A DNA stretch of 64,000 nucleotides, from contig JAPLKI010000020.1 of NCBI GenBank assembly GCA_026388155.1, positions 1 through 64,000 on the forward strand, in the 5' to 3' direction. Made by a program: the position numbers and the translations under genes. Shown piece after piece: positions 1 through 64,000 of this stretch. The notes beneath the pieces are model-generated. The model searched no databases. It saw nothing but the letters and a program-made list of their open reading frames with translations, and was not told the origin of the DNA. Numbering within the stretch: the first letter of the stretch is position 1; every line of letters begins with the position of its first letter. This DNA is from Elusimicrobiota bacterium. GTDB lineage: Bacteria > Elusimicrobiota > Elusimicrobia > Elusimicrobiales > UBA9959.

Positions 1-240
1 GGGGTCGTCTACCAAGGGCCTATGGCCATCAGACGGCCTCCCGTGGTCCCCCTCCACCCCGTATTGAGGGGTGGAGCCTCCTCTCCGCTACTGGGGCGCA
101 GCGGGCAAACCCGCCGTCACCCCCTCCAATTATTCCCACGATACAATGGTATCCTTACTAACCTTGTTGCACTAGCACCTTGAATGTACCCTCTATCGTC
201 CCCAGGTTAACGGCGCGCCAAATAAGGTAAAATCCTGATT
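1..240. other. Gene-free left edge with hairpin and shared repeat word
   Basis: No convincing gene is seen here. Positions 52-60 and 68-76 (CTCCACCCC / GGGGTGGAG) form a perfect hairpin with a 7-nt loop, not followed by a T-run, so it is not a classic terminator. Positions 16-38 are identical over 23 bases to 53713-53735, which sits inside a large repeat copy further right. The upstream gene that this segment might belong to lies outside the window. Confidence 0.5.
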
Positions 241-894
241 ATGAAGCCCCGCCACGAAACGACCAAAGGCGATAACACCCGGAGCAGGATAGTGCTGTCG
301 GCCATCAAGTTGTCGGCGCGGCACGGTTTCGCCGACGCGAGTTTTCAGATGATAGCCGACGACATCGGCCTCAGCCAGTCGGCCGTGATGTACCATTTCC
401 CCGACAAGAATTCCCTTTTCGAGGAAATGGTCAGGACGATAATCGGCCATAACCATGAAGTGGTCAGCAGGCTTATAGACATCAACGACGGCGCCGGGCG
501 AAGGCTGCTGAAGCATTGCCTTGGCAATGTGGTCTGGGCGCTGCGCTCTAGAAAACAGGACGGCCAGATACTGCTGCTGCTCTATTATCTGGCCGGCAGG
601 GGCGGGCGTTTCGCCGAAGTTTTTAACGGTATGATAGCCAAAGGCCGCGAAAGAATACTGGCGCATTTGCTGGCCGGGACCAGGGAAGGGATTTTCAAGC
701 TGAAGGGCGACCCGGCTGCCGTGACGGAAACGATACAGGACGCCCTTTTCGGCGCTATGCTTTACGCGGCTTCCACCCCGGAAGGGACGGTCAGCGCCGA
801 AGAACTGGAAAAGAAATGGGGCGATTTCGTCCGCGCCCTCACCGGCTGGAAGAACGACGACCCGGCCCCCCTGCTCCCCTGGAACAAATTTTAG
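241..894 (+). CDS. TetR/AcrR family transcriptional regulator
   Basis: A 217-residue protein with the usual TetR layout: an N-terminal helix-turn-helix at about residues 15-60, including the conserved stretch SQSAVMYHFPDKNSLFEEM (the recognition helix region and the start of helix 4), then an all-helical ligand/dimerisation domain. It should bind an operator as a dimer and release it on binding a small molecule. A weak AAGGT lies 5' of the start. It is convergent with the metal exporter at 1145-2080, with a repeat element between them, so it need not regulate that gene. The ligand cannot be read from sequence. Confidence 0.85.
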   Translation: MKPRHETTKGDNTRSRIVLSAIKLSARHGFADASFQMIADDIGLSQSAVMYHFPDKNSLFEEMVRTIIGHNHEVVSRLIDINDGAGRRLLKHCLGNVVWALRSRKQDGQILLLLYYLAGRGGRFAEVFNGMIAKGRERILAHLLAGTREGIFKLKGDPAAVTETIQDALFGAMLYAASTPEGTVSAEELEKKWGDFVRALTGWKNDDPAPLLPWNKF

Positions 895-921
895 TCCGTA
901 TTCCGCATTTTTCCATCCGCC

Positions 922-1148
922 TTAGCCCGAATCCTGCAGTTCACTAGGGTTTCCATTGGTAAATCGGGTGAACAAAAAAATGCAGGATTCCCCGCGGTAG
1001 CGGGTTGCTGACCAAGCGCTATGCGCGCCAGGTCGGCGAGGGCGTATGCCGCGCGAAGCGCACCTTGAGCTCTGCGAAAGGGAAAGTTTCAACTGAAACT
1101 TTCAGGCTAGTTAATGTAAAACACTTTCAAATGCAGGATTCGGGTTAA
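922..1148. repeat. TTAACCCGAA-type interspersed repeat, copy A (227 bp)
   Basis: Bounded by inverted ends: left TTAGCCCGAATCCTGCA (922-938), right TGCAGGATTCGGGTTAA (1132-1148). Near the right end lies a near-perfect palindrome, AAGTTTCAACTGAAACTT (1084-1101). The interior contains AACAAAAA-ATGCA and a segment (about 970-1110) closely matched at 53735-53859. It fills the gap between two convergent genes, and the TAA stop of the minus-strand CDF gene falls in its terminal TTAA. No transposase is present. Confidence 0.8.
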
Positions 1149-2080
1149 TGCGCGCAGATGTCGCAGGAAGAGTTGTCCGCGGGCTCGGCTTCCACCTGAA
1201 AGACCGAGTGGCGGATACCGAAACCGGCAGCCACGCCGCAGGTGGCGGCCTTAAGGGCGGCCTGCTGTTTAGCCGGGTCTTTTACCACCAGGTGGGCGCT
1301 CAAAGCGTTGAAGCCTGAGGAAAGGCTCCAGGCGTGCAGTTCGTGCACGTCAGAAACCCCGTCTATGGAGCGCAGCTCCCTCTCAAGGACTTTAAGGGAA
1401 AGCCCCCTGGGCGCGCCTTCCATAAGTATATGGAAGGCTTCGCGCAGCAGCCGGGTGGAGCTGAAGAGTATCAGTACTATTATAAGCAGGGAAACTATGG
1501 TATCGGCGCGGTACCAGCCGGTGAAGTAAATAATGGCGCCGGCGCCTATGGCCGCCACGGAACCGGCGAGGTCGCTCATTACGTGCAGGAAAGCGCCCCG
1601 GATATTTATATTTTCCCCGCTATGGGCGTGCAGTATTAAAGCGCAGACGATATTGGCGCACAGTCCCAGCAGCGCCACCGCCAGCATGGGCCCCGCAATA
1701 ACCGGCACCGGGGAATAAAACCTCTCGTACACCGCGCGCAGCATGTAGCCGGAAAGCAGCCACAGCAACATGACGTTGCCCAGCGCCGCCACTACCTCCG
1801 CCCTGCGGTAGCCGTAGGTGCGGGCGGAATCCGGCCTAAGGGAGGCCAGGCGCGAAGCGAAAAAGCTCATGCCGAGCGCGGCCGCGTCCGCAAGCATGTG
1901 CATTGAGTCGCTCAGCAGGGCCATGCTGCCCGTCAAGAAACCACCCGCCGCTTCTACCAGCATGAAGCCCGCGGTTATAAAAAAAGCCGCCGTTATAGCC
2001 TTGCGCTGCGAGTTTGCCCCGCGATGGCGGTGTTCCTCCTGGCAGGAATGATCACTATCATGCTCATGTTCATGTCCCAT
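1145..2080 (-). CDS. Cation diffusion facilitator (CzcD/ZitB-like Zn/Co/Cd exporter)
   Basis: A 311-residue CDF-family antiporter expected to move divalent metal out of the cytoplasm in exchange for protons. The N-terminus is His-rich (residues 3-19, HEHEHDSDHSC), typical of metal-buffering tails in this family. About six membrane helices follow. The transport site is visible as SDSMHMLADAAAL in helix 2 (H61, D65) and HVMSDLAGS in helix 5. The C-terminal cytoplasmic domain has the ferredoxin-like pattern of CDF proteins, with VHELHAW, and ends in an unusual Cys/His tail (SSCDICAH) that could add a metal ligand set. The stop codon lies in the end of repeat copy A. Substrate specificity is inferred only at family level. 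Confidence 0.9.
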   Translation of the reverse strand: MGHEHEHDSDHSCQEEHRHRGANSQRKAITAAFFITAGFMLVEAAGGFLTGSMALLSDSMHMLADAAALGMSFFASRLASLRPDSARTYGYRRAEVVAALGNVMLLWLLSGYMLRAVYERFYSPVPVIAGPMLAVALLGLCANIVCALILHAHSGENINIRGAFLHVMSDLAGSVAAIGAGAIIYFTGWYRADTIVSLLIIVLILFSSTRLLREAFHILMEGAPRGLSLKVLERELRSIDGVSDVHELHAWSLSSGFNALSAHLVVKDPAKQQAALKAATCGVAAGFGIRHSVFQVEAEPADNSSCDICAH

Positions 2081-2217
2081 ATTGCAATTATATAATTTTG
2101 GCGCGCCGATAACTCCCGGCGCTGAATGGTAAAGTATTGCACTTTTATACTGACTTCACCCGCGCCCTTGAAGATTCACGGCGCAAAATCCCGAAAGAGT
2201 GTGCCGGGGAATAATTC

Positions 2218-2251
2218 TCTGTGACCTGTGACCTGCCGCCTGCCGCCTTGC
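2218..2251. repeat. Degenerate heptamer tandem repeat (TGACCTG / CCGCCTG)
   Basis: Between the divergently transcribed CDF and ispH genes: two TGACCTG-type heptamers followed by two CCGCCTG/T-type heptamers, ending about 20 bases before the ispH start codon. It is the shortest of nine heptamer-period arrays in the window. Confidence 0.55.
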
Positions 2252-2271
2252 CAAAATGTTAAAATCTCTTC

Positions 2272-3987
2272 ATGCCGAAACGAGTACAGATAACTGTGGC
2301 CAGAACAGCCGGTTTCTGCCCCGGCGTGAAAAATGCCATAGACAAAACGCTGGAACTGGCGAAGCACGGTAAAAAACCGATCTATACTCTCGGGCCCCTC
2401 ATCCATAACAAACAGGTTATAGAAATGCTCCGTGAAAAGGGAGTTTACGCGGTAAATGACGTCTCGGAAATTAAAAACAAAAACGCCATACTTGTTATCA
2501 GGGCCCACGGCATCCCCCCTGAGACCGAAAAAGCCATAAGGGCCTCCGGGCTGGAGGTCGTGGACGCCACCTGCCCGCTTGTCAAGCATGTGCAGGAAAA
2601 TATTAAAAAGCACGCGGCGCGGGGATATTCCACTATAATCGTCGGCGATAAGGACCACGCTGAAGTTGCCGGCCTTATGGGCTGCGCGCAGGGCCGGGGA
2701 CTTGTGGTGAACGGCCCGGAAGAAATAAAAAATCTGCCGGGCCTGGACAAGGTTAACATTGTCGCTCAGACAACCCAGGAAGAGGAAATTTTTCTAAAAA
2801 CCGCGGAAGCGGCCTGCTCTAAAGCGATCGAACTTACGGTTTCAAACACCATCTGCAACCCGACCAGGCAGCGCCAGAAGGAAACAGTTGAATTTTCCAA
2901 AAAATCAGATCTGGTAATAGTGGTGGGCGGTAAAAATTCCGCCAATACCGCAAGGCTCTTCCAGATCTGCGCGAAACTCGCGAAAGAAGCCGTGCACATA
3001 GAAAAAGAAGACGAACTGCAAAAGGAGCTTTTTGCCGGCAAGAAAAGAATTTTTATAACGGCCGGAGCCTCAACGCCCACCTGGATGGTGGAAAAAGCGC
3101 TTGAGCGGGCGCGGCAGCTTACCGGCGAGCGGCAGGGCCCGCTTGCCGAGCGGCTTTTTTTTGCGTGGGAGCTGTTCGTGACCAGCGGCGCTTACACGGC
3201 TATGGCCGCGGCGGCGCTTACCTTTGTGTGCATGCGCCTTGAGGGCGTGCCGGTTTCAAAAAGACTTTTATTGATGGCCGGGCTTTTCGTGCTCAGCCTG
3301 CATATGGTAAACCGCGCCGAGGAAAAGGGCGCCTCTGAGCCTGACAGGGCGAAGCGCCTGCTTTTTATCCGCTTCAAGACCCTGTCAAAATTCGCGGCGT
3401 TTTTAGCCGGAACGCTGGCGTTGCTTCTGTCATCCGCGCTTGGGATCAAAGTATTTTTCACCGCCGCTTTTTTCTGGTTCGTGGGCATGCTCTACCCTTA
3501 CAAACTGCCGCCTGGTTCCAGAAAATTCGCCAATTTTCCCGCCTCAAAAGACATTGTAACGGCCCTGGGCTGGGGGTTTATGTGCGCTTATGTGCCGGGG
3601 CTCTGGTACGGAACAGGTCTTTACCATTCCACGCACCTGGCCGTGGTATTTGCCGCGCTTCTGGTTTTCACGCGCTCGGTGCTTTTCGGCGTGAGCCACG
3701 CGCACAGCGACATGATAGTCGGCAAGGAAAATTTTTATAAGGCGGCCGGGCCGCAGTTCACCTATCTGACGGTGTTCGCCATATTTATGTTCCTTGAAAG
3801 CATATTGCTGATACTTAAAAGCATGGCCTGGAAGCCGGAACTGGCTTCGGCTCTTGCCACAGGTTTATTCTATTACCTGGCCCTGATAATATTTTTCTAC
3901 TTCAGCAAGATCCCTGAACGCATAACCTCGGAAACTCTCATCGATACGCAGTTCATAGTGCTGGCGCTGCTGGCGGGAAGCAAGTGA
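2272..3987 (+). CDS. ispH: IspH (HMBPP reductase) fused to a C-terminal UbiA-like membrane domain
   Basis: Residues 1 to about 285 are a full 4-hydroxy-3-methylbut-2-enyl diphosphate reductase, last step of the MEP isoprenoid pathway, making IPP and DMAPP. The three [4Fe-4S] ligands are present: C16 in AGFCPGVK, C101 in DATCPLVKHV and C195 in TICNPTRQRQ. Substrate-site residues include H45, H79, H129 and the GGKNSANTARL and GASTP loops. IspH proteins normally end near 300-320 residues. Here some 285 further residues contain about seven membrane helices, with MVNRAEEKGASEPDRAKR (N347, E351, D358) and HAHSDMIVGKENF (about 477-489) placed like the two Asp-rich prenyl-diphosphate motifs of UbiA transferases, though imperfect. 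The reading frame is continuous, so this is a true fusion; the UbiA link is an inference. Confidence 0.85.
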   Translation: MPKRVQITVARTAGFCPGVKNAIDKTLELAKHGKKPIYTLGPLIHNKQVIEMLREKGVYAVNDVSEIKNKNAILVIRAHGIPPETEKAIRASGLEVVDATCPLVKHVQENIKKHAARGYSTIIVGDKDHAEVAGLMGCAQGRGLVVNGPEEIKNLPGLDKVNIVAQTTQEEEIFLKTAEAACSKAIELTVSNTICNPTRQRQKETVEFSKKSDLVIVVGGKNSANTARLFQICAKLAKEAVHIEKEDELQKELFAGKKRIFITAGASTPTWMVEKALERARQLTGERQGPLAERLFFAWELFVTSGAYTAMAAAALTFVCMRLEGVPVSKRLLLMAGLFVLSLHMVNRAEEKGASEPDRAKRLLFIRFKTLSKFAAFLAGTLALLLSSALGIKVFFTAAFFWFVGMLYPYKLPPGSRKFANFPASKDIVTALGWGFMCAYVPGLWYGTGLYHSTHLAVVFAALLVFTRSVLFGVSHAHSDMIVGKENFYKAAGPQFTYLTVFAIFMFLESILLILKSMAWKPELASALATGLFYYLALIIFFYFSKIPERITSETLIDTQFIVLALLAGSK

Positions 3988-4032
3988 AGGAAGTGTATCA
4001 AAGGCCCATCCCGTAAAACGGCCAAAAAGTTC

Positions 4033-5328
4033 GTGCGCTTTTATGAAATAATGAATACAAAAATCCGTCACGCGGGCCAGGACAGCTCCGATATAATCGT
4101 CATCGGCGGCGGACCCGCCGGCATTATGGCGGCGGGCCGCGCGGGGGAACTGGGCGCGAAAACGACGCTTATTGAAAAAAACACGCGCCTGGGAATAAAG
4201 CTGCTGCTTACCGGCGGGGGCAGGTGCAATGTCACCAACAGCGCCGGAGTAAAAGAATTTATTGAAGCTTTCGGCAAAAACGGAAAATTCCTGTACAGGG
4301 CGCTAAGCGTGTTCTCGAACGAAAATTTAACAGCCTTTTTGAATTCGCGCGGGGTTCCCACCCGCGTTGATCCGGACGGGAAGATATTCCCTTCGGATGA
4401 CAAAGCGCAAAGCGTTCTGTCCGCGCTGAACGGCTACCTGAGGCACGGCAAAGTTAATGTAGCCTGCGGTCTGGGGGCTGCGGGAATTTTATTGCGCGGC
4501 GGCGAAGAAATAGAGGGCGTTGAACTTTCAGACGGCGGCATTGTCCGCGCAAAAAAAATAATTATCGCGACCGGCGGAATGTCTTACCCGAAAACAGGCT
4601 CCACGGGCGACGGCTACGCCCTGGCAAAAAAATGCGGGCACACCATTGTCCCGCTCAGGCCGGGACTTACGGCCCTTGAATCGGATGAACCGTTCATAAA
4701 AGACCTGCAGGGGCTGACGCTTCAAAACATAACAATTAAGATCCTGGTCAACGGCAGGAAAGCGGCGGCGGAAAAAGGCGACCTGCTGTTCACGCATTTC
4801 GGCGTATCGGGACCGAAGCTGCTCGTTTTGAGCGCGATCGCGGTGGATGCGCTTGCCGACCCCGGCAACAAGGTGGAGCTTTCCCTGAATCTGAAGCCGG
4901 AACTGACGGCTGCCGGATTAACAGGAGCTATCCAAAATTATTTTTCGGGTAACGGCGCCAGGCTATTTGCGAGTTATCTCAAAGCGGCTTTGCCGAATTC
5001 GCTTGCGCCCGTGTTTGAGCGCCGGTGCGCCATTGACCACACCAGGCAGTGCGCTTCCATTACCGGCGCGGAACGGAAAAAAATAGCGGAGATGTTCAGC
5101 GATTTCAGATTACATATAACCAGACCGCGCCCCATCCAGGAGGCTACCGTCACACGCGGGGGCGTGAATTTAGCCGAAATAAACCCCCTTACAATGGAGT
5201 CGCGTATCGTGCGCGGGCTTTATTTTTGCGGCGAGGTGATGGATCTTGACGGGATTACCGGCGGCTATAATTTGCAGGAAGCGTTTTCCACCGGCTATCT
5301 GGCCGGCCAGTCGGCAAGCGCGGTGTAA
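4033..5328 (+). CDS. BaiN/HI0933-family FAD-dependent oxidoreductase
   Basis: About 425-431 residues. The FAD-binding Rossmann motif IIVIGGGPAGIMAAGRA is at the N-terminus, followed by KLLLTGGGRCNVTNS, a hallmark of the HI0933/BaiN/RdsA flavoprotein group. The C-terminal flavin-contact segment YFCGEVMDLDGITGGYN is also typical. Relatives include BaiN, linked to bile-acid dehydroxylation, but most members have no defined substrate. The longest frame begins with GTG at 4033; ATG at 4051 is an equally likely start, and neither has a clear ribosome-binding site. It follows ispH by 45 bases and may be co-transcribed with it. Confidence 0.85.
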   Translation: MRFYEIMNTKIRHAGQDSSDIIVIGGGPAGIMAAGRAGELGAKTTLIEKNTRLGIKLLLTGGGRCNVTNSAGVKEFIEAFGKNGKFLYRALSVFSNENLTAFLNSRGVPTRVDPDGKIFPSDDKAQSVLSALNGYLRHGKVNVACGLGAAGILLRGGEEIEGVELSDGGIVRAKKIIIATGGMSYPKTGSTGDGYALAKKCGHTIVPLRPGLTALESDEPFIKDLQGLTLQNITIKILVNGRKAAAEKGDLLFTHFGVSGPKLLVLSAIAVDALADPGNKVELSLNLKPELTAAGLTGAIQNYFSGNGARLFASYLKAALPNSLAPVFERRCAIDHTRQCASITGAERKKIAEMFSDFRLHITRPRPIQEATVTRGGVNLAEINPLTMESRIVRGLYFCGEVMDLDGITGGYNLQEAFSTGYLAGQSASAV

Positions 5329-5408
5329 GAACCGCTCTGTAACTGATCCCCCCGTATTCAGGAACTGAACCCGCACAGTAAGCTGTCGCCAGACAGCCAC
5401 AGAAATAC

Positions 5409-5503
5409 GGGACGCTGCACGATAACTCGCTAACTTTAAACCTCTTGTAAACCCAAAACATTACAGCGAGGCAAGAATAATCAAGTTGTCGTGCAGCGTC
5501 CCC
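5409..5503. mobile_element. Small MITE-like element with GGGACGCTGCACGA ends
   Basis: Perfect 14-base inverted ends, GGGACGCTGCACGA (5409-5422) and TCGTGCAGCGTCCC (5489-5502), enclose about 66 bases of AT-rich non-coding DNA. A solitary copy of the same end (TCGTGCAGCGTCCCC) is at 36948-36962. The size and structure suit a non-autonomous insertion, but no matching transposase is in the window. Confidence 0.5.
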
Positions 5504-5585
5504 AAATCCACAAATCCATACAGACAGCCAGATTTAAAACATTTGGAGCCCTCCCCTTTCTATTGGTAGAATATCTACGGTTAAT

Positions 5586-5660
5586 GCGCGGTTAGCTCAG
5601 CGGTAGAGCGCCTCTCTTACACAGAGGATGCCACAGGTTCAAATCCTGTACCGCGCACCA
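5586..5660 (+). tRNA. tRNA-Val (anticodon UAC)
   Basis: Cloverleaf read directly: acceptor GCGCGGT pairs with ACCGCGC; the anticodon stem CCTCT/AGAGG encloses the loop CTTACAC with anticodon TAC; the T stem ACAGG/CCTGT encloses TTCAAAT. Discriminator A is at 5657 and CCA is encoded (5658-5660). The last 16 bases before CCA recur at 5802-5817. Confidence 0.95.
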
Positions 5661-5825
5661 ATTTTTATCAGGCGGTAAGCAAGCCAACTGCTTGGCTTGC
5701 GCAGGATTTGAAGGCCGGATCGTTGGCGAGCGAGCACGCGAAGCCCGGGAGGCGGGGTCGCAGGGCCGGTTGAGCGGCGGCGAAACAGGAACCTGTGACC
5801 TAATCCTGTACCGCGCAAACAATTT
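5661..5825. other. Gene-free segment ending in a partial copy of the tRNA-Val 3' end
   Basis: Positions 5802-5817 repeat tRNA positions 5642-5657 exactly (AATCCTGTACCGCGCA), 160 bases downstream. The start of the segment holds a hairpin, GCAAGCCA ... TTGGCTTGC (about 5678-5700). The spacing and a direct repeat of a tRNA 3' end resemble an attL/attR pair, but there is no integrase and no cargo gene, so a local duplication is equally possible. Minus-strand frames here are not credible genes. Confidence 0.5.
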
Positions 5826-5948
5826 ACAGACGCCATAGGCCATAAGCCGTATGCCATACGCTTTTCTAAGGAGTTCCTTACAAGCCTATAGCTTAAGGCA
5901 TATGGCCTATGGCATTTGTTTTGCCTACGGCATATGACTTATGGCAGT
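5826..5948. repeat. Heptamer-period repeat block, GCCATAnG words with AAGGAGTTCCTTA core
   Basis: A run of seven-base words such as CGCCATA, GGCCATA, AGCCGTA, TGCCATA, then the near-palindrome CTAAGGAGTTCCTTACAAGC (about 5866-5885), then GGCATAT, GGCCTAT, GGCATTT. Copies of the same design lie at 20653-20815 and 62954-63057, with the core conserved. It occupies the leader of the OPT transporter gene. Confidence 0.75.
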
Positions 5949-5988
5949 TTAGACTTACAACCTTCAATAGAAATAGGGGACTAATTAA

Positions 5989-7944
5989 ATGACCGAAGAA
6001 AACCGCGACGATCTGCCGGTGGAAGAAATAAGAAGCGAAGAAGGCGTGGAATTAATTGTAGAACCCAAAGCCGAGCCGCACATAGCCGGAAAAAGCCCGG
6101 AACAGATTGAACTGGACTGGTACAAAAATGTTTACCGGGGAGACACTATGCCCCAATTGACTTTGAGAGCCGTTATAATGGGCTCTTTTCTCGGCGGGTT
6201 CATGTCTTTGTCCAACCTTTATGTCGGCTTAAAAACCGGCTGGGGCCTCGGCGTCGCAATTACCTCCTGTATACTTTCCTACGCGCTGTGGAAAACCCTC
6301 ATGACCATTTTCCCCGGCATGTTCAAAACCGAAATGACCATTCTGGAAAACAACTGCATGCAGTCCACGGCGTCATCGGCCGGCTACTCCACCGGCGGCA
6401 CCATGGTTTCGGCCATCTCGGCTTACCTGCTGGTGGCCGGCCACCATATCCCCTGGCCCGTGCTTGCCTGGTGGACTTTCTTTCTGGCCGCTTTGGGCGT
6501 ATTCATCGCCATACCGATGAAGCGGCAGATGATAAATATCGAGCAGTTGAGATTTCCAAGCGGCATCGCGGCGGCGGAAACCCTTAAAAGCCTGCACTCG
6601 ACGGGCGGAGAGGCCGCGCAAAAAGCCCGGGCTTTGGGCATAGCGGGCGTTATCGGAGGCGCGGTGGCCTGGTTCAGGGACGACGGTTTTCCATTTATAA
6701 CCCCCCCGGTTCCCTCTATGATGGAATTTAAGGGGCTTTTGTACGGTCAGCCCTGGAGCAAGTGGACGATAAGCATTGAGGGCAGCGCGATAATGATAGC
6801 CGCCGGCGCCATCATGGGTTGGAAGGTGGCCTGGTCTATGATGCTTGGCGCATTCATAAACTACGGCTACCTGGCCCCGAAAATGGTAGCACTGGGCGCT
6901 ATTGACCCGGCCAAGCTGGGATACCGGGCCATAGTGGCCTGGAGCACCTGGGCGGGCGCGGCGATTATGGTAACCTCGGGGCTTTTTATGTTCGCCCTGC
7001 AGTGGAAAACCGTGGTACGCGCGCTTAAAGGCATCACGGGGATTTTTGAAACAAGGACGGGTTCGGAGGCCGACCCTCTTGAGCATATAGAAGTGCCGGG
7101 CTCCTGGTTCCTTTCCGGCACCATACTTTCAGGCCTTGGCTGTATCACGGTGCTTTATTACGCTTTCGGCACCACCTGGTATATGGGCATTATCGCGGTA
7201 GCGCTCACTTTCTTCCTGGCCATAGTGGCGGCTCGCGCCACAGGCGAGTCGGACATAACGCCCATAGGAGCCATGGGCAAGATCACCCAGCTCACGTTCG
7301 GAATACTGGCGCCTTCCAACATGACTACCAATCTTATGACCGCCTCGGTGACAGCGGGCGCGGCCGGCTCAAGCGCCGACCTGTTGACTGATTTAAAAAG
7401 CGGCTATCTGCTGGGCGCGAACCCGAGAAAGCAGTTCCTGGCGCAGTTCTTCGGGATTTTCGCCGGAACGCTTGTGGTGGTGCCCGCTTTCTACATACTG
7501 GTGCCGAACGCCTCCGTGCTGGGCTCCGACAAATGGCCCGCTCCGTCGGCGCAGGTCTGGGCCGCCGTGGCAAGGCTCCTTTCGAACGGCGTACATTCGC
7601 TGCATCCCACGGCACAAATTGGGCTTGTGGTGGGCGGGATCATAGGAATAATAATCCCTTCGCTTGAACTTATATTCCCGAAACATAAAAAATACATCCC
7701 CTCGGCCATAGGCCTCGGGCTTTCCATGGTTATACCGTTCTGGAATTCGCTGTCCATGTTCATAGGCGCGGGCATCGCCCTTCTGATAGAAAAAAACGAC
7801 AAGAAATTAGCCGAGAAATACATCATACCGGTAAGCTCAGGCGTGATAGCCGGAGAGTCGATAGTCGGAGTTTTCATAGCCCTCATGCCCATGATGACGG
7901 CCGCCTTCGGCACTTTGATGATCTATATCATGGCGCATATCTGA
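5989..7944 (+). CDS. OPT-family oligopeptide/metallophore transporter
   Basis: A 651-residue polytopic protein with about 14-16 hydrophobic segments. The N-terminal half has the OPT pattern: the first helix, GSFLGGFMSLSNLYVGLKTG, followed by the TEMTILENNCMQSTASSAGY stretch typical of prokaryotic OPT proteins. OPT proteins import oligopeptides or metal-chelate conjugates by proton symport. The length is normal for bacterial members. Start at 5989 is chosen because the preceding AGGGGAC lies about 11 bases upstream. It is a single gene with a heptamer repeat in its leader. The substrate cannot be predicted. Confidence 0.9.
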   Translation: MTEENRDDLPVEEIRSEEGVELIVEPKAEPHIAGKSPEQIELDWYKNVYRGDTMPQLTLRAVIMGSFLGGFMSLSNLYVGLKTGWGLGVAITSCILSYALWKTLMTIFPGMFKTEMTILENNCMQSTASSAGYSTGGTMVSAISAYLLVAGHHIPWPVLAWWTFFLAALGVFIAIPMKRQMINIEQLRFPSGIAAAETLKSLHSTGGEAAQKARALGIAGVIGGAVAWFRDDGFPFITPPVPSMMEFKGLLYGQPWSKWTISIEGSAIMIAAGAIMGWKVAWSMMLGAFINYGYLAPKMVALGAIDPAKLGYRAIVAWSTWAGAAIMVTSGLFMFALQWKTVVRALKGITGIFETRTGSEADPLEHIEVPGSWFLSGTILSGLGCITVLYYAFGTTWYMGIIAVALTFFLAIVAARATGESDITPIGAMGKITQLTFGILAPSNMTTNLMTASVTAGAAGSSADLLTDLKSGYLLGANPRKQFLAQFFGIFAGTLVVVPAFYILVPNASVLGSDKWPAPSAQVWAAVARLLSNGVHSLHPTAQIGLVVGGIIGIIIPSLELIFPKHKKYIPSAIGLGLSMVIPFWNSLSMFIGAGIALLIEKNDKKLAEKYIIPVSSGVIAGESIVGVFIALMPMMTAAFGTLMIYIMAHI

Positions 7945-8008
7945 CAGACCGGTCAGTGTCACGACTGAAGGATCCAGATAAAAGAGCGCACCGCTCTTTC
8001 CGCCCGGC

Positions 8009-9814
8009 ATGAGCAAAAAAATAAAAAAATCAGCCGCTGTTGAACGGCGCCCGCCCTCTTTAACCGACAAGGTCGCCGGGCTTGCGGCGTCGCGAGGCTT
8101 TAACGCCTTTGTCTGCGTTTTAACCCTCGCGGCGCTCTATCTTATTCTGGCCAAGCCTCTGATAGACCTTGATATATGGTGGCATCTCAAAACCGGGCAG
8201 GTCATCTCGGAAACCGGCAAGGTTCCCGGCGTTGATATTTTTTCCTACGTGATATCCGGCAAACCCTGGGTGACCTTTGAATGGCTTTCGCAGCTGATCT
8301 TTTACAAATGCTGGCAGCTAGGAGCGGAAAAAGGGATATATCTCCTGCGGCAGGCCCTGGCGGCGGTAACTTTCGGCCTGCTGCTTGCGCGCGGCTTCCC
8401 GGCGGCGATGGTTGCGTCGGCTGTTATCTTTTTCGGCCTGACGTTCATGGGCGGCTCCGTCCTTGAGCGACCGCAGATGTTCACCTATTTATTCGCCCTG
8501 GGCTGCCGGCTTCTGGCGCCGCAGATAATCAACGCCCGGCCCGGCGCAACACTGTGCGCGGCGGCTCTTATAGCCGTTCATATTTTGTGGGCCAACATGC
8601 ACGGCGGAGCGAGCGCGGTCGGAATTCTGATAATCTCCTGTTACGCCGCCGTGGCCGCCGCGCGGGGCGACAGACCGGCGTTCAAAAGAAGCGCGTGGCT
8701 TTTGGGCGCGGTCTTTTGCGCGACCCTGGTGAACATACACGGCATAAAGATATACACCCATCTTTTCCTGACCTGGTTTGACCCGGCCCAGCGCTGGGTG
8801 CTGGAATGGAAGCCTCTGACCTCGTCCTCGCCCGGATTCCTGCCGTACTGCCTGTACCTTCTTTTGCTGGGAGCCGCGAGCCTGCGCCTGGCCGGCGCCG
8901 AACGCGCCGCGGCCCTGTTTATAGGCGCGCTGTTCGGCGGTTTTTTCGGCTTTCGCAGCTCCCGCAACGTCGCGCTGGCTTTTTTCATCACCGCTCCGGA
9001 TGCTATCTCAGGCCTGAGGATTTATTTTTCCGAAAAAAGAAAATTATACGCGTTCATGGCGGTTCCCTTTTTTGTTTGCCTGTGCCTGAGCCCGCGGTTC
9101 ATGCCGGAAGAGCTTCGAGCCGGAAAGCTTTTCCCTGAGCCGCTCAGCCGGCAGTGGCTCTCCGGGGTATGTGATTTTATTTTGGCGCGCGATATACCGG
9201 GCCGGATGTACAACGACTATGTGGCGGGAGGCTATCTTATCTGGCGGCTGGGTCCGGCGCGGCAGATCTTTGTGGACGGCAGGAGCCTTGAATACGGCGC
9301 GACGCTTATGGAACGGCTGGCGCGCATCTCCGGCAAAGAAGGATTCGAGGACCTGGATCGGGAATTTAAATTTGACTATCTTGTCTTCCAGCAGAGAAAG
9401 GACGACCGGCTTTTATATCTGGATAAAGACCCGGATTGGCGCTGCGTTTATTTTGACGACGGCGGCCTTATCTACGCGCACCGCGCGAGAGCCGCCGCAA
9501 AGACAGCCGCCGGCTACGGCTACCGGTATTTGCGGCCGAATGAACAGAGCTTCGCCTACCTGCGGGAATACGCGGAGGACGCGCAAAAAGCCAAAGAGAC
9601 AATAAGGGAACTGGACCGGGCTATCGCGCAAACCCCGCCCTGGCTTTCCGCTAACGCCTGCCTGATGAAAAGCGCATTTTTACGAATGACAACAAATGAG
9701 ATAACCTGGGCCCGCTGGATAACGGGGGTGGGCGGGCGGTTCCGGTATCCTGAATGGCTCCGCCAGCTTGACGAAGCGAAGAATGTCCTGCAGGCGGATA
9801 CCCGGAATCCTTAA
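8009..9814 (+). CDS. Large polytopic membrane protein of unknown function (GT-C-like)
   Basis: A 601-residue protein. After a basic N-terminus there are about ten hydrophobic helices to roughly residue 370, then a soluble C-terminal part. The first periplasmic loop carries LIDLDIWWHLKTGQVI and FSYVISGKPWVTFEWLSQ, a pattern I associate with uncharacterised membrane proteins that resemble GT-C glycosyltransferases (acidic residue in loop 1, then a W-x-x-H motif). The soluble part includes YNDYVAGGYLIWRLGP and QIFVDGRSLEYG. No donor or acceptor can be named. It follows the OPT gene by 64 bases on the same strand and ends at a strong terminator. Confidence 0.6.
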   Translation: MSKKIKKSAAVERRPPSLTDKVAGLAASRGFNAFVCVLTLAALYLILAKPLIDLDIWWHLKTGQVISETGKVPGVDIFSYVISGKPWVTFEWLSQLIFYKCWQLGAEKGIYLLRQALAAVTFGLLLARGFPAAMVASAVIFFGLTFMGGSVLERPQMFTYLFALGCRLLAPQIINARPGATLCAAALIAVHILWANMHGGASAVGILIISCYAAVAAARGDRPAFKRSAWLLGAVFCATLVNIHGIKIYTHLFLTWFDPAQRWVLEWKPLTSSSPGFLPYCLYLLLLGAASLRLAGAERAAALFIGALFGGFFGFRSSRNVALAFFITAPDAISGLRIYFSEKRKLYAFMAVPFFVCLCLSPRFMPEELRAGKLFPEPLSRQWLSGVCDFILARDIPGRMYNDYVAGGYLIWRLGPARQIFVDGRSLEYGATLMERLARISGKEGFEDLDREFKFDYLVFQQRKDDRLLYLDKDPDWRCVYFDDGGLIYAHRARAAAKTAAGYGYRYLRPNEQSFAYLREYAEDAQKAKETIRELDRAIAQTPPWLSANACLMKSAFLRMTTNEITWARWITGVGGRFRYPEWLRQLDEAKNVLQADTRNP

Positions 9815-9834
9815 CTATACAAAAACAGTAAATT

Positions 9835-9863
9835 AAAACCCGGCCATATTCAGCCGGGTTTTT
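9835..9863 (+). terminator. Bidirectional intrinsic terminator, copy 1
   Basis: AAAACCCGGC, short loop, GCCGGGTTTTT followed by ATTATTTT. It ends the gene at 8009-9814. It lies in a 77-base segment (9814-9890) repeated at 10424-10500. Confidence 0.85.
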
Positions 9864-9892
9864 ATTATTTTAGAATCGTTTCGGCTATTTCC

Positions 9893-10421
9893 TGACTTCC
9901 GCAATGAGACACCCTGCTGTTTAAGCGCGATTTGTTTCAAACCTGGCGGGTGGGTGTTATATCGGGGGCAACGGCGGGCTCCCTGTCCGCTCCGAGACCG
10001 GATTTTCCGGGGAAGAAGCGCACGGTCTTGCGCCGGCTCCGGAACTCGGGCAAAAGGCAAAGCTTTTGCCCTCAGACATCCTCGCCGTTCCAGTGGAATT
10101 CGCTCCAGACCATGCGCTTAAATCCTAAATGGAGCGGACAGGGAGCCCGCCGCCGCCCAAGCGGTTGGTGTTAAATAAGTCGCAATTCACTATTTGGAGC
10201 GGGTGGCGGGGGAGCTGGGTTAGCAAAACCGTCCGGAGGCCGAGACTTGCATAGCGGCGAGGCCGAGGAACGGAAGGGCGGGCACGGTGTGTCCCGACCC
10301 TGGTTTTGCGTTCCAGTCCCCCGACAGGCCCCGCGAACCCTAACTTTTGGCTGCAAGGCACCTAAAACCTGGCGTGCTCTCGTCGTGAGAATCTTAGATT
10401 TTTGATGAGTTGCGGAAGTCA
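9893..10421. mobile_element. 529-bp non-coding element with 12-bp terminal inverted repeats
   Basis: Ends are perfect 12-base inverted repeats: TGACTTCCGCAA (9893-9904) and TTGCGGAAGTCA (10410-10421). Inside, 9972-9993 and 10131-10152 are a perfect 22-base inverted pair, and GCAAAACC (10223-10230) pairs with GGTTTTGC (10312-10319). Flanking DNA is a 77-base direct repeat containing a terminator. No protein frame is credible. It could be a MITE-type insertion or a structured RNA gene carried on one. Confidence 0.6.
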
Positions 10422-10444
10422 AGACTATACAAAACCACCAAATT

Positions 10445-10472
10445 AAAACCCGGCCATATTCAGCCGGGTTTT
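10445..10472 (-). terminator. Bidirectional intrinsic terminator, copy 2
   Basis: Same stem as copy 1 (AAAACCCGGC / GCCGGGTTTT). It lies just beyond the stop codon of the minus-strand hydrolase gene at 10495, read in the minus direction as a stem followed by a T-run. Confidence 0.8.
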
Positions 10473-10494
10473 CTTTATTTTAAAATAGTTTTGG

Positions 10495-11802
10495 TTATTT
10501 GATCAGCGAGAGAATAAGCTTCACCGATTCCGGGGCGTAGGCAATGGTCAGGTGGTTCTCGTTCACCACCATCACCTTTATCGGCTCTTTTCGGGCGGGA
10601 TGTATAAGGTCGTTGGTGTGGCTCGCGCTCTCAAGGAACACCAGGCCGTCGGACGGGCCGTCATTTTCGGTGACCGGGATATTGTCTATCTTGCTGTTAT
10701 TGCCGGCTATCAAAGCCACGGAGATATCGGGCGGCACCGGATAAGCCCTGAAGCCGTTTATAAAATTCCCGCCTTTCATTATGGCGTTGGATATGCCCAT
10801 GGAATGGCTTACAAAACCCTGGCCGCCCTGCATTGTGGTATAGGAATCCGGCTCCGAAAGGTTCACAGGGTATTTCCCGGTCCAGTCGTAGAGGACCTGC
10901 TGCTGCATCGGGAAGTTGTCGCTGTATATGCTGAACTCCAGCGTATCTTTCCACTGGCCGTAGTAAAGCATCTTGTCCCAGCTCATCGGCGCGTCCGCCG
11001 CCATATCGTCCTTAACGAAAAAATAATTAAATTGGGGATGCCGGAAGGCGAAATCCTGGCCGCGGTGCGGCGTGGCCAGAGTGATAAGCTGGTCAACGTC
11101 GCCCCTGTAGGCGGTCCAACTGCCGTTCAGGCGGTAACTGGAAACATAAGCCCTGGCCGCAAGCCCGCCGGCGCTATGGCCTATCAGTGTAACTTTACCC
11201 GCCCCTGTGGCCCGCCTGGCCATGTCTATCGCGTCGGCCAGGTACTGCGCCTCATAAAAGATATTTCCGTGTTTGTGCGGGAAGGTGACGGCGAAAACCC
11301 TGTAATCTTTTGCCTCGAGGGCCTGCATAAGGCCGGTTGTACCGGGGTTCCCCACCATCATTTCAGGAGCGGCCCAGGCGCGGGTGGCGTTGTCGGAAGC
11401 GCCGTGCGCCAGCACGATCACCTTACCCTTGTTGGTTTTCCATCTGGGTCCGTAATGAAGCAGGAAGGTACCCGAGGGCGGCAGGTTTGAACCGAACGCG
11501 GCCACTACCTCGGAGTTCTCGTGGCGCGACTTATTAAGCGCGCTCTCAATGGCAAAGGGACGGGCCGTATCCTGGTAGCACTCAATGCGCTCCCAGTATT
11601 TGGACTGCGCGGTGCGCACAAGGGATAAACCGGCGCCATACCTGGGTGTTGCCGGTTCCGGCACGGCGGCAACGGACTGAAGCGCCGCGGGGGCGGCTTC
11701 GGAAAGCTGGGCAAGAGGGCCGGGCTGTCCGGCTTCGGTTTTTGTGGTCATTAAAGCGGCTAAAAGAAATAAAAAGGGCGTGATCTTCACCATGGGCTCC
11801 AT
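10495..11802 (-). CDS. Secreted alpha/beta hydrolase, lipase/PGAP1-like
   Basis: About 435 residues from the ATG at 11802, chosen because it starts a good signal peptide (MEPMVKITPFLFLLAALM); the ATG at 11793 preceded by GGAG is also possible, and a longer frame to 11880 has no such signal. The core has KVIVLAHGASDN (oxyanion region), the nucleophile elbow GHSAGG, TLATPHRGQDF typical of lipases and PGAP1-like esterases, an acidic stretch NDGPSDGLVFLESAS and NENHLTIAY near the end, with candidate acid and His. It should hydrolyse an ester outside the cytoplasmic membrane. The stop codon falls inside the 77-base flanking repeat of the 529-bp element. Confidence 0.75.
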   Translation of the reverse strand: MEPMVKITPFLFLLAALMTTKTEAGQPGPLAQLSEAAPAALQSVAAVPEPATPRYGAGLSLVRTAQSKYWERIECYQDTARPFAIESALNKSRHENSEVVAAFGSNLPPSGTFLLHYGPRWKTNKGKVIVLAHGASDNATRAWAAPEMMVGNPGTTGLMQALEAKDYRVFAVTFPHKHGNIFYEAQYLADAIDMARRATGAGKVTLIGHSAGGLAARAYVSSYRLNGSWTAYRGDVDQLITLATPHRGQDFAFRHPQFNYFFVKDDMAADAPMSWDKMLYYGQWKDTLEFSIYSDNFPMQQQVLYDWTGKYPVNLSEPDSYTTMQGGQGFVSHSMGISNAIMKGGNFINGFRAYPVPPDISVALIAGNNSKIDNIPVTENDGPSDGLVFLESASHTNDLIHPARKEPIKVMVVNENHLTIAYAPESVKLILSLIK

Positions 11803-11932
11803 TACCGGTTCCAGTAAATATAATATACTGCTTTTAAATCCGCCCCTCAAGGGCCAAAGGGCACCGGGTCTATGGGCCACTTGGCCTAAACCAAGCGGCC
11901 CTTCTCCCGTTTTTAGCTTTCAACCTTCAGCC

Positions 11933-12907
11933 TTAATAGATGAACGTCATGCAGGCCATGGCATAACCTCCGCCTGAGGCGCATAACACCACTCTGTCGC
12001 CCCTTTTCACCTTGCCCTGCCCGGCCATGTCGTGGAAAGCCATGGGCACGCAGGCGGAGCCTGTATAACCCCACTTTTCCATTATGGTGTGCGTTCGCTC
12101 CATGGGCAGGTTGAACCCGGCCATAACTTCCTCTATGGTGGGTTTTCGTATCTGCGTGAACACATAGGCTTGGGCGTCCTGCGGCTGCATGCCGAGCTTG
12201 GCCAGCGTCTTCCTGATAAGCGGCGGCCACTCTTCGCTGTTGAGCGTGGCCGGGAATTTTTTGGGGATCTTAACCTTATGCGTCCGGTTGGCCAGCACCT
12301 CTTCGGTTACGGGGCTGCGCGTGCCGCCGCCGTAAATGCCCATAAAATCCCAGAAAGAACCGTCGGCCTTTAGCGTGGAAGCCATCGGCCCCTGGTTGGG
12401 GGCGTATTCCAGCACAAAAGCGCCCGCCCCGTCTCCGAACAGGATCGAGGCCGAGCTGTCGTCGGGGTCAAGATGCTTGCTCATGGCGTAGGTGCCTATC
12501 ACCATGGCTTTTTTGTAATCCTTGCCGTCCAGATATTTGGAGGCCATGTCTATCGCCGTCACAAAACCGGCGCAGGCGCAGTTAATGTCAAAGGCGCCCG
12601 CGTTTTTCAGGCCCAGCTTGTGCTGCACTTCCGCGGCGGTGGCCGGGGAAAGCTGCGAGGGCGTGTCGGTGGAAATTATCAGCAACTGTATGTCGTCCGG
12701 GTTCACGCCGGAGTTCTTCAGCGCTTCCCGCCCCGCATTTATAGCCAGGTCCGCGGAGGACTCGTCCGGGTCGGAATAATACCGGGCCCCGTGGCCTATG
12801 CGGTCAAATATCTTTTTAAGCGGGTCCGGGCCGAATTTTTGTATGAAAGACTCGTTTGTAACCAGGTTCTTGGGAAGGTACATCCCCGTGCCTTTTATTT
12901 TAAACAT
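11933..12907 (-). CDS. Ketoacyl-ACP synthase III-like protein with altered catalytic triad
   Basis: A 324-residue thiolase-fold protein with FabH layout. The nucleophile is conserved as C112 in INCACAGF and the glycine-rich ILFGDGAGAFVLE is intact. FabH normally has His in a V-P-H-Q-A-N motif and Asn in G-N-T-S-A. Here the aligned segments are YVFTQIRKPTIEE (T251 in place of His) and KWGYTGSACVP (Y281 in place of Asn). These residues drive malonyl decarboxylation in FabH, so this protein more likely catalyses acyl transfer or hydrolysis, as known for other variant KASIII proteins. AAGGAG precedes the ATG by 7 bases. It lies 11 bases downstream of the tandem TetR gene. Confidence 0.8.
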   Translation of the reverse strand: MFKIKGTGMYLPKNLVTNESFIQKFGPDPLKKIFDRIGHGARYYSDPDESSADLAINAGREALKNSGVNPDDIQLLIISTDTPSQLSPATAAEVQHKLGLKNAGAFDINCACAGFVTAIDMASKYLDGKDYKKAMVIGTYAMSKHLDPDDSSASILFGDGAGAFVLEYAPNQGPMASTLKADGSFWDFMGIYGGGTRSPVTEEVLANRTHKVKIPKKFPATLNSEEWPPLIRKTLAKLGMQPQDAQAYVFTQIRKPTIEEVMAGFNLPMERTHTIMEKWGYTGSACVPMAFHDMAGQGKVKRGDRVVLCASGGGYAMACMTFIY

Positions 12908-12918
12908 TTTTATTCTCC

Positions 12919-14091
12919 TTATACACCTTCCAGGCCGCCGAAAACGGCCTTAAGCAATTCAGTTTCAGTGATTTTCCGAAAGTCACCCCACAGCACGCGC
13001 TTCATCCCGATCATATGCCCCATGCCCATAAGCGCCAGCGCCAGCAGTTCCGGATCTTTCAGCGTAAACTCGCCGGGCCGCGCGCTTTTTTTGATCTGAG
13101 CCGAATAATTCCTGAGGATATAACCATAGTACATATCCGCCAGCGCAGCGTCCGCGAATTCCGCCTCGCGCATAATACGGTAGCCGTAAGGATGCTCTTT
13201 TATAAAGTCGAACAAAGCCCTGAAAGCCAAAACCTCAACCTCCAGGCGGCTGCCGGCCCCGGCCGAGTAGGCCGCGGCCTTTTTCACCAGCGCGTCGCGA
13301 AGGCCCATCACGACTTTTTCAATAGCTTCCCGCTTGGACGCGAAGAAAAGGTAGAAAGTGCCGGACGCAAAACCCGCCCGCTTCGCTATCTCCGCCACCC
13401 GCGCCCCGCTGTAGCCGCTGCGCCCGAACACTTCTTCCGCGGCCGAGATCATGGCCATACCTGTGTCGTTTCTGTTTGACTTAGGCTGCGCTATGCCCAA
13501 AAGCGCCGGCTCCCGCCACGGCAAAGGCCGCCTGCTGACTCCGGCGGCGCAAAGCTGTACGGCGGCTTCAAGCGCTTCAGGGGGCACCCCGCCTTTTTCC
13601 CATATAAGGAACTTTACCGCATAGAAATACAGTGTTCCAAGCAGGGCCCAGGCATGCGCTTCGGCAAGTGTACCGCCAGAGAAACGCGCAAGCCGCGCGA
13701 CTATGGCCCCGGCTAGAGCCCCATAGAATTCCCTGGCCAAAGCCTCCCTTGAAGCCTCCGCTTCCCTTATGGCCTTGAAAGAGTCAAGCCGCCGTCCGGC
13801 CACGGTAAAAAAGGCGCCGGCTATGGCGCGCGCCTCACCGCGCGGGTCTGAGGCCTTTGGAAGCGAAGTTATAGCGGCGACAAAATCTTCCTTCAGTTCG
13901 CGGGCCAGCGTATCTATCACCTCGTCCTTGGTGGCGAAGTAGCGGTAGAACCCTCCTACGGCAAGGCCCGCGCGCGCGCAGATGTCGGACACCCCGGATC
14001 GCGCAAAGCCTTTCCGGGCGAACACAGCGCCTGACGCCGTGATCAGGCGTCCACGCGTGCGGGAGCCTTTGTCTGTGATCGGCATATTCAT
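12919..14091 (-). CDS. Tandem TetR: two TetR regulators fused in one chain
   Basis: A 390-residue protein containing two complete TetR units. The first DNA-binding domain is at about residues 10-56 (ICARAGLAVGGFYRYFATKD), followed by a helical domain to about 200. The second is at about 212-258 (IAKRAGFASGTFYLFFASKR), with its own helical domain to the end. TetR proteins normally work as homodimers of about 200 residues, so this chain could act as a built-in dimer. It sits between the FabG-like and KASIII-like genes on one strand, so these are its likely targets, with an acyl thioester as a plausible effector; both points are inference. Confidence 0.85.
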   Translation of the reverse strand: MNMPITDKGSRTRGRLITASGAVFARKGFARSGVSDICARAGLAVGGFYRYFATKDEVIDTLARELKEDFVAAITSLPKASDPRGEARAIAGAFFTVAGRRLDSFKAIREAEASREALAREFYGALAGAIVARLARFSGGTLAEAHAWALLGTLYFYAVKFLIWEKGGVPPEALEAAVQLCAAGVSRRPLPWREPALLGIAQPKSNRNDTGMAMISAAEEVFGRSGYSGARVAEIAKRAGFASGTFYLFFASKREAIEKVVMGLRDALVKKAAAYSAGAGSRLEVEVLAFRALFDFIKEHPYGYRIMREAEFADAALADMYYGYILRNYSAQIKKSARPGEFTLKDPELLALALMGMGHMIGMKRVLWGDFRKITETELLKAVFGGLEGV

Positions 14092-14182
14092 TTATCTCGA
14101 AAGTTGCAATTAGAAACGTTTTTCATTGAGAAGTTTTTGAATAAATTTTCCATTGCTATTTTCGGGGTAAGAACCTCATTCC

Positions 14183-14228
14183 CTATTCGCTATTCGCTAT
14201 CTTGCTATTCGCTGCTGTTGTGCTATTC
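14183..14228. repeat. Heptamer-period repeat (CGCTATT words)
   Basis: Words CCCTATT, CGCTATT, CGCTATC, TGCTATT in near-tandem order with a seven-base period. It lies between the FabG-like and tandem TetR genes. Related blocks are at 32096-32134 and 51546-51589. Confidence 0.65.
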
Positions 14229-14232
14229 TCTG

Positions 14233-14261
14233 CCGAAAACTTCAATTGAAGTTTTCGGGTT
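14233..14261. repeat. TTAACCCGAA-type repeat, hairpin-only copy G
   Basis: Perfect palindrome CCGAAAACTTC-AATT-GAAGTTTTCGG followed by GTTTATAT. It is the terminal hairpin of the repeat family with its own arm sequence, placed directly after the fabG-like gene, whose stop codon overlaps the end (TAA within ATATAAACCCG on the minus strand). Confidence 0.65.
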
Positions 14262-15004
14262 TATATTACCAATCCTCCGTCCACCGAGATCACCTGCCCG
14301 GTGATGAAAGAGGACTCGTCATTGGCCAGGAAAAAATAGGAATTGGCTATATCTTCCGGCTTGCCCAGGCGCTTCAGCGGGGTCTTTTCGCTTATGGAAG
14401 TAAGCACTTTTTCCGGCACGGTTTCCAGCATTTCGGTCATGGTAAATCCCGGCGCCACGGCGTTCACGCGTATGCCGTCGCGGCCCATTTCCTTGGCCCA
14501 GGTTTTTGTCAGGCCGATTATGCCGAACTTTGAGGCGGCATAGTTGCTCTGGCCCATATTGCCATAAATGCCCACCACGGAAGAGGTGTTAATGATAGTT
14601 CCGCTCTTGCGCGCTTTCATATGGGGCGCCACCGCCTTGGTGCAGAGGAAGGCTCCTTTAAGATTCACGTTCAGCACCAGGTCCCAGTCCTTTTCCTCCA
14701 TTTTGTGGAGCATGGCGTCGCGTGTGATGCCGGCGTTGTTTATAAGCGCATCCACGCTGCCCATTTTTTCTATGACCTGTTTTATCGCGGCGTCCACCGA
14801 TTCGCCCGAAGTAACGTCAACCTTGAAGTAAGCCACATTCTCCGCGCCGTATTTTTCACCCAATTCGCGCGCGGTGTTCGCGAGCATCTGCTCATTTACG
14901 TCGAACAAAGCCACTTTCCATTCCCCGGATCTAAGGAACCTCTCAGCGCCCGCGCGCCCCAGCCCCCTGGCTCCGCCCGTTATAACAGCGTTTTTCTTTT
15001 CCAT
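14261..15004 (-). CDS. fabG: Short-chain dehydrogenase, 3-oxoacyl-[ACP]/acetoacetyl-CoA reductase type
   Basis: 247 residues, the standard length. NADP-binding TGGARGLGRAGA at the N-terminus, NNAG at about residue 90, and the catalytic set S (NTSSVVG), Y and K (SNYAASK) are intact; the C-terminus VDGGLVI is typical of FabG and PhaB. It reduces a 3-oxoacyl thioester with NADPH. It leads a three-gene minus-strand group with the tandem TetR and the KASIII-like gene, so it may act on an acyl chain made or moved by that variant synthase rather than in housekeeping fatty-acid synthesis. Confidence 0.85.
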   Translation of the reverse strand: MEKKNAVITGGARGLGRAGAERFLRSGEWKVALFDVNEQMLANTARELGEKYGAENVAYFKVDVTSGESVDAAIKQVIEKMGSVDALINNAGITRDAMLHKMEEKDWDLVLNVNLKGAFLCTKAVAPHMKARKSGTIINTSSVVGIYGNMGQSNYAASKFGIIGLTKTWAKEMGRDGIRVNAVAPGFTMTEMLETVPEKVLTSISEKTPLKRLGKPEDIANSYFFLANDESSFITGQVISVDGGLVI

Positions 15005-15139
15005 TTTATTTTTCCTTTTTCCCCCCGCGGGCCGCGCCGACCGCCGCAGAACGCTTCCGGGAGAACCGTAATTTTATTTTACCGGCCACAACCGCCCAAG
15101 ACATCCGCGGATAAAAGTGAATTGTGGTTCAGTATTCAT

Positions 15140-15169
15140 TTTTTAGCATAAAAGCATAAAACCTGTCAA
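15140..15169 (-). promoter_or_regulatory. Possible sigma70 promoter for the fabG-like operon
   Basis: On the minus strand a perfect -35 TTGACA (15164-15169) is followed at about 18 bases by a TAAAAA-type -10 (15140-15145). The -10 is weak. The leader to the ATG at 15004 would be about 130 bases. Confidence 0.4.
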
Positions 15170-15302
15170 CAGTTATTTTTAATTTCTTCAAGACCGGGGC
15201 TTGCCCGCCTATATAGAAGGAACAGGACAGGCCGGCGGCGCCGCGCTGACGGCGGTTTGGAATTTTTATTATTTTTTGCTATCCTAATGATACTTACACT
15301 GC

Positions 15303-15381
15303 GGGGTCGTGGTGTAGCCTGGTTTAACACGTCGCCCTGTCAAGGCGAAGACCGCGGGTTCGAATCCCGTCGACCCCGCCA
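15303..15381 (+). tRNA. tRNA-Asp (anticodon GUC)
   Basis: Acceptor GGGGTCG/CGACCCC, D stem GTGT/ACAC, anticodon stem TCGCC/GGCGA around CTGTCAA (anticodon GTC), T stem GCGGG with TTCGAAT loop. Discriminator G at 15378 and encoded CCA to 15381. A terminator follows at once. Confidence 0.95.
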
Positions 15382-15383
15382 TT

Positions 15384-15412
15384 AAAAAAGCCCCTTTCGG
15401 GGCTTTTTTAAT
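15384..15412 (+). terminator. Intrinsic terminator after tRNA-Asp
   Basis: AAAAAAGCCCC-TTTC-GGGGCTTTTTT, three bases past the encoded CCA end. Its symmetry lets it also serve the convergent minus-strand operon ending at 15447. Confidence 0.9.
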
Positions 15413-15446
15413 TTACATATACATTTTACTGCGGCATATTCGCTGT

Positions 15447-16238
15447 TTACACTTCATCATCCACACCGCTGAACGGGACCCACCAGCTTTTTTCCGTCCC
15501 TATCATTGTGCTGTATGAATGCAGCATACCGAAATTGCTGCAGCGGATAGAATAGGAACTCAGGCCCCTGTCGGCGGCAAGCTCTTTTTTTATCTCATCT
15601 ATCATCACCACGCTGCTTTTTTTCTCGGAGTGGATCTTTTTGATGACGAATTGCTGGTCCTCCTTGGTCAGGAACGAGTAAACCGGCGATAAGGCGTACT
15701 TGTCCACAAGCTTGACCAGGTCCTCCGGATATACGTCCTTGGTCGCCTCGGTTTCAATATCCACTACGCTCAGCTGGCCAAAAAGCCCCAGGGTATCTGC
15801 CGGGTCGGAGGCCGGATAAGTCGTAATGCACGGGATGGATATCCTGAAGAAGACCTTCACTTTATCGTCAATGGAGGGGACCTTGGCGACATAGGCGCAG
15901 TCGTACTTGACCAGGCATTTCTCCTTTGATACCGGCGTGAGCTTCTCTATAAAGAACGGATATTCAAAGGTCGCTTTCACGGTCGTGGCGTTCAATTCTT
16001 TGAAGTAATCCGCGATGTTGCGCCTGAGCGTGGAGGTGCCGATATTATCCCTGTGCCTGTGCACTATCTTTATGAAGTTGTCTATCCAGCCGGCTTCGAA
16101 TTCATGCATGATGCGCGCGTCAATGGAAATGAGCGCCACCGTTCTCTGCCCTTCCGGATCCGCTTTCGACAGCACTTTTATGGGAAAGGGCAGGCCTTTC
16201 ATCCCCACATCCACAAGGAACCTTTTTTCTTCGTTCAT
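15447..16238 (-). CDS. FolE2/MptA-family protein lacking the catalytic metal ligands
   Basis: A 263-residue relative of type IB GTP cyclohydrolase (FolE2), which opens GTP for folate and queuosine synthesis. Family landmarks in order: VGMKGLPFPIKV, YPFFIEKLTPVSKEKCLVKY, then PEDLVKLVDKYALSPVYSFL with TKEDQQFVIKK, and SNFGMLHSYS near the end. The active site is not kept. Where FolE2 has PVTSLCPCSKEIS this protein has IPCITTYPASDPA (Y141 for the essential Cys); the HNQRSH segment reads LFGQLSV; ENFESIHNH reads SNFGMLHSYS, keeping one His (H240) but not the Glu. It overlaps the upstream kinase-like gene by 4 bases. GTP cyclohydrolase activity is therefore unlikely; a binding or new catalytic role is inferred. 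Confidence 0.75.
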   Translation of the reverse strand: MNEEKRFLVDVGMKGLPFPIKVLSKADPEGQRTVALISIDARIMHEFEAGWIDNFIKIVHRHRDNIGTSTLRRNIADYFKELNATTVKATFEYPFFIEKLTPVSKEKCLVKYDCAYVAKVPSIDDKVKVFFRISIPCITTYPASDPADTLGLFGQLSVVDIETEATKDVYPEDLVKLVDKYALSPVYSFLTKEDQQFVIKKIHSEKKSSVVMIDEIKKELAADRGLSSYSIRCSNFGMLHSYSTMIGTEKSWWVPFSGVDDEV

Positions 16239-17317
16239 ATAACTTCCTCCTGTACCGCGATTTTACTGTAGTAGTCCATAGTGCGCCAGATATCGTCCTT
16301 CAGGACCAGAACTTTGACTTCGGAATTCTGGCCCGAAATTACCGCGCCGCCCGTCCGGCTCGATACCGGGAACCGGCAGCGCAATCCCAAAAATGCAAGC
16401 CCCTCGCATATGTCCGCGATAAATGCGGAGCATCTGGCCGGCATTTCCGTGATGAACACGATAGCATCCACCCCGCCCAGCAGCGCGGCAAAAGCGCCGG
16501 CGTTCCTTATTATGTCGTACAGCAGGATCTTCCTGGCCAGTGCCTTTGTGGCGTCGGAACCCGCGGCCATCAGGTCGAGGAAGCCGCAGGGATGCCCGGT
16601 CAGCCCCCGGAAGCCGCTCCTTGCCGAGAGAAGTTCGTTTATTTCGCCGAGTGAAAACCCGGAAGCCTGCAGCTCAAAAACGATAGAAGCGTCTATATCG
16701 CCGCAGCCGGTATGCGAAGGAAGCCCCTCCACCGGCGTAAAGCCTATCGTTGTGTCCAGGGGTTTGCCGTTGTGGATAACCGCCATGTTCGGATGGTCGC
16801 CCAGGTGGATGGATATAACTTTAGGCACGGCCGTTCCGGAAAGTTTTTGTGCCTCCGTGAAAGCCCACTGGTGTGTCAGGCCGTAGTCGCCATAGCGTCT
16901 TATACCCCTGGCGCGCAGCAAGGGAGGCAGCGCGTAGGCGCTGGCCTCCACCGGCATCTCCGTAAAAAAAGCGGTGTCGCAGAGCAGGATGTGTTCCGCC
17001 GCCGGCATCAGGCGCATCATACGGCGCAGGGCCGTATAGGTCAGTTCGTTGTATTCAGGCAGGTAGCGTATCGCGTCGCGCACCGACTTCAGCAGCTCGG
17101 GCGTAACACGCTGCGCCGGACGCCGTATCAGTTCGCCTCCGTGGCGCAGCCTGTAAGCTACGGACGCTATGCGCGGCCCGCGGACGGCGCCCGTGCCCGT
17201 TATATCCGGCAGACCCGAGTCCGCGGAGCATTCTCCGGACACAAAACCTTTGGCCGAGCGTCTGCACCATCTCAGCACAGGTGGAGCGGGATCAATTAGA
17301 AGTTGCATTTTTATCAC
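16235..17317 (-). CDS. Degenerate acetate-kinase-family (acetokinase) protein
   Basis: 360 residues with clear acetokinase landmarks: YRLRHGGE, LLCDTAFFTEMPVEASAYALP, RGIRRYGDYGLTHQWAF, ISIHLGDHPNMAVIHNGKPL, GFTPVEGLPSHTGCGDID and a C-terminal GGVDAIVFITE. Several key residues are changed: the N-terminal NCGSSS loop is absent (LLIDPAPPVLRW instead), the FHG His is Tyr (GDYGLTH), and the Arg of the GTRSGD loop is gone (HTGCGD). The DTAF Asp and HLG His remain. It overlaps the first kinase-like gene by 26 bases and the FolE2-like gene by 4. Its fold suggests partnership with the first paralogue, as acetate kinases are dimers, but this is inference. Confidence 0.75.
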   Translation of the reverse strand: MIKMQLLIDPAPPVLRWCRRSAKGFVSGECSADSGLPDITGTGAVRGPRIASVAYRLRHGGELIRRPAQRVTPELLKSVRDAIRYLPEYNELTYTALRRMMRLMPAAEHILLCDTAFFTEMPVEASAYALPPLLRARGIRRYGDYGLTHQWAFTEAQKLSGTAVPKVISIHLGDHPNMAVIHNGKPLDTTIGFTPVEGLPSHTGCGDIDASIVFELQASGFSLGEINELLSARSGFRGLTGHPCGFLDLMAAGSDATKALARKILLYDIIRNAGAFAALLGGVDAIVFITEMPARCSAFIADICEGLAFLGLRCRFPVSSRTGGAVISGQNSEVKVLVLKDDIWRTMDYYSKIAVQEEVI

Positions 17318-18521
17318 CCCTTAGTTTAAGACCTTCCCGGCAGATGACCAGCTCTTCTTCCGTGGGAACGGCCAGAATTTTTACTTTGGAACCAGGAGAA
17401 CTTATGATAGAGACGTTGTCGCCGGTGGCCTGCCGGTTGGCCCGAAGGTCCAGCTCGACTCCGCACCATTCCATGTTCGAACACACCTTTTCGCGCAGCA
17501 GCCAGTTGTGCACCCCTATATCGTCAGTGAACACCAGAATATCCATGCCGCCCAGGACAGCCGCATACCCCCCGATGTATTTCTTAAGCCTGTGCACGTA
17601 CATATCAAATGCCAGTTTAGCTTTTGGATCGCTTTCAAGCCGCGCGATGATATCCCGCATGTCGCTCGAAAAGACCGACACGCCCAGAAGCCCGCTTTTT
17701 TTGTTGAGCATATCCACCATGTCGTCGCCGCGCTCCCCGTACACGCCCATCAGATAAGTGGCGAGCATGGGGTCCACATCGCCGCTGCGGGTGCTCATGA
17801 CCAGCCCCCCAAGCCCGGTATAACCCATTGAGGTGTCCAGCGACTTTCCGTTCAGGACGGCCACCGCGCTTGAGCCCCCCGTCCCCAGATGACAGGCCAC
17901 CATGCGGGTGTCTTCCGGCCGCACCCCCAGATGTTCGGCGGCCTTTCCGGTGACGTACTGGTACGACAGCCCGTGAAAACCGTATTTTCTGAACCCGAAT
18001 TTTTTTACGATATTTTCCGGCAGGGGATAGGTGTATACGTGCGGGGGTATGGTCGAGTGAAAAGCTCCGTCCGCGGTGATGTATTGGGCGGTGCCGGGCA
18101 GGGAGCGCCTGCATTGCATGATAACGCTGAACATGGCCGGATGATGTATAGGCATCATAGGTATCAGGACCTTGAGTTTTGAAAGCAGCTGCTTGTCCAC
18201 CCAGGCCGTTTTAAAACAGCCGGCGGCATGGCCCCAGCGGTGCCCTATATAGTCGATGGCTATACCCCGCGCCTTGAGCGCGTTCAATGTCAACAGCGCC
18301 GCTGCCTCATGCGACTCTATCGGAACTTCGGACTTTTCGCTTTCCGGCCCCTGCCGATATTCTATATAGGAAGGCCGGGTGCCTTTTACCCCCACGCGAT
18401 GCGCCTTGCCGCTCAGAACGGTCCTTACTTCACCGCCCGCGGCCGCCGCGAACACCTTGAAAGTCAGCGAAGAGCTTCCGCAGTTGAAAACCAGCACGTT
18501 AACTTCGTTTTGCAGCGTCAT
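17292..18521 (-). CDS. Acetate-kinase-family protein, near-canonical paralogue
   Basis: 409 residues, the normal AckA length. Present: N-terminal VFNCGSSSLTFKVF, the Arg segment IGHRWGHAAG, DGAFHSTIP, RKYGFHGLSYQYV, CHLGTGGSSAV, SMGYTGLGGLVMSTRSGD and LNKKSGLLG. Departures: WGHAAG replaces the usual VVHGGE, and the C-terminal FTAGIGEN motif reads FTDDIGVHN, so the Mg-binding Glu is missing. GAGGAG lies before the ATG. Acetokinases exchange phosphate between ATP and a short carboxylate; with these changes acetate may not be the substrate. First gene of a three-gene operon facing a LysR regulator. Confidence 0.8.
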   Translation of the reverse strand: MTLQNEVNVLVFNCGSSSLTFKVFAAAAGGEVRTVLSGKAHRVGVKGTRPSYIEYRQGPESEKSEVPIESHEAAALLTLNALKARGIAIDYIGHRWGHAAGCFKTAWVDKQLLSKLKVLIPMMPIHHPAMFSVIMQCRRSLPGTAQYITADGAFHSTIPPHVYTYPLPENIVKKFGFRKYGFHGLSYQYVTGKAAEHLGVRPEDTRMVACHLGTGGSSAVAVLNGKSLDTSMGYTGLGGLVMSTRSGDVDPMLATYLMGVYGERGDDMVDMLNKKSGLLGVSVFSSDMRDIIARLESDPKAKLAFDMYVHRLKKYIGGYAAVLGGMDILVFTDDIGVHNWLLREKVCSNMEWCGVELDLRANRQATGDNVSIISSPGSKVKILAVPTEEELVICREGLKLRGDKNATSN

Positions 18522-18596
18522 ACCTCGTTCTCCTCAGGCAGGCGGTTTGCGCGCCCTGCTGTATATAGGATAGTAGAGGACATTACATTTGTAAAG

Positions 18597-18622
18597 CCGA
18601 TAAAAGTGATATATACTATCGG
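18597..18622. promoter_or_regulatory. Candidate LysR operator between divergent genes
   Basis: Inverted repeat CCGATA-N14-TATCGG centred in the 118-base gap between the kinase-like operon and the LysR gene. LysR-type proteins usually bind such dyads in divergent intergenic regions and control both directions. Binding is inferred from position and symmetry. Confidence 0.5.
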
Positions 18623-18639
18623 TATTATCTATGTTGCCA

Positions 18640-19539
18640 ATGAATTTCAACCAGTTGTACTATTTCTGGATAATCACGAAAGCCGGGAGCATCTCCGCCG
18701 CCACGCGGCAATTGCTGCTGAACCAGTCCACCCTCAGCCAACAGCTTAAAGATATGGAAAATTCGATTGGCCGGCGGCTGCTTACGCGTTCCAGGCACGG
18801 GGTCGCGCTCACCGAGGAAGGCAAGGTGGTTTTTGAGTACTGCGACCGGATGTTCCTTCAGGCGGAAGAGCTGGCGGCGCGGCTGCACGGCGGCAGCGTG
18901 GCCGGGGCGGCTCTTCTGCGCCTGGGTTTCTGCCGTTCGGTCACCAGGGACAAGGTGCTCGGCGTGGAAAGGGCCGTCAAAGCCGTGGACGCGGGGGTCA
19001 TAGTTAAAATATTTTCCGGCACCGGCGAGGAGCTTGAAGACAAACTGCGCCGGCGGGCCTGCGACATGGTCCTGTCGAACGTCGACTTTTCGGCGGGGCT
19101 CGGAACGGATTTCCGCGCGCGCCTGGCGGCAAGCATCCCCCACTATTTTGTGGCGGCTCCGCAGTTCAAAAAGCAGGGAAAGACCTTCGCCCAGATGGTG
19201 TCCGGCATGCCCCTGATGGTACATTCCCCGGAAGACCCGCTCAGGCGGGCGGGCGAGGATTATCTGCGCCGCAACGGGGTGGTACTTAATATCCACGCGG
19301 AGGTGGAGGATTCGGACCTTATCCTGACCATGGTCCTGCGCGGCGAGGGGATCGGCTTTCTGGCGCCGGCCGCTATAAAAAAACATCTGGAAAACGGCCG
19401 CCTGGTCAAACTTCATGACCGCCCTATCGGCATCAGCGAGAATCTCTGGCTGCTTTGCAGCAAGCACCACTACGCCAACGAACGCGTGCAAAAAGCCATC
19501 AACACCCTGATGGAGAAGTTCCGGTTCGAGTACCCCTGA
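18640..19539 (+). CDS. LysR-type regulator, NhaR-like
   Basis: About 299 residues. The start MNFNQLYYFWIITKAGSIS matches the characteristic opening of NhaR proteins, so ATG 18640 is preferred over 18631. The winged HTH is at about residues 5-62 (AATRQLLLNQSTLSQQLKD), followed by the two-lobed substrate-binding domain with VLRGEGIGFLAPAAI. NhaR senses Na+ in enteric bacteria, but this subfamily is broad. It is divergent from the acetokinase/FolE2-like operon, with a dyad between them, which makes control of that operon the best guess. Confidence 0.85.
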   Translation: MNFNQLYYFWIITKAGSISAATRQLLLNQSTLSQQLKDMENSIGRRLLTRSRHGVALTEEGKVVFEYCDRMFLQAEELAARLHGGSVAGAALLRLGFCRSVTRDKVLGVERAVKAVDAGVIVKIFSGTGEELEDKLRRRACDMVLSNVDFSAGLGTDFRARLAASIPHYFVAAPQFKKQGKTFAQMVSGMPLMVHSPEDPLRRAGEDYLRRNGVVLNIHAEVEDSDLILTMVLRGEGIGFLAPAAIKKHLENGRLVKLHDRPIGISENLWLLCSKHHYANERVQKAINTLMEKFRFEYP

Positions 19540-19670
19540 CAAGACGCACAATACTTCAACACTATACCGATCCAAACGGCAGATACGGATATTATCCCTT
19601 CTGTTTTCGGTCAGCCGGGACGCGGCTTTATTTTGTATTATTGCTGTATAGAAAAAAGCGGGGAGGCATT

Positions 19671-19994
19671 ATGAAAAAATCGACCAAACTGGCAGGAGCG
19701 GGACTGATTCTGGCGGCTATAGCCGCGGCGGGAACATATTTTCTCACTGGGAAGCGCGGAGAGAAGAACAGGAAGAAGATAGCCGCCTGGACGCTTAAAA
19801 TGAAAGGTGATGTGCTGGAAAAGATGAAAGAGATGAAAGAAGTGAACAAGGAAGCCTATTTTGCCCTGGTGGAAGATGTTGCCGGACGTTATGAGAGACT
19901 GGGACAAGTGGGTTCCGCGGAAATAAAGCACCTGACAAAAGAACTAAAAGAGGCCTGGGCGCATATCGCCAAGCAAACCAAAAAGCCGGCCTGA
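19671..19994 (+). CDS. Small membrane-anchored protein, YtxH-like
   Basis: 107 residues from the ATG preceded by GGGGAGG. An N-terminal hydrophobic helix (LAGAGLILAAIAAAGTYFL, about residues 7-25) is followed at once by GKRGEKNRKKI and a charged, helical, probably coiled-coil tail rich in Lys and Glu. The layout matches YtxH/gas-vesicle-P-like proteins associated with stress or envelope, for which no molecular function is firmly known. It stands alone, convergent with the msrB operon. Confidence 0.65.
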   Translation: MKKSTKLAGAGLILAAIAAAGTYFLTGKRGEKNRKKIAAWTLKMKGDVLEKMKEMKEVNKEAYFALVEDVAGRYERLGQVGSAEIKHLTKELKEAWAHIAKQTKKPA

Positions 19995-20033
19995 CAGCAC
20001 GCCGTTTTTTGTGCTGGACTATTGCCAGGCATA

Positions 20034-20130
20034 AGTGCAGTATTCGGGTTAAGGCTGCCCGGGCAAAGCCGGTTATTCAGGAGCCGCTGACTTTTTCAAT
20101 ACCTGCGTAAGTGCCGTAGCAGGGGCTATG
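20034..20130. repeat. Partial TTAACCCGAA-type repeat, copy E
   Basis: Contains TGCAGTATTCGGGTTAA (20036-20052), the right end of the family, then AATACCTGCGTAAGTGCCGTA (20099-20119), differing by one base from 53689-53709 in copy B. The order is rearranged relative to the full copies. It lies between two convergent genes. Confidence 0.55.
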
Positions 20131-20149
20131 GCTTTCATACGAACGGCTC

Positions 20150-20680
20150 CTATTTATTGAAAAGCGCTAAATACTCGCCGTAGCCTTCTTTTTGCAGGTC
20201 TTCTTTAGGTATGAACCTGAGCGCGGCCGAGTTAATGCAATAGCGGAGTCCGCCGGGTTTCGGGCCGTCTTCAAACACATGGCCAAGATGGGAATCCGAT
20301 CTTTTGCCGCGCACTTCCACGCGCTCCATAGAAAGGCTTTTGTCCGGCTTCGCGGCCACGGTATCATCTTTTATCGGTTTTGTGAAGCTGGGCCAGCCGG
20401 TGCCGGAGTCAAATTTATCCGCGGATGAAAAAAGCGGCTCCCCCGAAATAATGTCCACATAGATCCCCTCTTTTTTATTGTTCCAGTATTCATTGTTGAA
20501 AGCGGGTTCGGTGCCGCATTTCTGAGTGACATCATACTGCAACGGCGTGAGTTTTTTCACTGGGTCTCCTTTTTTCCATTCAGCGCTTTCGCCGGACGGC
20601 GCCGGTTTTGTTCCGGCGTCGGGACCGCCGCAGGCAAACAGAAAAAGAAAGGCAGCCATAAGCTTTAAGCCATAGGCCAT
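20150..20680 (-). CDS. msrB: Lipoprotein methionine-R-sulfoxide reductase MsrB
   Basis: About 176 residues. MsrB reduces the R form of methionine sulfoxide. Seen: [42 protein letters not shown] and the catalytic Cys in [12 protein letters not shown]. The CxxC pairs of zinc-type MsrB are absent. The N-terminus [12 protein letters not shown] is a lipobox signal, so it should sit on an envelope membrane. The open frame continues upstream through heptamer-repeat DNA; ATGs at 20680 or 20659 lie at its edge and neither has a good ribosome-binding site. It is the last gene of the redox-repair group. Confidence 0.85.
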
Positions 20681-20815
20681 AAAGTGCCTTATGCCATCTG
20701 CCGTATGCCATATGTTTTTTAAGGAGTTCCTTATAAGCTTACAGCTTATGGCTTCTGGCATATGGCAGTGGTTTTGCATATGGCGTTTATTACGCATACG
20801 GCTTTATGACCGGTG
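20653..20815. repeat. Heptamer-period repeat block between msrA and msrB
   Basis: Same family as 5826-5948: words AGCCATA, GGCCATA, GCCGTAT, GCCATAT, core TTTAAGGAGTTCCTTATAAGC (about 20717-20737), then further GGCATAT-type words. It fills the msrA-msrB gap and overlaps the possible start codons of msrB. Confidence 0.75.
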
Positions 20816-20817
20816 GC

Positions 20818-21438
20818 TTATCCCCTGATGTAATGACAGGTATAGCCGCCCGGATGCTTCTTTAGATAGTCCTGATGATATTCCTCCGCTGGCCAGAATT
20901 TTTTGGCCGGGGAGATTTCCGTGGTGACGGGTCTTTTCCAAAGTCCCGAAGACTGCGCCCTTTTAACAGCTGCGGCAGCTTCTTTTTGCTGTTCAGCGCT
21001 TAAGTAAAAAATGGCGGAGCGGTACTGTGCGCCTATGTCGTTGCCCTGGCGGTTCGGCGTGGTGGGATCGTGCATTCTAAAGAAAAGGTCCAGCAACGCC
21101 CCATACGAAAGTTTTACAGGGTCAAACTGTATCTCTATTGACTCGGCGTGACCGGTTTTTCCGGTTTTCACATCCTCATATTTTGGGTTCTCAAAATTCC
21201 CGCCGGTATAACCCACCCGCGCGCCGGTTACACCCGGTATTTTGCGGATTACCTCTTCCATGCCCCAGAAACAGCCGCCCGCAAGTATTGCCGTTTCAGG
21301 TTTAAGATTTTCTTTTTCCATCGCTGTCCCCTCCGGTTTAACGGATTTTCTAGCTGGCCCGGATACTGAAATCAAAACCGCCGCCACGCCAACAAGAACC
21401 GCAGTAATAGTAACCGTCTTTAAAGTGACAAACCTCAT
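20818..21438 (-). CDS. msrA: Membrane-anchored methionine-S-sulfoxide reductase MsrA
   Basis: About 206 residues. MsrA reduces the S form of methionine sulfoxide; the catalytic GGCFWGMEEV is present, as are GYTGGNFENPKYEDV, GHAESIEI and the EYHQDYL segment. The ATG at 21438 overlaps the TGA of the upstream membrane gene (ATGA), which fixes the start. The N-terminus, TVTITAVLVGVAAVLISVSG, is a membrane anchor or uncleaved signal, so the enzyme probably faces the periplasm. Together with lipoprotein MsrB it covers both sulfoxide stereoisomers. Confidence 0.9.
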   Translation of the reverse strand: MRFVTLKTVTITAVLVGVAAVLISVSGPARKSVKPEGTAMEKENLKPETAILAGGCFWGMEEVIRKIPGVTGARVGYTGGNFENPKYEDVKTGKTGHAESIEIQFDPVKLSYGALLDLFFRMHDPTTPNRQGNDIGAQYRSAIFYLSAEQQKEAAAAVKRAQSSGLWKRPVTTEISPAKKFWPAEEYHQDYLKKHPGGYTCHYIRG

Positions 21439-22100
21439 AACGCGCCCGGCTGGCCGCGTTTTCGGGCAAGCCAGAACGGCTTGATAAAACGGCACCAGGC
21501 AAGTGTCGCCAGGACGAAACCGTATAAGGAGTACCAGACCATGGCAAAATAAAAATTGCCGTTGACATCCCCTCCCAGTTCCAGCTGATGGCCGACAAAA
21601 AGGCCGAGCGCCGCATAAAGCAGCAGATGGGAGCCGCGCCAGACCTTGTAATTAAGCCGTTTTTTTACCGCCGGCAGAGACAGGAAAACGGCAGTGAAAA
21701 CAATCAGCATCCCGGCCGCCGCGGCCAAAATTCCTTCCCAGCCGAGCATATTCCGGCACTGGGCAAAAAAAGACAGGTCGTTTTGAACGGCAGAAGACAT
21801 GATCACAAGGATGGGATGCAGAACAAGAACAAGGGGGATCAGCAGGCCCTCCAAATGATGCGCGTTTATGCGCCGTCCGGGGCGGAAAAGCGGCTCAACC
21901 CATTTCACGCGCGAAATAAGCAGCAGCTGGGCCAGTATGCCCAGAGCGGCCAATATCCCTGCCAGACGCCCGAAAGCCAGCAGGCGGCCGGCGGAATCCT
22001 CGAACAGGCTGCCTACGGGGGAATTAAGAGAATTAAAAAGCCAAAGACCTATGGCCGCGATTACGCCGGCCGGGAAAATAAATAGGGGAATTTTTTTCAT
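21435..22100 (-). CDS. Ferric-reductase-like haem membrane protein (MsrQ-like)
   Basis: 221 residues with about six helices and candidate haem ligands in INAHHLEGLLIP, LHPILVIM, WRGSHLLLYAAL and VGHQLELG, the pattern of the ferric-reductase-like transmembrane domain. MsrQ, a member of that superfamily, passes quinone electrons to the periplasmic reductase MsrP. Here the gene overlaps msrA by 4 bases, suggesting an equivalent electron feed to MsrA/MsrB, which is inference. The ATG has no visible ribosome-binding site and sits 13-14 bases after a terminator-like stem. Confidence 0.65.
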   Translation of the reverse strand: MKKIPLFIFPAGVIAAIGLWLFNSLNSPVGSLFEDSAGRLLAFGRLAGILAALGILAQLLLISRVKWVEPLFRPGRRINAHHLEGLLIPLVLVLHPILVIMSSAVQNDLSFFAQCRNMLGWEGILAAAAGMLIVFTAVFLSLPAVKKRLNYKVWRGSHLLLYAALGLFVGHQLELGGDVNGNFYFAMVWYSLYGFVLATLAWCRFIKPFWLARKRGQPGAL

Positions 22101-22101
22101 G

Positions 22102-22141
22102 GGAAGAAAAACCGGCGCCGCCCGCGATGAACGGCGCCGGC
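22102..22141 (-). terminator. Terminator/attenuator between rubrerythrin and haem protein genes
   Basis: Read on the minus strand, CCGGCGCCG and CGGCGCCGG (22132-22140 and 22112-22120) form a GC-rich stem followed by GTTTTTCTT. The T-run ends just before the next start codon, so downstream genes need read-through, coupling or another promoter. Confidence 0.65.
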
Positions 22142-22154
22142 TATCAAAACACTT

Positions 22155-22790
22155 TTACTCCACTTCCGTAAACTGCTCGCGCGGCTGGGCGCAGACGGGA
22201 CAAAGCTTAATGTTGAGGTCGCCTGTGGTGTAACCGCAGGTCCGGCAGACAATAAATTTCCTTTTAGCCTTCCAGTTACCAATTTTAGCCAAAGCCTGCG
22301 AGACAAGTTTGGCGTGGCTGGCCTCTGTGGCCATCGCGCCTTTAAAGCTCATGGCGGCTTTATCGTTCTTATCGGCCATGGCCCGCTTCGCGAAAGCCGG
22401 GTACATTTTCTTGCCTTCGTTGTTCTCGCTCTTAAGCGCCTCTTTCAGATTCATTATCGTGGACTTTACCGCGGGCGGCTTTATCTCCGCCGTGGCTGTC
22501 ACCCCAAGCGCTTCCAGGGCTTTGGCGTGCTTAACGGCGTGTATGCCTTCGGACAGCGCCTCGGCGCGGAAGAGGCTTGCCACCCCGGCGTAGCCTTCCG
22601 CGTCCGCCTTAACGGCAAAGGCCTCGTAGCGGGCTTTGGCGTTGGACTCGGCTTTAAAAGCCGTTTGCAGGTTCTCAAGCGTAGTGGCCTCCGGCTTTTT
22701 GGGAGCTTCTTTCTTCTCCGCGGCCCAAACGGACCCGGCAAGCATTGCCAGCGCCGCCGCGGCGAACAGCGGTTTCTTTATATCGATCAT
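22155..22790 (-). CDS. Exported rubrerythrin
   Basis: About 211 residues from the ATG preceded by GGAGG. The signal peptide (LFAAAALAMLAGSVWA-AE) predicts export, unusual because rubrerythrins are mostly cytoplasmic. The ferritin-like di-iron domain shows AFKAESNAKARYEAFA, RAEALSEGIHAVKH, EALKSENNEGKKMYP and MATEASHAK, with the E-x2-H type ligands. The C-terminal rubredoxin-like part has the two iron knuckles CRTCGYTTG and CPVCAQPREQF. Rubrerythrins reduce hydrogen peroxide in anaerobes. Its place beside Msr enzymes fits oxidant defence outside the cytoplasm. Confidence 0.9.
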   Translation of the reverse strand: MIDIKKPLFAAAALAMLAGSVWAAEKKEAPKKPEATTLENLQTAFKAESNAKARYEAFAVKADAEGYAGVASLFRAEALSEGIHAVKHAKALEALGVTATAEIKPPAVKSTIMNLKEALKSENNEGKKMYPAFAKRAMADKNDKAAMSFKGAMATEASHAKLVSQALAKIGNWKAKRKFIVCRTCGYTTGDLNIKLCPVCAQPREQFTEVE

Positions 22791-22845
22791 TTTATCCTCC
22801 GATATTTTAAGTTTCCTGACATCGTAATTATACAAGTATTGAACC

Positions 22846-23247
22846 TCAGCGGAACTCCAGCTCGATTTTTATATCCGGGTGCAGGCTGCGGCTTACGGGA
22901 CACGCCTTCACGCAGGCCAGCAGTTTTTCCCTTTGCGCGGGCTTAAGCCCGGCCGGCAGGGTTATGGCGCCGGTAAGCTTTGCTATGCGGCGCGGGTTCT
23001 CCTGCATGTGCTTTTCTATTTCAAAGGACGCGCCTTCAAATTTTATTCCCTCCCGCGCGGCCACCCTGCTCATTATGGTAAGCACGCAGGAAGCCATGGA
23101 CGCCGCCGCCAGGTCCGTGGGAGAAAAAGTCCGCCCGCGTCCGCCGTTATCAACCGGCAAATCGGTAATCAGGTTAGTGCCGCTCGGGCCGTGGGTGAGT
23201 TCGACTTTGTCGTCGCCAATGTAAGAAGCCGTAATTTTTACCGCCAT
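22846..23247 (-). CDS. OsmC/Ohr-family thiol peroxidase-like protein
   Basis: 133 residues, normal for the family, with GGAGG before the ATG. Two redox cysteines are seen in MASCVLTIMSRVA and KACPVSRSLHPDI, the spacing used by OsmC/YhfA proteins to reduce organic hydroperoxides. No signal peptide, so cytoplasmic. It is first in the minus-strand redox group (55 bases before the rubrerythrin gene). Confidence 0.88.
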   Translation of the reverse strand: MAVKITASYIGDDKVELTHGPSGTNLITDLPVDNGGRGRTFSPTDLAAASMASCVLTIMSRVAAREGIKFEGASFEIEKHMQENPRRIAKLTGAITLPAGLKPAQREKLLACVKACPVSRSLHPDIKIELEFR

Positions 23248-23305
23248 AATTCCTCCCTAACCGTATTTATTTATTATAATATTTATGCACGACAGGAGGT
23301 AAGAT

Positions 23306-24007
23306 ATGAGAACCGCACACTTGACGCTTGTTTTCGCGGCAGTTTTCGCCGCGTCATGCGCGCCCAAAGCGCAGGAAACCGCGCAGTCCCGGGAAACAGC
23401 CCCGGAAACAAAAACACAGGAGACAAAACCCGACATGGCAAACCTTAAAAACCCGGCGCTCGCTAACGCCAAAGCACCCGAAACCTTTAAAGTAAAGTTC
23501 ACCACCACCAAGGGAGATTTCACGCTGGAAGTAACCCGTTCCTGGTCGCCGCTGGGCGCGGACAGGTTCTACAACCTGGTAAAGATCGGCTATTTCACCG
23601 ATATCGCCTTTTTCCGTGTTATTGAAGGCTTCATGGTGCAATTCGGCATACACGGCGACCCGGCCCTTAACACGGTGTGGCATGCCGCGAATATTCCGGA
23701 TGACCCGGTGGTGGAATCCAACAGGAAGGGCTATATCTCTTACGCAATGGCCGGACCGAACACCCGCACCACCCAGTTCTTCATAAACTACGGCAATAAC
23801 GCAAATCTGGACCGGTCGGGTTTCTCGCCGTTCGGCAAGGTTACGGACGGCATGAATGTGGTTGAAAGCATTTACTCCGGCTACGGCGAGGGCGCCCCGT
23901 CCGGCATGGGCCCCTACCAGGGCCGCGTGCAGACGGAAGGCAACGTCTACCTGAAAAAGGATTTCCCGAAACTGGACTATATCCTGAGCGCGCAGCTGCT
24001 GAACTGA
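23306..24007 (+). CDS. Lipoprotein cyclophilin-type peptidyl-prolyl isomerase
   Basis: 233 residues after a strong AGGAGGT site. The signal ends in a lipobox (VFAAVFAASC), then a Thr/Glu/Pro-rich linker to about residue 55 and a cyclophilin domain with FYNLVKIGYFTDIAFFRVI, FMVQFG, YISYAMAGPNTRTTQFFINY and FSPFGKV. It accelerates proline cis-trans isomerisation in envelope proteins. It is divergent from the redox-repair genes and ends in a strong terminator. Confidence 0.92.
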   Translation: MRTAHLTLVFAAVFAASCAPKAQETAQSRETAPETKTQETKPDMANLKNPALANAKAPETFKVKFTTTKGDFTLEVTRSWSPLGADRFYNLVKIGYFTDIAFFRVIEGFMVQFGIHGDPALNTVWHAANIPDDPVVESNRKGYISYAMAGPNTRTTQFFINYGNNANLDRSGFSPFGKVTDGMNVVESIYSGYGEGAPSGMGPYQGRVQTEGNVYLKKDFPKLDYILSAQLLN

Positions 24008-24022
24008 AACTTCCGCGCATTT

Positions 24023-24068
24023 AACCCCGCACTTTTCCCCCAAGAGGGCCGAAGTGCGGGGTTTTATT
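24023..24068 (+). terminator. Intrinsic terminator after the cyclophilin gene
   Basis: AACCCCGCACTT (24023-24034) pairs with AAGTGCGGGGTT (24052-24063), followed by TTATTTT. A closely similar hairpin in the opposite orientation is at about 46284-46321. Confidence 0.88.
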
Positions 24069-24072
24069 TTGG

Positions 24073-26022
24073 TCAGGGCAGGCGGTTAAGGCGGTTTTTG
24101 TAAATGTAATTGGCGGCCTGGTAGAAAGCGACGGCTTCGTTTTCAAGTTCCGCGTCGCTTTTTACGGTTAAAGCCTGGGCGGGCTCGTCCCAGGAGTAAG
24201 ATTTAAGATATTTTTTAGGTCCCAGCACGGCCAGCCTGCCGTCCTTAAGGTAACCCAATTTTTGGTAAGTGGACAGAAAAGCCCTGCCCTCCGGCCCGTC
24301 CAGCTCTTTTGGATTTACATTGGAACCAAAATGGCGGGGCCTGCCGCGCATAATATCCCTACCGAAAAAAACGCTTTCATAACTGAAACCCAGCAGCCCG
24401 AGCACCGTGGGGGCTATGTCTATCTGGCTTGCCAGAGTATTTATCCGGGCGGGTTTTATATTGGCCGGCGAATAAATCAAAAGCGGTATGTGGTAATTTC
24501 CCACCGGGATTTCGGCCCTGCCGGCGGAATTGGCGCAGTGGTCGCCGGTAATAACAAAAACCGTATCCTTAAACCAGGGCTTTTTAACGGCTTCACTTAA
24601 AAACCCGCCTATCGCGTAATCGGAATATTTAAGCGCCCCGCGTCTGCTGTGCGCGGATGGCGGTATGTCTATTTTCCCTTCCGGATAGGTGAAGGGCCGG
24701 TGGTTCGAAGTGGTCATCACCATATAATAGAACGGCTTGCGCGCGCTATAGCTTTTATCGGCTTCCTTCAGCGTTTTGGCCAGCAGGTCGCCGTCGCAGA
24801 CGCCCCAGATATTGGCAAAGGTTATTTCATCTTTGGAGAAATCCACGCGGTCAACTATGCCAAAACCATTTTTTGAGAAGAACGCGTTCATGTTGTCAAA
24901 ATAGCCGTGGCCGCCGTAAATAAATTTATTCTCGTAGCCCCGGGCCGACATCACCGAACCCCATGAAAAAAAACCCCCGTTGTCAGGCCGCTTTATTATG
25001 GAAGTGCCGGGCAGCGGCGGAATGGAAAGCGTGATGGCCTCCAGCCCCCGCACCGTGCGCGTACCGGCGGCGTAGAACCTGTTAAAAAACAGCGACCTGC
25101 CGGCCAGCGCGTCCAGATTGGCCAGGGTATCCTCCCCTTTGGCCGCGCCGAAAGCCCTGAAATATTCCGCGCTCAGACTCTCCTCAATAAGCACTATCAC
25201 ATTCAGTTTTTTAAAGGGCCGCGCGGCTTGCACCGGCCTTTTTATGTCTCTCGGCCCGGCCGTAAAAACATCTCCGGGAACGCTTATCGCGCGGCGCACT
25301 TTCACAAATGCCCCGTCGACATCGGCAGTCGCGTAAAACTTGTCATATGACAGTTCGTTATTGATAAAAGCCGAGCCGAAAGCGTAAAGGCCGTTTAAAG
25401 CCAGCTCATTCGCGTATTCGTTGGCGGATATTCGGGAAAACCGCGCGTCCACGGCAAAAAAAACAAGCGCGGGCGCGGCAAGCAGCATAAGGACCGGGGC
25501 CAGCCGCTTTTTAAAGGGCGTTACCGCCTGAAGAGAACGCTCAAGCGCGCCGCGCCATAAAAACAAGGCTCCGGCTGAAACGGCCGCCAGCGACGGCAGT
25601 ATAAGCGCGAGATCATACGACTCCCTGATATTACCCGACACCTCATGGGTGTAAACCAGGTAATCCACGGCTATAAAATTGTAACGAACTCCGAATTCGT
25701 AAAAAAATAGATACTCGGCCGCGCCGTTGAAGGCGAGCAGCCAGGCGGCGGCAAAAAACAGGGAGTAAATGAAATACTTGTGATATTTGTGCGCGTAAAT
25801 ATTCTGCGGCACGAAAAGCAGGTAAAGAGCAAGCGGAACGCCGGCGTAAGAGGCGGCGGCCAGGTCATAGAAAAAACCGGCGGCGAATATTTTAAAAAGC
25901 CCGAAAAGGCCCCCGTTCAATTCACCCCGGACCAGGACGGTAAGCGCGACGCGAGTGAGAAATGAAAAAAGCAGGAAAATTTCCAAGAAAACCAAAAGCA
26001 GGCGGCACCGGTTTTTTGCCAT
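24073..26022 (-). CDS. LtaS/MdoB-like membrane sulfatase-fold transferase
   Basis: 649 residues: about five N-terminal membrane helices, then an extracellular alkaline-phosphatase-fold domain from about residue 270. Catalytic features of lipoteichoic acid synthase-type enzymes are seen: metal-binding Glu in VIVLIEESLSAEYF, nucleophile Thr in AGTRTVRGLEA, TTSNHRPFTYP, and the metal-binding Asp-His in ITGDHCANS. Such enzymes transfer phosphoglycerol or phosphoethanolamine head groups to glycans or lipids. In a Gram-negative envelope, decoration of periplasmic glucan or lipid A-like glycan is more likely than lipoteichoic acid synthesis. Acceptor unknown. Confidence 0.85.
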   Translation of the reverse strand: MAKNRCRLLLVFLEIFLLFSFLTRVALTVLVRGELNGGLFGLFKIFAAGFFYDLAAASYAGVPLALYLLFVPQNIYAHKYHKYFIYSLFFAAAWLLAFNGAAEYLFFYEFGVRYNFIAVDYLVYTHEVSGNIRESYDLALILPSLAAVSAGALFLWRGALERSLQAVTPFKKRLAPVLMLLAAPALVFFAVDARFSRISANEYANELALNGLYAFGSAFINNELSYDKFYATADVDGAFVKVRRAISVPGDVFTAGPRDIKRPVQAARPFKKLNVIVLIEESLSAEYFRAFGAAKGEDTLANLDALAGRSLFFNRFYAAGTRTVRGLEAITLSIPPLPGTSIIKRPDNGGFFSWGSVMSARGYENKFIYGGHGYFDNMNAFFSKNGFGIVDRVDFSKDEITFANIWGVCDGDLLAKTLKEADKSYSARKPFYYMVMTTSNHRPFTYPEGKIDIPPSAHSRRGALKYSDYAIGGFLSEAVKKPWFKDTVFVITGDHCANSAGRAEIPVGNYHIPLLIYSPANIKPARINTLASQIDIAPTVLGLLGFSYESVFFGRDIMRGRPRHFGSNVNPKELDGPEGRAFLSTYQKLGYLKDGRLAVLGPKKYLKSYSWDEPAQALTVKSDAELENEAVAFYQAANYIYKNRLNRLP

Positions 26023-26074
26023 AAGAGAGAAGCATATTCTACAAAATCAGGCCGGGCGGGATTTTAGCGTCCAT

Positions 26075-26827
26075 TTAAAAAGGCTTCAGGCAGTCCGGCG
26101 AATCGTTCTTCGGATCGTTTATCAGGTCGGACACGCGATAGCCGTGCATAAGGGAGGAGTCGTAACCGCGCAGGAGGGGCAGCAGGGTTTCAGTGTCTTT
26201 CATCTTCGGGTCAAGCCAGAGCGCCTCGTGCCTTTTTTCAATAATCACCGGCATACGGTGATGAATGGCGCGCACCAGAGCGTTGGCCGCGGCCGTTATC
26301 ACCGCGTAAGTGCCGGTGGCTTCTTCATAAACTCCGGCCATGGCGAACAGGCCCTTATCGCGCATTTCAAAACGATAGGGTATTTTGGCGCCGGCGGAGC
26401 TGTGCCACTCGTAGAAGCCGTCGCACGGCACAAGGCAGCGGCTTTTATAAAACGCATTTCTGAAAACGGGCCGCGAGGCTATGCCCTCCGCGCGCGCGTT
26501 TATAAAACCTTCCCTGTCAGGCCCGTTTTCAGGAGGCCCGGCGGTTTCGGAGGCGGCAAATTTACTTTCAAGCGGATTACCGGCGGAAAAAAGCGGCAGG
26601 CGGGCGGGGTTGTTTGGCGCGCTGACGGAACCGGAAGAGTTTTTTGGAGCCGCCCAGGAGGGGACAAAGCCCCATTTAAGCAGTTTCATCCCGCCAACGC
26701 AGACAACAGGGGACATCGCGCCGGGAGCAATGTTATAGCTGGGCTTGCAGTTGAATGGCGGAGGTTTCAGGGAAAAGCGCTTTATAGCTTCGGCAAGCTC
26801 AAAAGTTTGGGAATATCTTCCGCACAT
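26075..26827 (-). CDS. SRAP (HMCES/YedK) abasic-site protein
   Basis: 250 residues. SRAP proteins crosslink through Cys2 to abasic sites in single-stranded DNA and shield them. MCGRYSQ gives the catalytic Cys2 after Met removal, so the start is fixed. NARAEGI and RCLVPCDGFYEWH hold the conserved Asn and Glu, and HHRMPVI the His. The start overlaps the 3' end of the receiver gene by 29 bases. Confidence 0.92.
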   Translation of the reverse strand: MCGRYSQTFELAEAIKRFSLKPPPFNCKPSYNIAPGAMSPVVCVGGMKLLKWGFVPSWAAPKNSSGSVSAPNNPARLPLFSAGNPLESKFAASETAGPPENGPDREGFINARAEGIASRPVFRNAFYKSRCLVPCDGFYEWHSSAGAKIPYRFEMRDKGLFAMAGVYEEATGTYAVITAAANALVRAIHHRMPVIIEKRHEALWLDPKMKDTETLLPLLRGYDSSLMHGYRVSDLINDPKNDSPDCLKPF

Positions 26828-27200
26828 ACTGATTTCCGCCTAGCTTTTGAACCACTTTGTTTATTTCGGCCGCCAGTTGGTCGAAATCCACCGGCTTTGC
26901 GATGATCGGGATCCCTTTGGATATGCCGGAGTCAGCCAATTCGCTCTTTGTGGCGCCGGTCACTATTATGATCGGTATGCCGGAAAGGGGAGAGTACATT
27001 TCTATCATGGATATCATGGAATCGCAGGTCATCCCCGGCATGTGCATGTCGGTGACTATCAGGTCCGGCCGTTCGGCCATGGCCAGTTTAACCAGTTCCT
27101 GGCCGTTTTCGGTCGGGGTAACCTCGTGGCCCAGCTCGGAAATAAAAGCGCAAAGCATTTCGCGAACCGGTGCGTCGTCTTCGGCAATAAGTATTTTCAT
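26799..27200 (-). CDS. Single-domain response regulator (CheY-like)
   Basis: 133 residues, one receiver domain and no output domain. Acidic pocket AEDD (residues 6-9), phospho-acceptor Asp in LIVTDMHMPGM, switch Thr in IIIVTGA and Lys in IIAKPVD. It should relay phosphate or act by protein contact. No kinase is adjacent; the nearest is at 57250-59205. It overlaps the SRAP gene. Confidence 0.9.
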   Translation of the reverse strand: MKILIAEDDAPVREMLCAFISELGHEVTPTENGQELVKLAMAERPDLIVTDMHMPGMTCDSMISMIEMYSPLSGIPIIIVTGATKSELADSGISKGIPIIAKPVDFDQLAAEINKVVQKLGGNQYVRKIFPNF

Positions 27201-27240
27201 GCGTCCACGCCCCCTGCCCTGTTTTTAAGATTATATCATT

Positions 27241-28134
27241 TCAGAACCCGGCTTTCAGGCGTTCAATGCGCGCCTCAAGCGGCGGATGCGTGGCAAATAG
27301 CCCGAAAAACCGTTTCGGCTTGCCGGCGATTTTCATTGAGGCCACGGAGGCGTTGCCGGTAAGGTCCGCGTACTGGGTGGTTCTGCGAAGGGCTTCAAGA
27401 GCGTTGATCATTTTCTCCCTGCCCGCCAGGCGCGCGCTGCCCGCGTCGGCGCGGAATTCCCTCCACCTTGAGAACGCGGCCACGGCTATCATGCCGAAAG
27501 CGCTTAACACTATTTCAAGGACCATGACTATAAGGAAATTCATCCAGGGGCTTGACCGCTCTCCGTCCTTTGAGCGGGTGATAAAAAAGGCTATAACACG
27601 CGCGAGGAACATTACAAAAGCGTTTATCACGCCCTGAAGGAGCGTCATGGTTACCATGTCGCCGTTAGAGACATGGGAAATTTCATGGCCCAGCACCCCT
27701 TCCAGCTGCTCGCGGTCCATACTTTGAAGAAGTCCCGCGGAAACGGCGACCAGCGCGCGGCTTTTGGTCGGCCCGGTGGCGAAGGCGTTTATTTCGGGGC
27801 TGTTGTAATACCCCACTTCCGGCATTTTCGGCAGGCCCGCCGCCTTTGCCAGGTTATGCACCGTCTGCACCAGCGAGGAGAGAACGGGGTCGGAGGTATT
27901 CGGGTCAATAACCTTAACGCCCATCATCCACTTGGCCATGATCCTTGAGAGGCCGAGCGAAATGAAAGCTCCGCCCATGCCCCACACAAGACAGAAGATC
28001 ATGAGCGAACCGTAGTCTATGCCCTGTGCGCTGAGGTAGGGCCGCACGCCCAGAATATTCAGCGTGAAAGACAGCGTCACAAGGATAAGGACATTGACCG
28101 CCATGAACAGAAAAATTCTTTTCGCCATTTTCAT
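27241..28134 (-). CDS. htpX: HtpX membrane metalloprotease
   Basis: About 297 residues from ATG 28134, chosen for the AAGGAG site 9 bases upstream; the longer frame to 28173 lacks one. Two N-terminal helices, then the zinc-binding HEISH motif in GVLGHEISHVSNGDM, two more helices, and EFRADAGSARLAG with the third ligand. HtpX degrades misfolded membrane proteins. FATHPPLEARIERL near the end is a family signature. Confidence 0.93.
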   Translation of the reverse strand: MKMAKRIFLFMAVNVLILVTLSFTLNILGVRPYLSAQGIDYGSLMIFCLVWGMGGAFISLGLSRIMAKWMMGVKVIDPNTSDPVLSSLVQTVHNLAKAAGLPKMPEVGYYNSPEINAFATGPTKSRALVAVSAGLLQSMDREQLEGVLGHEISHVSNGDMVTMTLLQGVINAFVMFLARVIAFFITRSKDGERSSPWMNFLIVMVLEIVLSAFGMIAVAAFSRWREFRADAGSARLAGREKMINALEALRRTTQYADLTGNASVASMKIAGKPKRFFGLFATHPPLEARIERLKAGF

Positions 28135-28245
28135 ATTTCCACGCTCCTTTTTACTGTGTCTATATTTTACCAAAACGCAGCGCCCGCCGATTTAAAAAAG
28201 CGCGGCTATTTGCTAATATAGAAACACCGTTTAACTGGAGGTTTT

Positions 28246-29172
28246 ATGAACAAATCATGCCTGAAGGCGTTCGCTGCCGCGCTGCTGCTGGCGGGGCTTG
28301 CTTCCGCCGGCTTCTGCGGCGGGAAAAAGATAATCTGCGTTATGGACCTTACGGATAAATCCAACAATCACTATAACTGGCGCAATATAGGCACGGGGCT
28401 CTCCGACATGCTGGTTACGGCGCTGGCGGAAACGAAGAAATACACTTTAATAGAACGCGAGAAGCTTGAAATGGTAATGGAAGAGCAGAAACTGGGAGCT
28501 TCCGGAGCCGTTACCGCCCAGACTGCCGCGAAAATAGGCCGGCTGCTGGGGGCAAGTTACATCGTGACGGGCAGCGTTACGGAGTTCGGCATAAAAGACT
28601 CGAAGATAGGCGTGGGCGGGCTTGAAAAAGTGCTGCCCTTCGGCGGCGGGGCGAAAATTTCAAAGAGCAAGGCCCGCGTGGTCATAGACGCGCGCGCCAT
28701 AGACACCACCTCCGGCCAGATAGCCGCGTCGGCCTCGGGCGAAGGTGAAAAATCAAGCTCTGAGATTTCCGGGAATGTAAGCATCGCTCCCAGTTTTGAT
28801 TTCGGTAAAGAAGGCTTCGACGAAACCATACTCGGCAAGGCCGCCCGCAAGGCCGTAGACACCGTGGCAGGTGAGCTCGGCAAAAAATTCGACGAGGCCG
28901 GCGGCGGGGCGGTTAAAATAATAAAAATAACCGGCAACCGGCTGTATATAAACTCAGGCGCGGCCGACGGCGAGGAGGTCGGCGCCGTTTATTCCATTTA
29001 CCGCCCGAGCGAGGAAATGACCGACCCAGACACAGGCGAATCGCTGGGCTCGGAACAGGAAAAGGTGGGCACGGCCACTGTGATAAAAGTTAACCCCAAA
29101 TTCTCCATAGCCGCGACCAAAGCGAAAGGCATAACTAAAACCGACATACTTAAAGCGGAAAAAGAGGAATAA
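28246..29172 (+). CDS. CsgG/FlgO-like secreted protein
   Basis: 308 residues with a signal peptide (AAALLLAGLASAGFCGG). The fold signature of CsgG-like proteins is clear: ICVMDLTD, then LSDMLVTALAETKKYTLIER, and GRLLGASYIVTGSVTEFG. CsgG itself forms the curli secretion pore, but this broad family (with FlgO, TolB-N like parts) also includes soluble envelope proteins. The C-terminal third (INSGAADGEEVGAVYSIYR) resembles a beta-barrel domain found fused to such proteins. No curli genes are nearby. Copy D of the interspersed repeat follows the stop. Confidence 0.75.
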   Translation: MNKSCLKAFAAALLLAGLASAGFCGGKKIICVMDLTDKSNNHYNWRNIGTGLSDMLVTALAETKKYTLIEREKLEMVMEEQKLGASGAVTAQTAAKIGRLLGASYIVTGSVTEFGIKDSKIGVGGLEKVLPFGGGAKISKSKARVVIDARAIDTTSGQIAASASGEGEKSSSEISGNVSIAPSFDFGKEGFDETILGKAARKAVDTVAGELGKKFDEAGGGAVKIIKITGNRLYINSGAADGEEVGAVYSIYRPSEEMTDPDTGESLGSEQEKVGTATVIKVNPKFSIAATKAKGITKTDILKAEKEE

Positions 29173-29183
29173 CCGGCACCGTT

Positions 29184-29246
29184 TTAACCCGAATCCTGCA
29201 ATTGGAGTCGTCCGCCCAGGGCGGACAACTGAAGAATTCGGATTAA
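29184..29246. repeat. TTAACCCGAA-type repeat, minimal copy D (63 bp)
   Basis: Left end TTAACCCGAATCCTGCAATT, a central hairpin GTCCGCCC-AGGGCGGAC, right end AACTGAAGAATTCGGATTAA. It lies 11 bases after the CsgG-like stop codon and could end transcription or stabilise the 3' end. Confidence 0.7.
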
Positions 29247-29290
29247 AAGTCCCTTATTTATCCTTCCGCCGGCCTGCGGCCCATAGACCC

Positions 29291-29319
29291 TTGACAAGTC
29301 AAGCCCTTCTCCATATACT
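29291..29319 (+). promoter_or_regulatory. Near-consensus sigma70 promoter for the transglycosylase gene
   Basis: TTGACA (29291-29296), 17-base spacer, TATACT (29314-29319). Transcription would start near 29326, giving a leader of only about 9 bases before the ATG at 29335, which still includes part of the AGGGGG site. Confidence 0.75.
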
Positions 29320-29334
29320 ATGCAGAGGGGGATT

Positions 29335-30069
29335 ATGCCCGCGACATTAAAGTTATTATTATTGGCCGTTATAGCCGTTCCGGTTCCGGCGCAAGCCCAG
29401 GCTATTGACGAATTATTTGGATCGGCCCCCGAAACGCGCATACAGGCGCCAGCCCCCGTGCCGCGCTCTGTTGAGCAGTCTGATGTTAATGACGCGGGAT
29501 TGCCCGCCGAAGACGCTTTTCTGGTAAAGCCGGACGCGGAACATGACGCCGGCGCCGAACTTTTCAATCCGTTTAATGAGCGCCTCTCAAAAAGCGCGCA
29601 GCCGGCTCAATCACAAAAGATACCCTACTTTGAAATGGCAAAAAAAGAGGCGGCAGCCCAAGACGTGGACATCAACCTGATACTCGCCGTCATCCAGAAA
29701 GAATCCTCATTTGACCCCAAAGCGTACAATCCTTCGGGAGCCGTGGGCCTGATGCAGGTGCTGCCGAGCACAGCCAGATGCCTGGGCCTGAAAAACGCCA
29801 AAACGCTATGGGAACCCGAAGTGAACATAAAATACGGGGTAAAATATCTTAAAACTCTTTGGAGTGAATTCGGCGCGGATGATACTTTAAGTCTTGCCCA
29901 GTGCCATCCGGGCGGCGCCGGCTTCGCAAATACTCTGGCCGCCTACAACGCAGGCCCCGGCAATGTGAGAAAATACCATGGCGTCCCCCCTTTCAAAGAA
30001 ACAAAGAGATATGTCGCGCTGGTAACGGAATATTTCAACAAATTCAAACAACTTCTTGCCGGTTTCTAA
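29335..30069 (+). CDS. Lytic murein transglycosylase (SLT family)
   Basis: About 244 residues. ATG 29335 is chosen for the AGAGGGGG site and the good signal peptide (LKLLLLAVIAVPVPAQAQA). The SLT domain covers about residues 105-240: catalytic Glu in VIQKESSFDPKAYNPSGAVG, LMQVLPSTARCLGL, and NTLAAYNAGPGNVRKYHG. The enzyme cleaves peptidoglycan to leave 1,6-anhydro ends. The linker after the signal is acidic and low complexity. It is followed by a CHAP-like gene on the same strand. Confidence 0.9.
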   Translation: MPATLKLLLLAVIAVPVPAQAQAIDELFGSAPETRIQAPAPVPRSVEQSDVNDAGLPAEDAFLVKPDAEHDAGAELFNPFNERLSKSAQPAQSQKIPYFEMAKKEAAAQDVDINLILAVIQKESSFDPKAYNPSGAVGLMQVLPSTARCLGLKNAKTLWEPEVNIKYGVKYLKTLWSEFGADDTLSLAQCHPGGAGFANTLAAYNAGPGNVRKYHGVPPFKETKRYVALVTEYFNKFKQLLAGF

Positions 30070-30260
30070 ATCCCCTGCCGCAAAACCTTCGTTTAAGCCC
30101 CCGATAATCCTGGTTTTCCACGGAATAATATAACGGGAAATATCTCCCATTCCTCGACATTCCGCCATTTAAAAATTGGGCCGAAAGGCCTACCGCCGGA
30201 TGGGTATTTTATCGCTTGTTGTCACAAAGGGTATGCATTAGACTATGTTCAGAGGTTAAT

Positions 30261-30896
30261 ATGAAAAAACCAATTCTGGCGGCGGGCTGCGCGGTGCTGC
30301 TGTTTCAAGTCTGCGGGCTGAGGGCTGAGGATTTTGATTTCAGCCAGGAGAACTGGATAGGGTCTTTTCAGGCGGCCGAAGCGGCGCAGGCCGATATGAA
30401 ATTTGAGCCTCCCACGCCTTCCAAAATCGATGAGATTTCCGCGCCTGAAGATTATGACGCTGAAATGGCCAATAAGCTCGCCAAAGCCGCCGCAAAGGGC
30501 AACCTTGGATATTTCAGCCACCGCTGTTATGAATATGTGACCTACCACATGCAGAACGCCGGCGTAATAAAGCCCGCACAATGGGGCCAGTTGGGAATAG
30601 GTTCAGCGCGCGCGGTAAATTTCGCCCAGTGGGCGGTTAAAAATCCCCAGACGATGCGTAAAGAGCTTAAACTGGCCAGAATACCCACGCCTTCGGACAC
30701 GGCAGAAATTCCTCTCGGCAGCATAATCGTTTATGGAAGAGGGATATGCGGATTCAGCCCGACCAGCGGCCATATAGAAGTCCTTGTAAGGCCGAACCGG
30801 GCCTGCAGCGACGGCTGTGAAACCCTGACCCAAAGCTGCTTCAAGAATGCCGCCCAACGCGAATATATCTACGTCATAGTGCCGGTTAAAAGCTGA
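30261..30896 (+). CDS. Secreted CHAP/NlpC-P60-like protein
   Basis: About 211 residues from the ATG at 30261, which starts a signal peptide (MKKPILAAGCAVLLFQVCG). A conserved-looking Cys in SHRCYEYVTYHM and His in TSGHIEVLVRP, with IPLGSIIVYGRG between them, follow the Cys-His order of CHAP and NlpC/P60 amidase folds. The C-terminus has three more cysteines (ACSDGCETLTQSC) that may form disulfides. A role in peptidoglycan cutting beside the transglycosylase is reasonable but not proven. Confidence 0.55.
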   Translation: MKKPILAAGCAVLLFQVCGLRAEDFDFSQENWIGSFQAAEAAQADMKFEPPTPSKIDEISAPEDYDAEMANKLAKAAAKGNLGYFSHRCYEYVTYHMQNAGVIKPAQWGQLGIGSARAVNFAQWAVKNPQTMRKELKLARIPTPSDTAEIPLGSIIVYGRGICGFSPTSGHIEVLVRPNRACSDGCETLTQSCFKNAAQREYIYVIVPVKS

Positions 30897-30939
30897 AAAT
30901 CCCGCTTGATATAAGAGCAGCGGTTTAGTCGTCTTACAC

Positions 30940-31011
30940 CCTTCAGCCTTCAGCCTTCAGCCTTCAGCCTTCAGCCTTCAGCCTTCAGCCTTCAGCCTTC
31001 AGCCTTCAGCC
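30940..31011. repeat. Perfect heptamer tandem repeat, (CTTCAGC) about 10 copies
   Basis: About ten uninterrupted copies of CTTCAGC. The minus-strand thioesterase gene ends inside it: read as GGCTGAA units, the array supplies the last codons and the TGA stop at 30992. Copy-number change by slippage would change the C-terminus by frame. Confidence 0.9.
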
Positions 31012-31435
31012 TTTCCCCCGGTTCCCAGGCGCTGAAAGCCTGTACAACTTCCTGCGGTATGCGGCTTGGCCGGCCCGTACTATAATTTATCCACACCCAT
31101 ACTGTGCGCCCGCAGCAGACCATTTTGCCGTCGGAACGCCTGTAAATTTCATAACGACGCTCGGATGAGGCGCGTTCAGCCGTTTCCACCCAGGTGCGCA
31201 TGATCACCGTTTCCTCCGGTTTTACCGGCAGCAGGTAGTCTATTTCGTGGCGGCGTATCACCCAGCCCGAACCCATGGCGAGCATGCGCTCCACACCCCA
31301 GCCCGCGGCTTTGGAATGCGCGGTCGCCGCGTCCAGGCACCAGAGCAGATAGACCATATTGTTCACATGCCCCAGCCCGTCTATCTCATCGGGCGTTACT
31401 TTACGCTCAAATTCCAGCACTTTTGAAATAGCCAT
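30992..31435 (-). CDS. Hotdog-fold acyl-CoA thioesterase (YbgC/4HBT type)
   Basis: 147 residues. The catalytic segment DEIDGLGHVNNMVYLLW has the Asp and His-Asn typical of 4-hydroxybenzoyl-CoA thioesterase-like proteins. The rest follows the hotdog pattern (EIDYLLPVKPEETVIMRTW, RRYEIYR). It hydrolyses an acyl-CoA; chain length unknown. The C-terminus GERLKAEG is written partly by the heptamer array. Confidence 0.85.
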   Translation of the reverse strand: MAISKVLEFERKVTPDEIDGLGHVNNMVYLLWCLDAATAHSKAAGWGVERMLAMGSGWVIRRHEIDYLLPVKPEETVIMRTWVETAERASSERRYEIYRRSDGKMVCCGRTVWVWINYSTGRPSRIPQEVVQAFSAWEPGERLKAEG

Positions 31436-31584
31436 ATTCAGGTATCCTATGAAAACAACAAACTTTATTAGAAATGTACTCCGGGCCCTATTTATAGGGG
31501 GCGCTGAAAAAACGAACTTATGCCCTTTAGGCTTTTCAGTTCCCGCTATTTTATAGACTGGTAAGATATTATATAATTACCGTT

Positions 31585-32034
31585 ATGCCTATGCCCAAAT
31601 CGGTGTTGATAATCGATGACAACGAGGACATATCCACTCTCTTAAAAGACCATCTTATACACCAGGGTTTCGTAGTCACCACCGCCTTAGAGGGAAAATC
31701 CGGCGTGGAAAAAGCCCGCAAATTGCATATTGACGTGATAACGATAGACTTCAACATGCCGGGCGCCAACGGAGTGGAGGTTTATGAGGAACTGCGCAAG
31801 CACCCGGAAACAGCCACTATCCCCGTTATCTTCTTTTCTTCCATAGTGACCGGCCTGATACGCAGGATGGTGCCGGCAAGCCCGCGGGTGCGTTTCATCA
31901 GGAAGCCCTGCACCATTGCCGAGATAGAACAGTCTATCACCGAAATGGCGGCCCTCCCGAAGCTGGCGCCGCCGCCTCTTCCGCCAGACACCCCGGGGCG
32001 CTCCCCCGACGATAGCACAACCAATCGGCGGTGA
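31585..32034 (+). CDS. Single-domain response regulator with Pro-rich tail
   Basis: 149 residues. Receiver residues: IIDDNED acidic pair, phospho-Asp in DVITIDFNMPGANG, FFSS switch Ser and RKPC Lys. The last 25 residues are Pro-rich (APPPLPPDTPGRSPDD), probably disordered. A TATAAT-like -10 lies in GATATTATATAATTACC just upstream. Start may be Met1 or Met3. Confidence 0.88.
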   Translation: MPMPKSVLIIDDNEDISTLLKDHLIHQGFVVTTALEGKSGVEKARKLHIDVITIDFNMPGANGVEVYEELRKHPETATIPVIFFSSIVTGLIRRMVPASPRVRFIRKPCTIAEIEQSITEMAALPKLAPPPLPPDTPGRSPDDSTTNRR

Positions 32035-32095
32035 CGCGCCCGCATTTCCCCGTATCGCGGGATTTCTCTTCTTCGCTCCCGGTAACTATCCCCTG

Positions 32096-32134
32096 TTCCC
32101 TATTCGCCATTCGCTATTGGATATTCGCTCTCAT
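32096..32134. repeat. Heptamer-period repeat (ATTCGCT words)
   Basis: CCCTATTCGCCATTCGCTAT and further ATTCGCT words between the receiver and dinB genes. It matches the vocabulary of 14183-14228 and 51546-51589. It abuts the dinB stop codon. Confidence 0.6.
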
Positions 32135-33339
32135 ATCTCCTTCTTGCCTCCGGCGCGGTAAATGGCTCCGCGGCCGAATTTTTTCCTTATCGCTTCAATT
32201 GCTTTATGTGTATTTTCCCGGCGCGTGTCATATTTATCCTCAAAAAGGGATTCCTTTAAATCCGCCGGCATAAGAGCCGAAACTTTAACGCCCAATAGTC
32301 TTATTTTTTTATTGCCCTTTTTCCTGCCAAACAGTCCGGCGGGTCCGCCTTCGGCGGAAAAAGCCCGGAAAAGTTTCAGCGCGTGTTCGTTTATTACATC
32401 CGTGAAATTGGTGGCGAAGGCAAGCGTTACGGCCCTGGTATAGGTTAAAAAGCCCTCCAGCCTTATTTTCAGGGTTATGGTCCGGCCCTTCAGGCCCTGA
32501 GCGCGCAGGCGGGAAGAGACTTTATCGCAAAGGGCAAGCAGGGACTCTTTAACCACTCTCTCGTCCGAGGTGTCGGTTTCAAAAGTTATTTCATTGCCGA
32601 CCGATTTTACCCCGCCTTCCTCTTTTACCTCGCGCGAATCGCTCCCCCGGGCCAGAGCCTGCAATTCGGGTCCGGCTTTGCCAAGGAAGGAGAGTTCCTG
32701 TGCCTGACAGAGCGCCAGCTCGCCTATGGTATTTATGCCGCGCTCGCGCAGAGCCTGCGCGGTTTTAGGACCAAGGCCCCATATCTTTAAAATATCCAGC
32801 GGACCCAGGAAAGCGTTCAGTTCCCCGGCTTTAACGACCACCAGGCCGTCCGGCTTCTTCAGATCCGAGGCTATTTTGGCGGCCAGCTTCGTGGGCGCCA
32901 TGCCGAGAGAACAGGTAAGGCCGGTAACAGCCTTTACCCTGGCTTTTATTTTGTTGCAGGTTTCAAGCGGCCCGCCGAACAGATGGGAGCTGTGAGTAAT
33001 GTCCAGAAAAGCCTCGTCTATGCTTACCTGCTCGATGTCCGGGGTGAACTCGTAGAAAACGGACCTTATAGCTTCGGAAGCGGCCTCGTATTTCTTAAAA
33101 TCAGGGTGCAGGAAAACGCCGGTCGGGCAGTGCCGCCAGGCCTCGGAGATGGGCATGGCCGATTTAACGCCGAATTTTCTGGCCTCGTAAGAGCAGGTGG
33201 AAACCACCCCGCGCCCCCGGCCGTCTTTGGGGTCGGCGCCCACAATAACGGGCTTGCCTTTAAGCGCCGGATTATCTCGCTGCTCAATAGCCGCGAAAAA
33301 CGCGTCCATATCAACGTGCACGATGCTTTTTTCCGGCAT
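32131..33339 (-). CDS. dinB: DNA polymerase IV (DinB, Y-family)
   Basis: 402 residues. Translesion polymerase. Seen: IVHVDMDAFFAAIEQRDNP with the first metal Asp and steric gate region, YEARKFGVKSAMP, SIDEAFLDITHS with the catalytic Asp-Glu, helix-hairpin-helix KIWGLGPKTAQALRERGI, and the little-finger domain to about residue 350. No LexA-type operator is evident upstream. Divergent from the cobalamin riboswitch. Confidence 0.93.
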   Translation of the reverse strand: MPEKSIVHVDMDAFFAAIEQRDNPALKGKPVIVGADPKDGRGRGVVSTCSYEARKFGVKSAMPISEAWRHCPTGVFLHPDFKKYEAASEAIRSVFYEFTPDIEQVSIDEAFLDITHSSHLFGGPLETCNKIKARVKAVTGLTCSLGMAPTKLAAKIASDLKKPDGLVVVKAGELNAFLGPLDILKIWGLGPKTAQALRERGINTIGELALCQAQELSFLGKAGPELQALARGSDSREVKEEGGVKSVGNEITFETDTSDERVVKESLLALCDKVSSRLRAQGLKGRTITLKIRLEGFLTYTRAVTLAFATNFTDVINEHALKLFRAFSAEGGPAGLFGRKKGNKKIRLLGVKVSALMPADLKESLFEDKYDTRRENTHKAIEAIRKKFGRGAIYRAGGKKEI

Positions 33340-33378
33340 GTTGTTATCCTATTAAACAAACGCGACCGTGAGCAATAT

Positions 33379-33407
33379 TTGCAATGCTGTTTAGTAAGCG
33401 TTATACT
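33379..33407 (+). promoter_or_regulatory. Promoter for the cobalamin riboswitch transcript
   Basis: TTGCAA (33379-33384), 17-base spacer, TATACT (33402-33407), placed immediately upstream of the aptamer. Confidence 0.6.
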
Positions 33408-33413
33408 AGTAAC

Positions 33414-33590
33414 GATCTGGCGGAGGAATTCCGGTAATTAGCGATATATCCCGGAGCTGCCCCGCAACGGTGAAGCCCCGCGCCCAGCGCGCAGGGGATA
33501 AGCCCGGTCTACCGCCGGATTGCCGCAGCTTTCGCGGGAAGGCGTCTTTCCTAAAGAGGAATGTCGTTCTCCGCCATAGCGCGGCGATAC
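33414..33590 (+). promoter_or_regulatory. Cobalamin (adenosylcobalamin) riboswitch
   Basis: The aptamer core is at about 33418-33517: GGAGGAATTCCGGT, then CCCGGAGCTGCCCCGCAACGG (the B12 box, about 33450-33470) followed by GTGAAGCC, a variable stem GCGCCCAGCGCGC, and AAGCCCGGTCTACCGCC. These are the hallmark segments in correct order. The remaining leader to the ATG (33518-33605) contains GGAAGGCGTCTTTCC, a possible expression-platform stem. High cobalamin should lower expression of the receptor gene. Confidence 0.92.
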
Positions 33591-33605
33591 CTCGACGGAG
33601 GAAAG

Positions 33606-35459
33606 ATGAAAAAGCGCCTGCCGCATTGCCTTGCCCTGCTGTTACTGTTACCCCTAAATGCCGTATCCGAAGAAAACCGCGGAGTTTTCTTCTCTCTCAC
33701 ACGATATATTCTGAAAGACTTTATCCGGCCCCAGGACTTTACCGTCCTGGACAAAAACGAAGTGGCGGAACAGAGACCCGCCACCGCCGCGGACCTGCTG
33801 AACTATATCCCGTCGGTGCTGCTCAGATCCGCCGGTAAAAATTCCGTCGGCACGGTTTCAATGCGCGGGTTTTCTTCGCGGCGCGTGGCGATAGTGCTGG
33901 ACGACGTTAAGATACCTGCCGATATCACCGGCACGGTGGACGTGACGAACCTGCCTTCCGAGAATATACAGAAAGTGGAAGTGATGCCGGGCGCGTGGTC
34001 CTCGGTGTACGGGGCCAATGCGGAGGGCGGGGTGATACACCTGCTCAGCGGCAGGCTGAACCCCGGCACAAAAACGGCCGAGGCGGGCGACGAATGGGAA
34101 AGCTACGGAGGCAGGGCATCCTTCGTTAAGACCGGCGCGGCCTCGGGTCCCGCGGAGGTCTTTTTTACCGGGCGCAGCGCCTATTCTTCCGGCTTCCAGC
34201 AGAACTCGGCTTCCAACAAAAACTCCTTTACCGGCCGCGCTTCTTACGATTTTGGCGGCGCCGGAAAGATCTCCTTAAAAGGCTTTGATACCGTTTCCTA
34301 TAACGGCCTGCCGACCGGCACACCCGTGCCGATATCCGGCTGGGACGGCAAAAAAGAACGGGAGGCGAATTCCCTGACCGATTTTCAGACCGGCGAGGTC
34401 AACCTGCTTAGCGCAGGCTACGATGTGTCGCTGGGCGGCGGCGTAAGATTGTCAGTGAACTCCTCGCTCGGGAACAACATCCTGGACGCCAGGCAGTGGT
34501 ATTACGGCTTTCTGTCGCGCACGCTCATAAAGACGCGCAATCGCGCGGCCTCGGCCAAACTGTCGCTGCCGTGGGACTCCGTTCTGGGCGCGGAATACGG
34601 ACGCGACATGCTTACCTCACCCACCTACGGCGGCCACAGCATGAAAACCTGGGGCTTTTACGCGCAGAACATAATACGCCCGGCGCCGGGGCTGGAAATA
34701 ATGCCCGGGCTGCGCTATGATGCTAACGAGCATTACTCGAACCAGCTCAGCCCCAAGCTGGCGCTGGTATATTCACCGTCGTTCAACTGGAAATTTTCCG
34801 CCCAGTCCGGAAAGGCCTGGCAGGCGCCCACGTTCGCCGACCTGTACGACCCGTACGTGCCGGCCTCCGACAGGTCCCCCGGCCTGAAGCCGGAGAGCTC
34901 CATACATTCGCAGGCCGGAGCGCAGTGGAATTCGGACTGCGGGTTTTACATCTCAGCCACAGAGTTCTATTCCGACGTAAAGAACCGTATAGCGCTGAAC
35001 CCGGTCAAAAACTGGGCTGCCTATAACCTGGATTCGGCGTTTAACCTCGGCTCAGAGAGCGAGGCCGGCTATAAAAGCGGAGCCTTCAGGGCAACGCTTG
35101 CCTATTCATGGCTGCTGAGCAAAGGCAGGGAATCCTCCGGCGCGTACAAGCTGCTGCAGTTCAGCCCGAAACGCCGGTTCACCGCGCTGGCCGGCTTTAA
35201 GACCGGCCCGGCGGATATTTTTGCGCGGGCTAAATATGTGAGCAGGCAGTACACCGGACTGGACGGGACGGGCATAAAACTGCCCCCTTACTTCACCGCG
35301 GATATCTATGTCACGCGCAGTTTCGGCGCGGTGGAACTGGGCGCAGGCGCCGACAACATCTTAGACAGGCATTACGCCGAGACAGCGGATAGTTACAACG
35401 GCTATTTCCCCCAGCCCGGCCGCACCCTGAAGGCTTCCCTGAAGATAAGCTTTATTTAA
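33606..35459 (+). CDS. btuB: TonB-dependent outer-membrane receptor, BtuB-like
   Basis: About 617 residues. ATG 33606 follows GGAGG; signal peptide KRLPHCLALLLLLPLNAVS. A TonB-box-like FTVLDKNEVAEQ precedes the plug domain (ATAADLLNYIPSVLLRSAGK, SMRGFSSRRVAIVLDDVKI, SVYGANAEGGVIHL), followed by a 22-strand-type barrel to the C-terminus LKASLKISFI. The riboswitch directly upstream marks the substrate as cobalamin or a corrinoid. No BtuCDF or TonB gene is adjacent. Confidence 0.92.
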   Translation: MKKRLPHCLALLLLLPLNAVSEENRGVFFSLTRYILKDFIRPQDFTVLDKNEVAEQRPATAADLLNYIPSVLLRSAGKNSVGTVSMRGFSSRRVAIVLDDVKIPADITGTVDVTNLPSENIQKVEVMPGAWSSVYGANAEGGVIHLLSGRLNPGTKTAEAGDEWESYGGRASFVKTGAASGPAEVFFTGRSAYSSGFQQNSASNKNSFTGRASYDFGGAGKISLKGFDTVSYNGLPTGTPVPISGWDGKKEREANSLTDFQTGEVNLLSAGYDVSLGGGVRLSVNSSLGNNILDARQWYYGFLSRTLIKTRNRAASAKLSLPWDSVLGAEYGRDMLTSPTYGGHSMKTWGFYAQNIIRPAPGLEIMPGLRYDANEHYSNQLSPKLALVYSPSFNWKFSAQSGKAWQAPTFADLYDPYVPASDRSPGLKPESSIHSQAGAQWNSDCGFYISATEFYSDVKNRIALNPVKNWAAYNLDSAFNLGSESEAGYKSGAFRATLAYSWLLSKGRESSGAYKLLQFSPKRRFTALAGFKTGPADIFARAKYVSRQYTGLDGTGIKLPPYFTADIYVTRSFGAVELGAGADNILDRHYAETADSYNGYFPQPGRTLKASLKISFI

Positions 35460-35500
35460 AATCACAACGGAGAAAAATTCCAGAAAGACAGCGAAAAACA

Positions 35501-35540
35501 AAACCCTCTCCTTTTATCCATAAAAAGGAGAGGGTTTCTA
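35501..35540 (+). terminator. Intrinsic terminator after btuB
   Basis: AAACCCTCTCCTTTTATCC and ATAAAAAGGAGAGGGTTT form a long stem ending in TTTCTAATCTTT. Symmetric enough to serve the convergent gene too. Confidence 0.85.
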
Positions 35541-35576
35541 ATCTTTAAGTCTTTAAGCAACGTCCCCTATTACCGC

Positions 35577-36704
35577 CTATTTTGCTACCGGAGCCGGCCT
35601 CTGCTGGTCAAGCTTTATTTTAAGCGAGATCAGGTCGGCGATGTCGTGATAAACAAGGACGAGGTCGGGAGCGACCAGGCCCAGGTCATAATCCTGGGGC
35701 TTAAAGATTCCGCCCTTCGGCGATTTTACTTTAGTGGGCACCTCTATTTTTTTTACTATTTCAGCACTCCAGATAGGCTTTATTTCGTCGGCGAACAGCA
35801 TGTCCACCGCCACTCCCGAGCCGCCGTCCCGGAACCCGTAGTGAAGTTTGTATGTTTTAGACACGCCGAAATTCATGCCGATATTATTCTTCACCAAAAT
35901 TACCGCGTCCACGCCTAATGCTCTGGCGGCGTTTTGCAGATGTTTGCCCCTTTCAACCTGTTTGTCCGCGCCGCTTATAGACCGCATCGCCCCTTTGAGG
36001 CCGCCCGATGCTTTTGCCTTATCGACTCTTGCGTCGCCGTATATTTTTCTTTCCTCCCGTTCCCAGTACAATCCCGTCATTTTAGCCGCATCGATTTGCT
36101 TTAAGCCGTAGGCTTCAGTTGTACCGTTCCACCAGTCCGCCGCTCCCTGTTTGAGTTCCACCTCTTCCACTTCTTTATAATCCAGCGCCTGATAATCGGT
36201 ATTATTCTTAACCAGTTCGTCGGAAATTACCGCTATCCCCTGCCGTTCCAGACCCGCTTTCATTTCATCATACATCGTGTTAGCAAACGGTTGCAACGCC
36301 GACATATCAATAGCGCCATAGTGGGTTGTCTCCACAGTAACATAACCTGCGTCGCTCGTGCTTGTTCTTTTCTGCTGCTTAGCGTCCACACGCACGTCAA
36401 AACTGAGAATTGCCACTTTTTTCACCTTTTTCAACGGTTCCACGCTGATTTCCGGTTTCACGAACATGTAGGTGAATATTTTCCAGTATTTTTTATCAGC
36501 CCATCCCTTCATTGTTTCCATACTCTGCGCCCAACTTCTGTGCGCGCCGCTAAATTTTAGGTTCTTCTGCACGAAATCGCTCTTTTCCTGTTCCGCGGCT
36601 TTAGCCATATCCGGCAATTTCGCCGTCGGCTTGACTAACATATCAATTGTCGAGCAACCAGTCAGAAACAGGCTGCACGTTAGAATTACATGTGACCATT
36701 TCAT
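35577..36704 (-). CDS. Lipoprotein of unknown function
   Basis: 375 residues. GGAGG lies 7 bases before the ATG. Signal SHVILTCSLFLTGC is a clear lipobox. The mature part is mixed alpha/beta with KKVAILSFDVRVDAKQQKR and ALGVDAVILVKNNIGMNFG, loosely reminiscent of the CsgG-like pattern (a strand starting 'VAIL-F', then 'ALGVDAVI'), but I do not recognise a family. The gene looks more AT-rich than its neighbours, which may hint at transfer. Near-perfect promoter upstream. Confidence 0.7.
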   Translation of the reverse strand: MKWSHVILTCSLFLTGCSTIDMLVKPTAKLPDMAKAAEQEKSDFVQKNLKFSGAHRSWAQSMETMKGWADKKYWKIFTYMFVKPEISVEPLKKVKKVAILSFDVRVDAKQQKRTSTSDAGYVTVETTHYGAIDMSALQPFANTMYDEMKAGLERQGIAVISDELVKNNTDYQALDYKEVEEVELKQGAADWWNGTTEAYGLKQIDAAKMTGLYWEREERKIYGDARVDKAKASGGLKGAMRSISGADKQVERGKHLQNAARALGVDAVILVKNNIGMNFGVSKTYKLHYGFRDGGSGVAVDMLFADEIKPIWSAEIVKKIEVPTKVKSPKGGIFKPQDYDLGLVAPDLVLVYHDIADLISLKIKLDQQRPAPVAK

Positions 36705-36748
36705 TTGTTGGCCTCCCTAAGGTATATGATGTTTTTCAGTCCCAGCAT

Positions 36749-36778
36749 ATTATATGGAACCGATATCCATATTGTCAA
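36749..36778 (-). promoter_or_regulatory. Consensus sigma70 promoter for the unknown lipoprotein
   Basis: On the minus strand TTGACA (36773-36778), 18-base spacer, TATAAT (36749-36754). Both hexamers are perfect. The leader to ATG 36704 is about 40 bases. Confidence 0.85.
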
Positions 36779-36966
36779 CTATTTTTTTACTGTCAACTTT
36801 CTTGCAATAAAAAAGGCGCTTGTCGGCGAAGGATTTATCAAAACAATGGAAAGGAGTTTTGGCGCAAAGAACACAAAAAAGGAACCCGGCAAACCAAAAT
36901 GATAGAACCGTTCTATTTTACTTAGGGGAAATAAAAGTATTGAGATATCGTGCAGCGTCCCCTCTG
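36779..36966. other. AT-rich gene-free segment with a solitary MITE end
   Basis: No credible gene. TCGTGCAGCGTCCCC at 36948-36962 is the same end sequence as the element at 5409-5503. Plus-strand frames in this stretch lack the features of real genes. Confidence 0.5.
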
Positions 36967-37185
36967 CCTTTTAAAAAGGGAGACGGCGGATTTTCTGCGC
37001 GCTCCTTTTGAGGGTTTACGGCCGGGGTCTGGAGCGAATCCCTCTCATTAGGGGCGGCGAGGACCGTTCAAGCCGGACCGCTGTGCGGGCCGGCGCGTTC
37101 CGGAGCCGGCGGAAGACCCCGGACATCTTCTTAGAAAACCCGGTCTTGGAGCGCGCAGAGAATTTGCCGGCTCCCTTATAAGGGA
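36967..37185. repeat. Long imperfect inverted repeat element (219 bp)
   Basis: The left arm (36967-37005) and the right arm (37148-37185) are imperfect reverse complements of about 38 bases, sharing CTGCGCGCTCC and an AAAGGGAG-type outer part. Inner segments GGCCGGGGTCT and AGACCCCGG can also pair. It lies immediately before the alpha-2-macroglobulin stop codon. It may be a non-autonomous element or a structured RNA. Confidence 0.6.
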
Positions 37186-37189
37186 CTCT

Positions 37190-40100
37190 TTATTTCACAC
37201 TCAGCATGAAACCGTCCGAGTGCGCCGCGAATTCCGGTGCGTACATGGACTGCATCACCGCCGAGCCTATCCTGTATGTGCCCGGCGTCGTGGGCCTGAC
37301 CCGGTATTTAAGAATGTATTCACCATGCGGCAGCCATGACACAAAGAAGTTGGTCAGAGAATCCCTCGGCTCCTCATAACGCGATAACTGGTCCCACTTC
37401 CAGCCGCTCAGCAGCTCTTCCGCCTCAAAACCCGCCCCGCGCGGGTCCTTAATGTGCACATACTCGAATTGGCTCCTGGTGGTTACCCCCAGTTGCACCT
37501 CTATCTGGTCCCCCACCGCCACCGTGCAGCCCGAAGTGAGCGGCCTCAGAATATAGTTGTCCCCTTCCTTCGCGCGCAGATAATATTTACGCGAAATGTT
37601 CATCATCCCTGACGGTGACTCGGCGGCAAGCTTGTTGGTCGTATATATGCCGGTAAGCGAAGCGAAGGCGAGCCCCGGCCCGGTCTTCTCTATTGTGGCC
37701 GAAACATCGCGCGCGGTTATATCCTTTCCGTATTTGGACCAGCGCAGCGGCTTGCCCGCCCAGTCAAACGGCTGCAGCGTAACGGAATCCTGGGTATCAG
37801 CCCAGTTTATTTTGAACGATTCCTCTTTATCGAACGCGCCCTTGGACTTCATCACGTCCAGCAGCGAATATATAGCCGCGGCGGAAGCCTTGGTGGACTT
37901 CCACTCGCTGGTCTTGCGGCTGAAAAGCAGCCACTGAACCATGCCGCCGATGCGCGGGTCTTTGGGCTTCAGCGCGAGCAGCGTCCGCAGTATGAAAGCG
38001 TGCTTTTCCACGGAGTCGTTGTACCAGAGCCAGGATATTTTCTCGGGCGTCCAGTAAAGCCCGGCTATCGCGTCTGCGCGCGAGCCGTCCATGGCACGGG
38101 CCAGGTAACTTTCCGCTTTAACATGCTCGCCCAGACGGTGATAAACATACGCCGCGTAAGCCTTGCCGAACGGAGTCAGGGCATTAGCGTGCTTATCCGC
38201 GAAATCCACCCAGAGCTTGGCATAGGAAAGCGCGGTTTTATGCTCAGGCCATTTTTCCGGGAAAGAAGTGACGACATAAGCGGCATAGAGTATGAACGAG
38301 GTTTCGCCTTCCTCGGCTTTCATATGGCGCGGGATCTCGGCGAACACATAATTCAGCGCTCTTTTCGCCACGTCTTCGGGTATAGCCACATTGTAGCGGG
38401 CGGCCTCGGCCAGTCCCTCAAGCGCGTAGAGCGTCATGTAAAGGTCGGGTCGCCCGCCGGGAAACCACGGGAACGAGCCGTCAAAATTCTGATAAGCCTT
38501 AAGCTTTGTGATAGCGTCCTCTTTTTCCCCGGCCACCACTTTCGGGTCCAGCATATCTATGGTCGGCCAGTATGATTTCATGCCTTTGGAAGCTTCTTCC
38601 CACGGAGTTTCCATCAGGGTCATCATCCTGACCGGGTTATCCCGCTCCCAGGCCGGCGTTATAGTGGTGCGTTTGGGGATTTTTGCGACCGCGGCTTTAA
38701 GCTCGGGATAGCGGTTGTAAAAACTATTTGTTATGGCAAGCGGCACATAGCGGTTCAGCAGCTGTTCGGTGCACTCATAGGGATAATGCACCAGGGAAGG
38801 CAGGCTGTTCAACACCGTAAGTATAAGCTGCGGCTGAACTTCCAGATGCATGGACTCCATTATCCTGCTGTCGTCGGCCTCCGCAAGTTCGCTCAGCTTC
38901 AGCTCTTTGGAAACCTTGCCGTCAAGCATGGCCACCAGCGTGGCGATAAGGCGCTCCCTTGAGGGAAGCACGGGCAGGTCGTTTTCCTGCGCGTCCGAAA
39001 GCGCGCCCGAGCGCGCGATGGCGCGTACTTTATATGCGCCTGTGCCAAGCGGAGCCGCGATATCCCAGTAAACCGGGGTGGTGCCGTGCGCCTTTACGGT
39101 GAACGGTTTTGAAAGCTCCGTCAGCGCGAAACTGCTTTCGGCTGAGTCCCCTTCCTTGGTAACTGAGAGGGCCACTTCTCCCGACAGCTCGGCGTCGGTC
39201 TCGTTATTTATGACCGCCGTAAGAACGGATCTATCACCCTCCCTGAAGAAGCGCGGTATATCCAGCCTGACCATAAGGTCTTTTTTCGTGACCGTCAAAG
39301 CCTCTGCTTTCCCGCGCTTTATATCCTTTGTTATCATGTAGGAACTCACCTTCCAGCTTGTGAGCCGCTCGGGGATGGTAAAAGAGAATTTTCCAGTCCC
39401 TTTTAACACCTTAAGCTGGGGGTTGAAATAAGCCGTCTCGGAAAAGTCCTTCCTTACCTGCACCGGAGCAAGTTCCTCGCGCGGATAAGCGGGCGCGGCC
39501 TCAGCTTTGTCGCTTTTCCTCATTTTCATCTCCGCCATCTGCGGGGCCGCATTGCCTCTGGCCGCAAGCCCGGCGCCGCCGCTCATAGACGCGGCGGCGG
39601 GACTTGGCATTATTTCACCGTCAGCTTCTCCCATGTCAAGCATGCCCTTCATCCTGCCGAATCTTCCTCTTGAAGCGTAAATCCTTGAGGAATTTATCCT
39701 GAAAGCCGCCAGACGCTCCTCTTCATACGCTTTGCTGAAAGCGTCAAACATGCGCCGTATGAGACCGGTGGTTATAGGCAGGGCAATGGGATAAGGAGTG
39801 AACAGCGAGCCGCGGCCGTCCGAATCAGAACGGCGTTTCTCGTACAGCCCGTCGCTCCAGAAGCCGGCGTCCTTCTGGTAATATTCAAGCGAGCGGTCGA
39901 ATATCCGCACCGTCCCCTCGCCGCCGACAGGCTTTCCAAAAGAGTCCTTAGCCTTAAGCGCCCACTCGGCCTTCTGGCCGGGCAGCAGGGTTTTGTCGTA
40001 GTCAAGCGAAAGCGATAATTCCCTGTCGCGCATAGGCACCTCGGCCTCCGCCATCGCGGAATACACTTTAAAATCGCCCGCGCCGAACCAGCGCAGGCCG

Positions 40101-43100
40101 AAACCGCCGCGATGCTCCGGCCCGACCTTGATCTCCACCACGGACAAACCGCCGGAAGGTATCATTTTTTTATCAAGCAGGAAATTACCGGCCAGCGTTT
40201 CCGTGTACTTTACGCCTTTAAGAGCGGACGCGCCTATAAGTATCCGGGCCTTTTCGCCCGGCTGGTACGAGGAATGCTCGAACAGCGCCACCGGCGGAAG
40301 CTTAAGCCCCGGGCTTTTGTCTCCCGGGTCCGCCGAAATAAGTATTATCCAGGATTCGCACTCGCCGCCCCACGGGTCTTTGGTTTTCAGCCTGAGCCTG
40401 TAAACGCCTTCGGGGAGCGCTTTTAGTTTGACCGTGGACCGGGCTTTTTTGGTGAATTCAATACTGCCGCTTGCCGCAAGCTTCCCGTCCGGCGCCTGCG
40501 CGAATTCCTGCTCAAGGGAAGGATTACGGCCGAAAGAACCCCACATGCCGTCTCCTCCGGCGAATTCAGGCGTCTTTTCTATTTTAAAAACGCTGTAAGA
40601 ACCGGAGCCCGGGACTTGAGCGTCGTTTAAATTCATCAGCCGGGCCTTGAACACAGCCGGCTTGTCGCTTGTAAAGAAACCGGCGGCGGGCGAGATGTCG
40701 AATATATATGCCTTTGAACCGGCGTTATACGAACGCGAATCGGTGATGGTGCGCCCGCCGGCGTCGCGCGCCTCGACCGCAACCTGGAAAGAGGACGGAT
40801 AATCGCCGTAAGTTTCGCTTTCAGGGGAAGGCGTGAAATTTATGGAGAATTTACCGCTGTCGTCGGTGCGGGTTTCGCCAGAAGCCGTTTCCACCGAGCC
40901 TGACTCGCCGTAGAACCAGCCCCACCACCAGGCGTACCAGGGGATATAGCGCGACCTTGTCACGCGGTAAGTCACCTGCGCGTTCGGCACCGGCGAGCCG
41001 AAATAATATTTTACCGTGCCCTCAACTTTGGCGTTCTGACCGTATTTGAAAGCGGACTCCGCGTCTTCAAGCTTCACCTCAAATTCCGGGCGCTTGTATT
41101 CCTCGGTCCTGAATGACCGGCTGCCGCTGAAATTATGATTATACTCCTGAAGTTCCGCCGTTATGGTGTATCGCCCGAGCAGCCGTCCCTGCGGTATCGT
41201 AAAAGAGCCGGCCGCGCTGCCCAGGCCGGTGAACGGTATGGTTTTGTTGAACACTTCCTGCCAGTTCTGGTCCCTGGCCGTCACTTTAAGTTTGCTTTGC
41301 CCGTCATAAGCCCGGAACCCGCGTGGCTCTCTTAACAGCGCCGTGACTTTGAATTTAACTTCCTGGGCGGGGCGATAGATAGGCCGGTCCGTTTCTATGA
41401 ATATGTTCACCGGTTCCGGCACGTTAAGCCCGGCGCCCTGGCCGCCGTTCCAGTAAGCGTAACTCTCGTCAAATGACAGCAGCGGGTCTATGGAAAAACT
41501 TTCCTCGGAAGGGTATGTGACGCGCAGCGGGAACCCCATCGCGGCATAGCCGTCGGCCCCGGTGGCAAGGGTCGTGCGCTCCCAGTTGCCGTAGCGTCTG
41601 GTATAAAACGCGTCTATAACGCCGTCCTGAACAGGCATGCCGCTGAGAGCGTTTACGGCGTATAAATGGAAGACATCTGTATTCTCCCCGCTCTGCGGCC
41701 GGGCCGGATCATACACAAAATCCTCGGGATCGCCCTTTATGCCGGAAGTTCCTAACAGGAAGATATCGGTTATATTCACCGTTACGGCCTTTATTAAGGA
41801 TGAGCCTACTTCAAAACCGGAATCTCCCGAAGCCACTATCACATATATGCCTTTTTTGAATTCGGGGGATTCTATTTCCCTGTTAAGGTACTGGTACCGG
41901 GCCGGATACGCTATTTTTGTTTCCCACGAGATATCGGCTCTGCGGGCGATGAAATGCTCAACCGCCTCGCTTTGGAGAGAACGCACCCTGCCCCAGGCTC
42001 TTTCCGCGTATCTGCCGAACGTGAGAAGTTCCGCCGGGTCGGTTTTGTAAGCGCGGAAATATATTACCGGCAGGTTGCGCGCGTTCGCGGTCAGTATTTT
42101 TTTGCCGCCGGGCGGGACGAATTTAGCGGAGATGTCCAACTGAGGCACCTCTATCTGCGCGCGGAGTTTAGCGCATTCTATTCCCGGCTTTGAGCGGGGA
42201 GCCAGATTTTCCGCCTTTTTGCACAGGTCAACGGCTCCTTTATAGTCCTGTTTCTCGTTAAGCAGGTTCGCGGCTTCATAGGCGGCGGAAGCGCGCGAGA
42301 ACGGCATGGACATGGCGTCCGACCATCTTTTCAGTATAAAAACGGCCAGGTCCTTGAGCTTTTGCATGTCCCGCACCGAGACCTTGTCGCCATGGCTGAA
42401 CGGGAGGAGGAGCCTTTTGATCTTCCATTGCTCCGCGGCGAATTCCCTGCCTTTGGCGGAGATACCGGCGGCATCTTCATAAATGGCTCCCGCTTTTTCC
42501 GCGGCCTGCGCGGAAGGGCTGTAATCGCCCTTGTAGGTTTCAGAAACGAATTTCATCGCGTCGGGCAATGTTTTCCCATGGTCCTCGGATTCGTCCAGAA
42601 GATAATCCCCCCACTGCAGTACCGCAAAATCCCATAATGTCGGGGTATATTCCAGCGCGGCTTTTTTTATGTCGATAAAATAGGCTTCAGTATGTATGCC
42701 GGACCCGGCGAGCGCGCTACGCAAGTCCCAAAGCCCGTCATAATCGGCCTCAATGCGTTTTCGCCATTCATCGCCGGTAAGCCTGGTTACATCAGTGGTC
42801 CCCTGCTGAATATCGGCCGGCAGGTCGCCGCCGTATTGTCTCAGGAATTCCCTGCCCAGCTCAGCCCGGAGCAGCAGGAAGCGGCCGCGCCAAAGAGGAT
42901 CGTTCGGCAGTTTAAGAGCTGAAAAGCGCTGGGCGGCTTCTCCGTAGCGGAATAAAAGGCCTTCGCATTCGGCCGCGCGGTACATGGCTTTCAAGCCGGT
43001 TTCACCCGGCAGTCCGGCCGCTTTATCATAAAGGCCGAGAGCCTCCTGGTAAAGCGACTTTTCAAAAAGTTCATCGGCTTTTTGAAGGTCGACCGGGCCC

Positions 43101-43162
43101 CGGCCGGGAAGACCGGCGAAGGAAAACGAAGACATTGAAAGCAGCAGTAAAAGAATTTTCAT
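37190..43162 (-). CDS. Bacterial alpha-2-macroglobulin with thioester
   Basis: About 1990 residues. ATG 43162 is chosen for the AGAGGGGG site and signal peptide (MKILLLLLSMSSFSFAG, type I rather than lipobox). N-terminal helical TPR-like repeats (to about 330), then macroglobulin domains including IFIETDRPIYRPAQEVKFKV (about 585), a Met/Ala/Gly-rich bait-like region at about 1170-1240, and the thioester YPYECTEQLLNRY with C1464 and Gln, followed by the thioester-containing helical domain. Such proteins trap attacking proteases in the periplasm. The usual partner PbpC is not adjacent. Confidence 0.92.
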   Translation of the reverse strand: MKILLLLLSMSSFSFAGLPGRGPVDLQKADELFEKSLYQEALGLYDKAAGLPGETGLKAMYRAAECEGLLFRYGEAAQRFSALKLPNDPLWRGRFLLLRAELGREFLRQYGGDLPADIQQGTTDVTRLTGDEWRKRIEADYDGLWDLRSALAGSGIHTEAYFIDIKKAALEYTPTLWDFAVLQWGDYLLDESEDHGKTLPDAMKFVSETYKGDYSPSAQAAEKAGAIYEDAAGISAKGREFAAEQWKIKRLLLPFSHGDKVSVRDMQKLKDLAVFILKRWSDAMSMPFSRASAAYEAANLLNEKQDYKGAVDLCKKAENLAPRSKPGIECAKLRAQIEVPQLDISAKFVPPGGKKILTANARNLPVIYFRAYKTDPAELLTFGRYAERAWGRVRSLQSEAVEHFIARRADISWETKIAYPARYQYLNREIESPEFKKGIYVIVASGDSGFEVGSSLIKAVTVNITDIFLLGTSGIKGDPEDFVYDPARPQSGENTDVFHLYAVNALSGMPVQDGVIDAFYTRRYGNWERTTLATGADGYAAMGFPLRVTYPSEESFSIDPLLSFDESYAYWNGGQGAGLNVPEPVNIFIETDRPIYRPAQEVKFKVTALLREPRGFRAYDGQSKLKVTARDQNWQEVFNKTIPFTGLGSAAGSFTIPQGRLLGRYTITAELQEYNHNFSGSRSFRTEEYKRPEFEVKLEDAESAFKYGQNAKVEGTVKYYFGSPVPNAQVTYRVTRSRYIPWYAWWWGWFYGESGSVETASGETRTDDSGKFSINFTPSPESETYGDYPSSFQVAVEARDAGGRTITDSRSYNAGSKAYIFDISPAAGFFTSDKPAVFKARLMNLNDAQVPGSGSYSVFKIEKTPEFAGGDGMWGSFGRNPSLEQEFAQAPDGKLAASGSIEFTKKARSTVKLKALPEGVYRLRLKTKDPWGGECESWIILISADPGDKSPGLKLPPVALFEHSSYQPGEKARILIGASALKGVKYTETLAGNFLLDKKMIPSGGLSVVEIKVGPEHRGGFGLRWFGAGDFKVYSAMAEAEVPMRDRELSLSLDYDKTLLPGQKAEWALKAKDSFGKPVGGEGTVRIFDRSLEYYQKDAGFWSDGLYEKRRSDSDGRGSLFTPYPIALPITTGLIRRMFDAFSKAYEEERLAAFRINSSRIYASRGRFGRMKGMLDMGEADGEIMPSPAAASMSGGAGLAARGNAAPQMAEMKMRKSDKAEAAPAYPREELAPVQVRKDFSETAYFNPQLKVLKGTGKFSFTIPERLTSWKVSSYMITKDIKRGKAEALTVTKKDLMVRLDIPRFFREGDRSVLTAVINNETDAELSGEVALSVTKEGDSAESSFALTELSKPFTVKAHGTTPVYWDIAAPLGTGAYKVRAIARSGALSDAQENDLPVLPSRERLIATLVAMLDGKVSKELKLSELAEADDSRIMESMHLEVQPQLILTVLNSLPSLVHYPYECTEQLLNRYVPLAITNSFYNRYPELKAAVAKIPKRTTITPAWERDNPVRMMTLMETPWEEASKGMKSYWPTIDMLDPKVVAGEKEDAITKLKAYQNFDGSFPWFPGGRPDLYMTLYALEGLAEAARYNVAIPEDVAKRALNYVFAEIPRHMKAEEGETSFILYAAYVVTSFPEKWPEHKTALSYAKLWVDFADKHANALTPFGKAYAAYVYHRLGEHVKAESYLARAMDGSRADAIAGLYWTPEKISWLWYNDSVEKHAFILRTLLALKPKDPRIGGMVQWLLFSRKTSEWKSTKASAAAIYSLLDVMKSKGAFDKEESFKINWADTQDSVTLQPFDWAGKPLRWSKYGKDITARDVSATIEKTGPGLAFASLTGIYTTNKLAAESPSGMMNISRKYYLRAKEGDNYILRPLTSGCTVAVGDQIEVQLGVTTRSQFEYVHIKDPRGAGFEAEELLSGWKWDQLSRYEEPRDSLTNFFVSWLPHGEYILKYRVRPTTPGTYRIGSAVMQSMYAPEFAAHSDGFMLSVK

Positions 43163-43364
43163 GTTAAACCCCCTCTTGAAATGCGAATGAAGAACGAATA
43201 ACAAAAGCGCGAATGGAAGCGAATGTTTATGTTATACGCGGTCTTTTACGGAACATGTGACTTTATGTTACAAAATCTCTTGGACGGTGCGTGTACGCCG
43301 GAAAAGAAACAGGGCGCCGGTCAAGGAACACCGGCCCCGATGTTGATAGAAAATTAAGCGGATG

Positions 43365-44336
43365 TTACTCTCTCGGAACCAGCACTATCTCGATGCGCCG
43401 GTTAAGGGCTTTGTGCTCCGGCGTGTCATTGGGCGCAATGGGCTTGTATTCGCCGTAGCCCGCCGCAACAAGCCGCTGGGGATCGACCTTGGCGACATCC
43501 TGAAGGTAACGGGCCACGGCCGTGGCCCGTGCGGTTGAAAGTTCCCAGTTGGTCGGATATTTGTTTTTCAGATCGGAGCTTATGGGAACATTGTCGGTAT
43601 GGCCTTCTATGCGGATGTACTTGTCCTTGACGCTGTTTAAAACGGAACCGATCCGCTCAAGGACCTTCTTACCGTCGGCTTTGACCACCGCAAGGCCCGA
43701 GGCGAAAAGTATGCGGTCCACCATATTGACGGTGAGCTTGCCCTTGAGCTGGGTTATAGTTATTTCTCCGTTCGCTATCTCGGACTTCAGGTTTGCGGCG
43801 AGGTCCTCGTAGTTCTTTTTTACCTGGGCCAGTTCGGTTTCTTTGGCGGCCTCAGCCGCTTTCTTTTCCTCCAGCGCTTTATCCCGGGCCTGGGCCAGAG
43901 CGAGCGCCTCCTGGTCCTTGGTTTGTGTTACCCGGGCCAGTTCGGCCTCCTTGGCCAGTTCCACCGTTTTCCTTTCCTCCAGCGCCTTATCCCGGGCCTG
44001 GGTCAGAGCGAGCGCTTCCTGTTCCTTGGCGGAGAGTTTCTGCGAAAGGTCGTCCCTTTCTTGTATAAGTTCGGAGACTTTCTTTGACAGCTCGCCTTTT
44101 TTGGCGTCCAGGGAGTCCTGGAAGTCTTTGTTGGATTTATGAAGCGCGTCTATCTGCGCGCGGAGGTCCTGATCGGTTTTTTGCGACGTATCCTTAAAAG
44201 CGTTGTAATCGTCTTTCAGGCCGGCTATTTCTTTGTGCGCGGAAGAAAGCTCGCTCTCTTTTACCTTATATTTATTGGCTGATACGCATCCCGACAAAAG
44301 GATCAAACCGGAAAAGGCAACAATATGTTTTTTCAT
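43365..44336 (-). CDS. OmpA-domain lipoprotein with coiled coil
   Basis: About 323 residues; ATG 44336 follows AGGAGGAG. Lipobox IVAFSGLILLSGC. Residues about 25-205 are a long coiled coil that contains a 37-residue tandem duplication (AKEQEALALTQARDKALEER and TKDQEALALAQARDKALEEK). The C-terminal OmpA-like domain binds peptidoglycan: IEGHTDNVPISSDLK, NWELSTARATAVARYL, AAGYGEYKPIAPND, NRRIEIVLV. It should tether the outer membrane to the wall across the periplasm, with the coil as spacer. Confidence 0.9.
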   Translation of the reverse strand: MKKHIVAFSGLILLSGCVSANKYKVKESELSSAHKEIAGLKDDYNAFKDTSQKTDQDLRAQIDALHKSNKDFQDSLDAKKGELSKKVSELIQERDDLSQKLSAKEQEALALTQARDKALEERKTVELAKEAELARVTQTKDQEALALAQARDKALEEKKAAEAAKETELAQVKKNYEDLAANLKSEIANGEITITQLKGKLTVNMVDRILFASGLAVVKADGKKVLERIGSVLNSVKDKYIRIEGHTDNVPISSDLKNKYPTNWELSTARATAVARYLQDVAKVDPQRLVAAGYGEYKPIAPNDTPEHKALNRRIEIVLVPRE

Positions 44337-44584
44337 TTCATTCTCCTCCTGAATAACCATTACCTTTATATCTTATTACCCGGCGTGGTTTCAACTCTAC
44401 GGCTGCATCCCTAAACACAGGAGCGGTCGGATGTCAGCCTCGGATTCAGGCAGCAGCATTTTTTCGGCAGTGCAGGAGCGGAAAAGCACGAACTCAGCGG
44501 AAAGGACGGAAACCAATGGCATAGGGATCGCGCATACGGGCTCCGGGCGGACGCCGGCTCCCGAAGCGGGCAAGCGGTAAAGCG

Positions 44585-46093
44585 TTATTGGTTTTGACCG
44601 GTATCGTCTATGGTATTATTCGAAGCAGGCTGATCAGAGCCGGAAGCCGGGGCTTTAAAATCTATAGTATACCTCCGCCATTTGCCCGTCACATACTTGA
44701 CTCCCATGACCAGCGTAGCGCCTTTGGCGGTTTTCATGGTCAGGTAGTTCGCGGTCAGCCCGTGAGCCTTGCACACGTCCGGGTTGGAGTTGCAGGAAGA
44801 ATAATTAATATCCTGCATCGCTCCATATTTTTTCTCCACCTGTTTCAAAAAGACATGCATCTCTTTTTTCAGCGCCGCCTTGCGCTCCGGCGCAAGGCTG
44901 GAGAAATCTTCGGGGTCGGGTTCGGTGATAGCCTTGTCATCTACGCCGCCGGCTATTGCGCCGGAAGCCAGCAGCGTTTCTTCCGGATCGGCCGCGGCGT
45001 CATTCTCTGAAACATAATTTGTATCCTTTCCGTTAAGTTTCTCCGTAACCACTGATTTAACAAGGTCCGGATCCTCACCCGGAACGACGGGGTCCGGAGT
45101 ATTGTTAGAGTAGGACTGATCGGTGGTTCTATCAGTGCCTGTTTTCCCTGATGTTTTGTCGGACTTGCCGCCCGCCGCCGCTTTACCCGGTTTGGAGGCC
45201 GCCGGCGCTGAGGCGCCGGAAGAGCCGGACTTGATGGCGGACGCTCCGCCGGACATTTTGGAATTATAATTGCTTTGCGCACCCGTCCTCATGCTTTCAG
45301 AAGCGCCGTCAAGAGCGCCGGCGGAACCTTTTCCCGGAAAACCGGACAAGCCGCCGTCTTTCTGAAGCTTCCTGTTTCCATAGCCCGCGGAGCCGCCTGC
45401 GGTATTGGTCTGAGCTCCGGAATTGGAGCCATCATTTAAAGGATTGCCTCTCCCCGGCAAGGAGGCGTACATCCGCGGAGCGGCCGCTGTTCCGCCTGAA
45501 GCCGGCCCGCCGGGAACCGCGCGCGGCCCTGAAGCGGACCCGTTAGCCCCTGAAGGCTCGTTTCCCGCCGCCTCGCCTTTCTTCGGAACCTTACGAAATG
45601 AAGTTTGTACCGGAGTTTCATAGCTGCCGGAACCGCCGCCGCCTTCCGCGGCCGGTCCTCCGCCGTACAAGTCAGCTAATGAGCCGGGAGCGGACTCAAG
45701 GCCCCTGCCGGAACGCTTTCCGTAATTTTTTTCAAAATATTTCTCGAACGCGTCCCCCTCCGGCTCCCCGGAACTGGCGGTCCGTCCGGCATGCCCGGGC
45801 CGCTGCCGCGCGGTTTCGGTCCGGCCGGAGGCGGGAGGAGTTCTTCCGACTCCTGAAACAAGATCGTCCAGAAGAGTTGCGGCCTTCTTTTTTATCACTT
45901 CCCCGCCCTTTTCAAAATCCCCGAAATACGTGGAGGCGGCAAGCGACGCTCCGTGGAGGCTGAAATCATAATGCATACGCGCGGTTGTCCGCGAGTTCGT
46001 CCCGACATTCATCACAAGGAGGAAACCGCCCACAAAGAAGACAGCGATAGCCACAGCGAAAACAATAACAGGTTTTCCGGAATCATTTGCCAT
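44585..46093 (-). CDS. Membrane-anchored protein with long disordered Gly/Ser linker
   Basis: About 502 residues from ATG 46093 after AGGAGAGG. One N-terminal helix (VIVFAVAIAVFFVGGFLLVM), a helical stretch to about 70, then about 300 residues rich in Gly, Ser, Ala, Pro and Thr with no predicted fold, and a compact C-terminal domain (KAALKKEMHVFLKQVEKKYG, NSNPDVCKAHGLTANYLTMK, KGATLVMGVKYVTGKWRRYT) containing two Cys. No family is recognised. The layout suggests a tether carrying a small domain into the periplasm or to the surface. Confidence 0.65.
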   Translation of the reverse strand: MANDSGKPVIVFAVAIAVFFVGGFLLVMNVGTNSRTTARMHYDFSLHGASLAASTYFGDFEKGGEVIKKKAATLLDDLVSGVGRTPPASGRTETARQRPGHAGRTASSGEPEGDAFEKYFEKNYGKRSGRGLESAPGSLADLYGGGPAAEGGGGSGSYETPVQTSFRKVPKKGEAAGNEPSGANGSASGPRAVPGGPASGGTAAAPRMYASLPGRGNPLNDGSNSGAQTNTAGGSAGYGNRKLQKDGGLSGFPGKGSAGALDGASESMRTGAQSNYNSKMSGGASAIKSGSSGASAPAASKPGKAAAGGKSDKTSGKTGTDRTTDQSYSNNTPDPVVPGEDPDLVKSVVTEKLNGKDTNYVSENDAAADPEETLLASGAIAGGVDDKAITEPDPEDFSSLAPERKAALKKEMHVFLKQVEKKYGAMQDINYSSCNSNPDVCKAHGLTANYLTMKTAKGATLVMGVKYVTGKWRRYTIDFKAPASGSDQPASNNTIDDTGQNQ

Positions 46094-46377
46094 AACCACC
46101 TCTCCTAAAAAACGCTTCGGGACTATTTAAAAAGCAAGAGCGACAGTCCGCAACAGCACACTCAGCCGGCAAAAAAGTTACGCATATAGTATAGATGGTT
46201 TTTTATTCCATTGCCAGTCCCTGTGGGAAAAACAGGCAAGCCGGCCTATGCCGGACACAGAGATCGCGGCGTCCGGCCGGCCCCCCCCGTACTTCGGCCT
46301 TTTTTAGGAAAAAGTGCGGGGCCTGCGCAATTGCGCCGGAAAGACATTAAAAGCCTGTCTTTTGATAAAATCTGAGC
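46094..46377. other. Gene-free divergent region with a terminator-like hairpin
   Basis: Divergent spacer. CCCCGTACTT (about 46285-46294) pairs with AAGTGCGGGG (46312-46321), a module like the terminator at 24023-24068 in reverse orientation but without a T-run. TTTTGATAAAAT just before the PAP2 gene could hold its -10 element. Nothing else is seen. Confidence 0.5.
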
Positions 46378-47094
46378 ATGTCCGTAAAGAAATTTATCGC
46401 GCTGATGATTTTGGCAGCCGCGGCAGCCTGCTCCGCGCAGCGCCCGGTCCGGTCCGTTTACAAACCGCCCACGCAGTTATTTTACGCGCAGGAAGCGGCC
46501 ATACAGGCCATCGATCTTACCCCGCCGCCCGCGGACGGTTCGGAAGCCGACAAAAAAGATCTCTCCGAGGTGCTGCGTATGCAGAATGACAGAACTCCGC
46601 AGGACTGCGCGCGCGTAAAGCGCGAGGCTGCCTCCGGCTACGAATCCTTCTTTGGCGACATCGGCCCCTTCCCGCTGCCGGTGCCGCCGGAGGCGGCAGC
46701 CTTCCTGAAGCGCGTGCGCGCGGACGCGGCCCGCTCCACCTATGTTTTTCAAAAGCGCTTCGCCCGCAAAAGGCCTTTTCTGCGCGACCCGGAAATAAAG
46801 CCCTGTTTGCCGCTTGAAGACGGCTACGCCTACCCCAGCGGCCACTCAACGCTGGCCATGACATTCGCCTTGGTGCTGGCGGACCTGCGCCCGGACCTGC
46901 GCGAACAGCTGCTGGCCCGGGCTTCATCCGTGGCCAGGGGCAGGGCGCTCGGCGGCGTGCACCACCCTTCGGACACGGAAGCCGGCAAGGAACTGGCAAT
47001 CGCCCTGTACGCCGAAATAGCGAAATCCCCCTCCTACAACGAGGACCTTGCGAAAATTGTAAAATACATCAAACCCGCGGAAAACGCGCGTTAA
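46378..47094 (+). CDS. Class A acid phosphatase / PAP2-family lipoprotein
   Basis: 238 residues. N-terminus ends in ILAAAAACS, a probable lipobox. The three phosphatase motifs are present: KRFARKRPF, YPSGHST and RGRALGGVHHPSDTEAG. Such enzymes remove phosphate from a range of esters or from lipid phosphates in the envelope. It starts a run of three plus-strand genes with short gaps (14 and 6 bases), which suggests one transcript. Confidence 0.9.
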   Translation: MSVKKFIALMILAAAAACSAQRPVRSVYKPPTQLFYAQEAAIQAIDLTPPPADGSEADKKDLSEVLRMQNDRTPQDCARVKREAASGYESFFGDIGPFPLPVPPEAAAFLKRVRADAARSTYVFQKRFARKRPFLRDPEIKPCLPLEDGYAYPSGHSTLAMTFALVLADLRPDLREQLLARASSVARGRALGGVHHPSDTEAGKELAIALYAEIAKSPSYNEDLAKIVKYIKPAENAR

Positions 47095-47108
47095 ATTCGG
47101 AGCATATT

Positions 47109-47912
47109 ATGAAAAAACAAATTTATACGGCCTTGATGACGGCCATGGCCGTTCTGCCGGCGCAATTATCGGCCCTGGACGCCGCGGCCGGCCTCCGGAT
47201 AATAAGGTCCTTCGAGCCGGTGCCGGAATTTTCGATAACCAACGCCAATGTAATAGAAGTCGACCCGGCTTTTTTCAAATTCGCCGCGCTCAGCGCGCGC
47301 AAAACCGCCGGCAAAAGCAAGATGAATATGCTGGCGCTCAGGAACCTGCTGCCCGAGCCGGCTTTGATAACGAACGCCGGCTTCTTTAATCCGCCGGATG
47401 GCGCGCTTATAGGAGAGTTCGTTGAGGACGGGGTCAGGCCCGGCGGCATAATATACGCGGGAAAAGAGAACATAGACAGGATATTCGTGGTAAGAAAAAA
47501 CGGCGCTGTGGACGTGATCGACGGCAAAGAGAAAATAACCGACGAAGAACTGGCCGAAACCGCGTACGCGGTGGCCGGCAAGTCCGCCTGGCCGGGCCAC
47601 TCCGACGCCACCAACAGGACCGCCATATGCATTACCGGCTCCGGCAAGGTGCTGCTGGCGGCCGTTTACCCGGTCAGAACGCTGGACGATCTTTTCTCCT
47701 ACATGAAATACGAAGGCTGCGTGCCGGAGAAGACGATAGATCTCGACGGAGGCGGTTCCACGCAGATGTCATATAATTACGGCGGCAGTTCCTGGACCCT
47801 GGGCTGGGAGCGCAAAGGGAATTCCGTGCCGGAATGCCACATGGCGCAGGACAACGACGATCAGCGCTGCTACAGGCCAGTGGCCACGTTTATAACGGCG
47901 GAGCCGCGCTGA
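47109..47912 (+). CDS. Secreted phosphodiester glycosidase (NAGPA/DUF2233) protein
   Basis: 267 residues with signal peptide (TALMTAMAVLPAQLSA). NAGFFNPPDGALIGEFV, NRTAICITGSGKVLL and DLDGGGSTQM are the landmarks of the NAGPA fold, whose human member removes GlcNAc from a phosphodiester. Bacterial members are linked to exopolysaccharide or wall glycans. Middle gene of the three-gene run. Confidence 0.88.
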   Translation: MKKQIYTALMTAMAVLPAQLSALDAAAGLRIIRSFEPVPEFSITNANVIEVDPAFFKFAALSARKTAGKSKMNMLALRNLLPEPALITNAGFFNPPDGALIGEFVEDGVRPGGIIYAGKENIDRIFVVRKNGAVDVIDGKEKITDEELAETAYAVAGKSAWPGHSDATNRTAICITGSGKVLLAAVYPVRTLDDLFSYMKYEGCVPEKTIDLDGGGSTQMSYNYGGSSWTLGWERKGNSVPECHMAQDNDDQRCYRPVATFITAEPR

Positions 47913-47918
47913 CGCAAA

Positions 47919-49109
47919 ATGGACAGAAAACTTTTTTTTTCAACGGTGTTAACGCTGGCCCTGGCCGCGGCACCCGCCGGTTGCGAAGAATGGATTTACA
48001 CGGCCGGAGCCGCCGGCATCCTGCCGCCGGAAATATCCGCGGCGAAGAAAATGGCCGTTGAGTCGCGCGGCGTGTGGGTGGACAAAAGCGACCTGTACAA
48101 GGGCATGAATTTCATGCTGTCCGCGCTGGACAGCCTTAAAAACGCCAACTTCAACACTATATATCTGCCGGTATGGTACAAGGGCCGGGTCGCTTACCCG
48201 GGCAGCGCCTACGCGCCTATAGACCCTGACATAGAAAAAATAGACCCGCGGATGCTCGCCAGGCTTATAGCCGCGGCGCATGAGCGCGGCTTCATGGTGC
48301 AGGCCTGGACGGAGTACGGCTTCGGCGCCTACCATACCACGGATGCGGCGGCGGATCCCAGCCGCGGAGCGATACTGGACAAGAACCCGGAACTGACCGC
48401 CCTGGACAAGGACGGCCTCCCTTACGAGCATATAAAGGAATGGGGATATTTTTACCACCTTTGCCCGGCCAACCCGGCCTCGCATAAAATACTGGCCGCG
48501 CTTTTCACCGAGATAGTCGCCAAACTTCCCTTCGACGCGCTGAACCTCGACAGGATACGTTTCCCCAACGAGAATTTTTGTTTCTGCGAATACTGCAAAA
48601 AGAAATTCCTGGAGGATACCGGCTACCGCCTGACCCCGGATATATTCTCGGACCCGCAGCGCCTGGCGGCTTTCCGCAGATGGCGCAAGATCCAGGTGAC
48701 GGACTTTATGGCGAAGCTCAGGGAAATGGTGAAAGCGGCGCGCCCCGGCATGCCTGTTACGGCCGCGGTCTGGTACGACTCCGAGCTTGAGAACAAAGGG
48801 CAGGACTGGCCCGCCTGGATAAAGAAAGGCTACCTGGACCTGGCCCTGCCGATGATATACTGGCCGGGCAACGACGCCACCATAAATTCCAGCGCCGCTC
48901 TTGTTAAGGACAAGAAAAAAATGGCTGTGGGGATATCCGCCGAGATCTGCACCAGGGAGGAGCTTAAGCGGCAGGTGGAATATATACGCTCTAAAAAGCT
49001 TTCAGGCGCGGCTTTCTGGTATTTAAGCCCGCTGCTGGGAATGACGGATTATCTGCGCGACACCGTGTTCCAGGAACCGGCGCTGCCTTACGCCGGAGAA
49101 AAGGAATAA
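47919..49109 (+). CDS. Glycosyl-hydrolase-like (GHL10/DUF187) secreted protein
   Basis: 396 residues. Signal LFFSTVLTLALAAAPAGC, possibly a lipobox. The TIM-barrel pattern of GHL10/YngK proteins is seen: ESRGVWVDKSDL, NFNTIYLPVWYKGR, AHERGFMVQAWTEYGFG, DALNLDRIRFPN, TAAVWYD and LDLALPMIYWPG. An unusual NENFCFCEYCKKKFLED Cys cluster may bind metal. It probably cleaves a glycan, likely in concert with the NAGPA-type enzyme just upstream. Confidence 0.85.
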   Translation: MDRKLFFSTVLTLALAAAPAGCEEWIYTAGAAGILPPEISAAKKMAVESRGVWVDKSDLYKGMNFMLSALDSLKNANFNTIYLPVWYKGRVAYPGSAYAPIDPDIEKIDPRMLARLIAAAHERGFMVQAWTEYGFGAYHTTDAAADPSRGAILDKNPELTALDKDGLPYEHIKEWGYFYHLCPANPASHKILAALFTEIVAKLPFDALNLDRIRFPNENFCFCEYCKKKFLEDTGYRLTPDIFSDPQRLAAFRRWRKIQVTDFMAKLREMVKAARPGMPVTAAVWYDSELENKGQDWPAWIKKGYLDLALPMIYWPGNDATINSSAALVKDKKKMAVGISAEICTREELKRQVEYIRSKKLSGAAFWYLSPLLGMTDYLRDTVFQEPALPYAGEKE

Positions 49110-49135
49110 CCTAACTTTCACGGGGTCCTCTATCC

Positions 49136-49342
49136 TTAACCCGAAAGTTGCAGTTGACTGCAACTTTCGCCCCAGAGGGGCCGGTGCAAACAAATGCGGA
49201 ACGAACAAAAATATGCATTCAATAGTTGCACTATGGCCGTAAAAGGGCGGGGCAACCCAGCTCTTTTGCCCAATGATTTACGAATCATTGGGCAAAAGAG
49301 CTGCCCTTCGGGCGAATCCTTCAACTGAAGGATTCGGGTTAA
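49136..49342. repeat. TTAACCCGAA-type interspersed repeat, copy C (207 bp)
   Basis: Left end TTAACCCGAAAGTTGCAGTT, right end palindrome ATCCTTCAACTGAAGGAT then TCGGGTTAA. The left end itself forms a hairpin (CGAAAGTTGCAG / CTGCAACTTTCG). In the middle, 49259-49278 and 49283-49302 are perfect 20-base complementary arms with a 4-base loop. The terminal TTAA supplies the stop codon of the minus-strand beta-lactamase-fold gene. Between convergent genes. Confidence 0.8.
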
Positions 49343-50253
49343 ATATCGCCGGCAACCGGGGGATGATGCGCTTTTATGAAAGCGTCCACTTCTTTGGTGA
49401 TGGCGTGAATTATCGGTTTGGCTCCCGAATTCGGCAGCCTGACGAATATAACAAGAATATATGTCCTGCCGGGGGCTTTTATTATCGCGGCATCGTTCCT
49501 TGCCGCCGAGAGTTCCCCCGTTTTACCGGCATAAGACGCTTCCGCCGGAAGCGCTTCTTTTATCAGCTCGGTGTCCATTTGCCCTGAAAGGGTGGCGTAC
49601 ATGACTTTTGACGCGTTGGCGCTTACCAGCTTTTCAGAGGCTATAAGGCTGAGTATGGTCGCCGCGTCGTACGGCGGCATTGAATTCCAGCCCGTGGCTT
49701 CAGGATCCTGAACATCCGCCCCGCTTGATAATTTATGGCGTATCCCGGTATTTTCCAGCCCGAGTTTTTTCATAAAGTCGTTTACCACGTTCCGGTTCAG
49801 CAGGTCTATGAGGGTATTGGTGGCTATGTTGTCGCTGCGCCGCACCATTACTTCCACGACATCACGGACTTTCCACTGCTGTCCGGGTTTCATAGAGGGA
49901 TACGGATCGTTGTCCGGGAACCAGGTGCCGGTGTAATTTTTTTTGTTTATGGTGATCAGCTGATCAAAAGACAATCCGTCTTCCTTCGCGGCCCGGTATG
50001 CGCCGGCAAGCAGGGTAAGTTTTATCACGCTGGCAACCGGAACAATGTCGCGGTCGAAGTATCCCCCCCTCACCGGATCAGCCTGGTCCGTCAGATCCAC
50101 CAGGGATACGTTGGCTTTTGTCATATCCACTTTCACCGCCAGTTTTTTTAAAAAAGAATCTATTTCTTCTCCGGTAAGCGCGGAGGCGGAGGCCGCCATA
50201 CTCAAACTTAAGGAAACACATGTAAACAAAACCAGTGAACGTATTCTTTTCAT
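49339..50253 (-). CDS. Class A beta-lactamase-fold serine hydrolase
   Basis: About 304 residues from ATG 50253 (GGAG upstream; signal RSLVLFTCVSLSLSMAASAS). Penicillin-binding fold motifs: nucleophile SVIK in VASVIKLTLLAG, SDN in VRRSDNIATNTLI and KTG in YAGKTGELSAARND. The region expected to hold the deacylating Glu reads DPEATGWNSMPPYD, so a Glu is present but the motif differs from E-x-x-L-N. It could be a beta-lactamase or a DD-peptidase-like wall enzyme; resistance should not be assumed. Confidence 0.8.
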   Translation of the reverse strand: MKRIRSLVLFTCVSLSLSMAASASALTGEEIDSFLKKLAVKVDMTKANVSLVDLTDQADPVRGGYFDRDIVPVASVIKLTLLAGAYRAAKEDGLSFDQLITINKKNYTGTWFPDNDPYPSMKPGQQWKVRDVVEVMVRRSDNIATNTLIDLLNRNVVNDFMKKLGLENTGIRHKLSSGADVQDPEATGWNSMPPYDAATILSLIASEKLVSANASKVMYATLSGQMDTELIKEALPAEASYAGKTGELSAARNDAAIIKAPGRTYILVIFVRLPNSGAKPIIHAITKEVDAFIKAHHPPVAGDI

Positions 50254-50454
50254 AATAAATTCTCCAATTGCCTCGTCTGAGTAAAAGTATACATGTTTTG
50301 TGAACCTGACGCTTAGGCCCAAGGTCCTATTCTAAATCCGGGCCTCACAATATTTATCCCGAAATATTTATCCTTGATAAAGATCTCCATACTGGCCGTC
50401 TGGCTGGCAGGATAAAGCTACCCAAGAGCGTTAAAATTTTATACCGTATTCAGT

Positions 50455-50826
50455 ATGAAGAGCCTACTTATAATTCTTTTTGCGGCGGCCCCGGCTTTCT
50501 GCGAGCCGCAGGCCCAGGAAAACACCTTGTCGGCGGAGCAGCTGGAGCAGGCCGTAAAACAGGAGCCGGGCAACGCCTCCCTTTACCTGCGTTTGGGGTT
50601 TGCGTACAGCAAACTGCAAAAGGCTGACGAGGCCCAGGCCGCTTTTGAAACGGTGATCCGCCTTGACCCTTCAAAAGACGCGGCTTATTTTATGCTGGGG
50701 CTTATATACGAGAAGAAAGGCCTTAAGGAAAAAGCCATAGCGGCCTGGAAAGCATATCTTGAGCGGGAACCGGACGCCCATATGCGGAGAAAGGCGTTTA
50801 AACACCTGCATAACCTGCAAGACTGA
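50455..50826 (+). CDS. Secreted TPR protein
   Basis: 123 residues with signal LLIILFAAAPAFCEP. About two and a half TPR units (SLYLRLGFAYSKLQKADEAQ, AYFMLGLIYEKKGLKEKAIA). Probably an adaptor in the envelope. It precedes the FlgO/CsgG-like lipoprotein gene by 8 bases, so the two are likely co-transcribed. Confidence 0.8.
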   Translation: MKSLLIILFAAAPAFCEPQAQENTLSAEQLEQAVKQEPGNASLYLRLGFAYSKLQKADEAQAAFETVIRLDPSKDAAYFMLGLIYEKKGLKEKAIAAWKAYLEREPDAHMRRKAFKHLHNLQD

Positions 50827-50834
50827 TAAACACC

Positions 50835-51476
50835 ATGACTATAAAATTTAAATTCATTTTACCGGCTTTGTGCGCCTTTCTGGCCGCGTGCGCCACGCCG
50901 CGGGTGGCGCTTAACCCGCACGCCGACTTCACCTCCATACACCGCGTGGCCGTAATGACTTTCTCCGGCAACAAAGGCGACGTGGCCGCCGACCTGATGA
51001 CGCAAAGCCTGGTGGCCAGCGGAGCCAATGTGGTGGAACGCCAGCAGTTGAGCGCCGTTATGAACGAACTGCAGCTTTCTGTGTCCGGCAGTCTTGATCC
51101 GGCCACGATAAAACACATCGGGAAACTGCTGGGCGTGGATGCCATATTCATGGGCTCCGTGGCCGAAAGCTCGCCCGCGTCCAATTACATCGTCAACACT
51201 TCGCAGGTATCCCTTGCAGGGAACGTGACGCCGGTTTCCGGCGGGAACATATACTCCAACGGCTCGGTGCCGGGGCTCGACAACTCACAGCTGCTCAGCA
51301 CTACCGCCAGCGTTTCGCTGGTGTCCCGCATGGTGGAAGTGGAAACGGGCTCGATTTTCTGGTCGGGCTTCATGAGCTACGAGGGCTTTGATCTTCCTTC
51401 GGCCATGTCAGGCATAACGGATGCCTTCGCAAAATCGCTTTCCCCCATCTGGCCTGACCTGATAGTAAAAAAGTAA
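50835..51476 (+). CDS. FlgO/CsgG-like lipoprotein
   Basis: 213 residues. Lipobox PALCAFLAAC. VAVMTFSGNKGDVAADLMTQ, SGANVVERQQLSAVMNELQL and KLLGVDAIFMGSVAESSP match the N-terminal domain of CsgG, FlgO and relatives. Distant to the protein at 28246-29172. No flagellar or curli genes are nearby. The gene ends at a strong terminator. Confidence 0.8.
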   Translation: MTIKFKFILPALCAFLAACATPRVALNPHADFTSIHRVAVMTFSGNKGDVAADLMTQSLVASGANVVERQQLSAVMNELQLSVSGSLDPATIKHIGKLLGVDAIFMGSVAESSPASNYIVNTSQVSLAGNVTPVSGGNIYSNGSVPGLDNSQLLSTTASVSLVSRMVEVETGSIFWSGFMSYEGFDLPSAMSGITDAFAKSLSPIWPDLIVKK

Positions 51477-51489
51477 CTCCCCTATAAAA

Positions 51490-51533
51490 CAAAAAGCGCC
51501 CGGCTGCCAACTAAAGCAGCCGGGCGCTTTTTA
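51490..51533 (+). terminator. Intrinsic terminator after the FlgO-like gene
   Basis: AAAAAGCGCCCGGCTGC and GCAGCCGGGCGCTTTTT form a 17-base stem with an 8-base loop. Symmetric, so it can end transcription from either side. Confidence 0.93.
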
Positions 51534-51545
51534 ATGGCTTATAAC

Positions 51546-51589
51546 ATCTATTCGCCATTCGCTCTTCGCTATTCACTGCTTTATTCTAT
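51546..51589. repeat. Heptamer-period repeat (ATTCGCC/ATTCGCT words)
   Basis: CTATTCGCCATTCGCTCTTC and GCTATTCACTG words in seven-base steps, between the terminator and the deacetylase stop. Same vocabulary as 14183-14228 and 32096-32134. Confidence 0.6.
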
Positions 51590-52444
51590 CCCTTTCGTGT
51601 AGCGGGCAAAATCCTCAAGCCGGCCGAAGGAAAAGCCCTTTGCCCTGAGCGCCGGCACGGCTTTTTCAAGCGCTTCAAGCTCGTGCCATTCGGGGTGGTT
51701 GAAATGCATTATTACGATCGCGCCGTGCCTGGCCTGTTTGAGTATGGAGCTTTTCATATATTTAGCCGAGGCAAAAGGTATATAGTCGCCTGAAACTATA
51801 TCGTAGCTTACCACTTCCATGCCCAGGTGCTGCGCCACCAGGGCGCTTGCCTCGTCGGTGTAGGCCGTGGCCGAACGGAAAAAAACGGGGCGGCGGCCGG
51901 TCAAAGCCGCTATCTTGCGGGAATTGAGTTCCATTTCGTCTATGACATCGCCGATGCCGCGGGTCGCCACCATACCGAACTTGCTTTGTCCGGTTATGGA
52001 ACATACCCTGTGCAAAAGCCCGTGATTTTCTATTTCAAAGAGCGGGTCTTTTGCCAGGTTTTTGAAAATTTCAGGATTTCTGTCTATCCAGAGGCCGGTG
52101 ACAAAAAGCGTGGCGGATATTTTCTCGCGGCGCAGATAATCTATAAGCTTCGCGTTGTAGCCGCTGTGGCGTCCGCCGCAGGCGTCAAAGGTAAGAGCGA
52201 TGACTTTCTGGCCCGTATCCAGTTTGTTTCGCGTGCCGCGCACGGACTCCCCGAACCGTCCAGGGGTATGATCTTTTAACTGTGCAATGAGCCGGTTTTT
52301 CAGCGCCAGATAATCCGGCGTATACAGGGATTGAAGGGCATTGCCCGCATGTCCGACCGTTTTTTTCGCTTCAGCCGTGATAGGCGCCGTCAAAGAGGCG
52401 CTTAAAGCCGCGATTAAAAAAAATTTTATATCTATATTAAACAT
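51581..52444 (-). CDS. Secreted polysaccharide deacetylase (NodB-like)
   Basis: 287 residues; signal KFFLIAALSASLTAPITAEA. NodB fold motifs: VIALTFDACGG (normally TFDDG; the second Asp is Ala), SATLFVTG, ENHGLLHRVC (metal His pair), FFRSATAYTDEA in place of R-x-P-x-G, and IVIMHFNHPEW with the catalytic His. The metal site looks preserved apart from the TFDD change, which some family members share. It should remove acetyl groups from an envelope polysaccharide. Confidence 0.82.
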   Translation of the reverse strand: MFNIDIKFFLIAALSASLTAPITAEAKKTVGHAGNALQSLYTPDYLALKNRLIAQLKDHTPGRFGESVRGTRNKLDTGQKVIALTFDACGGRHSGYNAKLIDYLRREKISATLFVTGLWIDRNPEIFKNLAKDPLFEIENHGLLHRVCSITGQSKFGMVATRGIGDVIDEMELNSRKIAALTGRRPVFFRSATAYTDEASALVAQHLGMEVVSYDIVSGDYIPFASAKYMKSSILKQARHGAIVIMHFNHPEWHELEALEKAVPALRAKGFSFGRLEDFARYTKGIE

Positions 52445-52514
52445 AAGCCCTTAGCAGGCGCTTCATTTGTGTCTAAAGTTTCCGAACGCCATAAAAAAGT
52501 TGCAAAGAAAACCT

Positions 52515-52637
52515 CTATCGCTATAATAACAAAAAGCGGCGGTATTTTTATCAATTTTTCCATAGTTCCCCCACCGGGCGGGCGGGAACTTTTCTAAATT
52601 TCAGAAAAACGCTCTCTTTTTGTTATTATAGCGGTAG
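52515..52637. repeat. 123-bp inverted-repeat element in a 323-base gap
   Basis: Arms 52515-52536 and 52616-52637 are complementary at 21 of 22 bases (CTATCGCTATAATAACAAAA and its partner). Each arm contains TATAAT in one orientation. Between them AGTTCCC-N13-GGGAACT forms a second hairpin. The rest of 52445-52767 shows nothing else. It may be a MITE or a paired promoter/operator structure. Confidence 0.55.
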
Positions 52638-52767
52638 GGCTGTGTTTTAGCGACTTTCAAGCGAAGAAATGGGGGGAGTCTTCTCGGCGGATACACGCGG
52701 TAAGCGTTCTTATATTTACCACAGATAGACTGCAAATTCGATAACCTTAAAAAAAACAGGATAACTT

Positions 52768-53622
52768 ATGGCAACTATATTTTCCGATGTGCTGACCCAG
52801 TTAAGGAAGGATAACGGATTTTCCACGGCTTACAGCTTTTACCACGATAACGGCGGGGCGCCGGTGCTGATGGTCTCCTACCGCAAATATCTCCTGATGG
52901 AACAGGGAAAGATCCTGCCTGTTATAGACAGGTTAAGGCGACTTTTTTTCGCCTTGCGGCTGCACCCGCAGAGTCCTCAGGCCAACAGCCTGGTAGTCGC
53001 CTGGCTTAAAACCATGGCCGGGGAGGATAATTATCGGGATATATTGGAGCCGATCGTTTCATCGAAGGCTGAAGTAAAAGGGGTATCCCCGCTTCATACG
53101 GCGTTGAAAAAGAGCATGGCTGATAATAAATATTTCATGTCCCCGGACCAACTGGCCGTAGTAGTTTCCAGCTTTGATACATACCTTTGTTATCTGGCCA
53201 TGTCCAGCGAAACGGGGGTTTGTACGGTTGATGCACTGGCCAAGAGCCTCAGTATTAATAAAACAGCCGTGACAAAAGCGGTAAAGTCCCTTGCTGGGGC
53301 CAAAATATTGAAAGAGGTTAAAAAGGGGGCTTACAAATGCCCTCTGTCATCATATTCTTCCGTTGACTTCCCTCATATGGATCTCATGGCTGCGGATGTG
53401 AGGGGTAAGCTGAAGGAGTATATGCGTCAACTGGCCGCCTCCGGCAATACCGAATGGTTCAGCGCCTGCACCATCCGCGCTGACGCCGCGGTCTTTAAGG
53501 GTTATATTCCGCTGCTGCAAATGAGTGTGCACGCGGCCAAAACCTATGAGATTTCACAGAAAACAAATAAGTCCGCCCTCTTCATGGTAGAGGGACGAGT
53601 AACCAAACTGCGGGATTTTTAA
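52768..53622 (+). CDS. Winged-helix DNA-binding regulator of unknown class
   Basis: 284 residues. The middle holds a MarR-like winged helix (CTVDALAKSLSINKTAVTKA then VKSLAGAKILKEVKKGAYKC, about residues 152-192). The N-terminal 65 residues (FSDVLTQLRKDNGFSTAYSF) resemble a compact helical domain. The C-terminal part is alpha/beta and ends in KSALFMVEGRVTKLRDF. I do not recognise the family. It is followed by repeat copy B and a long gap before the secreted cluster. Confidence 0.6.
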   Translation: MATIFSDVLTQLRKDNGFSTAYSFYHDNGGAPVLMVSYRKYLLMEQGKILPVIDRLRRLFFALRLHPQSPQANSLVVAWLKTMAGEDNYRDILEPIVSSKAEVKGVSPLHTALKKSMADNKYFMSPDQLAVVVSSFDTYLCYLAMSSETGVCTVDALAKSLSINKTAVTKAVKSLAGAKILKEVKKGAYKCPLSSYSSVDFPHMDLMAADVRGKLKEYMRQLAASGNTEWFSACTIRADAAVFKGYIPLLQMSVHAAKTYEISQKTNKSALFMVEGRVTKLRDF

Positions 53623-53626
53623 TTCC

Positions 53627-53859
53627 TTAACCTGAATCCTGCAGTTCAAGGTTATTCTCATTTGAAAACATAAGGAACAAAAATATGCAATACCTGCGTA
53701 GGTGCCGTATAGGGGCCTATGGCCATCAGACGGCCAGGATTCCCCGCTTTGCGGGTCGCAAATCAAGCGCATTGCGCGCAGAATTTGCGAGGGTGTATGC
53801 CGCGCGCAGCGCACCTGAGCTCCGCGAAGGGAAAAATTCAATTGAATTTTTCAGGTTAA
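53627..53859. repeat. TTAACCCGAA-type interspersed repeat, copy B (233 bp)
   Basis: Left end TTAACCTGAATCCTGCAGTT; right palindrome AAATTCAATTGAATTT then TCAGGTTAA. The interior matches copy A (ATTCCCCGC, GCATTGCGCGC, GTATGCCGCGC, GAGCTC) and copy E, and contains 53713-53735, identical to 16-38. Mosaic of shared modules; small frames inside are not genes. Confidence 0.8.
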
Positions 53860-54305
53860 GCGTGCCCGCCGCCTTTCCGCTAAACTCTATTCAGAAAGAA
53901 CACCGGTCGTTTTGAGGGAGTGAGGTCGTGAACACCGCTCCCCACTATTGATTTGTGTCGCCGGATATTTTTTCCACAAATTTTAAAATTCCAAAACAGG
54001 ATCGAAAGGCTAAATTTTTAATGGTTTAGTCCATGTCCCACCTCCGACGGACGTCAGCGCAATGCTGGCGTTCCCGCCCTCCTGATGATGACCCTGGCGG
54101 TCACTGAAACTGTTTTTTCAACATAAATTTAACGTAAACCGAACGGGCAATACGTATGAGAAGGAATACGGCGTCCGCGTGAGCATTCCGCCTCATGTGG
54201 AAACACCGTCTACTCGCTAGAATATATATGCAGCCAAACCCGGGAAGAAAAACAACAGCGTTCACTAGCACTTCCGGGACCGGTAATTAAGGAGAATAAT
54301 AAAGC
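53860..54305. other. Gene-free region upstream of the secreted cluster
   Basis: No credible gene. Holds a hairpin GTCAGCGCAATGCTGGC (about 54054-54070), a direct repeat (54089-54147, repeated at 56893-56952), and CTCGCTAGAATATATATGC (about 54214-54232), which may include a -10 for the following genes. Confidence 0.5.
54089..54147 (+). repeat. Flanking direct repeat, left copy
   Basis: Begins TGACCCTGGCGGTCACTGAA and ends AACGTAAACCGAACGGG. The same ends, with a diverged middle, occur at 56893-56952 beyond the three-gene secreted cluster. TGACC-n-GGTCA is itself a dyad. Confidence 0.75.
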
Positions 54306-54335
54306 ATGAAAAAGTCAATAAAGGAGAAAAATAAA

Positions 54336-54821
54336 ATGGAACATAAAAACGTAGGTCGTTTCTTAGCGCTGGCTTTGCTGATCGGGGCCGGCTTTGTGTC
54401 GGGCGCTGTGGCTTCGCCGCCCCAGGCTCCGGTGTCGGCGGCAAACTGTCAGAAAATTACCCGGGGCAATGGCGCCTGGATAGGTTCGGTCTGCCCCGTT
54501 GCCGGCCAGCTCGGTAACAATGTGGTTGGCGTTGATGTGTTTTACTGGGGATACCTAGCCAACCAGGAACTGCCTTTCGGCGGCGCCACGCCGACTGTGC
54601 AGGTCTACATCAAGAATGACGCCGGCCGGTTCATAAATACGCCTCTTCACAGGGACAGCAACTCTTACCTCACCAGCCCTGCCAACGGGTCTTTTTTCTA
54701 CGGCAGGTATCTCACTGCCTTACCCCGGGACGGCGCAGTGAATTTGGAGATGTATTTCCAATTCAACGGACAGGAAGACAGCGATTACGGCCTGAATTAC
54801 CTGGCCCGGCTTAGTTTCTAA
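54336..54821 (+). CDS. Secreted protein of unknown function (cluster gene 1)
   Basis: About 161 residues from ATG 54336 (AAAGGAG, 9-base spacing); an in-frame ATG at 54306 also has AAGGAG and would add ten Lys-rich residues. Signal FLALALLIGAGFVSGAVAS. The mature part has two cysteines (AANCQKI, GSVCPV) that may form a disulfide, and a beta-rich pattern (VQVYIKNDAGRF, SFFYGRYLT, LEMYFQFNG). No family is recognised. First of three consecutive secreted genes. Confidence 0.6.
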   Translation: MEHKNVGRFLALALLIGAGFVSGAVASPPQAPVSAANCQKITRGNGAWIGSVCPVAGQLGNNVVGVDVFYWGYLANQELPFGGATPTVQVYIKNDAGRFINTPLHRDSNSYLTSPANGSFFYGRYLTALPRDGAVNLEMYFQFNGQEDSDYGLNYLARLSF

Positions 54822-54896
54822 AACCTAACTGGTATTGATAGTTGTTGATGAAAATAGTTGGACAGCAGGTCTTTTGGCGCTGTTAGGCTTGTCTGA

Positions 54897-54943
54897 TAAC
54901 CCCGCCGTTCATCCCCGAGGTTGTAAAACCCGGGGATGGGCGG
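54897..54943 (+). other. Strong hairpin between cluster genes 1 and 2
   Basis: CCCGCCGTTCATCCCCG pairs with CGGGGATGGGCGGG across GAGGTTGTAAAACC. There is no T-run, so it may be a stability or processing structure rather than a terminator. Confidence 0.5.
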
Positions 54944-54993
54944 GCGTCAGGGGAATGGATTCAATTGTAAAGCGATATAAGGAGAAAAACACA

Positions 54994-55962
54994 ATGAACA
55001 AGATAATACTTTCGGTAATAGCGGTCGCGGTAAGTTCAAGTTTTGTCAACGCATTCGAGCTGGAGAATGTAAGCGCGAAAGATATAGTTAAACTGACGCA
55101 GACCGGACAAATAGTTGTTCCCGCCGCCCAGCCCTTGCGGGGAGCGGTGGGCATTGATCAGGACTGGCAAAATCAGGACTGGGAACATGCTGTTCTTAAG
55201 GCGACCGACGGGACTCAAATAAACATTGATTACCTGGCCCGCGGGCTTGATTCGGACCCGAATTTCGGCGATACCGCGTATGTGTTTGCGGATCCGGTAT
55301 GGGTAAGCGTTTCAAATCCGCGCTTCAGCGGGGGTGAAACGGTCATAGTGGAGCTTAGCGGCAACCCTGATGAATCGCTCAGGCTGGTATATGCGGGCGG
55401 CGGACGTTTTATCGGCAAGACTGCGCGCAGCGTCACGCTGCTTTTCCACCACCATGGCGTTGATTATCCCCAGAAACAGAAACTTTCCGTGAAGGTTTTC
55501 GGGGAACCGCTTACGGACCCGGTCAGCGGAACGGACACTTTTACGCTCAGTCTGCCGGCACACAACAATACTTCCAAGGTTGTTTCTGAAGCCGCGCTCT
55601 CGGACGTCAAAGCGGCCGAAAGTTTTAGCTACCAATGTGCCAGTCTGGACAACAACGGGCCTTACGGAATAAGAGAAATAAAACTTGAGGTCAATGGTCG
55701 TAATAAACCGCTATTGTTCACTTTTAAGGCCAATAAAGAAGTGACCGAAAAGTACTTAATTGACGCCGCATACACCCCAAAACCGGGCAGTTCATTGGAG
55801 GGCTTTCTTAAGGCTAATGGAAAAGATCCGGATCATACGGCTTATACCGAGGGCACGATAACTCCGTTCTATATAGAGGGCCAGCTTCTGCTCGGGAAAG
55901 GCGGAGTTATAAAGACTTCCGGCGCGGGATATTCCTGGGCCAGATATTCCTGTGTGCGTTGA
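54994..55962 (+). CDS. Secreted protein of unknown function (cluster gene 2)
   Basis: About 322 residues from ATG 54994, with AAGGAG 9 bases before it; the longer frame to 54835 runs through the hairpin and is rejected. Signal KIILSVIAVAVSSSFVNA. The middle is beta-rich (VWVSVSNPRFSGGETVIVEL). The C-terminal about 110 residues start FSYQCASLDNNGPYG and end YSWARYSC, bracketed by Cys, and resemble the repeated unit in the next protein (F-x-C start, FKAN motif). Function unknown; a periplasmic or surface binding role is a guess. Confidence 0.65.
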   Translation: MNKIILSVIAVAVSSSFVNAFELENVSAKDIVKLTQTGQIVVPAAQPLRGAVGIDQDWQNQDWEHAVLKATDGTQINIDYLARGLDSDPNFGDTAYVFADPVWVSVSNPRFSGGETVIVELSGNPDESLRLVYAGGGRFIGKTARSVTLLFHHHGVDYPQKQKLSVKVFGEPLTDPVSGTDTFTLSLPAHNNTSKVVSEAALSDVKAAESFSYQCASLDNNGPYGIREIKLEVNGRNKPLLFTFKANKEVTEKYLIDAAYTPKPGSSLEGFLKANGKDPDHTAYTEGTITPFYIEGQLLLGKGGVIKTSGAGYSWARYSCVR

Positions 55963-56095
55963 GTGCACCGACTACCCATGAGTTTAGGAAGCCGGAGCAG
56001 ATTGGAATTGCCGTGCCGCAGCCCGCAAAGGAGTTGTATCTCAAAATACGGGTGCGGCCGGTAAAATTGAAAAATTAAAATAAAAGGAGAAAATA

Positions 56096-56827
56096 ATGCG
56101 GAAATTAATAGTTGTACTCAGTATCGCGGCGATGGTAAATCCGGCCTGGTCATTCGCTCTTGAACTTGAGCGGACAGGCTTAGAGACGATGAAAAGCATT
56201 GAGATAACCGTTCCGGAGGCCACTAAAGCTTCTGAAGCGGCCCCTTTTCAGTCAGGCTCGAAGTTCGCCTGCATGAGCGCCGGGTCCAATGTGCTTTTCG
56301 ATCTAAAGGTCACTGATGTGGGCGACGAATCCGGCGAAGTAGTTGTAAACTCCGGCGGCGCCCCCAAAACATTTAAGGCCAACTATAAGAACGGCCGTTT
56401 TGTTTTTGGGGACACCATGGACTCGGTCATTGAACTGCCTGCCCCCGGTTACTTTGAGTGGGTTATCGGTACTGTTCAGCATGACGGCTCAAATGGAAAG
56501 CTCATATGCCAGTACGGCAAAGCTGTAAATCAGACCATTCCCGCTACGTTAGAATCTCGCAGCGCGTTTTCCTGCATAGGGACCCGTTCCGAAAAAATGT
56601 ACGACCTGGATATAGTCGATGTGGGAGATGAATCCGGCAAAGTTGTAATAAACGCCGGCGGAGCCCCTGAGACATTTAAGGCCAACTACAAGAACGGCCG
56701 TTTCATTTTCGGCAAATCGCTGATCGAACTTGACCAGCCTTACTGGTACGAATGGACGACCGGCAAAGCCGTGGATGTTAAAGGCTTGAGCGAGCCTCTT
56801 GTCTGCAAATCCAGGAAATACGAGTAA
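56096..56827 (+). CDS. Secreted two-repeat protein of unknown function (cluster gene 3)
   Basis: 243 residues; AAAGGAG before the ATG; signal KLIVVLSIAAMVNPAWSFA. Two tandem domains of about 85 residues: the first with FACMSAGSNVLFDLKVTDVG and TFKANYKNGRFVFG, the second with FSCIGTRSEKMYDLDIVDVG and TFKANYKNGRFIFG. The DNA copies are also alike (about 56316-56410 and 56618-56712), so the duplication is fairly recent or under conversion. Each unit is bracketed by two Cys, probably a disulfide. No known family. Confidence 0.7.
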   Translation: MRKLIVVLSIAAMVNPAWSFALELERTGLETMKSIEITVPEATKASEAAPFQSGSKFACMSAGSNVLFDLKVTDVGDESGEVVVNSGGAPKTFKANYKNGRFVFGDTMDSVIELPAPGYFEWVIGTVQHDGSNGKLICQYGKAVNQTIPATLESRSAFSCIGTRSEKMYDLDIVDVGDESGKVVINAGGAPETFKANYKNGRFIFGKSLIELDQPYWYEWTTGKAVDVKGLSEPLVCKSRKYE

Positions 56828-56847
56828 TTATACGGAACTGTGTAAGC

Positions 56848-56881
56848 AAAAAACCCGGGCCTTAACAACCCGGGCTTTTTA
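56848..56881 (+). terminator. Intrinsic terminator after the secreted cluster
   Basis: AAAAAACCCGGG and CCCGGGCTTTTT with a 9-base loop, followed by ATTA. Confidence 0.8.
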
Positions 56882-57249
56882 TTAGCTGCTAGTGACCCTG
56901 GCGGTCACTGAAACGGCTTTTTAACCTCCGGTCCTAACGTGAACCGAACGGGTGTCCCGCCAGTCGCGGACAACGCCATAGGTAGGGGAAACCGCAGTGC
57001 GGTGTCCCCTGTGACTAATTTCACGGAAGGGGTGCCGCCGCGACAGGCCCCGCACCTTGGCCCTTGGAAAAAGTGCGCGACAGGCCAGAGGCACTATGGG
57101 AAAATCCCCCGGAAAGGGTCCCGCCAAAAGTCGGGTCGTTTTTATGAAATTTTGCAAAGTCCCCCCGCGCCCTTAGGTTTTCCGGGTGTGTAAGAGGATG
57201 GAGAGTTGTTTGTTTTAGTCCGAATTCTTCAGTTGGCCGTCTGAGGCAT
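56882..57249. other. Gene-free region with direct repeat and partial interspersed repeat
   Basis: Holds the right copy of the flanking direct repeat (56893-56952) and, at its far end, TAGTCCGAATTCTTCAGTTG (about 57215-57234), the reverse complement of the right end of repeat copy D. The GC-rich middle (about 56950-57180) has no credible gene. Confidence 0.5.
56893..56952 (+). repeat. Flanking direct repeat, right copy
   Basis: TGACCCTGGCGGTCACTGAA ... AACGTGAACCGAACGGG, about 2.8 kb from its partner at 54089-54147. Confidence 0.75.
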
Positions 57250-59205
57250 TTATTTCTTTATCGGGATATGGAAGAAGAACCGGGAACCGACCCCGAGCTC
57301 GGACTCGATACCCATCTCGCCGCCGTGCCTCTGGACTATCTCCCGCGCGATCTTCAGGCCCAGGCCGAAACCGGCCTTGCGCATGCCCTTGGCCGCCTCT
57401 GTCTGGAAGAAGCGCTCCCACACGCGGGGCAGGTCTTCCTTGGAGATGCCGATGCCGGTGTCTATCACGCTGACGAAAACCTTGTCGGGGGCGGTTTCCA
57501 CTTTTATGGTTATCCTGCCGCCTTCCTTGGTGTACTGGATGGCGTTGGTGCAGAGGTTCTGTACCACCTGGCCTATGCGGGCGTCGTCGCCGGCCAGCGG
57601 CGGAAGGACGGGCGGGATCTCCATGCCGAAGTGCAGGTTCCGTTTCTGGGCCGCTATCTCTACGCGTGCGCACACGTCCTGGACTACCGCAAGCAGGTTC
57701 AGCGTCCCTATGTCCACGCGCAGTTTGCCGGATTCTATAGCGGCCAGGTCAACCAGGTCGGAGATCAGGACGTTGAGCGTTTTCGCCGAGGTCTGGATGT
57801 TGGATGCGTATCTTTGTTCGCTGGGCATTGCCTTGAGCTTGCCGGTCAGGACCTCGGAGTAGCCGAGGATGGCGGTCAGCGGGCTCTTTACGTCGTGGGC
57901 CACCGTGGCGAAGAAATTCTTCTGGAAGCCGTTAACCGCGGCCAGCTGCCGGTTCAGTTCCTGCATCTCTTTGAGCAGGCGCGCGTTCTCCAGCAGCAGG
58001 AAGCGCCGCTCCAGGGCCCTCTCCACCGAAAAAATGAGGCGCGAGGCCTCTACGGGCTTCAAAAGCGCGTCGTCCAGTCCAAGCTCCACGACCTGGCTGA
58101 CCCCCTGCAGCGCGGCCTGAAGAGGATACCGGTCCACCATGAAAATTATGCGCAGGTCGGGATCCCGTTCGCGCAGCTTCTGGGCGAGTTCCGCCCCTGA
58201 ATGCTGCGCGAAGGTGATCGCAGTGCCGATGACCGCAAGATGGAATGCCCCCTTTTCACAGATCTTCAGGGCCTCCTCGCCGTCCATAAAAGGGGTGACC
58301 TCGTAGCCCGCGCTCGCCAAGGCCTGGTCCAGGGAGGTCAGGCTCGGCTTGAAACTATCCAGCAGGAGGATGCGCCCCTTCTCCTTGGGGCGGACTGCGG
58401 CGCCTTCGCTGCTGTCGATCAGGATGGCGGCGATGCGCCCGGCCTGTTCCCGCGGAAGGGCCACGGGATGACTGTCCTTAAGCGCCTGGATCGCGTAGCG
58501 CACCATATCCGTGCCCGATATGAGATAGCAGACGGCCTCCGGAGTCGCGGTCCGGATGCGGGAGTCCAGCAATCCGGCCTCCTCCGGGATCCCGGCAAAC
58601 AACACCACCACAACATTGCCCGGGAGCTGCGCGGGCTCTTCGGGCGCGGCTTCTTTTTCTACGCCCAGGCGTGACCAGAAGTTCTTGGGCTTCGTGGGCT
58701 GGGGGGCGTGAGCGCGGGCCTCGTTCTGCTGGTAAACCAACTCAACCAGGCCATTGGTGGATTCCAGGTACACAGGCTGAACTCCGGCCTGCTGGAAAGC
58801 GCCCTGCACGGCCGCTGTCGTGAACAGGACCTGGTCGGCCAGAATGACTACCGGACGGTTCGTGACCCTGATCTGATCCGCGAACCCCACAGGCAGCGGC
58901 CAGCCCAGACGGCGCAGCGGCGAGGAGACGCCCGGCGCATTGCTGCCGATGGTCTCCAGCGTGAAGAGATGGACCTTGGGGTTTTGTTTATGTAAGGCGA
59001 GGAAAGCCTCGCGCTCGGTCGGGGCGACCCGGCCGAAGTCCACCACCAGGGCGGTACAATCGCCGGCGGCCAGCCGGTCAGCCGCGTATTTCAGGGTCGG
59101 CACGCAGACGAGCTCGAGGCCCCTGCTCGACATGGACGGCTTCATCTCGTCAAGGAGTTCCTTTCCGCTCGTGACCACCAGGACGCGGCCCTTGAGATCG
59201 GTCAT
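57250..59205 (-). CDS. Histidine kinase with three degenerate receiver-like domains
   Basis: 651 residues, no membrane helix. Three receiver-like segments: about 5-90 (RVLVVTSGKELLDEM, one Asp in ALVVDFG), about 115-265 (VVVVLFAGIPEEAG) and 277-395 (RILLLDSFKPSLTSLDQALA) where the phospho-Asp position is Gly (HLAVIGTAI, G327). None has a full acidic pocket. Then a helix leads to HisKA with phospho-His H437 in FFATVAHDVKSPLTAILGYS and a complete ATPase domain (NLCTNAIQYT, DTGIGISKEDL, GFGLGLKIAREIVQRHGG). A cytoplasmic sensor whose N-terminal domains probably act by binding rather than phosphorylation. Confidence 0.85.
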   Translation of the reverse strand: MTDLKGRVLVVTSGKELLDEMKPSMSSRGLELVCVPTLKYAADRLAAGDCTALVVDFGRVAPTEREAFLALHKQNPKVHLFTLETIGSNAPGVSSPLRRLGWPLPVGFADQIRVTNRPVVILADQVLFTTAAVQGAFQQAGVQPVYLESTNGLVELVYQQNEARAHAPQPTKPKNFWSRLGVEKEAAPEEPAQLPGNVVVVLFAGIPEEAGLLDSRIRTATPEAVCYLISGTDMVRYAIQALKDSHPVALPREQAGRIAAILIDSSEGAAVRPKEKGRILLLDSFKPSLTSLDQALASAGYEVTPFMDGEEALKICEKGAFHLAVIGTAITFAQHSGAELAQKLRERDPDLRIIFMVDRYPLQAALQGVSQVVELGLDDALLKPVEASRLIFSVERALERRFLLLENARLLKEMQELNRQLAAVNGFQKNFFATVAHDVKSPLTAILGYSEVLTGKLKAMPSEQRYASNIQTSAKTLNVLISDLVDLAAIESGKLRVDIGTLNLLAVVQDVCARVEIAAQKRNLHFGMEIPPVLPPLAGDDARIGQVVQNLCTNAIQYTKEGGRITIKVETAPDKVFVSVIDTGIGISKEDLPRVWERFFQTEAAKGMRKAGFGLGLKIAREIVQRHGGEMGIESELGVGSRFFFHIPIKK

Positions 59206-59405
59206 CAGGAAAGCTCCTGTATAAGGTTGGCTGTGAAACGGGCCGGCCGGAGGGAGCCGGACAAGGGCTTCAGGCCCCGCAGCGGCAGGGCGCGCAAGGC
59301 GATACCGGCGCGGACCTCGATGATATGTCTTTGGGGAGAAATTGCAGGCAACATAAGAGCGATCATAAACTTTCCTTGTATCTAATCTTCCGGACGCCGC
59401 CGCTC

Positions 59406-61091
59406 CTACTTGGCGAAGAACGGATGTTCAAGGTACGGCTTTCTATCCGGCTTGTCTTCGGTTTTTTTAATTTCCATTTCCTGAACAAGTATGGACGGCG
59501 CCACCAGCGAGGCCGGAGGGGTCCATGGAAGACTGTAAACTTTCATTTCCCTGGAAACCGCCACTATGTCGCGCAGCGCCCGCAAACTGGTGCCCATAAA
59601 CTCTATGGCATGCACCGGCTCCTCGCGCCCGTCGGCCGGGTAAACTTTGTAAGCTGAAAAAGAACGGTAAAAACTGCCTATGTCCCTTACAAGCAGGCAA
59701 TAGTCCAGCTCCTGCTCGCGGCAAAGATCCAGAAACTTTTTTTTCAGTTCGGCCATGGGCAGAACGCGGGCCGGGTTATCCTCGGGCTGGATCAAGACAT
59801 TGCCGGGGCCGCCGTTTACGAATTCATGGTACTCGCCGCGGCCATGGCCGTTCGATCTGTTGAAATCCCGCGTGGCTGCCCTGGACCGGTAAATATCCTT
59901 AAGTTTGCCTTTCTCCACAAGCTTCAATTTCTGAGCCGGCACGCCCTCGTCGTCCACCTCGTAATGGCCCATCAGCGCTTTGCCGTTGTAATCTCTGGCA
60001 AAAGGGTCATCCACCACGTTCAAAAACGGCGGCATAACGCGCATATCCAGGCGCTCCACAAGCTCCCCGGCGCGTCTGTAAATGTACTCGCTGGACCATT
60101 TATTCGTCTCTTTCCATATTTCGCGCGGGTTCGCGACATTGCGCACGAAAAAATTATCAAAAAACTTGGCGGCTGCGTTCTCTTCAAAAAGCACGGGGCC
60201 GATATAGGCCTTCATGGGCACGGACTTGCTCATGGCGGTAAGGCGTTGGGCTATTTCCCCGGCTTTTGCGGCAAGAGTTTCAAAAGAAGGAATGTCGGCC
60301 GCTCCGCAGAAGCCGAAACGCGCGCTGGCGCCGAGTTTGTAGCCGTCGGGAGAATAGGTGTCGCCGTCTATATTGATCACACCGGAACAATACGGCTTTT
60401 TAAACACCGAGCCCTCGCTGTTGACGAATCTTGCGTTGCCGGAATCGTAGCTCAGCGAGACCTGCGAATACTTCACGGCCGGATATTTGGTGAAAACCGC
60501 CGACAGCTGTTTGACGCGTTCCTGCCACAGAACCTCGTCAAGCCGCTCAGTGACCGCCGGCAAAAAAACCGTGTAAACCGGCTCAAAAACAAGGTCGTCG
60601 TACAGCTCGGTGATATTTTTTGATTCCTTAAAAGCTTTTTTCTTTGAATAGGTATCCAGGGCGTTCTTGTAGGCGGAGTCGGTAAGCGACCAGATACTGA
60701 AGCGCAGGCTGTCATAATTGTCGTCAAGGGCCACGCTGTAATCCACCGGGGGGCGGTAATCCCCCCAGGCGCTTCCCAGATAATTGGTGTTGTCGAATTT
60801 TTTATCGCCCACGCGGACCTCGGCCTTAAGACGGCGGTAAGGATAGGAACTAAACCCCTCCAGGGAGCCGAAGGTGGCGCTGATATAGCAGGAGGAGCCT
60901 TCGCTTACGGTATATGCCATGAAATACGGTTTCTGCAGATTGTCCATTTTCAGTTTGTTCATGGAGCGCGCCATCTCGTCGTTCATGGCCTTAAAAACGG
61001 CATCCCCTTCAGGTGCTGCGCACTGTGCCGCCGCGCAAAAAGAAAGCGAAATCAAAGCTGACAAGAGACTTTTTTTATAAATATTTTTCAT
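59406..61091 (-). CDS. Secreted TldD/TldE-like protein without zinc motif
   Basis: 561 residues with signal SLLSALISLSFCAAAQCA. The TldD/PmbA fold is recognised by GALMGHYEVDDEGVPAQKLK-type and DFNRSNGHGRGEYHEF-type segments shared with its neighbour. Where the neighbour has HEIIGH this protein reads FDNFFVRNVANPREIW, so the zinc-binding HExxxH is lost. In the cytoplasmic TldD/TldE pair, TldE likewise lacks the motif and forms a complex with TldD. Same length as the upstream gene, 79 bases apart on the same strand. Confidence 0.8.
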   Translation of the reverse strand: MKNIYKKSLLSALISLSFCAAAQCAAPEGDAVFKAMNDEMARSMNKLKMDNLQKPYFMAYTVSEGSSCYISATFGSLEGFSSYPYRRLKAEVRVGDKKFDNTNYLGSAWGDYRPPVDYSVALDDNYDSLRFSIWSLTDSAYKNALDTYSKKKAFKESKNITELYDDLVFEPVYTVFLPAVTERLDEVLWQERVKQLSAVFTKYPAVKYSQVSLSYDSGNARFVNSEGSVFKKPYCSGVINIDGDTYSPDGYKLGASARFGFCGAADIPSFETLAAKAGEIAQRLTAMSKSVPMKAYIGPVLFEENAAAKFFDNFFVRNVANPREIWKETNKWSSEYIYRRAGELVERLDMRVMPPFLNVVDDPFARDYNGKALMGHYEVDDEGVPAQKLKLVEKGKLKDIYRSRAATRDFNRSNGHGRGEYHEFVNGGPGNVLIQPEDNPARVLPMAELKKKFLDLCREQELDYCLLVRDIGSFYRSFSAYKVYPADGREEPVHAIEFMGTSLRALRDIVAVSREMKVYSLPWTPPASLVAPSILVQEMEIKKTEDKPDRKPYLEHPFFAK

Positions 61092-61107
61092 AAACAGCCT
61101 TTTTTAT

Positions 61108-61168
61108 CTGCGGTATCCGGTATTCCGTAACCAGTATTCAGTTACTGGTTACCGACTACTGGTTACTT
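61108..61168. repeat. Heptamer-period repeat (GTAACCA / GTTACTG words)
   Basis: GTAACCA, GTATTCA, GTTACTG, GTTACCG, ACTACTG, GTTACTT follow one another with an exact seven-base period. It lies between the two TldD-like genes. The vocabulary is unlike the other arrays but the period is the same. Confidence 0.7.
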
Positions 61169-61170
61169 CT

Positions 61171-62856
61171 TCACTTATCGTGCAGCGGCGGCTCAAGCAC
61201 CGGCGGCTTTTCCTGCGACTTCTTTGATTTTTCCACCTCTATTTCCGACATCAGTATGCTGGGCGCCACGGCTGAAACCGGCACCCAGCCCGATTCCGCG
61301 CCGCAAGTGCCGTTAAAAACGGCCGGGTCGTCGGCGGCGGCTATTATCTTGCTGAAATTGGCTATGGGCGTGCCCACAATGTCCACGCCGCGCACTATTT
61401 CATCGGGACGGCCGTCGGCGTAAACCCGGTAAACCAGAAGAGGCAAAACCTTGAAAGACTGCCCGCTGCCCCGGCCGGTGAAGGTGAACCCCCCCGAAAT
61501 ATCGCTGAACACCAGGCCGAAGGGTTTGCCCTGCTTTTTGCATTCCTCTATAAGCATTTCGCGGAGTTTCGGGTATGGCACGGTTTTTGAGGCCTCCACC
61601 ATGGTATTGCCCATGCGCGAAACGACCTGAAACCCGACCGACTTGCGGCCGTGGCCGTTGGACGAGGCGAAATCCCTTATGGGCGAGCGGCTCATCAAAA
61701 ATCCTTTAAGCACTCCGTTCTCTATCAGGTTGACCCGCTGGGCCTTCACCCCTTCATCATCGTAAGTGTAATGGCCGCGCAGCACCGTACCGTTAAACGA
61801 CTTTAAATTAGGATCGTCATAGAGGGTGATAAAATCAGCGGTGATCTTCTGGTTGAGTTTTTTGGCGAAGGTCTGGCCCGAATCCTCCAGCTTCTGGCGG
61901 TGGCCCTCAAGGCGGTGGCCGATAATTTCGTGGAAATACACGCCGGCGGGCCTTGCGTTAAGTATGGCCGGGCCGCTGAACGGGTCGACCAATGGAGCGC
62001 TTTTAAGCGCCTTAAGCTCGGTTATGGAACGCTCAATATCCTTTAGAACGACCTCGTCGGAGGGCAGTTCGGCCGGCGTTGCGGCGTGATACTGCATATC
62101 GCGTTCAAGTTCCATGCCGTCATCTGTGCGTGACGTTATGCTGTAGCCCATGTTCACATATGTGTTTCCGGTCTTAACGCGCGTGCCCTCGCTATTGACT
62201 ATATAGCGGTTGTCGGAGGTAATGCGGAGCCAGGCCTGGCCCTGGTAGATAAAAGCGTGCGGCGAGAACTTCTCCGTCAGTTTGTTGAGCCTGGCTTTCC
62301 AGGCGGCCTTGTCAAAAGAGGGGAATTCGGCCGTTTCATAAAAAACTTCCGCCTTGGCGGGCGAGAAATCCGGAGAAGGATCCTCTTCGGTTGCCGTGAT
62401 GGCCTTGTTCATTTTAACCTTTGTAAAGGCCTCGTAAGCGCGCTTGAAGGCGGCGTCGGTATGCTCCCACACGCGGGCGCGGATGGAGTTCTCGTCGTTT
62501 TCCACCGGCACGAACTGGGTGTAATTCGTCTGGGAATTAAATGAATTATCTCCCTTTATCTGGTGGGTATTATCCAGCTTAAAATCGTTGAAACGGGCGT
62601 CTATATCAAGGCGGCGGCGCTCGCTGTCATTCTCGCTGTCTGTCGCGCCCATGAAAGACGACGCGCTGTACTGCTTCGTGTCTATCACTTCATAGCCTAA
62701 AAAATAAAGCGGCGTCTTTTCAGCGTTTTTCAGAACGCCGAACGACCTGTCAAGCTCGGAGGTAAGGGCGTTCATTACCGCGTCGGTTTTTGCGTCCGAC
62801 GCGAAGGCGGGAGCCGCTAAAGCCTGCAAAGCGCAGATAAAAAGTGTTTTACGCAT
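61171..62856 (-). CDS. Secreted TldD-like metalloprotease
   Basis: 561 residues; signal TLFICALQALAAPAFAS. The zinc motif GVYFHEIIGHRLEGHR is intact (HExxxH, His near residue 308), and FTFTGRGSGQSFKVLP, RGHYTYDDEGVKAQRVN and SSNGHGRKSVGFQV match TldD-family segments. Cytoplasmic TldD/E trims unfolded peptides and matures microcin B17; this pair carries signal peptides and should act in the envelope. No peptide-antibiotic genes lie nearby. Confidence 0.85.
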   Translation of the reverse strand: MRKTLFICALQALAAPAFASDAKTDAVMNALTSELDRSFGVLKNAEKTPLYFLGYEVIDTKQYSASSFMGATDSENDSERRRLDIDARFNDFKLDNTHQIKGDNSFNSQTNYTQFVPVENDENSIRARVWEHTDAAFKRAYEAFTKVKMNKAITATEEDPSPDFSPAKAEVFYETAEFPSFDKAAWKARLNKLTEKFSPHAFIYQGQAWLRITSDNRYIVNSEGTRVKTGNTYVNMGYSITSRTDDGMELERDMQYHAATPAELPSDEVVLKDIERSITELKALKSAPLVDPFSGPAILNARPAGVYFHEIIGHRLEGHRQKLEDSGQTFAKKLNQKITADFITLYDDPNLKSFNGTVLRGHYTYDDEGVKAQRVNLIENGVLKGFLMSRSPIRDFASSNGHGRKSVGFQVVSRMGNTMVEASKTVPYPKLREMLIEECKKQGKPFGLVFSDISGGFTFTGRGSGQSFKVLPLLVYRVYADGRPDEIVRGVDIVGTPIANFSKIIAAADDPAVFNGTCGAESGWVPVSAVAPSILMSEIEVEKSKKSQEKPPVLEPPLHDK

Positions 62857-62953
62857 GATACCTCCGTAAGATAAACTACAGCCGGCCGGGCATAAGTTAA
62901 ATTATATAAATAAAGCGCCTTTCATTGCGGCTGTTCCAGCCGCGCCAAAAGCC

Positions 62954-63057
62954 GCCATACGCTATAGACTTGTAAGGAAACTCCTAAAAAGCATATAGCC
63001 TAAGGCATATGGCCTATAGCTTATGGCTGGCACGGCGTCCTTACGGCATATGGCACT
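62954..63057. repeat. Heptamer-period repeat block, third GCCATAnG copy
   Basis: GCCGCCATACGCTATAGACT, the core in inverted form (CTTGTAAGGAAACTCCTAAA), then AGGCATA, TGGCCTA, TAGCTTA words. Same family as 5826-5948 and 20653-20815. It abuts the stop codon of the next gene. Confidence 0.75.
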
Positions 63058-64000
63058 TTATTTATAATTTTCGGCGCGTTTTTTAATCTGCGTTATGAGC
63101 CCGGCGAAAATTATCTTGTGTACGGGGTATAGCCCATACCAGTAGATGTTACCCAGAAACCCGCGCGGCTCAAAATAGGCGGTCTGCCTTAAAACCGAGT
63201 CGCCGCTCACGCGGGGCAAAGCCTCAAATTCAAGCCAGCCCTTGCCGGGAAGCTTCATTTCCGCGCGCAGCAGTATCAGCCGGCCTTCCATCACGCGCTC
63301 CACACGCCAAAAATCAAGCGGTTCCCCCTGCCCGATAATATCCGGGTGACGCCGGCCCCTCCTCATGCCTATGCCGCCCGCCGCCCTGTCCATAAGCGCC
63401 CGAAGCGTCCAAAGCCAGTTGAGGTAAAACCAGCCCCGGCCTCCGCCTATGCCGCAGAAAGTTTTAAAGACCCTGAGCGCGGAAGCGTTCACGCCGAGGG
63501 TCCGCTCTTCAGCTATCAGCCCTTCCCTGTCTATGAAGGCGTACGGCTGGGTCTGCTCGGGTATTACTGACATAGCCCAGGTGGTTTCAACGGCGTTTTC
63601 GGAGATTCTCATTAAAGCGTATTTTACGGCGGTCTGATAGTCAAGCGGCTTTATCTCGGGGAAAAGCGACGCGGCGTCGGAATTTGTGCATACCACTTCA
63701 TATTCCGAACTTTCCATCAGAGGCCTCGCGAAGATTTTCGGTACCGGGGTGAGCAAACCTATTATATCCGCGCTCAAGGCCGCCGAAGGAACAACGGCTG
63801 ACAGGCGGCCAAGATCAGGGAACCAGCGTTTGAGCCCTCTGGCCGCGGCGAAAAACTCAAGCAGTTCGACATAAGTATATATGCCGGAACCGCCTATCTC
63901 TATCCTGCGGCCGGCGGTTTCGGGCTTATCCAGGCAGTTTATAAGGTAGGACAGCACGTCCCTTATGGCCACCGGCTGGCAGCGGGTACGCTTGAGATGA
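63058..64000 (-). CDS. NAD(P)-binding SDR-type protein with DUF2867 domain (5' end outside window)
   Basis: Partial: the frame stays open to position 64000 and the upstream residues HLKRTRCQPVAIRDVLSYLI match the middle of this family, so the visible Met-like GTG at 63972 is internal. The N-terminal Rossmann part lies beyond the edge. Seen here: the end of the nucleotide-binding domain (IEIGGSGIYTYVELLEFF) and a DUF2867-type C-terminal domain (IGMRRGRRHPDIIGQGEPLD, YFEPRGFLGNIYWYGLYPVH). YbjT/YcjF-like relatives lack a firmly known substrate. Confidence 0.85.
   Translation of the reverse strand, partial: HLKRTRCQPVAIRDVLSYLINCLDKPETAGRRIEIGGSGIYTYVELLEFFAAARGLKRWFPDLGRLSAVVPSAALSADIIGLLTPVPKIFARPLMESSEYEVVCTNSDAASLFPEIKPLDYQTAVKYALMRISENAVETTWAMSVIPEQTQPYAFIDREGLIAEERTLGVNASALRVFKTFCGIGGGRGWFYLNWLWTLRALMDRAAGGIGMRRGRRHPDIIGQGEPLDFWRVERVMEGRLILLRAEMKLPGKGWLEFEALPRVSGDSVLRQTAYFEPRGFLGNIYWYGLYPVHKIIFAGLITQIKKRAENYK

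Follow-up and report, generated by a model that had tools for sequence, protein, structure and literature searches.

The interspersed repeats of the window (the whole 64,000-nt stretch of DNA analysed here) are best read as small gene-less passenger transposons with ends common to an IS1380-type jumping gene of Elusimicrobia. On sequence comparison, we consider it likely that they are MITE-like, non-autonomous transposons served by an IS1380-family DDE transposase, with hairpin arms exchanged between copies. The original prediction described a dispersed family whose right-end hairpin arms vary between copies while remaining complementary; all palindromes and copies that it named were found in the sequence, and the observation is correct, yet understates what the sequence contains. 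The family adds an IS1380-linked group of short elements to Elusimicrobia, and a search of the open-access literature returned no description of such elements, an absence that is no proof of novelty.

Ends, target sites and the probable IS1380 partner

Type I elements are about 180 nt long, start with CCYGAA and finish with TTCRGG, and carry the terminal inverted repeat CCYGAA-N5-CAGTT at their start and, inverted, at their other end. They are surrounded by 4-bp direct repeats of consensus YTAR, which were exact in 36 of 66 copies; 10,000 re-pairings of left with right flanks gave 13.9 exact copies on average and never more than 23. The pattern mis-registers some rows, which lowers the observed count rather than raising it. 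At eight shifted registers used as controls, at most one copy had identical flanks at any of them. The TTAA that the original prediction placed in the constant outer part of the palindrome is a target-site duplication and lies outside the element sequence. A simple TTAA-specific inserter, considered at first, gave way to YTAR after this duplication test.

In the window's own 3.36-Mb genome, the string TTAACCYGAAT has 24 exact matches (reversed control, 0) and a 189-nt consensus has 58. The loose motif TTAACCCGAA with up to two mismatches is not enriched in the window (63 occurrences against 68 by chance), so that the evidence rests on the long matches and not on the short end. A covariance model of type I (R1) had matches in 41 of the 59 genomes from the window's family, covering 8 of 13 genera, with 37 matches in the window's genome and up to 44 copies per genome elsewhere, while a DNA search of 24 genomes of the sister family found none.

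Searches of the window's genome with PF01609 and PF13701 gave no IS5-type or IS1380 transposase passing the thresholds used, and the only trace of an IS1380 gene there was a 5' remnant adjoining one element copy (L038). IS1380 genes were found in related genomes, with further loci coming from a scan of bacterial genomes. The relatives of the IS belong to Elusimicrobiales or Elusimicrobia MAGs, which makes an Elusimicrobiales-type genome probable for the window too. The partner transposase passes the NCBIfam IS1380 model NF033539.1 above its cut-off (E=2.3e-72 and 3.6e-75) and also matches PF13701. An IS5-type partner was rejected, given the lack of a PF01609 match in the element's own genome and a partner elsewhere that fits IS1380 far better than IS5/IS701. 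The sole insertion sequence (IS) with both ends (L192) has an intact length of 1541 bp, ends CCTGAATTCCCCAGTT and CCTGAAAAGCGCAGTT, and outside flanks TTAG/CTAA, which are not an exact duplication; right ends at three further loci (L193, L195 and L191) read CCTGAAAAATGCAGTT (two of these loci) and CCTGAAAACTTCAGTT. Two of the three N5 variants of the IS (AAATG and AACTT, at the right ends of both) also occur as N5 variants of the elements.

The IS and the elements are alike in their terminal CCTGAA-N5-CAGTT and YTAR flanks, and differ in that the IS encodes a transposase and the elements do not. Because type I ends match those of IS1380 insertion sequences in relatives, we regard the repeats as probable non-autonomous, MITE-like elements mobilised by an IS1380-type transposase, and from the ends and the duplication together we infer movement in trans. 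The transposase would recognise the CCYGAA-N5-CAGTT end, excise the element and insert it at YTAR, duplicating four bases. IS1380 elements generally produce a 4-bp target duplication. For a member from Paracoccus, 5 bp are given (PMC3281130). Common to element and IS is a terminal pattern of about 16 nt, beyond which no shared sequence was seen by eye; a match of ends with no match of the interior falls short of showing that the elements descend from the IS.

Like bacterial MITEs, the elements are short, have no space for a transposase gene, carry terminal inverted repeats and a target-site duplication, and occur in many copies scattered mainly in intergenic DNA. They differ from them in having an interior made of hairpins abutting in a row, in ends that are each a hairpin, in several interiors that share one set of ends, and in the lack of visible IS-common sequence past the terminal pattern. 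A further comparison is with piggyBac, whose trees take IS1380 transposases as outgroup (PMC10813416) and which passes through hairpin DNA intermediates (PMC7351741). Its target duplication is likewise mostly of the TTAA type, but piggyBac is eukaryotic and its hairpins are transient reaction intermediates rather than inverted repeats within the element.

Copies in the window and a nested insertion

The full type I element of the window, copy A, occupies positions 926-1106 of the plus strand (181 nt; R1 E=1.7e-52). Its target-site duplications are TTAG at 922-925, assigned from the sequence and the direct-repeat statistics over 66 copies, and CTAG at 1107-1110, assigned from the nested-insertion analysis. 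The fold and the 101-copy alignment place on the same strand a left hairpin H1 at 929-990, with the left terminal repeat GAATCCTGCA as its outer arm (97.8% of cells paired over 101 copies), H2 at 991-1004, H3 at 1006-1038, whose outer stem is very variable and compensated, and the right hairpin H7 (GAAAGTTTCAACTGAAACTTTC) at 1082-1103, with the right terminal repeat as its outer arm.

The stretch 922-1148, originally taken as one copy, is present in the sequence but comprises two elements, one nested in the other. The second is a single-hairpin element on the minus strand that is split by copy A into remnants at 891-921 (with TTAG at 891-894) and 1107-1148 (with TTAA at 1145-1148), and the sequence TTCGGGTTAA at 1139-1148 belongs to it and not to copy A. 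With 926-1106 and one of the flank copies excised, the remaining 73 nt form a single hairpin, which aligned to H1 at a score of 51, compared with a maximum of 38.5 in 500 shuffles. The full element was therefore inserted into a smaller one-hairpin element and, since removing it restores the hairpin element, the nested insertion serves as a stand-in for an empty site. Orthologous empty sites were sought in relatives and no clean one was found, the flanks being alignable over one gene only. In one relative (G002), the counterpart of the gene at 1145-2080, downstream of copy A, terminates without the element, which is a presence/absence difference only. The TTAA flanks at 1145-1148 and 49339-49342 provide the stop codon of the adjoining minus-strand reading frames 1145-2080 and 49339-50322.

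Copy B (53627-53859, plus strand) is a type I element by sequence and R1 match, with TTAA on either side. A GTAG repeat of 48 nt interrupts it at about 53688-53735, boundaries that were set by comparison with other copies. Copy C (49136-49342) has the same ends and TTAA on either side, but sequence comparison makes it a different, type II element with another interior, on the minus strand. A short element at 29184-29246 (plus strand) has the same ends and about 55 nt between its TTAA repeats. The partial copy originally noted at 14233-14261 is there, and is in fact the right end of a degraded full-length copy at 14092-14263 (plus strand; R1 E=1e-9) with right hairpin GAAAACTTCAATTGAAGTTTTC. 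Left-end remnants lie at 20030-20052 (minus strand) and 57213-57239 (plus strand). The window also contains an inverted repeat at 52504-52648 with 44-nt arms that are 75% complementary and parts of which match elsewhere in the genome, and tandem repeats of 14 nt at 30937-31027 and of 108 nt at 43807-44022.

Hairpins and the maintenance of complementary arms

The copies examined fold into a row of abutting hairpins (copy A, folded as single-stranded DNA, has z = -5.7), and each end is a hairpin with the terminal repeat as outer arm and its complement as inner arm. In a MAFFT alignment of 40 copies, 94.2% of cells pair and 199 two-sided changes were counted against 62.5 when shuffled, with pairing falling to 27-44% when the partners were slid. 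The 101-copy alignment gave 94.0% of cells paired and 555 two-sided cells against 199 +- 21 shuffled. One of the 40 sequences supplied the structure, to which the 101 copies were then fitted, so both alignments lean towards it, a minor concern given the gap between observed and shuffled values. Since copies inherit and share their arms, there were fewer independent events than compensated cells. In H7, 98.9% of cells pair over the 101 copies despite at least eight discrete arm types. The arms of the right hairpin thus differ and stay complementary, as originally predicted, and the larger set of copies did not turn up arms varying freely of each other; covariation in this hairpin and in most of the element is far above the shuffled and slid controls. 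In the outermost stem, which would pair the left end with the right end, the variable C/T position lacks a pairing partner in 34 of the 101 copies, so that what is kept is not a closed global fold.

Covariation of hairpin arms is usually taken to prove a functional fold, and the original prediction argued in this way for selection on the folded form. That step is not borne out by close copies, which differ by two or three compensated pairs together and rarely by one, with a few arms recurring. Stepwise compensation under selection should proceed mainly by single pairs, whereas whole-hairpin exchange or template switching should give block changes. Among copy pairs differing by at most 8% outside H7, 45 differ within H7 by compensated pairs only (one pair in 3, two pairs in 15 and three pairs in 27), although these copy pairs overlap and represent far fewer than 45 separate events. 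In one such pair (L138 and L133), the sequence outside H7 is 0.7% different, while H7 itself differs by three compensated pairs. On a tree built without H7, arm type changes at least 30 times, compared with 59.6 with shuffled labels, mainly by two or three pairs and to and fro among few types; this tree is weak, being based on about 150 nt and 96 non-independent copies. Of 26 stem changes private to one copy in the tightest clusters, 25 are one-sided. A first count of private changes (27 compensated against 70 one-sided) was set aside, since many 'private' changes are arm types of other copies.

Cassette exchange or template switching fits these data better than stepwise compensation, and the block changes, recurring arms and one-sided cluster changes jointly speak for whole-hairpin exchange between copies. 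Most likely, recombination between copies moves the right hairpin as a whole. New perfect arms would arise by template switching or similar, older arm-to-arm copying, and selection for a foldable DNA end may or may not accompany this copying. Template switching is a documented route by which perfect stems are created and maintained (PMC8794818). With its many copies, several arm types, near-identical pairs and blockwise paired changes, the family can help to distinguish fold selection from arm copying and cassette exchange.

Selection on the fold is possible alongside exchange, for example acting on source copies. As a rival reading, in which hairpins extruded as cruciforms or formed in single-stranded DNA aid transposition and source copies with complementary arms spread, we hold it possible but unlikely. 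It would account for arms that are perfect across at least eight types, for the one-sided recent changes, as if the constraint acted on source lineages and not on each copy, and for the lower rate of change at stem than at unpaired sites in clusters (0.0085 versus 0.021, a threshold-dependent ratio that became 0.0092/0.026 and 0.0078/0.010 at the other two of three distance thresholds). It also draws on the three IS right ends that were folded: in these the terminal repeat is not within a hairpin and N5 differs without a compensating inner arm, which makes the terminal hairpin peculiar to the short elements. It is opposed by the predominance of two- to three-pair blocks between close copies and by the poorly kept outermost stem, and IS1380-type elements are not known to require hairpin ends. 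A doubtful variant of the exchange itself is that the end hairpins are cassettes through which a single element body could be served by different IS1380 transposases, as near-identical bodies do carry different right hairpins and the N5 variants AAATG and AACTT are common to the right ends of IS and elements; if so, the hairpin form would belong to the recognition or copying of short elements.

The original prediction left the folded form as DNA or RNA; we lean slightly to DNA, since it is the hairpins that make up the ends of the element. Selection on a transcribed, folded RNA, for example one that shields or ends the transcripts of neighbouring genes, seems improbable to us. G-T outnumbers A-C among stem cells (53 versus 29, p = 0.011, optimistic because copies are non-independent), but wobble pairs equal just some 1.4% of standard pairs, a small control set of tRNAs at the same loci gave 7 of 191 with no A-C, and the youngest clusters have 7 G-T against 6 A-C. 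Copies are slightly in excess downstream of genes (86 versus 63, p = 0.07), and slightly more of them are sense than antisense (18 versus 10, p = 0.18), both p-values being optimistic and dependent on rough gene calls; of two gene-calling passes the second, codon-scored one was used, the first having given 27 sense against 12 antisense, and there is no clear orientation bias relative to genes. An Rfam search of the window matched no family beyond tRNAs.

REP-like repeats and RAYT genes

The original prediction also proposed a RAYT-type transposase with matching ends, by which the repeats would be REP/REPIN elements. The window's genome does encode four Y1_Tnp (RAYT-like) genes (L055-L058; G000 C21, C20, C16 and C22), two with extra helix-turn-helix matches, and the elements resemble REPs as dispersed, intergenic palindromes that form hairpins. 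None of the four genes has the element ends within about 1.5 kb on each side, however, and the elements combine IS1380-like ends with a 4-bp YTAR duplication and lack a GTAG-type tag at their ends. Nor would the RAYT class be expected to leave a 4-bp target duplication. With a separate GTAG-bearing repeat inside some copies being the better REP candidate, we disfavour a RAYT/REP origin as highly improbable, and retain IS1380-type mobilisation.

This GTAG repeat is 46-48 nt long with an imperfect palindrome (AATACCTGCGTAGGTGCCGT...CAGACGGCC) and occurs at 53688-53735 in the window and at four other loci (L030, L035, L041 and L018). Within element copies it is found at several different positions; its borders appear to be precise, no duplication accompanies it, and it resembles a mobile REP-like unit. 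In one genome (G025), an element bearing it has itself multiplied, with 27 exact matches of its core. A palindromic repeat reading CCCCGCACTTTT...AAAGTGCGGGG, or close to it, is present at 24025-24061 and 46285-46321 in the window and at L044, L042 and L023, and substitutes for hairpins within some element copies. Another small palindromic repeat, AGTCGCGG...GCCAG...CACA, is inserted in the loops of element hairpins at three loci (L027, L046 and L020).

Follow-up and report, generated by a model that had tools for sequence, protein, structure and literature searches.

The 533-bp element at 9891-10423 of the window (the whole 64,000-nucleotide stretch of Elusimicrobiota DNA analyzed here) is very probably a non-autonomous, MITE-like member of the IS1634 family, which would have been inserted in trans by an IS1634-family transposase, duplicating 77 bp of its target, and which carries cargo in its interior. 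For the 77-bp flanking repeat, the best reading is a long duplication of the target made by a transposon, because sister copies usually possess long, variable, locus-specific duplications, as reported for IS1549 and IS1634. The features of the locus are as follows:

8009-9814, plus strand: flanking gene of 601 aa without a Pfam family, whose stop adjoins the left duplication
9814-9890, no strand: left copy of the 77-bp putative target duplication, intergenic terminator region, 88% identical to 10424-10500
9891-10423, no strand: MITE-like element of 533 bp, probable non-autonomous IS1634-family derivative, with terminal inverted repeats (TIRs), IS1634-family-like ends and flanking duplication
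9891-9904, plus strand: left TIR, CCTGACTTCCGCAA, counterpart of the IS 3' end
9970-10160, minus strand (judged the sense strand): module A, structured dispersed repeat of about 190 bp with covariation, apparently inserted into the element
10195-10338, plus strand: module B, structured dispersed repeat of about 145 bp, R1 model, with covariation
10353-10418, minus strand: subterminal region on the right side, sharing homology with the IS 5' end, upstream of the transposase
10410-10423, minus strand: right TIR, inverted match to the left end
10424-10500, no strand: right copy of the 77-bp putative target duplication, containing the hydrolase stop codon
10495-11784, minus strand: convergent flanking alpha/beta hydrolase gene, Pfam PGAP1 / Abhydrolase_6

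Boundaries of the element and its flanking repeat

An earlier sequence-only reading had described a 529-bp element with perfect 12-bp inverted ends. Both ends, TGACTTCCGCAA (9893-9904) and TTGCGGAAGTCA (10410-10421), were found and are perfect; adding the outer two bases makes them 14 bp long, with 13 of 14 positions paired (9891-9904 and 10410-10423). The inverted-end element thus stands, while its span of 9893-10421 is better replaced by the 533 bp of 9891-10423, which suits the flanking repeat, since this repeat then meets the element on both sides with a gap of 0 nt. The perfect 22-base inverted pair reported in the interior (9972-9993 and 10131-10152) is also found and lengthens to 28 nt at 93% (9966-9993 and 10131-10158). 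As well, folding of both strands lies far outside that of dinucleotide shuffles, with z-scores of -6.4 (plus strand) and -9.6 (minus strand). The longest open reading frame within the element is 83 aa (a mechanical call), and no transposase frame is present.

The two flanks are, as had been claimed, diverged copies of one 77-bp sequence, and a terminator-like hairpin lies inside the left copy. The hydrolase stop codon, which was said to be included in both, is carried by the right copy, while the left copy retains only a remnant (CTATTT, reverse complement AAATAG). The window's flank pair scores 109, compared with at most 24 for its left flank against the right flanks of other elements. The corresponding intergenic region is single in all 21 hydrolase loci compared (repeat scores 15-25, against 107 in the window). 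An empty orthologous site with both neighboring genes was not found in G001, G002 or the 21 hydrolase loci, because the hydrolase is missing in the first two and the 601-aa gene has no tblastn match in any of the 21.

Related elements and the IS1634 family

A search with the TIR pattern gave 20 matches in the own genome, versus 4 for a reversed control pattern. The search for other copies that had been suggested from the sequence alone yielded 54 matches to the element sequence in the own genome, many of them partial copies, and such matches are present in 15 of 41 genomes, contrary to the lack of other copies and of a duplication history that had been named as refuting. From two overlapping sets of TIR matches (20 and 27), single-ended, contig-edge and chance hits were dropped, and 12 two-ended elements with both ends recognized, including the one in the window, were retained. 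Eight of these possess their own locus-specific flanking direct repeat (77, 28, 21, 33, 72, 40, 125 and 36 bp), scoring 32-230 against at most 30 in cross-locus controls; one duplication in this 21-125 bp series has 97% identity. The repeat adjoins the element ends in seven of the eight, and that of the own-genome element on C16 begins 39 nt off the right end. It is missing at the other four (C18:46384 in the own genome, C15 and C27 of G010, and C347 of G011). Repeats of 35 bp (100%) and 31 bp (87%) flank two module-bearing loci, L063 and L078, respectively, while the majority of 33 own-genome module loci examined have none.

The sequence-only reading had regarded 77 bp as unusually long for a transposon duplication, an objection that loses its force when eight of 12 related elements are flanked in this manner. 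In its place, recombination with a related site had been offered, and a tandem duplication or recombination between related terminator sites, with the element merely at the junction, could indeed account for copies that are 12% diverged and for a duplicated unit that is exactly one intergenic region. We consider this very unlikely, since related sites would be expected to yield related sequences every time, whereas the eight flanking sequences are different and local, seven of them abut the ends, and no further copy of the 77-bp unit occurs among the own-genome matches.

The ends themselves point to the IS1634 family. In G010:C26, the frame of an IS1634-family transposase (NF033559, 357 bits; cut-off 100) is immediately followed by a TIR of the window's type, and the 3' end of this IS, read inward, is CCTGACTTCCGATTTGGGACACCC, compared with CCTGACTTCCGCAATGAGACACCC at the window's left end. 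The right subterminal 66 nt of the window match the IS 5' end of G010:C26 at 36 of 66 positions without gaps, where the best of 10000 shuffles reached 30; for L131, the same gapless comparison gave 31/66 (shuffle maximum 32), the register being lost while the sequences look alike by eye. Moreover, G001:C25, from the same genus, carries an IS1634 gene with 62% identity to the G010 transposase, and a sister MITE in the own genome has a right end (C1:19041-19135) that matches the IS 5' end of G001:C25 at 78% (E 1e-13). A complete IS1634 element whose two ends are exactly of the window's type was not found: the G010 copy is broken by the contig start within its 5' TIR, and that of G001 likewise runs into a contig end. 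The profile NF033559 had 0 matches in the own genome. With flank copies diverged to this extent and no detectable IS1634 transposase in its genome, the window copy looks like an old, orphaned relic.

The usual IS1634-family duplication is 5-6 bp (PMC2266710, PMC8024623), while IS1549 and IS1634 are reported to produce variable duplications of 8-514 bp, for which, according to a 2008 review, no mechanistic model had been proposed, and the published TIR consensus is C-----YT (PMC2266710).

An RNA-based origin, by which a retroelement such as a group II intron derivative or a retron-like element made the long repeat on insertion, would suit the strong, covarying RNA-like structure, and group IIC introns are located near terminators. 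This is very improbable, given the IS1634-type TIRs, the locus-specific duplications on both sides and an Rfam search of 9000-11500 in which no family came near threshold (six hits, all under gathering scores and taken as chance). Terminator-like hairpins also lie within 120 bp of only three of the 12 elements. Compared with 2.6% expected per element from 120-bp window tiles, this proportion is not claimed as terminator targeting, because the cases are too few and the background is mostly coding rather than intergenic. What stands of the recombination or RNA-based origin raised earlier is the structure in the cargo, modules A and B, which are not the source of the flanking repeat.

Structured modules A and B

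Module A scores 192 bits with the R2 model on the minus strand and 43 bits on the plus strand, and module B scores 162.9 bits with the R1 model. Two sister elements, L060 (C14:33213) and L061 (C16:224263), are without module A at the same point, which suggests that it was a later insertion. Compensatory changes were detected at 47 of 64 pairs in module A, in an alignment (A2) of 29 sense-strand rows of 60, most copies being matched on both strands. In module B they affect 24 of 37 pairs, a pairing score that may be flattered, since the alignment (A1) holds 47 of 58 gathered copies and leaves out those with large insertions, partial copies and the most divergent ones. On the strand chosen as sense, G-T is more frequent than A-C (82:24 for A and 37:14 for B), which would point to one single strand as the functional form. 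TATAAT-like hexamers gave no useful promoter signal upstream of B (27/47; shuffled mean 19.9, antisense 22) or of A (10/22; shuffled mean 8.7, antisense 12).

A GGA/GA internal-loop helix is common to both modules, its order being permuted between them; this two-stranded motif is 5'-TCC-GGA-GCC-3' with 5'-GGC-GA-GGA-3', and the hairpin closes the GCC/GGC side in B and the TCC/GGA side in A. Its variants are TCGCAC together with CGGTGA in three of 29 copies of A, and TTCGCGA or TTCACGA in eight of 47 copies of B, all eight of which have AGT for AGG. Across 41 genomes, the B model gave 392 matches; these fall in 16 of the 25 genomes from the bacterium's family, and the 16 genomes of the sister family have none. 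In titles and abstract openings of the literature on IS1634/IS1549 duplications, IS1634 MITEs, and Elusimicrobia MITEs, IS and noncoding RNA, the modules are not described.

We tentatively suggest that A and B could represent two branches of a single, new class of structured mobile elements, which may be transcribed as RNAs and would hitch-hike in Elusimicrobiota IS1634-type transposons, being recognized via the two-stranded motif, which changes as a unit. Alternatively, as dispersed intergenic structured repeats, they might be REPIN-like hairpins that owe their movement to a Y1 (RAYT) transposase, with the IS1634-type ends incidental to their spread, and the own genome does have four Y1_Tnp genes, at one of which the 3-kb locus includes a copy of B. 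This is unlikely, as the linkage is weak (A at none and B at one of the four Y1 loci), REPs are much smaller and less branched than A and B, and the proposal touches the cargo, not the outer element.

Proposed origin and comparison with known systems

In the transposon reading, an IS1634-family DDE transposase would have acted in trans on the two ends and inserted the element between two convergent genes. Widely spaced target cuts, or gap repair, may have duplicated the whole 77-bp intergenic terminator region, so that each neighboring gene would keep a terminator. Structured repeat B would occupy the interior, structured repeat A would have landed later, just upstream of B, and the 77-bp copies would have diverged by 12% after insertion. 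More generally, a duplicated stretch of such length can hold a whole terminator, and insertion may therefore leave both neighboring genes terminated. The Elusimicrobiota MITEs form a natural series (21-125 bp) for studying long variable target duplications. If the modules are a real functional class, their several hundred heavily compensated copies would be an exceptionally clear case for the question of RNA versus DNA hairpin in bacterial intergenic repeats.

ERIC, BOX and REP-BIME are intergenic structured repeats of a comparable type. Modules A and B are likewise intergenic, dispersed and palindromic with compensatory changes, and form modular mosaics as in BOX, but they differ in sequence, are larger and branched, and share the permuted GGA/GA helix, and B occurs, within the 41 genomes searched, in a single family of Elusimicrobiota. 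Similar to bacterial MITEs, the window element is short, gene-less, TIR-bounded and dispersed, and was presumably mobilized in trans, while its group differs in large branched structured modules, nested insertions and flanking duplications of 21-125 bp. Finally, the window TIR CCTGACTT fits the consensus given for the IS1634 family (IS1634 and IS1549, IS4-related DDE transposons), and homologous ends adjoin NF033559 transposases in relatives, whereas the window element has structured cargo in place of a transposase gene. Its 77-bp duplication contrasts with the 5-6 bp given for most members of the family, and the eight duplications of 21-125 bp fall inside the 8-514 bp published for the long-duplication subgroup of IS1549 and IS1634 (PMC2266710).

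The element and its flanking repeats

The window is part of contig C20 of a 3.36-Mb genome in 25 contigs. Most relatives identified by way of the flanking hydrolase carry the label of Elusimicrobiota MAGs, and on this ground the host is regarded as an uncultured bacterium of the phylum. Every feature that the sequence-only reading had described here (ends, internal inverted pair and duplicated flanks) was found in the sequence:

9814-9890: left flanking copy, 77 bp, 88% identical to the right copy, abutting the element
9891-10423: element, 533 bp
10424-10500: right flanking copy, 77 bp, 88% identical to the left copy, abutting the element

The element has ends of 14 bp each, which differ from one another at one position. 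The hydrolase stop codon is whole in the right copy and a remnant in the left copy, as is expected if insertion duplicated one convergent intergenic region. Searching for the terminal inverted repeat (TIR) gave 20 TIR-like matches in the own genome vs four with a reversed control pattern, and 27 matches in eight of 41 genomes (own genome counted; 25 of its family and 16 of a sister family). For the 12 elements among these matches with both ends recognised, each left flank was compared with its own right flank and, for control, with the right flank of each of the 11 remaining elements. Flanking direct repeats were present at eight of the 12 (77, 28, 21, 33, 72, 40, 125 and 36 bp), scoring 32-230 against at most 30 in the cross-locus controls. 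Seven of the eight start no more than 4 nt from the right end and finish no more than 5 nt from the left end, and that of the own C16 copy begins 39 nt past the right end. No flanking repeat was found at own C18:46384, G010 C15:149483, G010 C27:40211 and G011 C347:6879. When 33 module loci of the own genome were scanned irrespective of TIRs, the C21 and C16 cases came up again, together with two further repeats of 35 bp at 100% (L063) and 31 bp at 87% (L078); at most of the 33 none was found. In addition, the hydrolase intergenic region is unduplicated in all 21 loci of other MAGs (scores 15-25 vs 107 in the window). From these comparisons, the 77-bp flanking repeat is interpreted as a target duplication. 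Recombination with a related site had earlier been raised as a possible source of the flanks, but is disfavored, because the repeat sequence varies from locus to locus and recombination between related terminators would not give such differing repeats.

Two other loci carry related features. The B-bearing insertion at L063 (G000:C18:224400-226100) has other outer ends, the right one reading inward GGGTCTTCCGACTTTAGC, and perhaps represents another transposon subgroup; its perfect flanking repeat suggests that it is recent. At G007:C111:579-651 (L118), the TIR CCGACTTCCGCAATGAGGCACC occurs as three tandem 26-bp copies.

Mosaic interior and spread of modules A and B

Own-genome matches to the element end at module borders. 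Sister elements L060 (C14:33213) and L061 (C16:224263) lack A and continue across its insertion point, reading GGGGGC followed by GCGGTTG or GGTTG, where the window has GGGGGC, 191 bp and GCGGTTG. Such joined borders argue for module A, at 9970-10160, being best read as a nested insertion with a repeat of at most 2 bp. Small hairpins are also nested in the B copies of L061, L073, L074, L078 and L087, that of L078 possibly with a 7-bp repeat at its borders; they may form a third family of modules and, as judged by eye, share a loop of the GGA/GA kind.

The B model gave at least 392 matches in 16 of the 25 genomes of the window's family (at least 78 in one genome) and none in the 16 sister-family genomes. 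The A model, whose match counts take in both strands of one copy, was run on 25 genomes, 16 of them from the window's family, and had matches in 11, all from that family. Both modules occur in IS1634-type elements as well as at places where no such ends can be recognised. A TIR-less B copy in a different Elusimicrobiota MAG (L040, 6285-6420, minus) is an example: it lies between the orthologous hydrolase's stop and terminator and is an independent insertion into the same intergenic region. Contigs C12, C2, C13 and C18 of the own genome end within elements that carry A; the assembly is thus interrupted at some copies, which makes the copy numbers minimum values.

Structure, strand and shared motif

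In module A (29 copies, 64 pairs), 96.8% of cells are paired vs 82.0 shuffled and at most 53.1 slid, both sides changed in 47 of 64 pairs, and covariation is 0.439 vs 0.164 shuffled. Module B (47 copies, 37 pairs) gives 96.0% vs 82.3 shuffled and at most 48.8 slid, both sides changed in 24 of 37 pairs, and covariation of 0.406, compared with 0.158 after shuffling and no more than 0.128 after sliding; further pair types, 48 vs 47.6, are the sole measure within the shuffles. G-T exceeds A-C by 82:24 on the minus strand of A and by 37:14 on the plus strand of B (20:14 minus one column), and this excess on the modelled strand hints that one strand works as a single strand. The copy of A inside the element scores 192 bits minus and 43 bits plus; a second full copy lies at 36981-37174 (sense strand plus, 188 bits).

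Module B carries TCC-GGA-GCC, a hairpin and then GGC-GA-GGA, and A's sense strand has the same two motif strands in reversed order. Variants of the two strands go together. Among the 29 A copies, TCGCAC is present in three, each time along with CGGTGA, and is absent from the rest; B copies with TTCGCGA or TTCACGA always have AGT replacing AGG (8/8 copies), and one B copy has TCACGGA with AGT. Tolerance of permutation in a two-strand helix suggests that the helix itself would be recognised. A bipartite G-rich motif (GGGYGGG, about 24-34 nt, GGGYGGG; e.g., L093, upstream of 737) lies upstream on the sense strand in eight of 76 A or B copies vs two in three other placements combined, is often followed by AT-rich sequence, and may be a leader, promoter or other repeat.

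Relation to the IS1634 family

G010:C26 contains an open transposase frame of the IS1634 family (357 bits with NF033559; Pfam DDE_Tnp_1). The end directly after this frame reads, inward, CCTGACTTCCGATTTGGGACACCC, and the left end of the window element is CCTGACTTCCGCAATGAGACACCC. The window's right subterminal region is identical to the 5' end of the same IS at 36 of 66 positions without gaps (maximum 30 in 10000 shuffles). The IS1634 gene of G001:C25, from the same genus as the window's genome, is truncated (216 bits; 62% identity to the G010 gene), and its 5' end aligns with the right end of the C1 MITE in the own genome (78%, E 1e-13). NF033559 had no match in the own genome and matched in 11 of 41 genomes, above cut-off in six. 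The outer element is most likely the relic of a selfish transposon, and its long duplication would have left a terminator to both genes; modules A and B are regarded as cargo.

According to a 2008 review of the IS4 superfamily, the family TIR is C-----YT, a pattern that the window TIR fits (PMC2266710). The same review attributes variable duplications of 8-514 bp to IS1549 and IS1634, offering no mechanistic model for them, and 5-6 bp duplications to other members (PMC2266710); a Geobacillus member is described with a 6-bp duplication (PMC8024623). In this respect, the window element behaves like the long-duplication subgroup of IS1549 and IS1634.
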